Shown piece after piece: positions 1-64,000 of a DNA stretch of 64,000 nucleotides. The stretch is from Protonemura montana. Lineage: Eukaryota; Arthropoda; Insecta; Plecoptera; Nemouridae. Both the position numbers and the translations under genes were made by a program. The stretch spans positions 15,861,021 through 15,925,020 of the forward strand of contig OX387602.1 in NCBI GenBank assembly GCA_947568835.1, in the 5' to 3' direction. The notes under the pieces are model-generated. The model had not been told where the DNA came from. It did no database searches and saw only the letters and a list, made by a program, of their open reading frames with translations. Position 1 is the stretch's first letter, and each line of letters starts with the position of its first letter.

Positions 1-1898
1 CAAGAAGGTGACTTGGTTTATCTACTGAGAGACATTAGTTTCGCATTAGTTTTGGATACTAAATTGCTTACAGAGTATAATCAATTTTGTATAAAATGTC
101 TTTTAAATTTGGGTCGAATAGATGTTCTCGTGAAGAAAAAACAAATCGCGTTATTCGGAAGCTGGTTCCAACTTGTGAGTAGTCGCCGGGTAAATTTCCT
201 CGCACCAGTATGTAACAAAAAATCGCACACCGTACCTATTTAGTTGATGGGCACATAGTAGGCCAAAGTTACACGCATCAATACTTATCTCGTATTATAC
301 ACGCATCGAGTCCGTTACTCCATTGTCTTCCCCCATGCACGCTATCAAAACTGGGAAGAATAGACGCAAGTCCCGATCGCTTTCGTCGAAGCGAGCTCTT
401 GAGGGTTGTTATCGTTCGGTTCAACTAAACGCAAACAAGCCAGCGCAGAAATCTAGAACCGCTGAACCATAACAAAGTGTAATTACTATCTCAGATCACA
501 TAGCTGCAACTTATCTATCCAAGTGTAGGTATAGCCTTCAGCGACCGACCATAATGAGCTTCTTTTGGCATCACTCGGGTCAATTCATTGTCTTTAAAAT
601 CTGCAGAAGAATGTTTCCCACAACAGATGAGATGAAATCGTGCCACACCCCAGACGCCCTTTTCTTTTACTCTATTATAACCAATCAGTGCATCTTTCCT
701 ACACGACGTGCGATATTGAATTGAAGGTAATTTTGTTTGAAACGTGCTCGAATTCACGTCGGTACTAACGCGATTTGCAAATCGGCGTGCACGCGGTGGC
801 GGTGTCTCTCAGCGTTCTCTGGTTTCTCGGCTACGAGATGCTGCAAGGATTACTCTATCGTGCGCCCATCTTTTGGCACGCGTGCCGAGCCGTGCCCCCC
901 CATCGGAGCGCGCGACATTGGAAAGGTGACGAACCCAGGCATGAGTAATGCGCGAGATAATCGCAGCCGTTGCATTGCGTTTTCAGTTCGCTGGGTGGGT
1001 TGATCTTGTGAAATATCGCGTACGTCATTTTCGAGGTTAGTTTTCGAATAGCACTGCCTGTCTTTACAATTAGATGTCGACCTTTCTTACAGCTCCTGAT
1101 TATTTTAATAAGGCGACTGGAAATCTACGAAAACCCTCATTTTTTAATAAAAAGTCTTTAATGTTTGTTGCAAGCAGAAATTGCATGACGCCTTCTACAA
1201 TTTAATTTAATTTTAAGTTGAATTGTAATTTGTGACAAATGCCAAACACCTCTTACCACGTCTTCTCAGATATCTCTAACAAAATTGGCATAAAAGATGA
1301 CACAATAAACAAGTTTAATGTGGCTCATCATTCTACCCGCGATCCACGCACCTCATACATTTGGCGGCCATCCTTATTTTGTCTCGACAATGGTCGAGTC
1401 AACAAAAGCGCAAGCCAACTGTCCCACGCGCGAATCGCTTTCTGATTAACGTGTTGACGCTTTACTTTATCCAAACGAGTACTGCATAGACGTCGGAACG
1501 CGTTTACCGCGTGTTTAAATGCAATTCGGGTGCGTGAGGGCGACGCGGCGTGGCGCAATACGTCTGCAATTAACAAACCGTTTTCATGTCGGACGGATCT
1601 GCGATCGCTGGCCGTCCGGCGCCCCGAAATACCCGGTACCGCGTGTAGCGTGCGTCGGCTCCGACGAGTGCAGCGTGGAGAATCGCATGGGCGCGCTGCC
1701 AGCGCCGGCGACCGCGAAGGCTGACCCGACAGCGCACCTAGGCTGAGAAATGAGCCGTTTTGTAAGATGGAAATCTGTAAGGAGTCAAGAGAACAGACCG
1801 AGAGAGTGAATCATCATATTATTCAAAACACGCTTGAATGTTTTCTTGGTCGGATCGTTTGTGCTAAGAGGAATGACAAAGAGTGGCAATAAAGAATA

Positions 1899-1928
1899 TG
1901 TGTGTGTGTGTGTAGGTATGTGTGTGTG
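1899..1928. repeat. TG dinucleotide repeat
   Basis: Seven TG units run from 1899 to 1912, followed after a short break by further TG units to about 1928. It is a simple microsatellite in presumed intronic sequence. Confidence 0.9.
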
Positions 1929-4900
1929 CACAACACAATTGTCGAAATAAAGAAAGGAAATTTCTAAACAAGAACTCTTAAACAAATTAGATTCCAGCAC
2001 CGTGGGGCAAATTGTCTTTTACATTCTGTAAATAGACGCCGCTGAGGCTAGGGAAATATTCGAGACGAGAACTGAGCGCATCGCGTCGCGTCGCGATTCG
2101 ATTCTTTGTCTTTGTGCTCTGAAGTCCTGTGTTGACTTCTACGACGACAAGCCGTCGCACAATGTAACTCAACAATAACTAGCATTGTGCACGCACATTT
2201 TCCTGCCGCTTTTCCGTTGACTTGTCTCTCCGCGCGGCCGCAAATCTGTGCACGGCCGGCGCGTATTCTCGGTGGTCACCGCACACTTCTACGTTGGCTC
2301 CCTCGGGAAGGCTCCGTGGACAACAAGACAGGCAAAAACACCCTCGACCGAACAATGACTGACGCGTTCAAGTACGGTCCACATCGTTCACTCATTACCG
2401 AGCAGCACGGAATGCGTGCCGTATGTTGATGCGAATATAGCCTGGCTGTGGCACGTAAATAGGCTGGAACAGTTGGAACCGAGAACGCACCAGGCCCATT
2501 TGCATGTCCTGCCAGATCAATTCGAAGTATGTTGCTATTAAATTCGACGCTCTCCGTGAAACACCGAAACACATAGGTTTTTTTCCGTCTTTGCTCTCCA
2601 AGTTGAGTTGACTCTGAAGAATGCTCGGGGGTTGCCAAGATTTCCGTGGCAGCATGCTCGTGTGGATCTGGCACTGCCGATGACCAAACAATGGCTGTGA
2701 CAAAGGACCGCGAGCGAAAACATTGTTTATTTTTAGAAATGACACCTCAACGAATACTTACATGACATGTTGACTGGTGACCTGGCTAATCCAAGGAAGA
2801 GATCACTGCTCTGGCAATCACAGGTTTTCACCTAGCGTTTTTCATCGCCACCAAATCAATGGCGATAATGCGTAGGTCAAGGAGGCGTTAACGCCGTCGT
2901 CCTAAATTTGATTCGAATACAAAGACCGCCCGTCGTGCGCTCGGCTGGCTACGCGGCGATATTAATCGAAATTTGCTTCGGCGTTTCATCTTGCCTAGTA
3001 ATCAGATAGTGACTCGCTCAAATCTTCAATCCGGTGGGGAGTCGGCGAGTGGTAAAAAATTTCGCGCCACAGTTTATGGACAAAATCGGAGTTTTTCGAA
3101 AGAAAGACTGTTTTCCATCTCGAACTAAAACAGCCTTACTGCTTGGGAATATTGCCGCGCCTTTTTTAATTTCCCCACATACCAAACTTTTGATTAAATA
3201 TGCCGGTTCTGTTTGCGTTTATTTGAGCACATTGCATAGTATAGCGCTAGATTAATTCGTGAAAAGTTGCACCGCTTGATACCAGATGTAAACGCGGAAA
3301 AAACTGCGTTAGCGCGAATTGGTTCACAAATTACCTACACATTCATCAAGTTCTCAGCGTGCAGGGTTATTATTTATTTTGTTATGAATATTTTACTGTA
3401 TTACACTATCAAATTGCCATCGCCTAGTCGCCGCAAGGGTACGCACTATACACACGCCTCCCGCGTATTTATTTATTTTCTTATGATGAAAACGATGTTT
3501 GACGTAAAGGAAACAGCCAGTTAATGCGTTCTTGATGACCCCATCTTTCAAGACGATTAAGCCACGCTTATATGTACGTTTTACAGCCGAACATAACATT
3601 CAGGATGACATCTGTATTATTATGTTATTCGAACGACTATGTTCTAGCGCTTCAAGCTTCTACAAGTCTATATAACAATCCAGCCGCCGGAATGACTATT
3701 GTATTTACTAGATGCTACATTTTATTAGCTCTAACCAATTCACTTTTAGGGTCGCGCAGAAATAAAAAAAATGCAACCACGTAGGTGGCAAAGTGACAGA
3801 AAAAAATTGTTTGCTAATCCGATGGAAATCTTGACGAAGAGTGCCCACACTTTTCCATGTCTATTTGCTTTCTGAGAAAATTCTGACATTTGAACGAGTG
3901 ATGTTGATTTAGAATTTTCGGTCGCTTTTCCGGCTCAGGCGACGCGCGGAAAAGCGTTGCGGGCGCGTGGAAAAGCGCGTGGTTTGAGTGACAGGCAGCA
4001 CATGCAAGCACGTGTGTTTACTCGAGGTGGTGGTGGTCGACGGCGTACTCAGCCGCAGCGGCGGAAGCCAAGAAACCAGCGCTTGAATGGATTGAGAACA
4101 ATTACCACAGTTGTGTAGACGCACATCGATTGTTTACGCGCACGCGGTTCGGAAATTTCGACAACGCCGAGAATAAATTCTCGTCTGCTTTTCGCGTTTT
4201 AAAAATAGATATGGTTTGACCTTTTACGTTCACCGGAAGAGTAATACGAGTCCGCGATTTTATGTTCATGTCCAGATTTTACTGCCGCTTTCTTTGAAGT
4301 TTCTACAGTAAAATCGACTTTTTCTCCAGTACCGATGCCTTTGCATTGTTGCGCTACGCAATACGTCCACAGTTCTACACCTGTTTCAGCCTCCATCAAA
4401 GAAATTTGTTTATCGCTTTAAATCCATTGTCTATGTCGTTAGAACAAGTGTTTCAACTTATATGTGGAGCAAGAAAAACATTCCATTGTGGTAAAATGTG
4501 TATAGGTCTGCTGTGAAGTGCACGCGTCGCTCCTGAATGCACTGTTTACTGGTAATGTAATTATCCAATTGTTTTTACGATTCCTCAATACCCACAAGTG
4601 TTCGCGCACTTAGTGCACTTTACGAGTGTTGCATTGCTAAACGACTAGGCAATAGCGTGCTTGAGCGAAATGCCAAAAAGGTGTGATGCTTGTTAGACTT
4701 CGCTCTGAGCACGTTTTGACTTGTCGCCAGGATTTGTCAGGCAGTTGATATATCGCATATATGAATTCATATGACAAGTGCATTCGGATAATAAGTACGA
4801 CAAGCGGGATCCCACCTTGTCAGCCGCTGGTAAATATGTCACGGCGTCGAAAACAAATCGACGCTATAGAGGTTGTTCACGCAGCAGGATAATTGTGAAT

Positions 4901-7900
4901 GAACGCAGCGCCGTTGTATTTGCAGCTTGCTGTTGTAATAAACGAGATTCGTCATAGGGGATCTTTTTAAATTGAAGCACCCGGCCATGTTAGAAGAACT
5001 ATACTCGTTATTATCTTTGTTTGCTCGCATTTTGTATGCTCAGAAATGTGGAGATGTAGATCAGTACGAGAAACTTTACCAATTTTATACTTAAATGATC
5101 AGAAAGAATGAAGGAAATGTATTGTATGCCATGGAGGACAGCTCTGTGCTTTCGCATCCAATTTCAGTTTCCACGACGAAGAAAGTTGCGCGTCTGCTCG
5201 TAGCGTCCGTGTTTTTCGACATACCAGCTGGATTTAAATAAATAAGTGACAGAAATGGATCCATCCGCCGAGTTATGGAAGTGCCGTCGTAGTCGTACCA
5301 GCGGTCTCTGCGCCGCTACGTCACTTTGGTGGCAGCGGCGTTTCACATCTTCCACACCCACTGGCGCCACCGCCGAGTGAGAGTATTCCGGGAGCCACTG
5401 GCGATGCTTTATTGATATCTAAAGACGTATCAATCCTGACGTTGATTGACTGGCGTTGTGAGATTATTCAAATATACCAAGAGAGTAAATTGATGGATAG
5501 GTTGCTTCGAGACGAAGGAATTCGCGCTCGCATGATGCTGAAAGTGATGCCACGAGGCCCGTCGGACTCGATGCCGAAACTCATCCCGCCGACGCGTGCT
5601 CTCGTGCTCAAGACAATTGGATGAGGAACTACGAGCTACAACGGCTTACATTGTTCCATTTTTATGTCTGGGGTGATACGGTCTCCAGACTCGCGAACCT
5701 TACCTACTAGGCTACTACTTCTACGTGAACAAGAGGTCGTACATTTTACAGACAATGTCTGTTTCGTGCATTCTATATACCCACGCTGTCAGACAGTGAA
5801 CATTTTTGTTAGTTTCTTGGAGACGTCGTCTCGAATTGCGAATGTGAGTCGTGTTGTGGCTTGGTTTGACAAATTTGTCTCGTACTGGAGTTGTTCGTGT
5901 CATAACCTGGATACCGGTCCAGTGCACGCTATCGCAGACTGTACAGCTAGTCATAGCGTATGGCGGTTGTGTTTTCGTACTCGGGAACGGTAACGCATGT
6001 TATCGCGGTGTCCGATTCGTGTTGTTCTATGTTCGAACTGGACCTCGGTTGTTTTCCCACCTTGTACAAATAGGTTAGTTTACTGGTACATAGGAAATAG
6101 CTCTCTCAAACAAGAACACTCGCTCTGTATATGTTGTAATTTGGTGATACATGGTTAGCACAAACAGCAAAATTATTCGAAGAATGTTGTTTCTCCATAA
6201 AGGTAAAACTTGAAAGACGCTCTCGACTTTGAAGGATGGTAAAACATAAATACGTGTGTTTTCCAGATCCTAGTCAAGAACAAGCTCATCGCTTGTCAGT
6301 ATTTGAAATGAAATGCAAATTTGAAATATGTAAATTCGCGGTGTACTTCGTAAATTTGTTGAACGCGATATCTGAACCGTCCGTGGCAGGCAGATCGGTT
6401 CGATTGTCGATGTGGTGGTTTGATCGAATGAACAATGATCTAATAAAACGGGGAGATGACGCCGCGATGTCGTGAGCACGCTTTATTAGTGGGCTTGGCC
6501 GTCATACTTGAAGAGCTACGAATTACACGAATATCCGAACACGCTCTCGCGGTCTCAATAAATCACTCATAACTCACGTCGCTAAATTTAGATCAACTTG
6601 AAGTTCTAAATATTATGCTCTAGCTTTTGTAGCCATGGAAATACGACGACATGTATACCTACCTACCTACTCGCTAATTCATCTCGCGGTTAATGAAGTG
6701 CTGAAGCAAAACCAAGTGAAGTGCATCAGATTATAAATCAATGCGGACGTATGGTGGAGGTCTAGCGAGCCAGGTTGGAATGTCGCCCCCAAACACCGTT
6801 GCCCCCAAACACCGTCGCCCCAAGCTTAATAACAGTTGTGTCAAAGCATGCAGAATGCTTGTGCAAGCGCGCGATTTGTCAGAATGACAGTTTATGCACT
6901 TTACGAACTCCGTTGAATGTCTCTATTTTGTGCACGTTAGATTTGCGACGACGTCGAGTCTGCTTCGAACCGAAGATGGTCGATCGCCTCAAAGGAGACG
7001 TATTTCTTACATGTTCCTTACAATGCTTCAATCAGAGCTTATTCCTTACTCGTATTTAGCTCAAGATGAAAACGCATCAGCCCGCGAAATCTCCTATGTC
7101 TTCCTTTGCTTATTCATCTTTCAGTAATGCGTGACGCTGTTATAATGATCCCTAACTTTGAGCTCATTCCCAACTCGACACATTGATACGATTTCTTCCA
7201 TCTCAGATGTACCCAGCGTCTTACACCGACGTGTCGCCGAGTTTCACGTTGGTTTAAGTGAGAAATAGTAAAACATAAACCAGATACTTGCTCGAGTATT
7301 TAATTTCGGTTTCGTGGATTTCATTGTCGAACTTTCAATCAAACTTGACAAACGTATTTACAGGCATGGAAGTTTAATTACGCCCGCATGTATATTTACA
7401 AAGTGCGTCGTAGCCAAGTCGCTGCGAAACGCAATCGACTTTGAGATTTAATTTTAAACGCGATTCTAACAGGAGCAAAATAATTTCCAGTCTAAATTTT
7501 GTGCTCATCCGCCTAAAGAGCACCAGCCAACCAGCAGAGATAAACACAAGCCGTGTATACTCTCAAAGTACTTCTCGATGTAATTAGTAGCAATAACGAC
7601 TACAGCAACTGATGTCAGCTTTATTCGCGCGTACCTGTTTTTTACCGCGGTTCTACGACTACGACCATCGCTCATTTGTTTCCATGGGAAATGCAGCTGC
7701 ACCGCACAGTAGCGGTGGCAAACGTATACGGGGTCGGCACTCTTGGAATTAATTACCCGAGGGAAGGTGAAGTTATTCGCTGTTTGTGGCCCGCTCACGG
7801 ATAATGCAATAATTCCACATAATTAACTCTGCTGTCGAAATGAGCGGAAAACCAATTTTGAACGCTTGGTAAATAAATCAGATTGCCGATAATTCGCTTG

Positions 7901-7942
7901 GTGGTAATTGAACTCTGCGACCAACGGCTTCAATCCGTGGTT

Positions 7943-7963
7943 GGGGGGGGGGGGGGGGGGGGG
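7943..7963. repeat. G21 homopolymer
   Basis: An uninterrupted run of 21 guanines lies in the presumed smooth intron. Similar long G or C runs occur at 19792-19817, 27951-27964, 33432-33443 and 37616-37648. Exact length may be unreliable because sequencing and assembly of such runs is error-prone. Confidence 0.9.
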
Positions 7964-10900
7964 CTTAAAAATCACGCTAAATCGGCTTGATTTCACTTCG
8001 ATACCTTTGCCGCGAGCACGCTGGCAAACATCGACGGTGCTTAAATAACACCTTAGTGAATGCCGCGTTACAAACTTTTATCTGTTTACTTTTTTCACAT
8101 TTTTACGACGTGTAAAAGAGTGCGGGTTTGTTGGGGGGCCGACATCAGTGTGTCATCGCCGCGCGCGTCTCCCATGGTCGGGGGGCGTCGCGGTTATGTG
8201 CCGCGACTAACGAGCGACGTCGATCGCATTCGCCTCGGCTCAACGGAGGCTGCGACCGGCCGGACCCCGGAGAATGGACCCCGTTGATCGGCCGACCATT
8301 TGGCAGCCACCTATCGCCGATCATTGCTCGACACGATGCATTGCCTAGACGCCGAGGCACAGCTGATCGCGCGTCTTTGCGTTCGCGCCCTCTTCAAACT
8401 TGATCCTCGCGTGCTCTGAACAGATCATCAATCTCCGATCTCGCCAAGTTTGCCCCTTTGATCCTCGAGGAGCTTGCGAAAGTTAGCAAACAATTTGTTG
8501 TATCACCTTGGCTTTTCTAGCGTTTCTTTTGTATTGATTTTCGTGTAAGCCCGAGGGCTTTAAGTTCATCTCCAGTTTTAGACCACCGTTCACTTTTTTG
8601 TTGTTGTCGATTATTTTCGTCTCCAGACGAAACTCCGTTATTTCTGGACTTGTTAAGCTGCTCTTTTTTGGGTCAGTTTGTCGAATTAATTCCCCTCGAT
8701 TGTACGTTTGCACCACTTGAATCTAAATTGGGAGAAAAGACAACACTGACTGATGCCGTAATTGTGTTGGAGGTGGACAAAACGCCTATTAATAAGAGTT
8801 AATTGACCGCAAAGTTGGAGTCTTAAAATAATCGCGTTCAGCATGAGCTTCTGAGCTAATTAACGGCTAACGCGTACCACACAAAGACGCAACTTTCCTT
8901 GACACTTTGAAATAACTTCACTATGACTAATGCCGCAAATCTTCTCTGAGCTATTTTAATGAACTCGATTATTGTCGAGTTAATTACAAATGTGGTTCGT
9001 TATTGATTATGATGATTGTCTCTCTGGCGCAATTGTCTGGGGAACTCTTCTGACAGCGCCAGCTTCACTAAATGAGCCTCTCATTCCGAAGAAAACCCCG
9101 TAGTTGACTTGAGGTAAGAAAATGTTCCATAGTTAGCCTTGCCACCGTCTCGGAAAACTGCAAAGAGACGTCTTGAAAGTAAACTAATAAAGTTAAAAGA
9201 CACCTCTTCATATTCATTATCATGGCTTAAAAGTTTCTGAGCGTATACCACCGCCTTTTCCGCATTTCCATTTCCCGGCGCTCGTTTGGTTTTCACAATG
9301 ATTTTCATTTGTAACTGCTATCACTACTTGGCAATAATGCTCAGTATGTAACACGATTTTCTCTAACGTACGACCGTCTACATAGATAATGAGAATTCAC
9401 TCCAAATTCCCATCTCAGTCTTCGAAGCATGCGTGTTCATTAACGAGAACGTAGATGCAAATTACCGCGAAAAAGTATGCTTCCTGCTGTGATGGCACCT
9501 CAGAAACACTTTGTTGTTGCATCTGGCTTGTCAACCGCCACAGAAGGATCGCTGGCTGAATTTCTCATTTCAGAATCAGTCATCGCTGGGAAGTTTCAGA
9601 GGAAATGGCTTTTGCTAGATATCACCAGCTTATGGATTAGAGTCCTCCGTGCCTGTCCCAGTGCCATTCCGTCACAAGTCTACCGCGCTACTCTAGAATA
9701 TTTCCCGACGTTGTCCCGCTATTTTTATATCTTTCCAAGCGTCGACGAGTAAACAATGTTCTTGCTCGGCGGCTGACATGTTCGCACTTCCTGCTATTAG
9801 CTGGACGCGTGGCGGCAAATAAGCGTCTGGCTATGCCTGGAATTGCTGGATGAGTAGCGTCGCGGCGACGGCGTCCTGACGGCCGCCGGCTGAGATAATG
9901 TGCTCGGATAAACCGCAATGTGTGCATCCATCAACGTGCAAAATTGTACAGAGTACAACGAGCTCTCACTAATAAAGGAACTTTTCGCTACTTGCCTGCA
10001 GCGTGTACAGCGATTCTCGCAGTCGTAACGTGGCACATAAGAAAATGCATTTCCTTTTTTTTTTATATAGCTTGAAAATGTTATACTTAATACAGAATAC
10101 ACTAACAAAGTTGTTGTAATCGTGTTGCTGGAGAAGTAAAAGTTCCCCATATTCTTTTGAACTTTCCTTTGCGATCTTACCAATGCTGAATGTCTAATTT
10201 GGTTTCAACTTTTTTTTTCAATTTCATTTGCGAAAAAATTTCTCATCTTCGCGTTATAATGAAATCAGTGAGCTGGGCGCTTGGCGTCTCGACGCTGCTT
10301 GTTAAAGATTTACAATTGATCGTGTTCGCGACGTCTGTTTGTACCGACCGACGCCAATACCCACCCTCTCCGTTACACAGCAACTCATTTTTTTTATCTA
10401 AACTACGTCAAATAAAAGAAAATCAAATCAAATCTCGCTCGTTCTTTTATCGTAGGACTCGATGCAAATATCTTGCTGTCGCAATTGACATTGAAAAGCG
10501 TGACAAGCATCGTAATGCTTCGATTCCTCGACATTTTTTAAATCTATTATACATCTAGTCACAATTTTCCGAACGGATCTCTATAGAATGTTTCTGTTTT
10601 GCCACTTCACATCTTTTTTGATAACTCGGCCATCTCTGAAGTCTCGCCGTATTTTCTTTTAGAAAAGAACCGAAACTTCTGCGATGTTGTTCGCAAACAA
10701 CCTCGACAATTGTTTTGCTGCAATTGTTCACTTAAAGTGTGGCGCTCGTTCTGACAGCCGACTTTATTTTATTCCTGTCAAATACCAGTCAAATAGCCAT
10801 CGATGCTTTTCTTCTTGACTTTGTCGCGAAGAAATAAACGACAGATGTATTTCTCAGACGTTGTACATGCAGTCGTACTGTCCTCCAATTGTTTTTATCA

Positions 10901-12173
10901 CTGAGTTTATAGGTATTGTCAGAAGGCCAGAACTAATTTTTAACTATCTTAACGAAATTTAGCCGTTAAATGACATCATTAACCCAAAAAAATGGAGGCT
11001 GCTACTAGGTGGAGTCACCGTTGTTTTGCGTTTAGAAATTTAATTACGCTATTTTTTGCAGATTACTAACATTTGAAACTAGTTTACGCTTAATTGATCT
11101 TAATTTATGATAATCTCAATGATTGATATACATATATCGATACTTTGAGTCGTAATTATTTAATTGTAGAGGTTTGTTAAACAGAACGACAGCAAGCGTC
11201 ATCGGGTGGGACGTACCGTTCCCACGTGCTGCCGGCTCGTTCGCTCAGTAGAAAGTTAAACGTTAACGCTGGTCCTCTGAGGTTACCAATAAACACAATG
11301 CTTTATCAACGTCTTAGTACCCCAAAAACATTATGATCTTTTAAATATCATCGTTTTTTGCACTTAATAAACCGACACCATCACGAGGTTTCTCATTTTC
11401 TTTCCGACCATATTATTTTTCACGATGGTTCCTCCATACGTATCTCAGGAAATTTAATGAATAAACCATACAAAATTCTACCCTAGCGTCATATCAACGT
11501 ATAGATATAGCGCGCAAGAAATCTATCCGACAGCAATTTTCTCCTCGACTAGACGCATCTCCATTTCTTCCCATGATCGCCCTCGTGATCGTCAGCTGAC
11601 TTTGTGACGCGGCGGGTGACATCTGGAAGGTCTCGGTGCATTGATTATTCCATGGCGCCGAATGCAGATCGCCGGGCGCTGCATGGCCAAGCACGACGCA
11701 TTACCTCGCCGATTGGCACGGTACGCGGAGCGTCGCGACGCTGCCGACGCCGCCAAAACGACGTCGCGATCGGGAATATCGTGCAGGCGCGCGGCTGTCG
11801 CTTATTACATATTTCAACGCGAATAAAAACGGATAACTTTGACAGCGGGACTTCATAAAGAAAATGGTTTTGCGTTGTCTTTTTTCACTTTTCTCTTTTT
11901 CTTTTTTCTGTGAAGTCTTCGCGAGTGTGTTGAATACTTGTTCTGAAGTTTCATGAAATGTATCATCTCAAGTTCTAAACTTTAAACCTAGAGCTTAACC
12001 TATTAATTACATAACGCCTTATGCTCTTGAATTACGAGAAAATCGCTGCATAAAGTTTGTAACGATGGAAGTTACCCTATCTGTTGACTATATATAAGTA
12101 ATTGATACTTCCAATAGATATATGGAGTATAAACTTTCATCGCTATGCATGCTGCTTCAGTTACAAATCACAT

Positions 12174-12179
12174 TTTATT
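12174..12179 (-). terminator. Candidate poly(A) signal of the nested secreted-protein gene
   Basis: The minus strand reads AATAAA here, about 315 bases past the stop codon of the nested minus-strand gene. It is the first canonical hexamer I found downstream of that stop. Use of the signal is an inference, because AATAAA is common by chance in AT-rich sequence. Confidence 0.35.
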
Positions 12180-12493
12180 AAATCCAATCCAATCCAATGC
12201 TGCCATTACAATATCTAAACAGGGAACCAGTTTTCGTAAGAATGGTCTTGCAGATTGATTACATTTACAGCAGCGATATTCAGTGTAGCTTTCCAGCTCC
12301 ATTGAAGTCTCGCATGTTTGCAATGCACAGAGAAAGGACCTTACAATTGCTGTAGCGTACCATCACCTCGGTAAACAAAACTTTTATAAATGCCTCAAAT
12401 GCGTTGATGGAGCTAAGAAATTAAATACCTTAAGTACCACAAAACAAAATTCGAAGCTTAAGCATCGATGATTGATTGAAATCACCACGCGCT

Positions 12494-12687
12494 TTAGTGG
12501 CGGTAATGGTATCTTCGGTGACGTTCACGGGACCGCTCCTCGTCGCCCTGCTGCTCCTCAAGGAGGTCCTTGATGTGCTCGTATCGCTCCTCGTCGCTGC
12601 GATCGTGATGACGACGTCGTCTGTACCCCCTGATCCAGCGACGCTCTCCGCGTTCCTCGTTGCTTTCACTCTCCGCGTGGCACAACT
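12494..12687 (-). CDS. Nested secreted Arg/Glu/His-rich small protein, exon 2
   Basis: This is the second and last coding exon of a two-exon minus-strand gene; exon 1 is at 13425-13371. The acceptor is preceded by a T-rich tract ending TTTTAG, with the AG at 12689-12688, and it restores the phase left by exon 1. It encodes the end of the signal peptide (LCHA, a plausible cleavage site) and a mature chain of about 59 residues, ending in TAA at 12496-12494. The chain is highly charged. It has an RRRRHH basic block, an Arg/Glu-rich and probably helical middle around YEHIKDLLEEQQ, and an Arg/His/Tyr-rich tail (RRYHYRH). It contains several di- and tetrabasic sites but no cysteine after the signal peptide. 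I do not recognise the family. A peptide-hormone precursor, an antimicrobial peptide, a metal-binding secreted peptide or a structural secretion are all open. Confidence 0.65.
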
Positions 12688-13370
12688 CTAAAACACGAGA
12701 CAAAACAGTGTTTAACGACGCACTGAGTGCACGGCCAAGTCCCGCGATGGGCTTTTCCTTCCGTGTCGGTTTGGCAGCTTCGTTTGGGCTCTTTGCTGGG
12801 TTTCGGGGAGTGTGGGACTCGTTTGGTTTGGAACACATTGCAAGAAATCATGTATGCCATCGTTTTCTTGGCCCCGTTCGTGGCTTTGAAGCTTTCGGGG
12901 GATGGTGACCATATTATAATATATGAGCTTTCGTAACTCATAAAATAAATGAATGCCAATGAGGTTCAGATCGGCGCTTATTTCGCACCCCGCAAAGATG
13001 ACATGTTCACCGTTAATGGGAAGTGTTCCCTGAATGATGAGGACGGCTTCGCCAAATGGTCAACGCTTGTGTCGTAAGACGCATCGGGTGTCAATCGCTT
13101 TGACTTGAGAACTAAGTGGTTCTGGTCTTTTGGTGTCAGGTTATGAATGGGTAGTGGGGAGGTTTTGATGATCCTTGAAAGCTTAGGGTGGCCAATGAAC
13201 TGTTGAAAACTTGTGATTATGAATCCAAAGAAGCTTTGGAAGAAGATGAAAGCTGATGCCGGAAACGAAGCCATATTTCACTATATATATATATCATTTA
13301 GCATCTTGAAGGACCAAGCAAGAAGCGTCTTACAAATAAAAACAATTTTATAAGCAATCGCTTTACTCAC
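12688..13370 (-). other. Intron of the nested secreted-protein gene
   Basis: This 683-base intron opens with GTGAGT on the minus strand and closes with TTTTAG. It contains minus-strand ORFs (for example 13274-12978 and 12838 running into exon 2) that lack any recognised domain. I read the part of the 12838 frame upstream of 12687 as intron read-through. A further small exon inside the intron cannot be excluded. Confidence 0.55.
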
Positions 13371-13425
13371 CGAGTAACACGCAACTGACGATGGCGATCG
13401 TCAACCAAAAGTAAAATTTCTGCAT
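13371..13425 (-). CDS. Nested secreted Arg/Glu/His-rich small protein, exon 1 (signal peptide)
   Basis: The ATG at 13425-13423 opens a 55-base coding segment for MQKFYFWLTIAIVSCVLL followed by one base of the next codon. It ends at a consensus donor, G then GTGAGT. Joined to exon 2 at 12687, the protein is 82 residues long. The N terminus is a typical signal peptide: one lysine, a hydrophobic core of about 14 residues, and a Cys-His-Ala cleavage region supplied by exon 2. A TATA box lies 60 bases upstream of the ATG, giving a very short leader. The coincidence of TATA box, signal peptide, donor, phase-matched acceptor and stop is the reason for calling a real gene. It is transcribed opposite to smooth and is probably nested in a smooth intron. 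Its function is unknown. Confidence 0.65.
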
Positions 13426-13454
13426 CGTTGTCTCGGCGTGTTTGTCCGTCTGGG

Positions 13455-13485
13455 TGCTCATTTGTGGGCGCACGCTCCTTATATA
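13455..13485 (-). promoter_or_regulatory. TATA-box promoter of the nested gene
   Basis: The minus strand reads TATATAAG from 13485 to 13478. A transcription start about 30 bases downstream would fall near 13455 and leave a 5' UTR of about 30 bases before the ATG at 13425. No exact TCAGT-type initiator is present at the expected spot. TATA-driven promoters with short leaders are typical of tissue-specific secreted-protein genes in arthropods. The box is seen in the sequence; its use is inferred. Confidence 0.6.
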
Positions 13486-15537
13486 GCGTGCAAGAATCCG
13501 TACACGACCTGGACTTGTCACCGCGGGGTCCTTCCTCGCCGTCGAGATAACCCCCGTGAATTATTCTCAAAGATATCACCGGTCGTATTTTCACTCCGCT
13601 TCAGTGGGCCTTTTGTCTCGTTTGTTACAGCTAATTGCAAATTGTTTACTTCGTTAGCAAACACAATAAATATTTCATTTCAGTGCTCTGACCATAATTA
13701 CATATTCATAGTGCGCTAGTTTTACCTGTGTGCATACAACCTCTCCTCGTAATTGAAGGTTTCTTTTAATCTACTTGAAATGCTTACTTTTGACCTGCAC
13801 TTCAAGCTACCTCGGTCGCTTTATTTTTGTTTGGAGCTCGTGACTTTTTCATACGTGATAATTTGAGTAGGTTTTCTCTAATTCGGTGCCCGTACTTCTG
13901 ACTTGTCGCTCATTATAAATGACTTATTGGCTTCTAGAGCCTCACGTCGCTAAGAATGCCAGCGGACGTTAGCTACCTTTCTTTGCGTCTTACGCAAGTC
14001 GCGGTAAGACCAGTGACAGACGTGACCAATGGCGGCAAAGAATCGCTCACTTTCCTGTCATTTCAAAATGAAGTTATAATAATAGCAACGCTGTATCATT
14101 CATCATATTCAAAACTAGCTGCTTTTATTTGACGCTACACTAGCCGACGGCGTGGTTCCTGTATCATGGCGCGAGTGCCGAAGGACAAACGACAGAACGG
14201 CACAAGGGAAACGAGATGGAAAACTGTTGAAATCCGATGAATTTTACCGTGAAACGACAAAGGAAAAGTCGATCATACTTTTGTGTGGCACTCGAGCAGT
14301 TCTCGAAAGGGATTCGAAGGGGGGTTTAGTGACGGTAAAAGTGAATACGAGAGCGACGAGACAAAGATTTGACGGAGTTTCTTAATATACTTGAAAGGAA
14401 ACGAATTGGTTTTTCTACCGCGTGCTCCGCGCGCAAATGCGACGCGATCGTTGTATAAAATCGAATCTTGGAAGACAAAGCGCAACGACAAAGTTTGAAG
14501 ATATTGCCGATAACTCGGCGTCACTCATCTCTTTTGAAAACACTCTTCAGGCTGCGCTTCGATTGCCCGTCACTCGAATCGAACTCGAAGCGTTTAATAA
14601 ACCAACTTGCACGGGTTCAACCCTGGGAGATTTCAAGAACACACTTCGAAGAAACGCGCGTATTCTTAGAACATTAAGTACGCACCTTAGTGACGTGAAA
14701 TTATTAATGAGGGTGATTAACTCAATGGATCATTAACGGCGATGAGATATTTCTGAACTCCTACACCTTTTTCATATAGCTGATGATTGTGACGTATTTC
14801 TCATTGGTTTTCGGGTATACTTGCCGTGGTAACTGGTAACTGTATATAGTGCATTGATTATCACAGAATATGATGCTGTGCGATGAACGAATAATGCGTT
14901 AAAAGGGATGTAGGTTGATTGTATTTGCGTGTTTTTTAAATTAACCTGCTCAGCACAACACTTCGCTTCCGGGGATTTGCGAGGATCGGCGTATTAACAA
15001 ACGCTACTCCTAGCACTCGCCAATCTCGACACGGGCTAATTTCCCACAGATATGCTGGCCGGAATAACCAATTAACACTTTGTAATTGTAATCAACAAAC
15101 ACTTAAAAGCAATTAATAGTTTGTTGTCAAGTGCGTACCTCCGTTCGCCCATGCAGACAATAGACACTTGAAAATGTTTACTCTTTATTTAAAAAACATT
15201 TGTTCACTTTTACTCCTGATTTTATATGTACTTTATACAGAGATGAGTGAAATGATTTCCGGACGCACATGACAAGTGGTAAAAAAATGGTATGACAATG
15301 CACTCGTACAATGCAATTGTCTATCTAAATGAACGCAGCACGTTTTCATCTGGCCATAATTAAAATCTATTCTCTGTGTCCACAAACCTTAACGAACCAT
15401 TCGAAGCACTGGCCGCTGCCGCCACCACCGCCGTCACTTCATTCCATTTAATATTCGCGCTCGCCCAAAACAATTGTGCAGTTCTCGCAGCATTGGACAA
15501 TCAATTATTTATTTGTTTTGTTCTCCCTCTGTTGCAG
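13486..15537 (+). other. Intronic sequence of smooth, no supported feature
   Basis: This lies between the nested gene promoter and the first smooth exon in the window. It is AT-rich with two short plus-strand ORFs (14152-14385 and 14422-14736) that match no family I know and lack splice or promoter context. The last bases form a pyrimidine-rich tract ending TTGCAG, the acceptor of the next exon. Confidence 0.6.
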
Positions 15538-15601
15538 CCGACCAAACTGAACGTTTACAAGAACGACGCGGAGAGTTGGGATTACACCAACCCGAATGTC
15601 G
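15538..15601 (+). CDS. sm: smooth/hnRNP L exon: end of RRM2 and conserved LNVYKND...WDYTNPN segment
   Basis: This 64-base exon encodes PTKLNVYKNDAESWDYTNPN and one further residue. That closely matches the stretch just after RRM2 in animal hnRNP L proteins (human PTRLNVFKNDQDTWDYTNPN). It marks the end of the second RNA-recognition motif and the start of the linker. hnRNP L is a nuclear RNA-binding protein that recognises CA-rich RNA and controls alternative splicing, mRNA stability and export. Drosophila smooth is needed for normal chemosensory axon development and feeding. The acceptor TTGCAG and donor GTGAGT are both strong, and the exon ends in phase 1. RRM1 and most of RRM2 are not in the window. 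Confidence 0.93.
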
Positions 15602-18145
15602 GTGAGTAATCTGATTACGTATTTATTACACTACGATAATATTGTACCCTGTTATGTGCCCTGATATTTTTTTGCCCTTTACACCGCAGCGTAAAATTTA
15701 TACAGCGCTTATTCCCTTACACAAAATTACATGAGTCGAAATATCGTATGTAAAACAGCGAGCAAATTTACTTCGTTGTCTTACGGTTAGGATCGTTACT
15801 TTGAGTTAAAATAATGAACATTTTCAGTATGGCAATCTACCTTGCATTACACCTACCACAACTCGAATTAACCGTCGTACTTCTCCCAACACAGACCCGT
15901 TGCATCAGCAGGCTTCCAATCAGCTATGTACTACGAGTTTGCAATTGTAATTCATAAATCCAGAAAACAATGAGAACTCAAGGTACACCGTACTAGTTAC
16001 ACGCTTCCGTTCGCACGCAGTTCATGTGGCTAGAATATTTTTCAAATTCCCAGTGCAGAAAATAAAAGAACGCTGGTTGCAGATTTTTACGCTATTTTGC
16101 CGTAGTAATATCGCACGAATGCGCTGGCAGTGTCATCGTTGACAATCGTGGGGTGTGCGCCCTTTGCCGTCGAGAGCGTCGTTGCTCTAAACTCGTGCAA
16201 TTTATTATCGCATGCGCACTTCGGTAATGTTTACACGTAAATAAATCCCCGCCGCGGCTCTGCACGGGCCGCCCCCTTGTGAAATACGCTCGTCTGCAAT
16301 GCTGCACCTTGCCAGACGCTTTTCCATGCTTTCCAGGCTTTTCCTGAGACCCAAACTTCGATGCCTTGATAGAACCTTGGAGAGGCGAGCTGGGAGAGGC
16401 GTTCTACTAGAATGGGCGCCACGTTTTTATTTGTTTACAACTCACAAATTGATCACTGAATGCACATGAAACTGTGAAATCCCTAAATTAGTTAATAAAT
16501 GTATAGCTTTCTTCTTAAACTCACGTAACTTTCATTTCGAAGGTAGTCGCTCTATAAGAAATATGAAAGCTCTCTTGGATCCTAACAATTCCCAGGGCTA
16601 GCACCAGAAAAGCACAGAAAGAGTGTTATTTGAAAAAGTACATTTGACTCGGGACTCTGTATAGAGTAAGTTCTTTAAAAAGTTTTTCTTTTTATCTTTC
16701 TTGTTGGGACTATTATTATTCTATATACGAACTCTGAACAGGTGAATGGCTGTCTTTTCAGTCGAGATTTTTTAGGTCGCAAAGAGTTGGATGCTTTGAA
16801 TGTTTCGTGAATGTGGAAATCATCTAGAATCTCTGCGATTTCCACCGGTTGGCTAACCTCAAGAACGTGTGCCCTATGATTTCCCAGCACAGGCATACGA
16901 CCTGTGTGTTCACGGGCTTCTGAACTCGATTACCCCTCTTTACCCCGAGCGAGCGGCGAGCGACACTATTGGATCGATCCGTGTTTACCAATACCTTCTG
17001 TAATCTTGTAAACATCTCTGTCTTACACACCGCCTTACCTCAAGTGCCACCTACATCTTACTTTTCCTTCACCTAACTTTGCCACATTGCTGCCCGCCGG
17101 ATCAGTAATTTCACAGGTAGGGAGCGAATACTCGTAGATCGGGATAAACTAATTATTTTTGAAAGAACATTAAAAACAACGACGGAGAAGGATCCCATGA
17201 CAAGAAATATTCATTACTTAGAACTTCTCGGCGAAGAAAGTTTAATTTAGCCGCCTCCTTTGCCTACCTAAAAACTAATTACTTTTTAATATCAAGCATT
17301 TAGAATTTTTATCGATCTACGAAAAGAATTCTCTTCGCATGTACAAAGGAGTAATTTCCCTCATTACTCTATTTAATTATAATTTTGGAGTAATTGGTGA
17401 ACATCTTTTAGTGGGTGATATTTACAAATGGCAGCCCCCACGCTTCACGTGGACATAATTAAATTTATTACTATAATTATGTATGGTTTGGTTTATTGCT
17501 AAATTATGGGCTTGTACGCGCATGCGTTGCGTGATCAGCGATTAATCACCAAACGGATTGATTTACGGCCGAAGACATTTTACGATTGTTTTATGTGCTC
17601 CGTGCGGTGGTGACTGCATCGGTTGCACTGAAATGCATCTAAATGCACCGAATGCGCTGCACCTGGGGTAGCTCACCACCTAGAAAAGCACGAACTCTGC
17701 TCGTCACGGTAATTGATGGCGATTGCAGTTCCGCTCGTTTCACCGACCGGCGCCCCGACGCCTTCACCAAAAAGACGCCCACATCCGGCGTCCTCCTTTA
17801 AGCCGCAGACGTTTCTTTGCCCTAAAACGAGGCTTCTGACCAGCGCCCACAATCAATTGTCTCGCTTTCGACCGTCCGAAGTGGCGCCCTTGATAAGTTT
17901 CCAGCACTTTCAGAGCGCCGTCGCTAAGTCCTCAGGGCGCTGCGAAATTCACCCTATTCCGAAACGCCGATATGATTCCCAACGTCCCTCATCGCCACTT
18001 CGTGTCGACGCCCCAAGCCAGCGCCCCGACACCAAACTCACCCCGACGCTTATAGAGCACCGTCGCGACGTCTTCCGTGTCTAGAAATACCGCACCAACG
18101 CACAACGTCCGTCTTTTTCCCTTCGAGTCGACGCCCCAAACCAGT

Positions 18146-18224
18146 GTCCCGACGCGAAACTCGTCCCGACGTCAAACTCGCCCCGACGCCAAACTCGCCC
18201 CGACGCCAAACTCGCCCCGACGCC
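18146..18224. repeat. 17-bp tandem repeat (GCCCCGACGCCAAACTC)
   Basis: Units start at 18146, 18163, 18180, 18197 and 18214. The third and fourth are identical, the first two differ at two or three bases, and the fifth breaks down after 11 bases. Related fragments (CCCCGAC with CAAACTC) occur at about 18022-18050 and suggest a once longer array. No ORF across it is convincing. Confidence 0.85.
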
Positions 18225-19791
18225 GCCAAAGTACCGTCACGACATCGTCTAGGGCGCCCCGACGACCTCCATGTCTCAAATCGTCGCTCTGACATTCGCC
18301 GTCCCAAATCAACGCCTCCATGAGCACCATCGAGACTCCCTCAAAGGTGTCCCGATGATTAAATCACCCCGACGTGCGTGTCTTACCTGTGTCCAAATCG
18401 CATCTCTGTCTTACCTGCCTCAGAACGTTGGCAGTTTTCCGGGTCGGACGTTCCTTGAGCGGAAAGGGTGCGGAGGCTTCAGTCCGGGGAGTTGGGGAGG
18501 TTCTACAGTTTGTGCCGAGCGGTTGCCCAGGGGCTAAGTAAGTTGCCACAAGCTAAGAGGGTGATTTGCTCTCGACTGAGCGAATTAATTACAATTTTTT
18601 GCAAACGCCAATTGAATGCCTAAATTAATTAAAAAGTGAATTGGTTCAATTTCACTCAAAGAGCGCCCATCTTTTTACCTGCACCTCGAAAAATAACAGC
18701 GTCGCGCATTCAAAATATTTTTCTCCCGGATTATAAGAAGTCGTCGAAAAACTTTTTCTGCAACTCGGGAGTTGCTAGCTCATAAAGTTACACAAAACTT
18801 TCTAATAATATACCGACGTCTCGCGCTGCCTGACCTACGCAATTCATGCTCGCGGCGTCGACGCTGACGTCGCGTCGTCGTGCGTACGTACGCGGCGATT
18901 GATGTCAGGTGCGGGGGAAGATCGACGCCTAACGTCTTTCCCGCGGCGGCGTCGCTGCCGTCAACCCGTCAATCAGGATGACTGACATCTTGGACAGCCT
19001 ATTATTTCAATTCCGCATTGTCATGAGGTTTAATATTCACGTTTCATCATTTGGGTTGTTAGCGTTGCCTTTATCACGCGGCTCCGCTCGACGTCGACCT
19101 ACTTATCAATTCGCCCATTTTGACAGGGAAATCTGACATGTTATTTTTGTGCCAAGCAGCTTGCTCCGACTCCTTACGTACACGTTACACAATATTCTGC
19201 GTCTTCTTCTCCACATCGATCGGCCGACGTTATTCAAATTGTAGCCACGAGGGCGACCATTAGCGAATCGCAAAACCATGGACTGACATATTGTGCTTAG
19301 TCGAGAAAAACGGTGACTCATTCATTCGCAGATTGCCATTGAAATGTTATTCGATTGTAACTCGGATTAACAGGCCAACCATGGGAAGGATGAAGAGATT
19401 TCTCTCTGGCGGACAGTTATTGGAATATCGACGTCTGCACCGCTATCCGCGCATGACGTTCCGAAAACGAGAATATGTCTGCCGACGCTCGGCGCGCGAG
19501 ATCCAGCTGACATTTGCATATTATTGGTACGTTGCTGGCCGCCTCATAATTTGACGTTTGCCTCCGAACTCTCGCGGCAACGGTGCGAGCACACATCCAC
19601 CCGCCGCCTTATCTCCGCACCGAAGAGTCTTCCGGCTCTAATTCGAATCGTATCTAGTTGGAGTTAGAATTTAATTATCGAACTGGATGTAAGTCGGCAG
19701 TGGAGACGGCGGGCGCCCGCGCATCCTTTCCGCGTGTAATTTCCGCGACGGGCTGTAATCATACTTAGGGCGTAGTTTGGCCCATGGCGCA

Positions 19792-19817
19792 CCCCCCCCC
19801 CCCCCCCCCCCCCCCCC
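19792..19817. repeat. C26 homopolymer
   Basis: An uninterrupted run of 26 cytosines, flanked downstream by a GGC-rich trinucleotide run. Overlapping polyproline and polyglycine ORFs are artefacts of the repeat. Confidence 0.9.
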
Positions 19818-22800
19818 TTCGGTGCAGGAGGCGGCGGCGGCGGCAGCTTGCCAGCTCACCGCGTTGACGGCGTCGTCGACGTCGCTGCCGGATAATCCTT
19901 CGCGGCCACGCGGACCCCTCGGCGCTCGTACCCTTGACGTGCAGTTTCAATTTCGTTAGTTATTGCGTTAAAAATGCATTGCATACATGCTTGATTTGAA
20001 TTTCTTATTATCGTAACTCGAATTGGCTAACTGAAGCATATAGTGGCGGTGGCAACTACTGTACAAGTTTCATGAACTATGCAATAGCTAAAAAAAAATT
20101 CCAATCTCACCTCGTTTTAATGTAAAAGCACCCATGCATAGAAATGGTCCAAATTGTTTTCTCAGTCACGCTTCATCAGCGTCGCTGTGCACATTGAGTA
20201 TACCTACCAACCTCCATGCATCTTTCAGCGGGACTGCCGTGTAAAACAAGCCAGAGAATAGAATATTCTAACAATCTATTAATATTTATGATGCTCTCGT
20301 GCTCGTGGATTTAGGAAGCTATCTCGTCAAAACAGAACACGACTTCTGATGGTATCAGAAAATTTAAAAAGAGAATTTTCTTTTTCTCGTTATAACTTTT
20401 GTGCGCGCTTAAATGCGTGCTTTTATGTAACTCGCGAATACCTTAACAAGATAGCCGGCTCCTCGTTCGACATTAACATAATCCAGGTTGCATCTCCATC
20501 CGGCGCTGTTGTTTCAGTCACCCGGTGCCCGTGGGTGGGGTGGGATGTTAGGTGGGGGACAATCTCATTAACCTGCTGGCGTCGACTGCTCCATGCTCTC
20601 TTACCGACGAAAGGGAAGCTGCGAATATCATTGCTAATGTGTCAGACTCGGACTTGTTCCGTGTCAGTTTAGCGCCCCATGCTTTATTGACTTGGTCCAT
20701 TGGCTCAGGCTTTGTCAGGGGAAAATCACTCAACGAACCAAACGGTTTTTTTCCTTACTTGAGATTCGCTGGAAGTTGCCCAAAAACGTGTGTATCTGTG
20801 CTCGTGGCAAGAATCTAACCGAATAAAAAAACTCGATTGTCGTGCCGAGATCAACCTTGTTTCCAGATTAATGGGAAACCTTAGTTTGCACGCTAAAATG
20901 CTTTCCTTACTTCGATCGGTGCTCAAAAAGAAATGCATGCCGCCTCTCTGCAATATCAATAAAACATCCGCCACTTAGCAAGCGGCAAGGCACGTGCATT
21001 TGTCATGCGATTTTGATGGAACTGCACTAGTCAAACGCTTAATGGCGCGATCAATTGAGTACTTGAATTGACAAGTGTCCTTTGTAATCAGCTTGTAATT
21101 GCAACTGTTTGTCGGCACGCTGTGCACTTCTCCGTGCACTCAGTCTTCCATTGAAACTCCTTGCGCCTGGGTCTTATACTCTCAATTGAAGTACGTTGAT
21201 TCGGCAACCGATTGTAGCTACCGACGCCTCGCAAATATACTGCCATTCGTTGGCGACGGGAATCTTTGCTCCACTTTGGTGATATAGTTCCGGGATTTTA
21301 AGTGGGCCAAATTCTTCTCGTATTCCCAACCGCAGAACTGCACGAGATTTAGTTTTGTCGTTTTGTTTTTCTTCTAACGTACATTTTGAACTTTGAGGCT
21401 GACATTTTCCGGGCTAGTTCGGATTAATCTTGTACGCGATTCGCCGATACCGAGGCGAACTTGCCGAGGTAAATGAGTTTTCCATGAGATTTTCCTCCGC
21501 TCTTGCATACTAATTTTTCGGCTATCTTAAACCCAGAATTAGTTTTCTTTTAAAACGTACTCAACCGCTCCGTGACTGCTAGGCACGTTATGTGGTAGCG
21601 CTCGGAAGTCCACTAACTCTGGTCTTCCATTCCCATCTTTCTCAAGCTGTCGTGCCATCAGCCGAACTAAGAAGCAAAATCTTAAATTTCCTCGAGAGCG
21701 CCACACTTTCGTGACAGAAATACAAAATTCGAAATTTATCGCGTCCATTAATTTACAATTTTGCCAAGTCCACGTTTGCCCGTTCCGCCTCCAGACGCGA
21801 TTCCAGACGATTGCAGTTTTAATCCGACTGGATCGGTGGGACACCGTTCCTCCTATTTCCAATTACCCGGTGTGTTCTAGTATCCCCGTCCCCGCCCCTT
21901 CCCCAAACCTGTGCCAGCTCCACCCCGTTGTTATTTGCAGTTGCTGCAACAGCAGCAGGTACCTAAACTTGTTGTCTTGGAGCCAATCTCTAGTACAAAG
22001 ATGTTAAAAATGCACGCCGTCTTGCATAATTGAACGAATAGAGAAAATCTACCGTCCCGTCTAACCCACGTAACTTACCATTATTTTTCCCCTGCTCGGG
22101 CGCTGCCGCCGCTGGCCCCAGAGCCGGCCACACCTGGGATTACCGGCTGCCCCACTTGGATTTCCGCCCCAAGCGCACTTTAAGCCGATTACCGATTTCT
22201 GATAACTGGAAATAAATATTTAAAAAAAAGGAAACAGCCATCCGGGCAGAAAATGAAATAAAAATCGGCGTTTTACCCAGACGTGAAAACATTGGCTATC
22301 GGGTAAATAAATTATGATAGCTAGCTGTTATTTTTTTGATCTCCTCGTATGGGTTATCGCAACCAAAAAGATCACGGATTCAAAAGTTAATACGTAATTT
22401 CCTTTTATCCGTGTGTGCGTACATTTTCAGCCAACTGTTTCCGGGCTCTTTTGTTATCTCTGCAAACCGACGGTCAGCGTGGCATCCCCGTGTGTACCAT
22501 ACCGTGTTCACCATACCCAGCTGGCTTAAATCTTAATAGGCAATTACCTAATCACGGGCTAGATAATGAGCCGAGGATGGGCGGCTGCCGCCAACGCCGT
22601 GCCAACGCCGCGCCAGCGCGCGGTTCGTTCATTAGCCGCTTGGACGACGGCAGGCATGGCAGCGCCAGCTAGTGCAGCGCGCCAACGCCGGCTGGGGACT
22701 TTTAATCCTGAATCTCAATCCTGTTCCCGTGTTTGCCCGTGCAGCTACCACTACCTCCACCGCCGCCGAGCTCGCGTCAATTTATTGCATTGTCTCTTTT

Positions 22801-23010
22801 CCCCGAGTTTTTCCTATAATTGTAGCTTTTTGCAGATTCCATCTCCCTGTTTAGTGTTTCGTGTTTTTCCCTCGCCCCTTCCTGTCGCCCGCCCCGCCCC
22901 ACCACCCCCGCCCCAGTCCCAGCAACGCGAATACCACATTCATTAACTTCCCATGAAGCTGTGTGCCAATTACGCTTCCCCACGAATGAATCCGTTATTC
23001 AACGCCACCC

Positions 23011-23365
23011 GGCGCCTCCACTAACGTGGGTCAATAATTCAGTCGCCGTTTTTCGATTTCCTTGTCAATTAACTGAATGGGTCTGAAATCTGTGCGCTGC
23101 ACAGATGGGAATTGCATCATTTAGCCACGCTGATTGATGGTCCGGGGCGCCTCCACCTGTACCGCTACACCAGCTTCTTTTCAAGCGTGTACTTGGCTCC
23201 TCCACCGGAATCTGCGTACTCTCCACTCGCGCTCTAGTAGGACCCCGTTAGCCGCGAGTCCTTCGGTCCCACTGAAGTGAACCGCAACTTACTTTAAGGC
23301 ATGAATTCGGCGCCTCCACCCATCTCGCAGCAGCTTACATTAAAGCATGGGCTCGGCGCCTCCAC
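23011..23365. repeat. Degenerate repeat around GGCGCCTCCAC
   Basis: GGCGCCTCCAC occurs at 23011, 23146, 23309 and 23355, and with one mismatch at 23195. The last two copies share about 30 upstream bases (CTTAC..TTAA.GCATG..), offset by 46 bases. The 23195 and 23355 copies share the downstream word CGGAATC. Spacings of 135, 49 and 46 bases suggest a decayed tandem array of about 46 bp. No function is evident. Confidence 0.6.
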
Positions 23366-26300
23366 CGGAATCCTAAACAAGCTGGTCTCGCGCGCCCGCT
23401 CCATTATCCGCTCGCCGCGTGCCTTTAGGGTCGCACTGCACTCTCGATCCTCGCGTGATAGCAACGTCCGCGAGCTCGCTAATTAACCGAGCTCGCTTTG
23501 TTATTAGCTAATGCTTAACTGACCAGATTCAAACCGTAGAAACTCTTTTATCTGGCTGCCATTGAGGTCTTGCAACGATCACCGTGCGAGGGCGGGCGAG
23601 CGGCATTGTGTGGAAAACCTCTCCTTTACCAATATTGCTAAGTAAACCAACCATCCATTTAATCCGCTCTGCCAGTGACCGTAATCCTCTATTTAATTAA
23701 GGTGTAATTGGTTCGGTGTGCAATATCGACCGTCTGTCGGGACATTGTCGCGGAAGACCCGCGATTTGCTGGCTATCCGAGCCTCTATTCACGCCGATGC
23801 AACAATGGACGGAAACCCTAGTCGCGACCAGCTGCGTAGCGCATGTCGAATTAGATTTTAGCAACAAGTGTGGACAAAGTTTATTGTGCGGCGCACTCGC
23901 TGAAGGAGCACGAGTTTCTACGTGAGTTCCGCTCGAGGTTTCTCGTTCCCTCACCACCAGCCACGGCGCCCCTGCGCGCAGCTTTTATTTCTCACCGACG
24001 CCGACGCCGCCGCTGTGAATTGTTTATTGTTAATATTCAGCGCGCCGTTACGCGTCCCGTATGCGTACCGCGTGCCCAAGTTATTGCGTCGGGGCCGTCG
24101 GTTCCCACCCCGAGGCTTTTGAAGGGGGAACCGTATCGTACTGCGGCTGGACCGTTCCCCGTCGGCCTCAGAGTGGTTTGCAACTCGGAAAACAGCGCCT
24201 CGCCACCGGTGCCCACCCTGGCCTTATTATCGCGCGATGTGCTCAATAATACATGCATGCGAATGAGTCGAGCACTGCCACCAAGCTCGCACGACGACTC
24301 GGCGTTGCCGTCAACGCTGCCAACGGTCATTAGCATTCGTCGGTGGCCGCTCCGGTGCTGCCGACATCATGCCAATTGAAGAGGCATAAGCATTCGACAC
24401 GTGTAATCAACACTCTGCCGTAGGTGGATGCAAATTATCCGGGCTTAGCTCGTTTGAACTTAGAGCGAATTTGGCGAGTGCGTGGAACCGCAGTTTGCCG
24501 AGGCGCCCGTTCATCCCCTGGCGTCGGCGTCGCAGCGTCGACTGCTATTTAGCCGACGCGCTAACCAGTGGTAACCAGACGTGAGGATTCCAGAGCCGAG
24601 GTGTTTCGCGTATAGCAAGCCACTTGTTCCAATGGCCGGGTGGGTGGATTGAAATTGGGCTGATTTGCATAAGAGGCGAGGTACGTACACATTCATTTCC
24701 AAGGTGGAAAACATGTGGTGATTCTTGGCTACGGCCAATACATTTCGACGAGTTAGCGGCGCGTATATCGCTTATTTGTTTAATTGGTTGGGCTAAGTAA
24801 TTAGACGAAAGGAAATGAATGAAGCTTCATCCGGAGGAAGCCGAGGTGCCTACCTCCGATTGGAGTGCAAAGTGCGTGCGCTGAGTTGATTTTCCTGGCG
24901 TGCTTTTCACGCTGGATTTGCTTGTTTTTCGCGCCCCGCAACGAGTCGGCGCGCTGCGTACACGCTACACGCAATCTCGACGCATGAGCCCCGCTCTCCA
25001 ACCCCACTAATGTTGCTGCTAATCCAGCCCATCTTCATCCGCTGCCAACTCGCAGCCGTCCTAATTTGATTATAAATTGACGTTAAAAAGTCTTTGTCCT
25101 CAAAACTTTTATTGTAGAAATTATAATTAAAATTATAACGATCCTCTTTCGTTTTGTTCTCTGATGGCTTTCTCATTTTTTTTATAAGCTCAAGCGTATC
25201 CACGAGGAATATTTTATGACGCAATTGTTCATAATCATCGCTCTCCCGCGAGTTGCGAGAAGTAAATGTCAGAGCATCGTTTCGTTCCGTGCATCTGTAG
25301 TTTTAGGTGTGGCTCGTCGGATAATTGTTGAGACTACCGCGAAATGTTATTTTTTTTTTCTTCCATGTAGCGCAACAACAGGCACAACCTTCGCGCCAGT
25401 GCCACATTCGACGCGAGCGAATTGCTGCAAATTCCAGTTAATCCACTTGCAGCACGGGGCGTGCAAAAAGCCGCACTCGCCTCCCATGCGATACACCCAA
25501 CCCCGCGTAACACCTAGAGTCGTAGGACGTGCTCTTTTTCTGGCCGGTCATCGGCATTTTTGCCAAGGTCGCGTCGGCAGCTTCATATGCACCTGGGAGG
25601 ACAGGGAGTTCACGACCATACACGATTCCACTAGTCAGACCCGCCATCCACCAAGCTGCGAGGGTAAAAACATAAACTTTGTCTTCCTCTCTGCTATTAT
25701 CAGATTTTAATTAAACCCGCCGCCACGCAGCTCTCCACCGAGCTGTCCCCCTGCAGAAGCTGCAAGGCCAGCCACGAACTAACGAAGCTGATAGTCTCTC
25801 TGGCTGTCCAGCTACTTATATACGTCAACGACGACAACGACGCCGACGACCCATGTTAATTTCTCGGCCATGCATCGCAAATCTGACCCTTGCTAATTAT
25901 CTCACCGCAAAATTCCATCAGTATCACTGGTCTCGTCTATAATGTTCACTTAATCTGAGCTTAGTGAAGTTTGCCAGCTTGCTGGCTAGCCCCGGGTAGA
26001 TCTTTCCTGTTGTACAAGTGACGGGGGGCACCGCCAAGCCACCGAGTCCCGTATACATTATGCATTACTGCTCCTTGAGAGTCGACCCGCGCAAGACTTG
26101 TTATCAAACTTTGTCCTCACGCCGGAGACCGGAGGAGCAACGTCTTGAAATCGTCCCTGGCTAGCCGATATTCTTGATGGGCCCATTACACGACCAGTCA
26201 CCGGCTTAGCGCCCTCCGAGTTCCGGTTAACTAGGCATAATCGCCACCTCACGGCAAGCTCCTAATGCGAGCGATGATAGTTGCAAGTTAACCCATTATC

Positions 26301-27950
26301 CAAGTTCCATCGTCAGGGGGTGGATGGATATTGTCGGGAATCGAGAGTGACGACGATGTCCAGACAATTTGCCATCGGGTAGTTCGCTATCTGGTTGTTG
26401 TCAATCGCAGGGGCTGGAAACTTGGGTAAGGGACTTCGAACTGGGACTCCCAATCACAATCACAACAACTGTCCAAGTCTTGTTAAATCTTTCGTCTGTA
26501 ATTCTGTGAGCATCGTCAGCGCTTCCGGCCGGCCGACGGCGCCGACCGAGGAAAGTCTCCTATGTGTCTCGAAGGTGAATTAAATCATTGTGTCCGTGCA
26601 CATTCAAACAATGCTCTAGGTAGGCAGCTCTTTTTATTGCCAGCCGCACTTCTCGACTCGTAAAGTTTTCACGATATACTACGCCTGACGCCTGTAAAGA
26701 AGCTGGAAACTAAATTATATACCGTTGTCTTCTTTATATCAGTTATAAAACGACAAAGGGATGGATACGATGCTATTTATTTTAGAATTCTGAGTTGCAC
26801 TCAGTGGGAAGACGTGTATTTTTCTCCCTTCCTTCTTGTTGGTTAATCTTTCACATGGCACCTTTTGAGTTTCGGATTTCGCTGTATAGCCGTTGCCTCG
26901 GTCACAAGGCGAGATCGCGCTTTGATATTGCACGTAGAGAGCAGAACACATCAATTCTAATAAAAGTGCAATCTGTCCACGAAACGAGGTGTACCTTTGT
27001 AGCATCTTAAAGACCTTTTTCTCAATTGGCATCTATATAGTCGGGTGTACTGCGGCCTGCAGGTCAAAGAAATGCCACGCAAATTCCGTACGAAACACGA
27101 AATCTCGTTTGGGATTTCGTTTTTCCGTCTACCCTCGGAGGAGCTGTCTCGATATAGGATCACGGCGAACGAGTCCAGTCAATTGGAATGAGAATGGCTA
27201 TTGAGGTCAGAGAAATATTTGAGATTACTTTTATTGCGGGCGAGCTATTCGAACGAAAGGTCCCTTAAATAAAATAGGATGGGTAGTTATTTTCTTTTGG
27301 TCGGTTTTTTTCAATAGCTGCCGGCATTTATTTTTCAAACACGGGAATGATTTCTATCTTGATAGACTGGCACGTCTATCGGGAATCGATCGATGCGGCC
27401 GGGTGCGGAGTGGTGTGCCAATGTTTCACCGCGGGCCTCGGGTTGACACCGACAAGGCGCTCGCAGGGGCAGGGCACCCTTGCACGAGGTCGCCCTGGCG
27501 ACTTTTCCACCTTCGCTCCACTCCACCTGCTTGTTTCCAGCACCCGGCCCAAGTTCCATGCACTTTTCCGCTCTGCTCCTGCCGCATCTGCACCCTATAT
27601 TTTATTTCTTCAGGTAGATCGCTAATAATAACTTCACATAAAGATTGGTTAAGAAACAGAAGGAATCTTTATCTGTTTTTCGCGTGCACACAGAACGTTT
27701 TATGATGATTATTATTCGAAACTTAAAAAGCTTTCAAAAGAATTAAATGTTCGGGAAACTGTCTCTGCGCGCCGAGTTTCTTCGTTTATTCTAAGTTCGC
27801 TATGAAAACCGAAACTGCGCAAATCTTTCAGCTAAGCTAACAGCGTTTGGTACGCCTGACTTTACGCGACGGCGAACAAAGTTCCGACCGCGCCACTGCT
27901 GTAGTCCACGGTCTGTAGATTTTGTCCCGTCTTATCTGTACACAGTGTGA

Positions 27951-27964
27951 CCCCCCCCCCCCCC
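27951..27964. repeat. C14 homopolymer
   Basis: An uninterrupted run of 14 cytosines within the large smooth intron. Confidence 0.85.
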
Positions 27965-28907
27965 TGTAGACCCGATCCCCATCAAGTCTAGTCAACCCCA
28001 TGCTGCAATCCGGGGCCCACACAATACAAGCTAATATTGAACTGATTCTGCGTGGCGCCCCTTCTCTCGGCTATAACTCTCGATTAAAGGGAGTCGGATT
28101 CGGACCAACAGTAGCGCCGCAGACTAATTATTGTTCTCTGCTCCTAGTTCCAGCATCCAGCTGACGGTTGTTTTGCTATGCAGATTCTGGACCCACCACT
28201 GGCTCGATGTAATTAGCCGTTCGATCTAGTTACCATGTACCTGGTCAATCACGCTTGCTACAGACTTGCGTGATTCCGTCCTGTCGGCATGTTGACGTAA
28301 TGCTCCCCGGGGCTCGCGACGCGCACCATTCAGGGAAGCTAATGCCCACAAAGCTGGATCGAGCCTGCTCCCTCAGCACTCCAGATATCCACGTATTCCC
28401 TGCCTCCTTTCCGACCACCCACCTGCACCTGGCATCGGAAATCACTCGACTTCTGGATGAGCCCGAGCTGCCTTGCCGATACCATTGCTTCTTTCCTTGC
28501 CAGCCTTTCCCCTCACTCCCAGCGGCGTAAGAAGCCCGCTCAGTACCAGCGAATTTTAGACTGTGTATACGTTCGCCAAAAGCGGTATTTTATTTGATGG
28601 TAAAATTATTAGAAACGGTCGGTCGTAAAAGTGATGCTCACTGGGTCAAGCGAGGCGGGAGGTCGCTTCTTTTACGACCCCTATTCACGTTGCAGCGCTA
28701 CTCGCTTATCAAAATTTTGTTGGGAAATATTTCACTGGGGCAAAGGGGGCATCGCCGCGCGGGATTTATTTGACGGCGATTAAACGGAAGGAAGCTGCCG
28801 AGGCGAGCGTCGGTCGCGCGGCTATCTGTGGCCGGCGTTGGCGTCGAAAGAGATGATCGAATGACGACGGCGGTGGCGAGAATGCACGGGGCGACCGATC
28901 ACATGGC

Positions 28908-28942
28908 CGGCGGCGGCGGCGGTGGAGGCGGCGGCGGCGGCG
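28908..28942. repeat. GGC-rich trinucleotide run
   Basis: An imperfect GGC/GGA/GGT run that gives polyglycine, polyarginine and polyproline ORFs in several frames. Those ORFs are not supported as genes. Confidence 0.8.
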
Positions 28943-31900
28943 AGTTGACTTGTGGGGCGCCAGAGATCGATGCAGCCCCAACATTGCTGGGGGGGCAGAG
29001 GGGGCGGGCGAGCGTTGTCGGGGGTAGATTCTTCCCAACAAGCCTAGGGTCACCATGCGACTAGATAAGCTGTAAGATACCGCCGCCACCGTCTCTTGTG
29101 TAGCAAAGCATTCGTATGGTAAACACAGCATGGCGAGGCCGACAAGCAGAAGGTGCTGTCTCGTGATGGATGGTGATCGCGCAGATAGAGGTTTATACTT
29201 CGCTCTGCATGTGTGATGATTTATCGGCGAGAAAATCTGGAAAAACATATCATCTTCTTACTCCACACTATGCATGTCGCTATCTTGCCTAACTTATATT
29301 GCGAATTCTTCGTGGAGATGGCATGTCTAGCAATATCTTGCCACACCGCATCCTAGGAAACTTTCTCATTTAAATTCCTATCATATTTAAATTCTCGTGC
29401 AAAATTTAATAGCCAATTCCAATCGAACCGCACTCACAGTAAAGCGTGCACGCCGGTTGCCGCCGGTTTCCAACCGAGTTTTCTTTCAATTTCCATCACA
29501 AGAGCAGCGTGTTGAGTGGTTCCGTCCCGTCGCTCCTTCCCAAGTTTGTCTTTTTCTTTTCGTTCCGCGCGCGTCCACCAGCATCCGTCATCTTCATGAA
29601 ACATTCACGGGCTCAGATAAAACTCGGCTGCCAATGATAGATGCGTATCGCGGGCCGTGCACCACCCAATTCCTGCTCTCGCCTCTACTAGATGGCGCGA
29701 CCCGACGACCCAAGACGCAAAAACCACGCGAGCCTTCTTTCTCAGTTTGTGTAGTCATGCAGAATGCCACTCGGTTTATTATGGAAGCGCGGAAGCGCTT
29801 TCCTGTAAATTATTGAAAAGTTTTTCCGGCTCCTTCCGTCACACAATTTCCTAAATTCGTGGAAAAGCTGGCCTCAGGGATGCCCTGGCATCAATTGTCC
29901 TCCTCGACGAGTCGTTCGGTGTTTATGGTTAATGCGATTTTCCCTACCGGCCTCGGGAATGCTGGTTATTTCATATATGAACGAAAGGAAACGAAAGCGA
30001 AAGAAAGAAATCCCTCGTGCTAGATGAAATATGGGGCAAACTTTGAATCAAATTAAACACACCGTTCTATAGTATGCCAACTGATCTATCATTCAAAATG
30101 TAAATAGCAACTTTTATATACTCTTCAAATAATAAAAACACATTTTCCAGGTAAAATTATCCCATAATTTCGTATTCGTGCTTGTTCGTGCAGATATCGT
30201 AATTCTAGGGGCAGTGACAGCATGCGATGTATTGTGTAGTATCGTACTCCGACTAGCACGAACCATTGCCGTTGCTATAGGCATTGGGCACAGCTGAAAG
30301 CAGCCCCCTTGCTTGCTGGCAAATGTTTTATCATTTAATTATCTGTTGCCTTTGACCAATGCAGGGAAATTCATTAATTAACTATATGCTATTAATTGCC
30401 TTTTGAACAATTTGAAATGTAGCCCTTAAAACTCAAAGGCACACTATAATTTCCCTGCGTATAATGTGCCCGCTTGTAAAGTGCTTAGAAACTTAACACT
30501 TTGTGTATACCAAACCATCAGGCTATCAGGCAACTACCCAAGCAAGCAAGCAGGTACACTTGCCGGACGATATCGCGACGTTGGTAATGTGGTGTGGGCA
30601 CCGATCGATCGATGGGGGCCACATCGAGGGTGTGGGGAGGACCTAGAGGATGACACTCTGCGTTGCTTGGTTCGGAGGTACGGGTTGAAAGACTGAAAGA
30701 CGAGGAGCCAGCTCGTTATTGCAAATAGCTGCTTCACATTTACGCGAGCGAGGCGCTAAAGGTTAATATTGTCTCTTCAGGTTATCCGCTCCTACATCGT
30801 GATTATTTGATAGCTCCGTCCTTAACGGCGTATTGTGATGGAGGTGTTACGCCCGTCAAGTGCTAAAACAGGCCAGAAATTTGATTAAATCTTGTACCAA
30901 AAGAAAAATGATGGAAGAGGGTTAGCTATATAAAGCTATATGGAAAATGATGGTCATACCAAAACGAATGCTAGCCCGGCATGCAAATAGAACACGGTTA
31001 CAATGTAGGACGAAAAGTCTTCAACTGCTACATTTGAAAGAAAAGCTTTTGTGAATTTAATCCGTTTATAGTTTTCCTCCTGCCTCGCGGATATGTCGAG
31101 AGAGGCTGGATGTCGCTGCTCCATTCTAGCTGTCCCGGCTGACGCGCGTGCTTTGCCGGTATCCTTGGCAAAGGAAGTAAATAGGGTGAAATATAGCCGA
31201 AGGTACACTGGGAAAATGTAATTTCAGAAGAAAATTCGGAACTACGTTTCCATCTAGCACTTTGGCCCAGATATTGTGATGGGTCTTTTCTTTTCGTCGA
31301 CGTTAATTTATTTTATATTTTAATGAAGAAAAGTGTTCATGAGTCAAGCGAGGTTGACATTTCCCTTCCATAAATCTCATCCTCGGTTTAAGAGCGTAGT
31401 AAACTCGTAACACAATAGGAACGTTTCCACTCTGCCGAGAATTGTAGCTTTGTTGCTAGCCACCGTTGTGTCTGGTGTAGGTGTTCGGAACTAAATCAAA
31501 TTACATTTTTAACCTGCAGTGCATTCAAACGTAATCGCTGCAATTCTACACGACATTACTCGCCTCCCGTGTCGGACACTCGTTAAAACTTGTGATTAGC
31601 TGGCTGGCATTCATTTCCCTTGCGACCCTGTTTACTCGGAGTCTGGACACCGTCCCCACCCTCGCCGCAAGTCGATGTCAGTGAGGAGAGATGTAGACGC
31701 ATCACTCCTGACAGTTGCCCGGCGTCCGGCCATCGCTCTCGCACACTTACTGGGGTCAAACACGCGACCCCTGACCCGACTTGTCTGCGTGCTACCTGTC
31801 ACCACCACCCTGCGAGCCCCAAACCCCCCCGGGGGCCAGTCATCGTCATGACATCCCGCTCGGCTCAGATATCTGTCGCCGATCTTAACTTACATTTGCT

Positions 31901-33431
31901 CTAGACAGCATATCCAGATCCTTTTGCCGTGCACGAAACTTGCAGAAATGCAACAACTTTGTCAGATACACAAACTTTGTTTGTGCATGCCTCAAGTTTT
32001 ACTTGCTAAGTACAATTTAAACTTCTTGCAAATGTCTAACCTAGGTACATAAATGTGGCTTCTGAGAGAGAATGGTAACGTTATCTCAAACTATTTAGTT
32101 CTGAAAGCGTCTTATTGTCGAAGACATGTGATACAAACAAATGATGTATTATGCTGGAGCTTATGAGTTAAAGGTATCAGTGAATATAGAATGAGTACGT
32201 GGTACATATATTATTCAGTCAGGAATAAACCGCTTCCGAGTGAAAATAAAATACCCCGAGGAGCGCAGGAATGAGAAATAGGTGTGTGCAATATGTATGT
32301 AATAAGAATATGAGAAGCGGTAATATACTTACAATGGGAAATGCTGTTTATTTAAATGTTCCAATGAAAAACTCGACAAAAATCGCAGACAAACAGTCGA
32401 CTTTCCAGCGCGTTTCGGTTTTACAGCCAATGGCAAAGAAATGGTGGATCAATTTCCATTCTCATCTTCCACTTTAAATCTCAAGTGAAAAACTGTTCGC
32501 TGTCGTTATCGCTGCAGGTTTTTTAGCTGCTAGGAAATGGGTTTCCTTGTGTCCGGACGGGCCGTCGGACCGACGTCTACCTTTGTAGTCGACGCCTCGG
32601 CAGACGACGGGCGACTTGTTGGCTCTCGGAGAGTCGACGCTTGCATATTGATCAGGTGTCAGGACAAGCACGACCTCGAATGCATGTGGACATCTATACC
32701 TGAGTGAGAGATCGGCCCGCCCGCGTGTCTAGTAACGTCCTGACGCAAGGATACAACGTCCTGACCACCTGCTAATGGTGGGTCGGATTCAAACCAGGTT
32801 ACGTGAGCCATCGAGTACTCTGCTAACAACACAGTAGTAACGTGAAACAAAAAATCAGGAATCGTCTCAGAGAAGCTCGAGTTTCTATTTTCCCTGACAT
32901 TAAAGATAATGAAAATTCTGGAATGCTTTACAATACCGGTGAACTTGTGTAGGATACTTAAACGTGCTTACTTTTCTTACGTAACAGTACTCGGGCTTAT
33001 TAAACCATGCCATCTTCAAATTGAACCTATTGTTTTAGTTCTTTAGGTAACTTCTCTGCTATTCAGGTAGAACTAGACGATATCTGCTTACATGTATGCA
33101 GCCCTTTCTGTGATGGCAAATATTTCATGCGACGAAAGCGGACGCTTAGGATTTATAACAACGCCTATAGTCCTTCAGTACGAAATGCCGACCCGGGACT
33201 CTGGACTGGCACACCACGCGCCATAATCCCTCCACGGGCACATTCATTTCCTGTGCAGAGTGAAAATATGATAAAACGGTTCCTCTTCGAAAAACTTCAC
33301 ACTATATTCCCTACTGATATTTTTGAAAACATGTGTTATTACAAAATATTGTGATCTTTTCAGAAGTCCATCTATTTTTTTACGACTTTCCTGTTGGCCC
33401 GGGTCCGTCTATCTTCGCGGGGAGGGGTGAA

Positions 33432-33443
33432 GGGGGGGGGGGG
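33432..33443. repeat. G12 homopolymer
   Basis: A run of 12 guanines in a G-rich stretch (33417-33443) of the smooth intron. Confidence 0.8.
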
Positions 33444-34626
33444 ATGCGCTGATAGATTGTCGGCCCCGTCTTCAGCCCCTGGCTTGTCTCCCAACACCCG
33501 GGTCTTGGGAGATAGACGCTAGTTTAATATAGTGTAAGAGCTGTCGACATCGCACGCCTCCAAAACTCTTCTTTCCTCAAATCATTCACCTACACTCTGT
33601 TAAAGATAAGAATGATATACTTAAGACAGAGCAGACAGACGCCGGCTTTTGCTTGCCCCGCGAAAATATGTCGGTATTTATTTTCAAGTCTTTGCCGACT
33701 TATGATTTTATGTTACGTGCCACCTACATTCCGTTCAATTTGGAACTGAGTCGGTCAATTTCGCCCATCTTTTATTCCATTAAGAAGGCCTGTGGTAGGC
33801 ATTAGACTTTTAAACACTGCACTTGAAAATCACGCAACCCTTTATGGCTTAACCTCCAACACACCCATATTTAAACGCCAAGATTCGACATTGTGGCTTT
33901 GAATCGTGTCCAAGACGCACAATAAAAGCGAGAATATTAATTCACATGCGCTGTATAAGGCAATCGCCGGGTGTAATCGAATGGTTATAATTCGTAGCAA
34001 GTGGGCGGGCAACCGGGTGTCTTCATTCCTGTCCATATTGGTCTTGTGCCCCCGCACGAGTCATTGGCCGCACCGGCCGATGGCTTACGAGTCGGGGGTA
34101 CGAGCGGGCGCATCGTCGATCGCGCGTAGCTCAGTAGATCAATCTTGAGGCAGGTTATTGTTGGCGAGGGCCGGGAGTGATGTATGATGTGTTTTATAAA
34201 CACACGCATGCGATCCGAGTACATCAAGTATGACAAGCGTGAAATGTACTTGTCAGGTTAGCTGAGAGCTCGTGAGCGCGGCCGCACGACGCTGTAAATA
34301 ATACAGCTGCTTGGCGGATCGGAACACCAGGGTAATTTCAGAGCCGGGTGTGCGAATGAAACGCAGCGCGCGAACTGTTTGCTGCCGTTTTTTTTTTTCA
34401 AATATTGATGGCACGATATGAAATCGGGCAGGGGACGCTTTCGGACGACGTCGATGGGTAGGGCACCCGGACGGATATCAATGGATGGTTGCGGTCGTCG
34501 AAATGAGTTCTTTATAAGGATTGATGTTATGCAAACAACATTAACGTGAAACATCTTCGCGGTTCCTTGCCACCACCAACAGCGAGCATCGTTGTTTGTT
34601 TTGGCGTGGGAAATGCTTTCCCACCG

Positions 34627-34644
34627 ATATATATATATATATAT
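34627..34644. repeat. AT microsatellite
   Basis: Nine AT units flanked by CG on the left and CG on the right. It resembles a TATA box only because it is a simple repeat. Confidence 0.85.
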
Positions 34645-35160
34645 CGTGTTTTTCTTTCACGGCAATTAGAGCTGCGACGCTCGCGGCGGGAATTCTAACC
34701 GGCAATTTTCTTAATCTTACCAGAGCCGACGTCGCGCTAAAAATTGTTTTTCGAGTTTTTTCCCTTTCGCGTTCACGTGCAGCTTAAAAAGTTGCTGCAT
34801 TATTAATTAGTCCTGCCGCGTAGGAATCTTCCCCTGAGTTTCTGCCCATACCCCTGGCAGCTTTTATCTAATGCATGCTAAGTATGTAACGCTGTTGTAG
34901 CTAAGTGTAAGTAGTCTGGAAATTTGTCGATTTGTATGGAGTTGCAGGTGTTTGGGAACCATGGGAAGAAAACGAGGTGATGGGAATTTCTTAACCACCA
35001 ACACGGGGATGTGCCATCTCTATCCTCTACAACCACCTTGCTTATGATAACACTCCTGTACCCATACCAGACCCGTACCAGATCAGTACCAGTTCTAGCA
35101 AGCACCCCGGCATGCCTGATAACGGTGACTACCGGTCCGGTGTCAGCCCACGAAGCGGCC

Positions 35161-35570
35161 AAGGCGCAACCGCCGCAGCCACTACAAGCAACGCTCCTAC
35201 TTCACAACAAATCACAAGAACAACGCACTAAAACACAGCTACTACAACCTAAGAACCAACTATACCAAGAAAACACAAGCCACGGGCATGCACAGAAACC
35301 AACAACAACAACAACAACAACAACAACAAATCAACGATGAAAAAAATACAAGAAAAAAAAAACACAAATGACACAAGGCATGGTGTGGTAACGTAACGTA
35401 ACCAGCGTTGATATGCACAAAGCAGGAAATCGAACACTAAAAATCTTGCACACAGACCAAACAAACAGTCCAGTTGTTTTAAATTCGGTGAAAGCGAGTC
35501 AGGAACACAGCTTAAAAAAATAAAAAATAAAACAGCATCCGACACTGGAAGCACTGGAACGGTGACGATA
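35161..35570 (+). promoter_or_regulatory. CA/ACA-rich cluster, candidate hnRNP L binding region
   Basis: About 400 bases of strongly CA-rich sequence on the sense strand of smooth, including an AAC microsatellite at 35301-35330. ACACAAG occurs at 35273 and 35371 and ACACAAA at 35362; all three fit the ACACRAV type of high-affinity hnRNP L site. GCACACAGACCAAACAAACA lies at about 35448-35467. The cluster ends just before the acceptor of the stop-containing exon at 35611. hnRNP L of vertebrates binds CA repeats and CA-rich clusters and regulates its own splicing through one. The role here is inferred from that parallel and from position. Confidence 0.45.
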
Positions 35571-35610
35571 TTCAATCAGCTGTGACTGACTTGTTTGTCT
35601 ATGTGCGCAG

Positions 35611-35733
35611 GACCTGCCTTGTGCGCGTCAACGTCGAATCCACCACCTTCACCACCACCACCTCCATCTCAAGACCGCCAACGCCACCGCCACTGGCCAG
35701 CGCCAACTCCCGCCGTTTCGCCCGCTGGATAAG
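35611..35733 (+). other. sm: Candidate alternative (poison) exon of smooth
   Basis: The acceptor is GTGCGCAG, after a T-rich tract containing CTGAC branch-like sequence, and the donor is AAG then GTAAAC. Read in the phase left by the 15538-15601 exon, it stays open for 40 codons as a Pro-rich peptide (GPALCASTSN, then a run of prolines, then a His/Arg-rich stretch). It meets TAA at 35730-35732, one base before the donor. It begins with the same GGACCT junction codons as the constitutive-looking exon at 38692. Inclusion would truncate the protein before RRM3 and RRM4, or mark the mRNA for nonsense-mediated decay. It could also be an unrelated non-coding exon or chance. Confidence 0.35.
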
Positions 35734-37614
35734 GTAAACCTTTCACTGCAGTTCTGCAAGCGTGTGTCGTCGCCACGACGTCGCGACGCCGCATCCTTCC
35801 GACGTCGAGTTGCCCAGAGTCGTTTGCTCTCGCCGACCGGGTCCAATGAGGGACTGCCTACGAGATGTCTTAATTTCTGTGTGCTCACCCTTTCGATAAT
35901 AGAGCCACTAAACTAAGATGTAAAATTGAAGGTGTTTCACATTAAAGCTGTCTCGATTACAGGTTTCACGACGTAAGATATTAAGCGTCGTGCCACTTGA
36001 GTTTTTTTTTGCCCCGGTTCTTTCATTGTGCCCGGGAGCAGAGTTTGCTACTGAAACAGTAATCGATTGCCGTCAGCCATCTATTATCGTTCTATTGATG
36101 GATCACGTGGAGTTAATACGAATAATTTAAGTATTGTCCCTGCTCAGCTATCAATTACGTGGGCCTCCATGGTTTCGGGGCCTCGGGGCCCCTATGAAGC
36201 GGTGCTCGCTAACGAAGGGCGACTTTCAGCCGTCGCCGTTCCCGATCCTTGAGCGCCTGTATCACATAATGGCAACAAATGGAAGATTGAGTGAACGCTG
36301 CGCTCGGATAATACGTCGACGCCATAGCTGGTGATTGATTCGTGGTTAATGATCGGACGAAATGAAAATGCTGGAAAAACGCGCCGAAGTGACAGGCTCG
36401 GACTTGGGAAATCTGTTCAACGGCTAAAGATCGGTGATGCTGCTGCTGTGAGCCAGATATTCGATTCCTTTTCACTGGATGACATATTTGCCATGTGGCT
36501 GCTGATACTTTGTATAGTGCATGGTTATTTATGGGGTTATTGTTGACAAATCCACTGGATTGTGGGACCTGTCTCTAAGAGGAAGCAATATAAAAGGAGA
36601 TTTCATATAGTACAACACATTTATTGTGAGCAAATATACTTAAAAGACTTGATTATATTTTATGAATGGCAGGACGTTGGCAGAATGATGCACGTCTTCA
36701 GCTGATGACACTGCGCTGTGTTCGACATTGTCGGTAGAGCGAGCGACGAAGTAAAACATCCGCAGTGGGCGCATCTCGCGAACTGAGTGCAGAGATCATT
36801 CTTTTGATTTCATCTGCACACGTATTTTACTCTGTTGCGATGGTATAAAAATACGCGTCTTGGATCAGGCCATGGCGCACAGCACCTTCGAGGCAAAGAT
36901 TTTGAAAATCCAATATGCAATAAATAAAAGATAGTGCGAGAGAAACCCAAATATTGGTGTTCCCCGCCCACGCTGAACGGGAAGCGAGCGTAAGTTGGCA
37001 GTACCTAGGTTGAACCACGTTCGTCAGATCTTAGGCTTGACTATTCGCGTGGTTCATTCCCCAAAGGTATCATACGTACGTCCCCTCCGTGCCCCAGAAT
37101 ATGCCGATGAAAACTTATTGACCTCTGGGTCTATCTGAGCAATAAACTTGCTCGTGTGCGAGATGCATTAATTCCATCAAACATTTAGAGTCCTTCCTGA
37201 CCCGGAAAATAGCGGCAAGTCTCGGGAAAAGTCAGTGTACAGTCATCCACACAAATCATCGCTGGAGTAAAGTAAGGAAAAAAGCACAAATCATGTAGTG
37301 CATTGTGTAGGACTAAATGTTCTGAGCGAGTGCCGCGGCGTGAATAGCGTTATTTCGCAGCGTTGTGAAAAATACTCTCACGATGTAAACAAAACATTCG
37401 CAATGTTTCTCCACTGTGAAAACACATAGCACTGACTTTCCTCTGAATGAATTTGAAAAGGAAGTTTTCAAATAAATGTGTGTTACAAATCACCACAGCC
37501 CCGAACGCCCATTATCAGACTCGTACCATCGCGCGAGGTATTATCACGGAATATATTGCTCATTTCCGTCCGCATGGTATGCGTAAAAACACTCTAAGAA
37601 ACGGCGCTGTGTAC

Positions 37615-37650
<36 letters not shown>

Positions 37651-38691
37651 CCCCCTAAGGCACGAAAGGGCCGCGCGAATCTGAAGGTTTGCGTGCATAG
37701 CGGCACCTATGCAGTACAGGATGTGTACAGAGCTATTATTATGCAAACATAAGTGGGCAACGAAAAGGACAAGCCGCCTGGAGAGACGAGGTCTCTTATA
37801 CCGAATACCGCACGGATCGTTAGCAATAATGAGGCGGGGGAGGATTCGACAGGGACTTGGCACCTCCACCGCTGACGGGGACTGAGTACCCGTGTGCCTT
37901 TTCTTCGGTCTCACGCAGCGCCCACCTTGTTAGCGATAACGAGGGGAGGGGGTGGCTGAATGGATTGTGGTTTGCTATTGAAATATTTATCTTTAGAAGG
38001 AAATAGCAACTCTGTGCGGTTTTAACAAAGCAGAGTAAAGTTTCAACTTTTCTACAATTCGCTCTGGTCTCCTTATTAAAATTATGTCGTTTTCTTTTGA
38101 CTTTGAGGACACAGTGCGAGCGAGCGAGCGAGTGGGCGAAGGTGACAGAGTTTCTCAGCAGATGTTCTACGCGACGTTATGTTTTACTTGAGAAGTTAAA
38201 GCAGCGAATAAAGTTTCCCGCGGCCATTGTGGAGATATGGAAAGCTTTGCACCAATAGGCCAGACGCACATCCCGAGCCGCTAGATTCTTTCTGATTGCC
38301 TAATTACCAAGTTTGCACTGGCAATTCATTCGAAACTTGTTACAAGCTCCGACTTTGAAATCTAAGATAATTTCAACCCCTAAAACATCGTCGTGAAGGA
38401 AAGCGTCTTCGATTTTCCTTCTCTTGCGGCTGTCGTGCAATTGGGGGAAAGTTTCCTAGGGGGTGCCCTTCATTACTGGATTGGGCCAACGCCAAGTAGC
38501 GACCCCTGAACCGGCCGGCCTTGCCAACTTTCCACCAGGCGGCAAGCAGCCTTCATCATAACATTATCATCGTCCCTCTCTTGTATATAATCAATGGCAG
38601 CCTGTTGAGTTATTTATTCGTCCGACTGCAAATCTTTTTCCCGTTCAGTGGAAACTTTTCGTGACAAAGCTCGTTGCTTCTTTTGTTGCAG
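35734..38691 (+). other. smooth intronic sequence with C33 homopolymer
   Basis: No exon is supported here. A run of 33 cytosines lies at 37616-37648 and a GCGA tetranucleotide run at 38116-38132. Several short ORFs are present without recognisable content. The final pyrimidine-rich bases, TTTTGTTGCAG, form the acceptor of the next exon. Confidence 0.65.
37616..37648. repeat. C33 homopolymer
   Basis: The longest of five long G/C homopolymers in the window, followed by AA and a further C5. The exact length in the genome may differ from the assembly. Confidence 0.9.
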
Positions 38692-38778
38692 GACCTAAAC
38701 AGGATTCTCCCGGTGCACCTATCCGCTCGGCGCCCCTACTGCAAGAGCCCCGATTCGGCGCCGGACCACAGCCATACA
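38692..38778 (+). CDS. sm: smooth/hnRNP L linker exon (possible cassette)
   Basis: This 87-base exon encodes GPKQDSPGAPIRSAPLLQEP, RFGAGPQPY and one further codon start, between a strong acceptor (TTTTGTTGCAG) and donor (GTAAGT). The APLLQEPRFG stretch belongs to the flexible linker between RRM2 and RRM3; human hnRNP L has a QPPLLGD segment at the same place. The exon enters and leaves in phase 1 and its length is a multiple of three. Skipping it would therefore join 15601 directly to 42805 in frame and remove 29 residues. Whether it is skipped in vivo cannot be seen here. Confidence 0.85.
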
Positions 38779-41700
38779 GTAAGTTATGCCCCACACGCAG
38801 TTTTTCGATAACGAGCCTGTCCACAAGTTACGCCGCGAATTGCCCTTTGGACTCACTGATACCACACTGATGGCAGAGCCGGCACGTTCAATGCTGTTTA
38901 TCTACTTCGTGCCTTGCTCCGACTAGAGCTTCGTCAGTTTGCTCAAGTATTTTAATTGGTTTTCCGCTTCGACATTTTTTTTTGTGAAAAGTCTCTTATT
39001 TATTCCCCTCTGTTGGTGAATTATTATTAGCTCGGCACAGAAGAGCGCACGACGCACCGGATAGGTACAGGTACAGCCATTGTCTCGATCGCGTTTGTGT
39101 ATAGGCTGGTGAAGCCGGCTCAGTCTGAAAGCTTCATGGAAAACTACCTCTAAAACAATATGGAAATTGTTTTGGTGTCATCTTTTGTTTGCTTTTCCCA
39201 AGTTTTGAGCTTCCTATTATCACGACGCTTAAAGAAATGCTAAATATGCAAAAGCAAAACCGTTGAATTCATGCACGGAGAAAATTCTCGATTCCTTCTT
39301 ACTGTACACCCATTGCGGTTCATTACTACCCTCACGAGTCCGGATCACGTTCATTGTTCATGTATTAAGTTCACTTAAAAGCTGCACGGACTTTAATTCA
39401 CTTCGCTGCGAGCTTGGAACGCGTTTAAGCTTCATGTACCGCGCATGTCATTATTTCGCGCGCGAGTATAAATTAAATTGCGTTGATTTAAACGGTGATT
39501 GTTGTATGTGAGCCCGTGGATTAGTCTGTTGATCACGCGAACGCGAGGGGCCTAATTTGGCATTACAAACACGACCCCCTACCTCTCACTCGGGCGCACA
39601 GAAATAATTACCCACTTCTCGCGATATATCTTATTTCCAGTTGTTTCGTAGGTAATTGATATTTGTGGCGAGACGCAAAAGTGTTGCTGTCTCGGGATAT
39701 ATTACGGTGCTTACGCTTGATTATTGGCCTATCACAGGTGAATGTTGTATCGATGAATCACTACGGGGGCGCGCGGGGGTGGCGGCGGCGTGCATGACCA
39801 GAAGGAATGGGGGTGGGGGGACGCTTATCGCCGATGAACTTTGGGTGCATGTCAGTCGTTGCGCGCCGCGGGCTAGACTTAATCGGCGTCCCGCCCCGAA
39901 ACGGGTTCGGGGCACGCACCGTCGGCGTCGAAGAAGTCATCTCAGGCCGGCCCCTGCATGCACATGTGTGTCCGACGCGGCCGATTCGGTCAGTGTAACT
40001 GCGAGCTGTGTACGAATTGCATTTTGCCGAGTCAAGTCGAGCGGGAAGGCTTTTAGGCTCTCGCTGCCACGCCGATGCAGAGGTAGATTTAGTTTTCGAA
40101 TGTCGGACACGCATTCTGACAAAGTGTTATGTGCTTCTAAGCTGGCAAAGCGATGCGTTGTTGCACCACGTTTCTCCTAGCGGTCTGCCCGGTTGGTGGA
40201 AATTGGCGAGTTTGTCTTGCGAAAGCCGTTTCACGCGCGCGCCTAAGTGCGGCCGAGTTGAGTGGTGGAGGTGCCGGGTTATAAACACAGAAAAATGTAA
40301 TCGACATGGTTTCAGTTGAATATCTTCGCTTTTAGACAGATTTCGTTTTACAACCGGGAAACGCCGGCAACTTCTTTTTTATCCGAGCACACCACCAGCG
40401 CACTTCCACAGTCGTGCACAAGCATAAGAACCTCTCCTTGACTTGCAGGAACGAAAATTTAGCGCGGACTAGCGACACAGACAAAGGGCAGGACTCAGGA
40501 GACATGGGACTTCTTCACAATAATCTTGTGTTTCTGCAATGAAACAATCGGGCATATATTATTGAAAGTGGCGGCGCCGGGCAGGCACAATGAGACACTC
40601 TCTACTCGGCACTCCCACTCGCTCCCGGCAATTGCTCGAGACAATAGACCCGGGTGCCGGTAGACGCCAAGGTGTGTACCGAGAGACGACGCATGTCGCT
40701 GGCGACAATTACTGCAAATTGTTCAGAAAGGTCGAGTGTTTATATACTGCAAAAATAATTATGATGAATGATGCTCCCGACGACTAATTGCGAAGGCTAT
40801 ACTGTTGTTTAAAGTTTTCTTCATCTTGCTCTATAATCGTAAGATATTGCATAAATATAGCAAAGTTTGTTGATACTTTAGAAGTCATTGTCATTTTTTT
40901 CTTATTACATTCAACTAGCTTTCAGCCTCCCGAGCTCGGGATGTAATTTTGAGATCGGGTCATGGATCAAAAGGTACTAACTTGCGCTAACTTTGATCAT
41001 TACGAAAAGTTAGCCGTGTATCTAAGCGACAATGGAGCGCTCACAGCGCCCACCTTGGGGGGTCTCCCGAGCGCTTTTGGGAGGCCCGTGCCCTTCTCGA
41101 GGTCTTTCAGTCGCTTTTGGGGGCCCGCGGCTCGTTGCAATTCGAAGTTGTGATGGGGAAGGTCGGATAGGTACACGCTTAGAGAGGTGTCACATGTGGC
41201 GATGAATCATCCAAAGTGCACCTGCACGTATGCCAAAATATTTGGTAATTAAAAGTGTTTGTGGAGCTGCTCTTGACAGATGGGGGCGACGTGAGTGATA
41301 AGTGGGTGACTTGGACCAGTCGCCTCTTTAGCAGCCATTGCGATTTGCAGCTCTGCTCATTTGGCTGACTTGGTGTTGGCACCCTCTCTGTCACTACTGA
41401 ATTGAGTCATCATCATTATAATCATTATCTTCGCTTTACCTACTAATTTACCATTGAGCTACGAGGCGATGTAATTGCGGAAATGAATAGGAATACTAGT
41501 AGAATGTTTGGTTATGACGGCATGCGGACAGGACGGGGCTATTTTGTCGTCACTGCTCAAGTGACACCATAGACATGCTGTAGCGCCGAGCGCGCGTGAC
41601 CATGCATTTAGATTGCATTGCATGCCTGGGTGAAGCGAAGACGACGGATATTTCAGTATTATTACCTTGTTTATCTTTCCTACATTTTATTATTCTCTAC

Positions 41701-42804
41701 TTAAAAATAAAGACTTTTGTTTCCTCCTATTTAATTCTGATGGAACCCAGTCACGAGATGGCGTTTTCAATCCTGTCTTATTTTCCTAAAACGATAACTT
41801 TGTTTCTCGCAGGAGCAACTTTACTGATTTCCGAGGGCAATTCTCTGCGATTTGTTTCTTTATTCACGCAATAAATTGTTTACCCGATGGCCAATCAAAA
41901 CTGATACCATTTATCAGTGTTTCTGCATTTTAATACGAAAATAGTATTGATCAAGATTTAGAAGGGCTGATGTGATCAGCGGTGTCATTGTAATGTTACC
42001 TACCATTGCTGCAGTCGAGCTTGCACTAACAACGAGTTGGAATTCCAACATCTTCGTCGTCGCGTTCACTATACTTACTGTCAGTTCCATTATATTTGTT
42101 GGTGTCCTTGATCTTGACCTGTCATTGACTACGCCTAGGTATAATTAATTAAAACATATATCATAAACTCACTCCTGCCTTTCTGCAGTTGTATATGCAA
42201 ATTAACGCTCTTGTCTACAGCGACAACATGAGATGAGAAATATAGGCAGGTATTAGCTAGAAAGAGACGCAAGCCTATCAGTTATTTATGGTGGCAGGGA
42301 ACCAGACTATAAAACTTTTATGTTGTTGTCACTGGACTAATAATGCCGCTCTACTGCCTTGCTGCCAGTGATGCTCTGAATATTGTTTAGGGAATACGTA
42401 ATAATTTTTCAAAAGTACAGAAAACGAGCGAAGAGTTTTACCCCACCGGGAGTGCAAATCGAGCTGCTCACTCCTCTGTTTTAGCAAGGAAAATACATCC
42501 CCATTGCTACACATTTTGCAGGGTAGCCAGATTTATCTTGTTAAATTCTCCTTGCACATCTGCTTTCATTTTTTGCTGCATACTAATAACAGGTTTAGAA
42601 CCAATTAGACAAGTTCTTGTCAGTGTCCAGGTTAGTGATCCATTTTGAAATCATTCTGATTCTAAAGGATTGAACCTTTTATTGTATTTATTTTGTTTTT
42701 CGGTTATTTTCAATGAAGTAAGATTGATATTTTCCCATATTTCATATACTTAGAACTTCCCTTTCCTTAGAGAAGAATTTCTAAGAGGCCTCTTCTGTAC
42801 ACAG
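38779..42804 (+). other. smooth intron
   Basis: A 4.0 kb intron. The longest ORF of the window (39656-40180, 174 codons) lies here in a GC-rich patch. It has no recognised domain and an Arg/Cys/Ala-biased composition, and the opposite strand is also open, so I treat it as chance. A short pair of similar G-rich words occurs at 41070-41130 (GCGCTTTTGGGAGGCCCG and TCGCTTTTGGGGGCCCG). Nothing else could be identified. Confidence 0.65.
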
Positions 42805-43148
42805 GAGGCGAGAGCCGCAGTCTGCCATCGTACGCTTCGTCTCCACCAGACCGATACGAAGACAACTACTCAAATGGCCCGCCCGGCCAGACATACGGAG
42901 GTAATGAACACTACGCAGAGCGCTACCCACTGACTGAGCGCTACCTGAAGCCATCAGGTGAATACGGGCGCGAACCATTGCACCCGTCGCCGCCTCGACC
43001 AGGCTATGCGCTGCCGCAATCGCCAGGCGGACCCAGTGCCACCGTGCCGCAGCAGGGATCCGTCATGATGGTCTACGGTCTCGACCTGGAACGCTTCAAC
43101 GCCGAGAAGCTCTTCAACATCTTCTGTCTCTACGGAAACGTGGTCAGG
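42805..43148 (+). CDS. sm: smooth/hnRNP L exon: linker and first half of RRM3
   Basis: This 344-base exon encodes a Tyr/Gly/Pro/Ser-rich linker of about 75 residues (from GESRSLPSYASSPPDRYEDN to PSATVPQQG), then the start of RRM3. SVMMVYGL is the RNP2 strand (human VLMVYGL), followed by the helix ERFNAEKLFNIFCLYGNVVR. hnRNP L RRM3 contributes to binding CA-rich RNA. The acceptor is TGTACACAG and the donor GTGAGT. The exon enters in phase 1 and leaves in phase 0, after YGNVVR. The low-complexity linker is typical of the family and variable between species. Confidence 0.95.
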
Positions 43149-43660
43149 GTGAGTAGACACAGCAGTGGATTACTTGTTTTCTCAAGAATAGCTTGTTGAC
43201 CTGGGTTAGTGGGATATATGGTGATTTTCTGGATTATCTAAGAATCTAAATATTGACAATAATTCAGCATTACATTTTCCTTTCTAGTATCTAGTATCTT
43301 TTTGTTTTTATTGGTGGAGTCACGCTTGACTGAAGGCATTTAGTTTGTGTTCGACCTTTTCACTGACAGCATGGGGGTCGGTCATGCATTTCATACCTTC
43401 TTTCTTGCAATTGATGACGATGGTAGGTAATAAATGAAGGGCGGCTTGGGTTTATGTCATAAAGAATGTTGTCCAATAATAATATAAATACCTGCCTAAA
43501 GTCTCCAAACAAATTCCTGGTATTTATCTTACCTCTCAACTCATCAGAGACAATATCTTTATTCTTGACTGAACCCAGAACTAATGACATTGAGATAAAA
43601 CCAGCAACGCTATCCAATACAAAGAGCAAATAATAAAATTCTTGTCGCTCTGATCCGCAG
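43149..43660 (+). other. smooth intron (inside RRM3)
   Basis: A 512-base AT-rich intron from GTGAGT to CCGCAG. No further feature was seen. The minus-strand ORF at 43665-43360 is without recognised content. Confidence 0.85.
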
Positions 43661-43933
43661 ATCAAATTCTTGAAGACAAAAGAGGGATGCGCAATGATCC
43701 AGATGGGCGACGGAGGTGCCGTGGAACGCTGCGTTCAGAACCTCAACAACGTGCCACTGCTCGGCTCAAAGCTGCAGCTCGGCTTTTCCAAACAAGCATT
43801 CCTCAGCGACGTGCACAATCCCTACCCGTTGCCCGACAAGAGCCCTTCATTCAAAGACTTCATGGGAAACAAGAACAACCGCTTTATAAACCCCGCGATG
43901 GCCAGCAAGAACAGGATACAGCCGCCATCCAAA
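43661..43933 (+). CDS. sm: smooth/hnRNP L exon: second half of RRM3 and RRM3-RRM4 linker
   Basis: This 273-base exon of 91 codons is in phase 0 at both ends. It opens with IKFLKTKEGCAMIQMGDGGA, which carries the RNP1-like strand (human VKFMKSKPGAAMVEMADG). It continues through the helix AVERCVQNLNN and the last strand KLQLGFSKQAF. It then has the conserved inter-domain segment SFKDFMGNKNNRF, followed by NPAMASKNRIQPPSK; human hnRNP L has SYKDFSESRNNRF and AAKNRIQHPS. RRM3 and RRM4 of hnRNP L pack against each other, and this linker is part of that interface. Acceptor CCGCAG, donor GTGAGT. Confidence 0.96.
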
Positions 43934-44873
43934 GTGAGTATGCATTAAAACGTCGTTAATTCTGATTACTTACTGCCCTGTTTATCACTGCAATAATCAT
44001 GCACCACTTTAATGCAATGAATTAAATCAGATCTATTTATCATTTCAGTTTTAATGAGAGAGTTGGTAGATCAATGCAATGTTGATCATATAGTTAAAAT
44101 AAATCTATCCAAAGTCTCACCTTTCATATGATGATTTAAATCTTTTATGAAAATGTATCAATCAAAATGATGAATCATGTTACAAATGCCTTTAATAAAC
44201 ACCCACTTTTATTTGTTCTGTATTTCGCTCGAAGTCTAACTGCTTCATTTTGTAGTATAATACAAAATAATTAATTGCATCGGAGCCAATTATTCCATTT
44301 AATATCCCCGTGCTAACGAGAGCCTAAGAAGCTCTTCCTTTGTAAGGTAGCTGGAGTCTTCTCCTTCCAGTACTTTGCATAATCAAGATTGTATCAGTGC
44401 AAAGTATTCTATTTTTGTTAGACATTGCTGATATCTCAAATGACTAATGACTAAAGTCCAGCTCTATCGTGATTGTCCTTAGTCTGTTCTCTTTTCTTTA
44501 GCGATAGTTTATGCAAAGCTATTGCAAATGTAATTGTTAAAAAAAAAGTAATCCATCAACAATGCTTGGAGGACATTTGTCCTCCAAGCCATTATTTGTC
44601 AAGCACTCGATGTTTCCCTCCATTTCGTTTTATTCCTTTAATATTATTTTTACTTAATTGTCAGTAGAGTGACCTGCAGCCAATATTTGTTGTACCTACG
44701 AGTCCAAGGAAATTTTTTTTCCACAAATCAATACATAGACTCAAACCAGTTTGCTCTCTTATGATGGAAAGCAAACAGAATCAATGGTGGTCTGGGAAGC
44801 GAGATCACTGCTGCAGTCTTGTTTGAGTATACAATATACTACTAGAATCACAGCACACTGTTTCCTTTTTCAG
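43934..44873 (+). other. smooth intron with a perfect hairpin
   Basis: A 940-base AT-rich intron between the RRM3 and RRM4 exons. It contains a perfect inverted repeat at 44564-44589 and no other identified feature. The final TTTCCTTTTTCAG is a strong acceptor. Confidence 0.85.
44564..44589. repeat. Perfect 11-bp inverted repeat, 4-base loop
   Basis: GCTTGGAGGAC at 44564-44574 pairs with GTCCTCCAAGC at 44579-44589 across the loop ATTT. Three more pairs (AAT with ATT) can form past one bulged C. Total stem length is too short for a typical microRNA precursor. Confidence 0.8.
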
Positions 44874-44985
44874 ATTCTGCACTTCTTCAACACACCACCC
44901 GGTCTAGAAGAGGACCTGCTAAAGAGCGTCTTCGACGAATACAAAGTGACACCTCCGAAGACAATTAAACTCTTCCCACTTAAAA
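44874..44985 (+). CDS. sm: smooth/hnRNP L exon: first part of RRM4
   Basis: This 112-base exon encodes ILHFFNTPPGLEEDLLKSVF, then DEYKVTPPKTIKLFPLK. That is the RNP2 strand and first helix of RRM4 (human VLHFFNAPLEVTEENFFEIC, then KVFSGK). It starts in phase 0 after a strong TTTTTCAG acceptor and ends in phase 1 at GTAAGC. RRM4 is the C-terminal RNA-binding domain, which packs with RRM3. Confidence 0.95.
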
Positions 44986-45327
44986 GTAAGCTCCACACTT
45001 CACTTCCAACTAATTAGACGTTTAAAACTCGTTTTTGTATCGGCTCCTGTTCAATCAAGGAAATAACTTATTGGAGATTAAGCTAGTGCTTGAAGTTACC
45101 AGGGAGCATGATAAAATCTAATGCTTGCAATTTAACAAAAATAATTTTCTCTTGGTGTTAAGTGATTTTTTTTTTTTTTTTTTAATTGTTTGAATGACAA
45201 CCATTTATGTAGAAGTGTGATTCAAAACTTTTTGCTGAAAACGATAGATATTTTCCAGTTTTCCTTTTTCTAACTGGCAGAGTTGAGGAAACTGTTAAGA
45301 AAACTGACAGAGTTACTCTCATTTCAG
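44986..45327 (+). other. smooth intron (inside RRM4)
   Basis: A 342-base intron with a T homopolymer at about 45168-45183, ending CTCTCATTTCAG. No other feature was seen. Confidence 0.9.
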
Positions 45328-45423
45328 CCGACAGGAGCTCATCGGGGCTGCTGGAGTTCGATGAGATTGGTGATGCAGTCAACGCACTCATGATGTGCAA
45401 CCACGTACCTATTGAAAACCCAA
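45328..45423 (+). CDS. sm: smooth/hnRNP L exon: RRM4 RNP1 region
   Basis: This 96-base exon, phase 1 at both ends, encodes DRSSSGLLEFDEIGDAVNAL, then MMCNHVPIENP. SSSGLLEF is the RNP1-like strand of RRM4 (human SERSSSGLLEWESKSDALET). The acceptor is CATTTCAG and the donor GTGAGT. Although its length is a multiple of three, skipping it would remove the RNP1 strand, so it is probably constitutive. Confidence 0.95.
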
Positions 45424-45603
45424 GTGAGTGCACAGCCAGACTAATTGTCTCTTTATTTAGGTAGTGTTTTAGATTCAATTTATTTTGATTTTTAACCAAT
45501 GTTTATAATTACCTTTTGGGGTACTAGTAGCTGGAAGTATATAATTACTCAGAGATAAGGAGAAAAGGTTACGAGTGCCAAAAGCTCAAGCTTTGTAGAC
45601 ATA
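45424..45603 (+). other. Start of last smooth intron (45424-47407)
   Basis: The last intron, 1984 bases in all, opens with GTGAGT. This part precedes the inserted elements and holds nothing else identifiable. Over half of the intron is made up of the two mobile elements listed below; the remainder, 46936-47407, is AT-rich and featureless apart from its TTTTGTAG acceptor. Confidence 0.8.
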
Positions 45604-45604
45604 T

Positions 45605-46320
45605 TAGACATGAATAGTGATAGGATAGTTATGCAATTGCATGTTTTGATTTATGCATTAAATCCCATGCAAAAACGTGGATATATCCATTTCATCGCTC
45701 CCTAGTTCTAAAAATACCATTTTTACTTTGCATATTTTGCATATTTTAAATTGCATATTTTGGATTTTTTTGCATGTTATTGCATGTTTTGGGCTTTTTG
45801 CCAAATCTTCTGAATATTCTCTTGTTTTTTTTTTTTTCAAATTATGTGTACAAAATTGATATCAAACTACCCCGTAAAAATTCAACTTGAAAAAGATCGA
45901 TAACTTATTTAAAATTTCAAATCTCCAAAATTGAAATAGTTTTGGATAATTTCACTTAGGCCTATTTCTCTTGATGATATGCTATGACATTTTTTGTTTT
46001 CAAATCTATTTGTTATGGGCATTGGGAAGGATGGTGGGGGGGACGGACTTTCCAAGTATAGCAGCTGATAAATAGGTAATTACGTGGGAATATCTACTTC
46101 CCAACCCTCTCAACCTCTTCTATGAATGCAATTTTATCTTATCTCCTTAAATGGTGTTTGAAATTTGTGTTTTTCTTCCCACTCATCCACCTTTTACCTT
46201 ATTTTCATGGACTTTACATGTTTTGCATATTTTGGCATTTGTTTTTGCTTTTTTTCCTATTTGTTCTTGCATGTTTGGAGGTTTTATTTTGCATAACTAG
46301 CCTATCTCTAGTCATGAACT
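45605..46320. mobile_element. TIR element of TTGCATA-like words (MITE-like)
   Basis: The left end at 45609-45636 (starting CATGAATAGTGATAGG) is repeated inverted at 46316-46289 (CATGACTAGAGATAGG) with three mismatches in 28 bases. The match extends to a TAG just outside each copy with one gap. Subterminal sequence inside both ends is packed with TTTTGCATAT and TTGCATG words (45642-45800 and 46216-46295). The centre has no ORF of note. About 715 bp long with no coding capacity, this fits a non-autonomous DNA element. The superfamily cannot be assigned because no clear target duplication is visible. Confidence 0.6.
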
Positions 46321-46491
46321 AGGCAGCAGCTCAAAGGTTGTAAACCTCTCTTCCTCTTTTGCAATCAGCCATTTCCACCCCAGTAAGTTTCTTTTCCTGC
46401 TATCTTAATTCATAGAAGATAACAAATTGAGAGGGTTACTGTGTAAATATTTCCTTACATATCTTTTTTATTTTTTGCTGAACTTGCCATT

Positions 46492-46501
46492 ACATTACTC
46501 C
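46492..46501 (+). repeat. Left target-site duplication of the SINE
   Basis: ACATTACTCC here is repeated exactly at 46936-46945, bracketing the 5S-derived element. Confidence 0.75.
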
Positions 46502-46935
46502 CACCGAATGGTTTGGTGTGTTGGAAACACCGGTTCTCGTGAGATCACCTAAGTTAAGGAACACTGCGCTGAGTCAGGTATTGGATGGGTGACCATCATA
46601 CACATGACCAGTTTGGTTCGGGAGAGAGGTTGGAGGGATGAAAGTTAGTACAACAAATTCATCCGCCTTGCTTATCAACCTCTTGACAGCATGGATTTGT
46701 GGAGAAATCCTGCTGTTCGAGTAGTACCGTCCTTCAGAAGGGACATTAAGCCGGTGGTCCCCATGGTGCTCTTCGATAGGAGTAGGCTACGTGCTGGCAC
46801 CGGGTTTACCCTCCTCCCTTCTAGGCTAGGTTAGCTTCATCCTCATCGTCATCCACTCATTCACCGACACCATTAGACCACTGCCACATGGCCAGATGTC
46901 AAAACAGAATGCTTTTAAACACCACAAATCAATCA
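46502..46935 (+). mobile_element. 5S rRNA-derived SINE (SINE3 type)
   Basis: The 5' part resembles 5S rRNA: GGTTCTCGT (46532), GATCACC (46543), the box A word AAGTTAAG (46551-46558), and the box C word GATGGGTGACC (46584-46594) at 5S-like spacing. 5S genes carry an internal RNA polymerase III promoter, which SINE3-type elements use. The 3' body ends with an AATC-type tail (AAATCAATCA). The insertion is flanked by an exact 10-bp duplication, as expected of LINE-mediated insertion. It is on the same strand as smooth. The 5S-like part has lost the 5S 3' end and has several mismatches, so it is not a functional 5S gene. Confidence 0.8.
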
Positions 46936-46945
46936 ACATTACTCC
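46936..46945 (+). repeat. Right target-site duplication of the SINE
   Basis: An exact copy of ACATTACTCC directly follows the AATC-type tail of the SINE. Confidence 0.75.
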
Positions 46946-47407
46946 AAAAGAAGATGCTCATAGTTTTTTTTTTTACAATTTAAAAATATTGGATTGCCTC
47001 AGTCTTTCTCTACTCCTTCTCAAAATTAACTTTCTCAGCCTGTAGGCAACATTACTGACAACATACCAATAATAATAATAATTGTATTTAGTAGAACAGA
47101 ACGTAATACCTGCACACATCCATGCATGCGGGTATTATGCAAATGGCCGTCCTCGTTGGTAACTTGTTCCAAGTTATTTCTGGGCTAGAAAACCACTTCA
47201 AGAGTGTAGAGTGAGGATGGAGTAAGGATTCCCAGTTGCCCAAAAAGTGCACGGCAGGAAGTTCTTCAGCATAGCTCTGATTGCATGCTTCTGTGTAGTG
47301 AACTATTCAAGAAAATGTTAACTCACTCTGAAATAGATTGGTGAAATATAAAATCAAATTCATAGTGTTTCGGAAATAATATGTCTAATCTTCATTGTCT
47401 TTTGTAG

Positions 47408-47508
47408 GTGGCAAGTTCCCGTACCTGATGAAGCTGTGCTTCTCCTCCTCACGGCAGATCCCCAACATGATTCGAGGGCAGGCCGATAAAGACGATCTTG
47501 ACGAGTAG
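47408..47508 (+). CDS. sm: smooth/hnRNP L last coding exon: end of RRM4 and C terminus
   Basis: The exon enters in phase 1, after TTTTGTAG, and encodes GKFPYLMKLCFSSSRQIPNM and then an acidic tail, IRGQADKDDLDE, before TAG at 47506-47508. FPYLMKLCFSSS is the last strand of RRM4 (human YPYTLKLCFSTAQHAS, where the protein ends). The extra acidic C terminus is longer than in human hnRNP L. The seven exons add up to 1077 coding bases, 358 residues, without a phase error. The stop is followed directly by a long 3' UTR. Confidence 0.95.
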
Positions 47509-48163
47509 CCCGTGCGCCGAAACTAGCACCGTACTACTTCAACATTCGTCCCAACGCTCGACGCAAACAAGAGGTCACCAAGAGGTCGCCGTTGCACTTG
47601 CCTACGTGCTACGTTTCTGTCTCGCACGTTTTGAGTGAGAAGTTGCAGATTTTTTTTTGACAGGACAGAATCAAGGGTGTATCATGGTTTTAGGAATTTT
47701 TCGTGGCAATAATTCTATAATAGTTCAGATTCTTTTCAGTGGCATTAACAGTGAACTATTTGAAATTGTGTTTTTTTTCTTTCTTAATTTTCAGTAGGTA
47801 CATTATTTTGTGCCTACTTGTAGCCTACTTCATAGTTTTGAGGTCTAGGAACATTTAGATACATAGGAAACAATCAAATGAAGAATGTGTACAAGTTTCT
47901 TATTTTAAGCTTTAGACAAAGCAGAAATCTATCGAATCACAGACAATTGATTCCTTTTGATCGACCACTGACATGCCGCTATTTTCGTAGAAGGTGGATA
48001 ATGGTCGATTGCTGGACGTAGCGAGTAGATAAACGCAACGGCAGAGCGGGCCGAGTGCAGTCGAGCGGCTGGACGCTCTCAGGTATAACACCTTGTCACT
48101 GGAAGAAAACGAAAGGGAAGTGCAGAAACAACCAGCTTAAAAGTAATTATAATTCAAAGAGCA

Positions 48164-48169
48164 AATAAA
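48164..48169 (+). terminator. Proximal poly(A) signal candidate of smooth
   Basis: AATAAA lies 656 bases after the stop codon. Cleavage here would give a short 3' UTR without the TG and CA repeats and Pumilio motifs. Confidence 0.4.
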
Positions 48170-49436
48170 ACAACAATCCTTATTACCATAACCAGATAAT
48201 AAGGTGAATCTAAAACATATCAACATAGTGCTTATAATGTTAAAGAAATGGAAAAACAAAACATATTGGGAGTGATGCTATTTTAAAGTATTGTTCCCTA
48301 TCATTTTTAAACATGTATCCATGTTTTGTACGTGTTTGAATGTAATTAGGTTCTAGGTGATACTGATAAGTTTTGCTTTCTGTGAGCAACGTCGTCTTAG
48401 GTCTGCACTCCTCTGTCTTCCGCTATAAGTTTGCGTTTAGTAATGTTGAGCCTCTTTGTTTAGAGTTTCTTGCGATAATTTTATCTCACAATTATAACGT
48501 GCGACTCAGCCACTATGATAAAGACAGTAGTTATTATGAGAATTACAAAATATCTCTATAGCGTATTAGACGACCAATCATTTTTATTTTTACCCGTTGC
48601 GATTTTGACATTGTTAGTAAGTTGTCAATTTTATTCGAGACTTATGTTGATTTTTGTCTGAGGTCAATTTAAATATTAATTGATTTGTACATATGTCTAG
48701 CTAGGTACTTACACAAAATGTCAAGTTACAGGGGTAGCAACCGGTATCCCTTGGTTTTCATTTAGGCAAAAAAAAATTTTCTTCCAAGCTGTGGATATTG
48801 TTAAGTTATTTATCAAGAGTTTCGTCGCTACTAGCACTTAAAGCCCAGTTCATATCCCTGTTAGCGACAAACAAAATATCGAAGATATCAAAAAAATGGC
48901 AGTTGAAGACTAAACACATATGTTTTCATGTTTATGTCGACTAGACTAGATAGGCTATGTTATCGAGTTTGATGCAAATGTGTCGTGCTGTGAGTATGTA
49001 CTGTGTCCTGGGGTGGTTCCATTTGGTGGATGGTATATGGGGATTTACGTGCCCCATAAAAATAAATGTACATCATGAAGTATCAAAGTACGTAATTTCC
49101 CCATCCGTCAATATTATAATAGTTCATCTTGAATGTGTGGATGCACCAATATTTTTTCTATATAAGTAGGATTGAATCACAGTTAAAGCTGATTGTGTAG
49201 GCTATTCCTTGAAGGAAATAAAAATTATGGCAACTTACATATTTTGCCATGCAATTTTTGCTTGACCCAATACCCAAGTTTGAAGGTTGACATGGGAATA
49301 GCCTACTAGTTGCTGTGTTTCTAGGAGCCTGCAATGAAGGCATGCTTCATGTCTAATTTCATAACGTACATATCTCGCATACTTCTGGATCTGCTCGTAA
49401 AGTGTGCTTGGTGCCTGGGACCACCTCTCGACCTGT

Positions 49437-49459
49437 TGTGTGTGTGTGTGTGTGTGTGT
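49437..49459 (+). repeat. TG repeat in the smooth 3' UTR
   Basis: About eleven TG units. As RNA this is a UG repeat, which hnRNP L does not bind, but it could pair with CA-repeat RNA such as that at 50415. Confidence 0.85.
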
Positions 49460-50667
49460 TGTATGTCAGATCCCAACGCGCCTGCTCTGCATCGTTTGTT
49501 CCCTCGTTAGCTATAGAGCTGCGATATCAGCTTAATTCCTGCCGAACAAGACCAGATGATGCAATCCAGTCAAAAGTCATTGATTTACTTTCATTCTTTA
49601 TTGTAAATACGAAGTTAATGACTGAATAGTGAAAACCTTCTTGATTTCAAAGAATAATTGCAGTTGACTCATGCCTGTTTTTTTTTTTTACTTTTTTTTA
49701 TGGATTCCTTTTTTTCTGACTAATACGATGTGACTCTGATTACCGATATCTCCTGGTCTTGTTTCTAACCATCATAACGCCAAACAACATAGAGAACTTG
49801 TCTACGAAAGACTCTTGCTATTTTGTATACTTCTATTCTTAGGTACCTGTGTATAGCATGCAAAAATGTCCTCTGCAAAATACGGTAGAATTAGGGAAAT
49901 AGCAACGAGTTTTTTCTTGCACTTACCTTCTTGCCATTGACTTGAATTGACAAAGTTTAAGTTTTTATTCCAGAAATGTAGACATCTACCACACTAGTTC
50001 AGAGTACCTAAATTCTTTAGGAGTCACTATAAAGTTTCTAACTGTTAATCAATGGGGAGCCATTACAGCTAATAATTAACTAAATCGGTAATCATAGACA
50101 ATACATAGTATTTTTTATCATCACATAGAAGATAAAGTGTATTATGTGTACCCCATAAGGATACAAGTTCCACACAGCACTGTATTTGTGTGTAGCAACC
50201 CTTCAAAGAAATGTAGATGTGAACTGCGTATCGTTTCTGTGCCCCAAGGCTTCCTACATGAATCTATTATTCGGTTTTAATTGTAGAGCATGGCTAGCCA
50301 AGGCATGGGTAAAGGGCAGACTAAACTCGTGTTAGTGTAAAGACGTCAAAGTTAGCGTAGGAATTTATATTGTTAAATAGAATTAAAATATGTTAGAAAG
50401 TATGCCAATTGAGCCACACACACACAAAGTCAATTATATGAAGAAAAAGAAAAAGTAAATGTCATACAAACTAATGAGTATTTTTTTTTAAATACTTCAC
50501 AGCTTCACAGGAGGTTTAAAATATTTAGGAAATTTAAAATGAAAATTGAAATATTATGATGTTGTGGTTGTGTAGTGTTTAAATCTACCCCTTCCTTCAT
50601 TAAAGTAAAGAGATGTCATACTTCTGCCCAACTGATCAGTTTATTGTAACTTGAGATTTAACTTAAA

Positions 50668-50678
50668 AATAAAATAAA
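50668..50678 (+). terminator. Distal poly(A) signal cluster of smooth
   Basis: Two overlapping AATAAA hexamers are followed within 40 bases by T-rich sequence. This is the likeliest distal end of the smooth transcript. Confidence 0.4.
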
Positions 50679-50700
50679 AATATATGATATGTAATTCATT

Positions 50701-53700
50701 TAATTCTCATTTCCCTTCTCAGTTCTCAGTTGCATTTCTGTTGGTAAATATTATGTGAGTTCTGTAAAAACCTCTGTTCCTTTCACTACCTATTTATGAG
50801 TAGCATAACTTCCAGCGGAGCAGGTGGGGCGACCGCCCCCGGACCCGAGGTTTTTTCCTGAGGATTTTTCCTCGTGGGGCCCCTCATCAGGGGAAAGTGT
50901 GGACCCGTGCCGTATTCGTGCCGGCCGACGAGCTCATGCCAACGACACACGTCAAATTGATTTCTTGTGTTTTTCAAAATAATCTTTAATAGTTGCATTT
51001 CAAGCACTCTTACTACCCCATTGAGGCTGTGGGACTAGCCTACTCCTGGTAATGGTTATATAGTTACTATATGTTGCTGCTGCCGATGAGTGTGTAGGCC
51101 CTGCCTTACTCTCTGTCGGCACAAATGACCGAATTTGCGTTATTTCTACGGGTATGGGTAACTGATTATTTTCAATCATGGGAAAAATGCTTTTACACAA
51201 CACAGTAAGTAGTTCAGTAGTCACTGTTCATTGGGCTACGGTGGCTGACAGCAGTCACCGCGGGGCCATTGCGGGGCCCAAAAAAGGCGTATTGAATGTG
51301 ACATTAACAAGAAAGTGAATACAATTCTTAAAACCATTAGCTTTATCGTGTCTACTGGTTCAAGTTTTCCAGTTTGCAGCGATAGTTTGGCCGTAACAAA
51401 AGAAACTTTTATTAACACTGGAAATTTCCCTGACGTTCACTACGAGAAAATGCGGTAAGAATAGATTATATTATACTGATATTATGCGGGGTTATAAATA
51501 ATAATCCCAGTCTAAGTTATTCTCAATCAAATTTGGCGCAAGGTGTCCTTTTTCCATTTTTTCCCATATAAAGTATAGTATCCAGTCCCTTGGATCTTAA
51601 ATCTATCATTCTTTCTCAATCTGTAGTCACTTTGATGTGAATATCACTACAAATTGAGTTTGATGTAGCTATTTTGTAGCTGTCTCCAGAACGTGTATGA
51701 GACAGAAATATTTGCGTTCTCGTCATGACGAGGCAGCCCAAATTTCCCGACACGAAGAAGTAGTGAATAATCCAAATGCTCGCAAACATCACCCGGACAG
51801 AGGCCAGTACGAAACATTTCCTTGGTGACAAGAGCCCATTTCGTACTTAGGGGCCTGTTCCGAATTTTTCTTAGTCAAAACGAAGCTTTTCTGCTAGCTT
51901 GTATGAAACAAAATTCAAAACTGAGCTTGGTTAATCACCTGAACTCGATGTCTCGTATTGTTAACGGTGTTGGCTATTAGCTGACATAAAAAAGGCAAGT
52001 TGCAGTTTATGTAAAGGGACGCTACCCCGGGGCTAATGGAATTCGCCACTGGAAATATCAATACGTAATTTTTTACCTTCAATCGCTTTCGGTGATTCCG
52101 ATTAAATACTAAATCTCAAAGAATTGTTTATTTCTAGAAATTATACATATTTTAAGTATACTTTAAGGTACTCGCAAGTGACATTAGAACTATTAGACAT
52201 TGAACATTAGAACAGTTCATTTTTTGCAGACACCTTCATTTTTTTGGGGGGTGGGGGAGGGGCGCCCAACGAAAAATCTTGTCCCAGGGCCTAGGAATAC
52301 CTAGTTACGACATTATTTATTATGTCAGATGTGCTCTTAAATTTTATAAGGTATTTCAAGGGAAGATTGGAGAATGAATGCAATTGACGTACAGGGAGAG
52401 ATAATCTACATAGATAGTTCCATGATCGTCCAAACGACCTGCATTTTGTCTGTTTTATTTTTCATAACATCTATTATGTTCTCCATTAGACAGTCACTAT
52501 GCTCTGCTCTGGTTCCATCATCTGGTTGATATGCCTCGGGACAAAAACACTGTTGTGGTTGGGGTAGGAATGTCCAAGCAGACATTTCAATGAAAAAACC
52601 AGAAGGTACAGAATGAGAAGAAGCAAGGAAGAAAGTGCAAGAGAGAATCTTATATGATTATCGGGAGAGAAAGAGACAAGAAGCTAGAATGATCTTTAAT
52701 AACATATAGTCCATACATAGTTAATCAGCTTCTTTTATCTACAACCGAGGCCAATTATTATATTCATTCTTCCGCTATTGATTGGATTCAACAGGTCAAT
52801 AAGAAATACGCAGTACTTCCAGCCTTCCGAAGGATCGCACATTTCCTAACCACTTGCATTGCATAGTTTCTTCGCGACAGAATCAAAATCTCTGGTAATA
52901 AATACATGTCTTATCCAATGACGTATTAAGCTGTTAACAGGTAGGTAGCTGGTCGGTCCCTACCTTTGTGTACCTCTTCCAGTGACACGTAGGTGCCGCA
53001 ACAGTTCCCTTCCATACAAAGTACTCATGGACCACCCAATAAATTATCATATTTCTCATTCACGCCAGCTTGGTGTGGCATATTCCGACTACACGTTTGT
53101 ATGATCTCAAGTTTATCATCCAAGGATCACCTGTTGAAATGAAATACCTCGTTATTCCTGCACCCACCTCATTTATCACCATTGTGTCGCCTTCTCCGCA
53201 AGTATTACGTCGTTTGTCAGTCGCGATAATTAAAATCGACGTCGCTCGAAATTTTGGTACCGTAAACCCCCATACCGCTTCGGTTTCAGATACCCCAAAC
53301 CTTGAGAAATTCCTTCAAATCAGTGTTAACAACGCGTTAGGTATTACATTATTGTGCGACTTGGGTTTTGGTTAGAAATGGTTTACACCTTCAATAATAT
53401 TTTGTAAATTTGGTTCAACGAGACCCTATTTGTTTATTGTGTTTATTGTCAGGGTAATCAAAAGATATACACACAGTCAATATGTAATGTAGTTAACAGG
53501 AGAAGTCATTTTCCGTAAAACTCGTCTAGCGCATAGAAGCAGCTATCTAAAAGGAAATCCTTTAATTTGGATTTAAAACTTTGCTTGCTTGCAGTTTTGA
53601 TATGATATGTCTTGCGTTAAAAAGGTTGAAAAGGTCAAGCAAGCCACAGACCACAGGGGTAGGTTTAGATGTATCCAGTACTCCACTGCTACTTGGAGGG

Positions 53701-54640
53701 TTAAGTCACAGGCAAAAAATGCCAACATTTACTTATTTTTCATGTGTATGTAAATCATCTGGTCAAGTAAGCACATATCCTACCATCGATCACGATAGTT
53801 TTAATCAAATCTTGATCTCAACTCAGATAAGAACTTTCCACAAAAATGTTCTGAACATTGTCAGTCTAATATTAGATTTAAGTCGAGATAAGAATTCAAT
53901 CAAATTCTCCAACCACAAGTGAAATCGCGGGGCCGTACGACCACCCATCTGACAGCTTATAAACGTAAACAACCACCATCAACAGGTGCCTCGACCGCCA
54001 GTCGGTCTCACGTTAAATGCGCGCCGAGCATAGCAGGTATCTGGTCATCGTAAGAAAGGTGGGAGTGTTATCTGTCGGACCTCGGGGGCTTTAGGTAGGA
54101 AATATTCCCGCCATACCAGAGCCGAAGCGACCTTGGGTAGACAGCATCTGAGGCTCCATCAAGCTGCCAAGCCTTGCTTTGCCTGGTCGCCCCTCCAACC
54201 CGACTCTGCTCTGGTCGCTAGCTACTCGGTGGCGGCATTCACCAATACCAGGCTCACCGGTCGGCGCTCGGCACGGCACGCAGCTCAGTCCTCCAACCAG
54301 CAGCAAGAGAGTGAGGTGGATCCTTCCAGCCGGTGTCTCAACGCAAGGTGCACACCGACGTGGGAAGCTTCAACGGTCAACGGCGCGGCTCCCGTCAGTG
54401 CAGGAGCTTCACAGAGGAATTCGACCAAGCTTGGCAGTGATATTGTTGATGGTACTAATACCATCTTGTTTACGCTGCGTACCAAATGAAAGTCTTTCGA
54501 AGTAACTGACAAATATTTCTTATGCAACACACGACCATCAAGTATAGGCATATTCTAAAAGAAAGTAGATCAAATGTGTTATCGTTTTGTTAATTATATT
54601 GTCTCGGACAATAACAGTGTCAACACCATCGTTGCCCTAC
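50701..54640. other. Intergenic region with decayed transposon pieces
   Basis: This lies between the likely end of smooth and the second gene. GC-rich transposon-like scraps occur at 50805-50890, 51231-51290 and 52240-52310. A GC-rich patch at 54090-54450 may be part of the second gene's promoter or an upstream exon. ORFs at 53070-53375, 53581-53922 and 54133-54505 have no recognised domain. Confidence 0.5.
50805..52311. mobile_element. Decayed DNA-transposon-like remnant (CAGTGGCG-type ends)
   Basis: The left scrap reads CAGCGGAG then GGTGGGGCGACCGCCCCC. The right scrap at 52264-52311 reads GCCCAACG to CCAGGGCCTAGGAATACCTAG, then TTACGACA. CGCCACTG also occurs at 52034. Such GC-rich ends bounded by CAGTGGCG and CGCCACTG are familiar from hAT-like elements of arthropods. 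Both termini here are mutated and no transposase is recognisable. The grouping into one element is tentative. Confidence 0.3.
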
Positions 54641-54735
54641 GCCAAGTAGCTAACGATTCCCGTGATTTGTGAAGTGATTTAGTGTGTGCGTGCTAGTGTT
54701 TGTGCTTGTGAAATGCAAAGGTAAAACGACCAAGC
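54641..54735 (+). promoter_or_regulatory. Leader of the second gene (TSS not determined)
   Basis: GT-rich leader-like sequence (GTGATTTAGTGTGTGCGTGC) precedes the start codon, with no in-frame upstream stop conflict and a favourable start context (CAAGCATGG). No clear TATA box or TCAGT initiator lies at proper spacing, so the first exon may begin further upstream, for example in the GC-rich patch at 54090-54450. Confidence 0.35.
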
Positions 54736-54952
54736 ATGGCGTCTAAATGGATAACGGCGTCGTTGGTGGTTGTGGCTGCGATTGGCGTCGAGGGGGAGGA
54801 ATTGCCCGAGCTGCCGAAGGGTTGTCTGGCCGGCGACCTTAAATATTCGGCTGGCGATCTCACTGGCGCCGTACTAGGAACCCTTGTAGTCACGTTGCTG
54901 TTACTGGCTCTTGGATATGCCATCTACAGGATGTACTGGCGTGGACGAAGGG
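54736..54952 (+). CDS. Single-pass membrane protein, first coding exon
   Basis: The ATG opens 72 codons and one base. Residues 1-20 (MASKWITASLVVVAAIGVEG) form a signal peptide. Residues 21-42 are a very short acidic ectodomain with one cysteine (EELPELPKGCLAGDLKYSAG and two more). Residues about 43-67 are a strongly hydrophobic membrane span (AVLGTLVVTLLLLALGYAIY). It is followed by a basic stop-transfer stretch (WRGRR). The donor is a consensus GTGAGT. Reading on past the donor adds only 18 residues before a stop, so splicing to 63632 is preferred. I do not recognise the gene. The layout fits a type I membrane protein or an alternative N terminus of a longer one. Confidence 0.75.
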
Positions 54953-57900
54953 GTGAGTGCTTTTATTTTAGGCTTTGGCAGGTGTGTGGCGAGCTCTGCT
55001 CAATTTAATACCCGTTGTTTTTGCTATGAGATGTTTCTATTCACGTCGCCCGCATTGGACATTCGAGATTGGGGTAGAATTCCACGCAGCATAACTGACG
55101 GGACGTTACCCTTGGAAAACTACCAGTTGCTAGATGTCACCTCGAATTCTCGAGTTAAGAATGTTCGCTGTAGGAATCTGAATCTGAATGTGCCAACCGA
55201 GGATTGCTCCGTGCTACTTTTACCTGACAGTCCCTTAACAAGTAAACAAGTGGATCTTTTTATGTAAATGTATGGCTGACAAAATTCCAGCGCAACACTT
55301 AGCATAATGTGCTGTTTATGTTTCACGGGAGAGTGCGCTTGGTATAGAAGGTGGTCGCGACACGATGTACTCATGCACCAATCACCATTCTTTGCAACAG
55401 AAGGCATGCATCATTCACGTGACATAACAATGCAAGAGAGAATGGGGAAAATTCATGCACTTTTCACGCAATTACTGCGATTCTTCGCTAATTGTCTCGG
55501 AGTCGGACCCAATGAAGCGAGAATTTGTAATGTTCTTGGATCTATTCTGGGGAGACAAGACATAAAATCAAGGCTAAAACTATTAAAGGCGACGAAAAAA
55601 CTGGTATAATTATTTACAAAACCAAGCTATCCAATCCGGTGATATTTGCACATTTCAAACATCTGAAGTCTTCACGAAGACAAAGGTGCTGGTGATCTAA
55701 CGAGCACCGATTTAAATTGGTACACAGCAAAAGAAAATGTGGTTTGCAAATTTCCCTAGTGAGGCAATGTGATACAAAATAAAATGGAGCTGCGGATGGA
55801 AGGAGTCAGTTCCTTAGTCCTGGCAGAGATCCTAGTCAGAGTGAACCCAGGGTGTTCAGAGCATTGGTCTTTTTCGCTTGACAGGCTCCCTATTGCCATC
55901 CAGTATTCGGAATTCCTGGCCAATGGCTAAAATAACTGAGATCACAGACACAAATTGCCAACGAGAATTCAGCCGTGTCGTCCTTTCCCAATAGCAGCTT
56001 ACTATCGAACGTTCGCCTGCACACATGCAGCTGATTTTGAAACATGTAACTTTTCAAATTTGTCGGCATAGTTTCTAACTATGCCAAATGCCCTCAATTG
56101 GCAATTGGAATTCATCAAGTAAAATATTGAGAAGCCGACTATGTCCATAATTAAATCGGAACGCTACATAAAGTACGGCTTCGAAGTGTCTCGTTTTCTT
56201 AACATACAAGGATGAAAGTCAAATAGGGTTGCTAGCCGAGAACACAGCATTTTATTTAAATGACCCTACCTATCCCATAAATACGGTAGGCTACAATCTG
56301 CTACGTTTTGCAACCTTAAACTCAACCGTCGTGTCCAGCCTGGCTGACGTCTCCCTGTTCGGACTGTCGGTTGGTTTTGACCAATATATTGACCGCTCAG
56401 GGGATGCAAACCCCAGGCTGGCCGGTCTTCGGGGCGGGACGGGCGTCTGCCGGCGCTGCTCTCATGCAGATTCTAGTCGCGAGCGGGATTGGCGTGCTCT
56501 GCTCTGGTCCAAGGTGAACAAGCTGGATGCTGCAGCCTGTTAGCTACGAGAAGAAAAATACCTACTGCGCCATACTTAATTCACAGATTTTTTTGATTTT
56601 TTTTTGTGAGGATTGGTGTTCTTTTGTGAGCTACCATGAGCATTTTGTTCTGTACTAACAATAACCGAAAGACCACTCGTCTTTCGCTCGCGTAATGCGG
56701 GATGCATACACAGTTGACGACTTATGTTTCAATAATTACCTACAGATTAATCACCGTAACGTAACTTTACCCGTTTTTAATTGTTGAATACAATTACGAT
56801 GTGTTTTGCTAAAGACCGGAAAAATGTCGGTTATGCCATTGAAGGTTTGCCCCTGTGCTCGGCGAGCGCGGCATTCACAATTCATTTCCTGCTAAATGTC
56901 ACCAATGAGCGTACGAAATCGAAACCGACTCGGAACAAGCAAACCAAGTGAACTACATTCGATACGCTTTCATACCTCATTAGCTACTTGCAGCTCATGC
57001 ACACACACTTTGCTTCCCAATTCCCTACGCTACGCAATATCGATTACTTACACCAACTGGATCGCGATTGACTCGCATAACAGCCGTGAATTATAGGCGA
57101 TACAAACTAGTTTTCTATCAATTTATCGTCGTTCTCAACCCTAGAAACAACAGTGGTATGTTTCGAGTGCGACGCGTGAAATATTTAGTAGGATTGCAGT
57201 AAATACCATGGTCGGCTGAGAGACTTGAATGCAAGTGTTTTCTCTGCTTGTGCAAGTGCCCGTAATTTTCTCCTAATTTAATTGAATCTGCGATCTTGCC
57301 GCCTGGCGGAAAATTCTTATTTGTTCGAACGTCACGCGTGCTAAGCAAGCAGTTAGTGTAGGACTACTCAGGACTAGATACCAAAGAGTTTGTTAATGGG
57401 ACCAATTATTCGCGATTCCGACTCGAGCTATGTGATTGACATTATCTCAGAAGAGTTAAGATTTAAATTGATGGTTACATTGATTTGTGCGATAGCAATC
57501 TTGGCGCCAATTGAATCGTTTTTTTAGCCACATGCATAAATTATTGAAGACATGTAATCTGTCGATCAAACTCGAACCCCTCCCCGAATTATAATTGCAT
57601 GCGACTGGTATACTGTCATGTCATAACACGGCGAGTGCATGGGGACATAGGACATTGGGTGTACCCAGATTGGCACACTAGTTATTCATTTTTGTTGCGA
57701 TGATTTGGTATTATTTATTATCAAGCATATCTGAACACTTTGGTCCAATTGTCACAATAAAATTGTTTGAAATTCACGGGACTTCGCAACCAATTTCACG
57801 ACTAGACACAACACCCGTGCAGAGCTAAGCGGTCGTTATTTCAAACTGTGAGCCATGCCATTTTTGAACGAGATATCAGAGATCCGACTGTTTATTATCA

Positions 57901-60900
57901 CGTTATGCCGCTTGATAGCACGGACAAGGCCATGATAATTGCCGAGTTGCATTTGCGATACCGCAGGGAGGTGTATTATGACTGACCAAGGTGTGGACGA
58001 CAACATCTTCGTTGCTGATCGTCGTCGTCTCTGATCACAGTGTAGTTAAAATAGCCAGGACAACCTAGATTTCAATGGAGATTTGTTGCTGGTCGTGACA
58101 GCCGATTGTATAAATAATCATTGCAAAGGAATGGTTGTGCTTTTGTTGTATGTAATTCTCGTTTTAATTGCTTTAACTCACCTTTCGGACAAAAATGAAC
58201 GTTGTTCGTGTGCAAATTACATGCAATCTCGCTGCTGAGAAGTATTTTCGTGTATGTATTTATAATTTCTCCGGCTCATTGAGAACCTTCTTGCCCCCTT
58301 ATATAAGGATTGGCCCCACAGATTGTTAAGTCATCTTGTGTTCATATATTTACCTACCTACAAAAATCGTAAATAAGAAGTCAATATTTGTTTAAGCCCA
58401 TTATGGTGTATGGATTGTTCAAACAGGAAAGAAGATTTTGCCTGCTGATAATTTCAGCAGAACGCCATTGATTATTATAACAGTGAAAAATTGGTACACA
58501 CTGTCTGTTTGTAACCTCAATTAGCGCTATTCAAATGGCAACGGACGCGTCTTCTTTCACGCACTAGTCTACCTGCCGAATGTTTTGCGTACCTATCAAG
58601 CCGTTGTTATTTTATTTTTTGCACAAGGTACTTATTCGGACTCTTTGCAAGGCTTCATAAATTTCCTATTCAACTATCTTTAGGTCATGATTGTTTCCAT
58701 GTCGTGCCTTTAGAGGTACAAACCAATCTAAGATGAATAATATGTAGGATCACTGAACTCTAGCACCTCTATGATTGATCGGCTCGCCACCAAATTCGGT
58801 GATTGCGTCGCATTCCTATGCGTCTCTCTGGTGTTTTCCCCATTTGGCGCTTGTTTCCTGTTCGATTGGCGAGAAAAGCCAACCATCGGCTGCTAGAAAG
58901 GTAATTCCGGCTAATTAACGACGTTCATTTATTGACTGCGTAATGACAACACGTGTAGGATGGTGGTTCGCCCGAGTCGTGAGCAGGATGGGCAAATCTT
59001 TGGTCACTTTACTCGGCTCACACCCACGGATATACTCCAAAGGCTGAACGATGTCGATGTCTCGAATGTGGCAAATATAGCATTGGCCCGTAAGGTACCG
59101 TGTGTACCAGACAGTAGACTGGCTTCTAATGATGATTGCGGATTCAAACTGAGTAAATCGTTTCTTGGGTGGAATCTAGATTCTAGTACTATTATGAAAC
59201 GGAAAAAACAACACAAAATACCTCCCATTAAAGACAAAACTTGTATTCTGTGGAAAATATGTGAAAGAAATTTCCTGCGTTACGGTACAAACCAGATATT
59301 TTCTTATTTATTGTCTTAATTATTATTTTTTTAATGCCCTTGGATGTAGGCTAAATTAATGATTGTTGGGTCCTTGAGGTGTATTATTAAACATTTATGC
59401 GCTCATAGTCAAGTTTTAAAGGCAATTCTTACGAAAGTGTCCAAGATGGTTTACATTGTCGATACCCATTACTTGCCGTTGCGTCTGGCTGGACGATTTG
59501 GATCCAGTTTGAATGCCATCAGTGTTATTAACGTGCGGCGTTTTAATCACCCAAAGCGAAGCACCTCTACTTGATTGTGCTCGAGGTAGGTAGGTGAGTC
59601 TAATGTGTTCTTGGAGATTCGATTACCACATTCCCTGGGCAATCTTCAATGCTGCTTCGTGTTCGGTGCTCATCGCGAGTAGGCACTTTCTAAAAATGTT
59701 TCCCTGGTGGCGAAAGCAATGGGCAGCAGCCCCGATCGCAATTTTGCTAGCAGTGCTTTTTTGGTGGGTTGGATTAACTATTCCCATGACATGAGGGGCA
59801 TGGGTCTCCGCACTCAGCTCCAAATAAAATAATGAACAGCATCGGACTTTTATGTTGGTAAGCAGCGCATCTTTAGTCTCCACTGAAGCAAGGGCACCCT
59901 ATGCTTGTAATTCCTCCAATTCCATCCGTCCATTTATAGTATCTCTCTGTACCGTTAGTTTCTACAATCGAATATCAATTAGTATGAAACTAGAATCCCA
60001 ATTATTTCTCCTGTATTTTTGGGCATGCTCGATCGAAAAATGTATGACAGGAATAAGGTAGTTTCCTTAGGCACACGGGACCTGTAGATGTGATGTGTTT
60101 GTGGTATGTTACCAAAGCCATGAAACCTGTTCTTGTACCAGCCAAGAATGTATACGTGTATTCATGTCGGTTGAACCAACCAACTCGTTTCTTGAAAATG
60201 AAATAACATACGACCCATCAAAACAACCTGCTGTTACCTCATTTCATTATTCCAAGTTCTTATTGGCTAACAATCACATTGATGCACCATCGTGTTGGGA
60301 ATATTGCAGCACGCATGCACGCACAGGTGACGGCCGGGTCGGGGCCCCAACTGTTTTTAGTGTCCATTAAACAGTTTGCTGGATTTTAAGGCTTCGTCCT
60401 GCTAACCATGCAGGCAATATAAAGAGAATTAATGTGCTAGCTGATTTTGGCGGTCTTTCGGTATAGAATCGTCTCATGATTTTAAACGTGGTGGAACAAA
60501 CGTAGAATTGCCATGTTGTGTTTTTAAACTTTTAACAACCATTTAGATGTGGTGAGTGTTGCTCAGCCTTTGGAACGGGAGAAGGGACAGTCTAGTCATG
60601 TAGAAATATTGTTTATTACCAAACATGCTTATATGGCCCAATGTCTTGGCATTATTACGTTATTTATTATATTTTTTATAGTAATATTGTATTACAGGTT
60701 CATTTTTAACAACATAATGATACGTCTTAGATAATTGTTGGTCAGTTCGTGTGATTGCGTAAATAAGAGGCCCTGTATTCTCTGAACCAATTAACCCTCC
60801 TGTGACGTTTGCTCAAAATTCAATCATCTTTCTTCGGGCAAGTGATTGACTGCCAAACGAAGTCGAACATCTCCTGATCCTACGGGCAGTTTCATAGTCT

Positions 60901-63631
60901 TTCCGTCAGTTGTCGACATGGTCTTTAGCTGGCCCGAGCTGGCTGGCTCGTCGAAATCGCTCTCTAGACTCTACAAGCCATCGGCCACCCCGTGATTTCG
61001 ACTTGGTAAAATATGGTCAAAGTAAGATATCAGTGGTCGAGTAATCTTACTTCTGCTCGCCGCAATTTGCAGTTATTTTATTTGGAGTTGATTTTCATTC
61101 TACTCAGATGTTATGCATCGATGGAACCGTGAAATCCAATATTTGAAGGTGATGGAAGAACGTCGGGTTTTTTTTTTATCGATTGACATCTGTTTTGAGA
61201 ATAGAAGACGCTTCTATAGAAGCTTAAACCTACAATCACCAATCGAACTATCTACGTGTTTTGGTTATAACGGTGAAAGATTTTTTTACATCGAGGCTCA
61301 GCCAAATATCAGCTCACAAATTTATTAAATTAAATCCTCTTGACTTCCATGAACCACTGTTATTATATCCAAACAGTCACTCATACCCTCTGAAAAAAGT
61401 GTAAGTATAGATCATAAAGGCAAGGAACTTATCATTTCGTTCCTTGTCGATTAATTAATTTTGTCTAATAAATCAGGTTTTCATAATCAATTTTAAGTTG
61501 TTTCGATTACGGAAGTTCCAAAGCTATGATGCTTGTTTCTCATGAAAGCAGAGGGCATGGGAATCTAACCTAACAGCAGGCTATAAGTACTTATTACATA
61601 CTTGTAGCACATCTCTTATCTTATCTCATGAATAATTACGTCTCGAGGTATGGACTCGGAAATTGAGTTTACATGTACTTACCACGACATTCTTCCATAA
61701 AACAGTGGCGTAGGTCCAACCTTTACCAGTAGGGCAGCAGGCCATATCGTTACATGGGCGGGCGGATTCGAACTGTGCCCTGTGGTCATTACTTGACGCC
61801 GTCACGACTTCATCCTATAGATTGCAGTAAGAAAAAAAAAAGCGCATTTACTTTTTCAAGCCGATCTCGGTATCCGCCGCGGCTGTTCAATGCGGATGTC
61901 ATACCTTCGCCTGGCCGTTTATCACAATTCGCCAAGTTGTATAAGACGGCAAAGCGCTCTGGGCCAGCCTCAGCTGTTATGATATGATATGTAGCAGGGC
62001 ATACCATACATTGCATTCCTGAGCCGAGTGAAAGTGGAGTGGCTGGTGCATAGATGTGTGTCATCAGACATTGCTTATACTTGTCACGAGTACCACTATA
62101 CGTATTCCATCAGTATTGCTGGCAAACCACATGGCTTTGAGTTAGAGTACAGCATGGGTGGATAGAAAGGGACAGCGCTGCTTATGAGCACGTTTTGAGT
62201 CGTCAAACTAATAATAATTGTGATTCTTACAGTCGATTTTCCTTTGAAATTTGGGACACAACTTCGTCATCAGAGCTACGAGCTCTGATTTCTAACGTGA
62301 AATGTCTTTGATATTGCTGAATTATTACATCTATTGGTTGTTCTAGCTGAAGAGATGTCATTACATTGTTGACCGTTGAACTGCTGAAAACTCACCCCAA
62401 GCTATGCTATACTAGAAAATTTGGTGCTCGTTTTTTTCGAAACACGTCTTGCAGGTGTCTTCGACGGTTACCGGATGTGCATGTGAATCCCACTACCCAC
62501 AGGCCACTTGCATTTCAATGAGTCGCTGGAATGCAATATATTTTCATCAACTATACAGAAGCATTCATATAATTATGTGGTGGAGGCTTTTCCCTGCACT
62601 CTCCAATGCGTTTGAAATCCATTTCTCACATTCGATGCAAGGGAAATGCATTATTCTCAGAGTTCTGTCCATTCAGCTGCACGAATTGTACGTCAGGTGC
62701 TAATTACTTAACAATTACGCTCGTGCGATCACACGTCCTGAACTACCTACTAAAAGAAGACTAGACAAATCTAATTTAAATGTTTTGAACTTGTAAAAAA
62801 ATTACTTTCTTCCGCGAACGCTTGCTAATTCAATTCTGAGCTAATTAGTTTTCCCGGCGAGGTGCATTCCTACTCGATCATTTGTTCAAGTGATTTGCCA
62901 TAGCGCGCGCAAGTCGTGTTTTTCTTTCTTTTAACTTCAGTTGATTGATAGCAGTAGATACCTCCTTGACACACTGAACCAAGCAATAGTCGCAATGTCT
63001 ATTGTATTCGAGCGGTCGCAGCATAGACTTTACTGCACATGGCAAAACAACTACTTTGCGTGATGCGAGCCATTCTTTTGCGATATACATTTCTTCAATT
63101 ACTCATTACAGGTAACCTTTGACGATGTCTTTTGCTTTGAGCGATTGTGTCATCTATTGACAAGTCTTGTGATTGATGATTGTACCTAGGAAAGCTTCTG
63201 TGTCGCAGTCTATATTACCTTAGCAATGAATATTTGATCATATTCGTAATACAAGGTAGTACATTACGAAGCTGGTGTTTAAGTCAAGTCAATGTCACTT
63301 TTTCGTGTATTTTTATTGTTAAGATCTTTACATTTCTCACATTTTACTTTCATGACCGTCGCATGTTAAATTGAGCCTACAATTAGCCTAATTTGTACAA
63401 GAAAATAAAAGACTCTTCGTCCAATGCATTGTAATTTAAAGCACATCTGTGAGAATAAAGTAACCTCGGCCCAACACGGCGCCGAATTACATATCTCACC
63501 ACAGCCAGAGCCGCCGCCGCAATCCGTAACAAGCAATTATTGGCTTGCGTAACGATTCGTTTACCTCTTCTATCGAGGTCATGTGTTCGGTTCTGGGTGT
63601 TTACGGTGGATGACGCAATGTTTGTTTGCAG
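54953..63631 (+). other. First intron of the membrane-protein gene (8.7 kb)
   Basis: The intron runs from GTGAGT to TTTGTTTGCAG. I see no further exon I can support. A GC-rich patch at 56330-56540 and a CAGTGGCGTAGG word at 61703, which resembles the end of a DNA transposon, stand out. ORFs up to 119 codons (58960-59319) carry no recognised domain. Confidence 0.6.
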
Positions 63632-63709
63632 GGAAACACCTGGTGTTGGTGACCGACGCTGAAAGGGGTGCCCCGGACGAGTACGCATTCGACAACCCTT
63701 GCTTCAGAG
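63632..63709 (+). CDS. Single-pass membrane protein, cytoplasmic exon with FxNPxF motif
   Basis: This 78-base exon, phase 1 at both ends, lies between TTTGTTTGCAG and GTAAGT. It continues the protein as GKHLVLVTDAERGAPDEYAF, then DNPCFR, directly after the stop-transfer stretch of the 54736 exon. FDNPCF fits FxNPxF, the form of NPxY-type signal that binds PTB-domain endocytic adaptors of the Dab2/ARH kind, as in amnionless; the tyrosine two residues before it could be phosphorylated. The conserved-looking tail, matching splice phase and membrane topology support joining the two exons although 8.7 kb apart. The gene continues past the window. Confidence 0.75.
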
Positions 63710-64000
63710 GTAAGTAGCGCATCGAGCTCTCCGCCTTACCGCTTTCTGCTCAATACTAAGCGACAGTTTGACGACCTTGCTCAGTATACAGCTGTTTTAT
63801 AGGCGAATACATCCAAGATTAACAAGTCAGGATTTTGGTGTGCGGGTTTCTTATTGCTTACTGTCAAGTATGTTTCAACTATAGTGCAAATAAAAAACTA
63901 TCAAAATATTTCATTTGACAACGGAAATTAGTTTTCGAGGATTCACAAACACATGACCGTGTACCCACAAAGGCTGTGGGAACGCGGCGCACGCATGCAT
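63710..64000 (+). other. Second intron of the membrane-protein gene, partial
   Basis: The sequence begins with GTAAGT and contains no further recognisable feature before the window ends. Confidence 0.7.

What the first reader, a model, noticed from the sequence alone, without database searches (positions are those of the whole stretch)
35161..35733. CA-rich cluster followed by a stop-containing exon in smooth: possible autoregulatory poison exon
Seen: about 400 bases of CA/ACA-rich sense-strand sequence, with three ACACRAV-type sites, lie immediately before a well-formed acceptor. The 123-base exon-like stretch behind it reads in frame from the upstream smooth exon and hits TAA one base before a GTAAAC donor. 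Known: vertebrate hnRNP L binds CA repeats and CA-rich clusters and limits its own level by promoting a poison exon next to a CA cluster in its own pre-mRNA, leading to nonsense-mediated decay. Inference: this arthropod gene uses the same logic. If true, the feedback circuit is either ancient or evolved twice. A truncated protein without RRM3 and RRM4 is the alternative outcome.
Basis: partly seen in the sequence, partly recalled or inferred. Interest (0 to 1): 0.8.

Follow-up and report, generated by a model that had tools for sequence, protein, structure and literature searches.

The report
Candidate poison exon in smooth gene
In an unnamed insect's gene for the RNA-binding protein Smooth (hnRNP L), a stop-containing exon candidate sits behind an unusually A- and C-rich stretch, in the intron corresponding to the one where the human gene keeps its self-limiting poison exon, so a feedback circuit known in mammals may also exist in insects.

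Summary
The gene is smooth/hnRNP L of an insect whose closest hits are Orthoptera and termites. A 123-nt, phase 1-1 exon candidate (35611-35733) reads from exon 15538-15601 to TAA one base before the donor. Its splice-site pair ranks 4 of 12,985 in the 23,090-nt intron, but shuffled introns hold about one equally good pair, so splice sites alone prove nothing. The A+C-rich block before it belongs to the only such cluster in 144 kb on both strands, and 200 kb sampled elsewhere has none. ACACRAV counts, however, equal what that composition predicts.

The new point is the place. Human HNRNPL exon 6A, an autoregulatory poison exon, lies between the corresponding exons, and junction residues fit a phase-1 intron in vertebrates and flies. 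Nineteen drosophilid species have predicted short isoforms diverging there, one exon being read in two frames.

Against it: the peptide tail has no relative, no RNA or genomic alignment was available, and the sign of regulation is unknown. Real stop exon about 0.65; hnRNP L-like feedback about 0.45.

The parts
15538..15601 (+). smooth exon encoding the end of RRM2 (PTKLNVYKNDAESWDYTNPNV + G); its donor opens the 23,090-nt intron
   Evidence: tblastn with Schistocerca P0001, 95.7% identity over 23 aa; boundaries
35161..35570 (+). A+C-rich block on the sense strand, presumed Smooth/hnRNP L binding region; three ACACRAV sites (35273, 35362, 35371) and (CAA)10 at 35300-35329
   Evidence: A+C 0.715; part of the only such cluster in 144 kb, both strands; none in 200 kb sampled; one match of 34900-35800 in the genome
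35586..35590 (+). branch-point-like CTGAC, A 22 nt before the exon, no AG between
35591..35610 (+). pyrimidine-rich acceptor TTGTTTGTCTATGTGCGCAG
   Evidence: score 4.97; 13 of 1112 AG sites in the intron reach it, itself included
35611..35733 (+). candidate stop-containing cassette exon, 123 nt, phase 1-1, peptide GPALCASTSNPPPSPPPPPSQDRQRHRHWPAPTPAVSPAG*
35730..35732 (+). premature TAA, one base before the junction; six exon junctions follow it
35734..35739 (+). donor GTAAAC
   Evidence: score 3.30; 16 of 1283 GT sites in the intron reach it, itself included
38692..38778 (+). next constitutive exon (linker: PKQDSPGAPIRSAPLLQEPRFGAGPQPY)
42805..43148 (+). linker and start of RRM3
43661..43933 (+). 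RRM3 exon
44874..44985 (+). RRM4 exon
45328..45423 (+). RRM4 exon
47408..47508 (+). last coding exon with stop TAG

Best explanation
35611-35733 is a regulated cassette exon of smooth. When Smooth is abundant it binds the A+C-rich RNA just upstream (35161-35570) and promotes recognition of the otherwise moderate acceptor. Inclusion joins 15601^35611 and 35733^38692, translation stops at TAA 35730-35732 before RRM3 and RRM4, and with six exon junctions still downstream the mRNA should be removed by nonsense-mediated decay, or give a 186-aa protein with only the first RRM. That is negative feedback of the HNRNPL exon 6A type in the corresponding intron. Shown: gene, exon map, frame, stop, sites, composition, corresponding intron. 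Inferred: splicing of the exon, binding, sign, decay.
For: Complete 483-aa smooth gene model with every junction in frame. Rank 4 of 12,985 site pairs. The A+C cluster is the only one of its kind in 144 kb and is absent from 200 kb sampled; the region matches once in the genome; the block ends 40 nt before the exon, at one of the two pairs in the intron with sites this good. Human exon 6A sits between the corresponding exons, is described as highly conserved and activated by HNRNPL and as NMD-reactive (Delta-Psi 0.64 on UPF1 knockdown), with hnRNP L bound immediately upstream. All 28 fly-type and all 32 vertebrate-type rows have a residue with a G-first codon (G, V, E or D) at the junction, as expected of a phase-1 intron like this one. 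Nineteen drosophilid species have predicted short isoforms diverging there, and 4 of 8 isoform pairs tested read as one DNA in two frames with scores 30, 30, 38 and 91 against a null maximum of 9-10 (60 shuffles each). CA-rich motifs are reported to bind Smooth (PMC5694756 passage citing Ray et al. 2013).
Against: Shuffled introns hold about one equally good site pair. Motif count equals that expected from composition. No relative of the peptide tail: of 66 candidates 8 matched with E up to 10 (best 0.018), and all 8 rest on the RRM2 end KLNVYKNDAESWDYT. The readable fly exon is not strikingly A+C-rich (0.47 overall in D. grimshawi, 0.58-0.70 only in its last 93 nt). In other arthropod rows a few junction residues are not G-first (N, S, W). 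hnRNP L bound upstream of cassette exons usually represses, so the sign may be opposite. No RNA evidence.
Confidence: 0.45

Rival explanations
1. A real alternative exon makes a stable short Smooth (186 aa, first RRM only), a functional isoform rather than a decay substrate; the A+C block may bind other factors or none.
For: Predicted short isoforms are annotated as proteins in 19 drosophilid species. NMD in flies depends less on exon junctions (recalled).
Against: The fly exon is read in two frames, so a fixed peptide is not what is kept; the tail here has no relative; the human counterpart protein is called almost undetectable by Western blot, though the authors add that their antibody may not recognise it (PMC6885243 passages).
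Confidence: 0.15
2. Chance pseudo-exon: a moderate acceptor and donor that happen to frame an open stretch in a 23-kb intron, never spliced.
For: 1.13-1.26 such pairs per shuffled intron; 64% of 100 shuffles have at least one. Another equally good pair exists at 21795-21869.
Against: It coincides with the only A+C cluster of this strength in 344 kb examined, in a CA-binding protein's own gene, in the intron where the human stop exon and predicted fly stop exons lie.
Confidence: 0.25
3. The A+C-rich region is itself exonic: an alternative first exon (5' UTR) ending at donor 35733, or an alternative last or long exon from acceptor 35071 (or 34724/34783) with stop and poly(A) signals AATAAA at 35519 and 35526.
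For: A+C-rich, CAA-repeat sequence resembles insect UTRs (recalled). From 35071 the smooth frame stays open for 53 codons to TAA at 35229-35231; two AATAAA lie before a TG-rich stretch.
Against: Of 7 upstream acceptors scoring above -1 between 34600 and 35610 the best is 3.06 and 35071 has 0.31, against 4.97 for 35611; A+C-richness is broken exactly by a branch-point and pyrimidine stretch (T 0.38 in 35571-35610 against 0.13 before it), and base composition differs on its two sides; A-rich DNA gives AATAAA easily.
Confidence: 0.1
4. Same exon and cluster, opposite sign: Smooth bound upstream represses the exon, so low Smooth gives truncation (positive feedback or a switch).
For: General hnRNP L rule: upstream binding represses, downstream binding activates (PMC7547044 passage).
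Against: Human exon 6A is described as activated by hnRNP L bound just upstream.
Confidence: 0.05

Closest known systems
Human HNRNPL poison exon 6A (called exon 7 in PMC6885243), Rossbach et al. 2009 (not read; known through other papers)
   Same: Same gene family; corresponding intron between the RRM2-end exon and the linker exon; junction residues compatible with phase 1; in-frame stop; protein would lack RRM3 and RRM4; hnRNP L binding region described immediately upstream, as the A+C block is here.
   Different: Human exon is 70 nt (coordinates of PMC6547761), here 123 nt and a multiple of 3; no similarity of the encoded tails seen; feedback shown in human cells, untested here.
Predicted truncated smooth isoforms of drosophilids (labels X6 to X25, 19 species)
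   Same: Diverge at the corresponding junction (DYTLST|), stop-containing exon, residues compatible with phase 1.
   Different: Exon longer (273 nt readable in D. grimshawi), used in two frames, less A+C-rich in the readable part; NMD or autoregulation of it was not found in the papers listed.
Smndc1/SPF30 autoregulatory poison exon
   Same: Precedent for very deep conservation of a poison-exon circuit (mammals and plants; abstract).
   Different: Other gene, other binding logic.

Membership tests
HNRNPL exon 6A-type autoregulatory poison exon | Host gene is an hnRNP L ortholog | tested here: met
   Best hit Schistocerca hnRNP L, 75% identity over 98% of the 358-aa query; complete gene model. 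Paralogs in this genome could not be checked
HNRNPL exon 6A-type autoregulatory poison exon | Lies in the intron between the RRM2-end exon and the linker exon, phase 1 | tested here: met
   Phase 1 from DNA here; human flanking primers encode QDTWDYTN and DHPAEY; junction residues G-first in 32 of 32 vertebrate-type and 28 of 28 fly-type rows, inferred from proteins, not genomic DNA
HNRNPL exon 6A-type autoregulatory poison exon | In-frame premature stop with exon junctions downstream | tested here: met
   TAA 35730-35732, six junctions follow
HNRNPL exon 6A-type autoregulatory poison exon | CA-rich region immediately upstream | tested here: met
   A+C 0.715 in 410 nt, in the only such cluster of 144 kb and not reached in 200 kb sampled; ACACRAV number not above composition
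HNRNPL exon 6A-type autoregulatory poison exon | Exon sequence conserved among relatives | tested here: inconclusive
   Peptide tail without relatives; no related genome available for a DNA alignment
HNRNPL exon 6A-type autoregulatory poison exon | Own protein binds and promotes inclusion | not testable with these tools
   needs CLIP, knockdown or overexpression
HNRNPL exon 6A-type autoregulatory poison exon | Included mRNA is an NMD substrate | not testable with these tools
   needs RNA after UPF1 knockdown or cycloheximide

The most novel reading that the evidence does not exclude
Probability: 0.3. Interest if true: 0.8.

Novelty: new member of a known kind. Interest (0 to 1): 0.55.

Why it matters
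Poison-exon autoregulation of hnRNP L is known from mammals. [quoted passage not shown] elegans (PMC8652244 passage), and no report for smooth appeared among the papers listed. A stop exon in the corresponding intron of this insect and of flies makes 'ancient or evolved twice' a directly testable question with existing fly tools.

Tried and rejected
Splice-site rank as sole proof: rejected, because shuffles match it. Motif enrichment as proof of binding: rejected, because it equals composition. Peptide conservation: none found; that search only reaches proteins of 102-325 aa or so sharing exact 5-residue words. Naming the organism Nemurella pictetii: rejected, because 20 scaffolds with longest 37.3 Mb do not fit 34 contigs with C1 33.1 Mb. 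Repeat or transposon origin of the block: no second copy found (the DNA search skips simple repeats). Counterparts of the fly, human, Cotesia and ant/bee peptides in the 144 kb: none of 8 short peptide patterns found in six frames. Fly exon as strongly CA-rich: not supported. The position weights used for splice scoring were recalled metazoan values, not trained on this genome.

Full report
WHAT THE GENE IS. The window lies in a 258-Mb genome of 34 contigs, at C1:15861021-15925020. Its + strand carries smooth, the insect hnRNP L gene. Conserved exons give a 358-aa C-terminal part, 75% identical to Schistocerca americana hnRNP L over 98% of its length; other top hits are termites, a katydid and a cricket. 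With 80 kb of upstream DNA tblastn gave the remaining exons, and a complete 483-aa model was assembled with all junctions in frame. The species was not identified.

THE OBSERVATION. The intron 15602-38691 is 23,090 nt. Within it 35611-35733 has an acceptor, a donor, a length of 123 nt and phase 1-1, and reads 40 codons from the upstream exon to TAA at 35730-35732, one base before the junction. The product would be 186 aa, with the first RRM only; six exon junctions follow the stop.

HOW UNUSUAL IT IS. With recalled metazoan position weights the acceptor scores 4.97 (13 of 1112 AG sites reach this, itself included) and the donor 3.30 (16 of 1283 GT sites); the gene's ten constitutive GT-AG acceptors span 1.94-10.71 and its ten GT donors 2.73-7.05. 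The pair ranks 4 of 12,985 pairs of 40-250 nt and is one of two with both sites at least this good; the other is 21795-21869. Dinucleotide shuffles in 500-nt blocks give 1.13 (100 shuffles, 64% with at least one) and 1.26 (200 shuffles) such pairs, so the site pair alone is not evidence. It also has a CTGAC branch-point candidate 22 nt before the exon with no AG between; only this pair in the intron has that, against 0.05 per shuffle, but the criterion was chosen after the fact and 1 of 7 constitutive acceptors of the window meets it.

The sense-strand block 35161-35570 is A 0.47, C 0.25, G 0.16, T 0.13, A+C 0.715. Of 143,591 windows of 410 nt in 144 kb, 57 reach this value on the + strand; all 57 form one cluster (starts 35049-35169, peak 0.724 at 35144-35553), the rest of the + strand reaches at most 0.644 and the - strand 0.624. 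In 20 pieces of 10 kb from contigs C1-C5 and C16 no window on either strand exceeds 0.659. The 901 bases 34900-35800 match once in the genome (that search skips simple repeats). The three ACACRAV sites are 15 times the intron's density but just what the block's dinucleotides predict (2.97), so the composition is what stands out. A+C-richness continues into the exon (0.66) and is interrupted by the branch-point and pyrimidine stretch.

THE CORRESPONDING INTRON IN HUMANS. In PMC6885243 (passages seen) human hnRNP L has an alternative exon with an in-frame stop whose inclusion hnRNP L promotes; included transcripts are degraded or encode a protein without RRM3 and RRM4. The printed primers translate to QDTWDYTN (upstream exon), TPSFRTV (the stop exon) and, reversed, DHPAEY (downstream exon). 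Protein records P0185 and P0223 end SGQGSQCMFDGTPSFRTVLTH[SC], matching the stop exon and diverging right after DYTNPNLSGQG. PMC8652244 says intron 6 holds a highly conserved poison exon 6A activated by HNRNPL (passage); PMC7547044 says binding is immediately upstream (passage); PMC6547761 lists it as NMD-reactive (passages). The primary paper (Rossbach 2009) is not held. The insect exon pair DYTNPNV|G and PKQDSPG...APLLQEPRFG is the counterpart of DYTNPNLSGQ|G and DPGSNPNKRQRQPPLLGDHPAEYG.

THE CORRESPONDING JUNCTION IN FLIES. A search with the 186-aa form gave 233 proteins, 120 listed. Among the listed, 28 rows contain TSWDYTL. Two are from other flies (P0139 Lucilia, P0163 Teleopsis); the other 26 are from 19 drosophilid species (18 Drosophila and Scaptodrosophila lebanonensis). 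Of these 26, four D. arizonae rows (P0134, P0161, P0170, P0171) run on into RRM3 and are not of this kind (D. arizonae still counts through P0166), and P0237 is a fragment with a different tail; the rest have alternative tails after DYTLST. These are predicted gene models; whether they decay is not known here. Residues after the junction are G 24, V 3, E 1 of 28 in fly-type rows and G 30, D 1, V 1 of 32 in vertebrate-type rows, all with codons starting in G, as a phase-1 intron after a final G would give. In other arthropod and similar patterns of the same call most are G too, but N, S and W also occur: 45 rows of SWDYTxPxx give G 41 and A, E, N, S one each; 27 of SWDFTNPN[VI] give G 26, W 1; 41 of NPN[LP] give G 38, N 2, S 1 (some rows counted twice).

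Tails of different isoforms are the same DNA in two frames. Of 8 isoform pairs tested in two frame shifts, four gave +1 scores of 30 (P0143/P0145), 30 (P0143/P0148), 38 (P0154/P0175) and 91 (P0144/P0141, both D. grimshawi) against null maxima of 9-10 in 60 shuffles each; P0153/P0154 gave 15 (+2, null 11) and P0155/P0150 11 (+1, null 8); P0169/P0166 (9, null 9) and P0151/P0147 (6 and 7, null 7 and 9) gave nothing above the null. The exon is thus kept without a fixed peptide, as expected of a regulatory stop exon. The 273 nt of it readable from the two frames in D. grimshawi have A+C 0.47 overall and 0.58-0.70 in the last 93 nt, so the fly exon is not strikingly CA-rich.

RESULTS AGAINST. A search restricted to residues 128-186 gave 66 candidates and 8 matches with E up to 10 (best 0.018); aligned again, 7 of them stop within 31 residues and P0243 trails on weakly, so all rest on the RRM2 end: the tail has no relative found. 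Several hymenopteran short forms read GES or similar as if the donor GTGAGT were retained (P0122, P0242, P0244, P0245), while two Cotesia-type records (P0246, P0247) share another tail, EYFWSLFYHQ. No transcript or related genome was available. General hnRNP L rules put activation downstream and repression upstream, so the sign here rests on analogy with exon 6A. Readings of the region as a UTR or terminal exon are possible: from a weak acceptor at 35071 the frame is open for 53 codons to TAA at 35229-35231, and AATAAA occurs at 35519 and 35526.

LITERATURE. Searches for smooth or HNRNPL with hnRNP L, CA-rich, poison exon, autoregulation, Drosophila and invertebrate (7 of 7 papers listed; 15 of 56; 12 of 13; 1 of 1) showed no title or abstract start reporting a poison exon or autoregulation of smooth. 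In PMC2689934 (Drosophila NMD) the word smooth occurs 4 times, as 'smoothed scatterplot' or 'smoother' in the passages seen; in PMC13253536 once, in a reference; supplements could not be read. PMC8652244's reference list names Lareau and Brenner 2015 on AS-NMD of splicing factors conserved between kingdoms (title only). CA-rich motifs are said to bind Smooth in PMC5694756 (passages). Deep conservation of a poison-exon circuit has a precedent in Smndc1 (PMC11357089, abstract).

VERDICT. A good candidate: exon real about 0.65, hnRNP L-like feedback about 0.45, ancestral circuit about 0.3.

Noticed in passing
upstream of the window, window coordinates -12984 to -4022 (L002:7016 to L001:5978): The intron inside the RRM2-coding part looks like a U12-type AT-AC intron: ATATCCTTT donor, TTCCTTAAC branch site, CAC end (class recalled, not scored). 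Protein models of a wasp, an ant and a beetle (P0015, P0122, P0233) read VEYPF or VEYPL there, as if the donor ATATCCTTT were translated. Two U12 papers have no occurrence of smooth or hnRNP in their main text.
   Followed up: partly
46503-46618: 5S rRNA-like sequence on the + strand inside the last intron of smooth, Rfam RF00001 44.2 bits; probably a 5S-derived SINE (my inference).
   Followed up: no
21795-21869: Second equally good site pair in the same intron: 75 nt, open in the smooth frame (DAIPDDCSFNPTGSVGHRSSYFQLP), possibly an in-frame cassette exon.
   Followed up: no
35071-35231: Smooth frame open for 53 codons from a weak acceptor (DPYQISTSSSKHPGMPDNGDYRSGVSPRSGQG...), running into the A+C-rich cluster.
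   Followed up: partly
proteins P0038, P0084 (bees) and P0034 (ant): Predicted proteins share an N-terminus MLECLSVCRCSLLVV[DH]L.VMMDS; in the two bee records it stands shortly before linker sequence, suggesting a conserved DNA element near that exon in Hymenoptera.
   Followed up: no
protein P0004 (Anabrus): Isoform has GGTFDELKQYYPPAKRSLLGGD... in place of the linker exon, another alternative exon at the same junction; no counterpart in the 144 kb by tblastn at E up to 1.
   Followed up: partly
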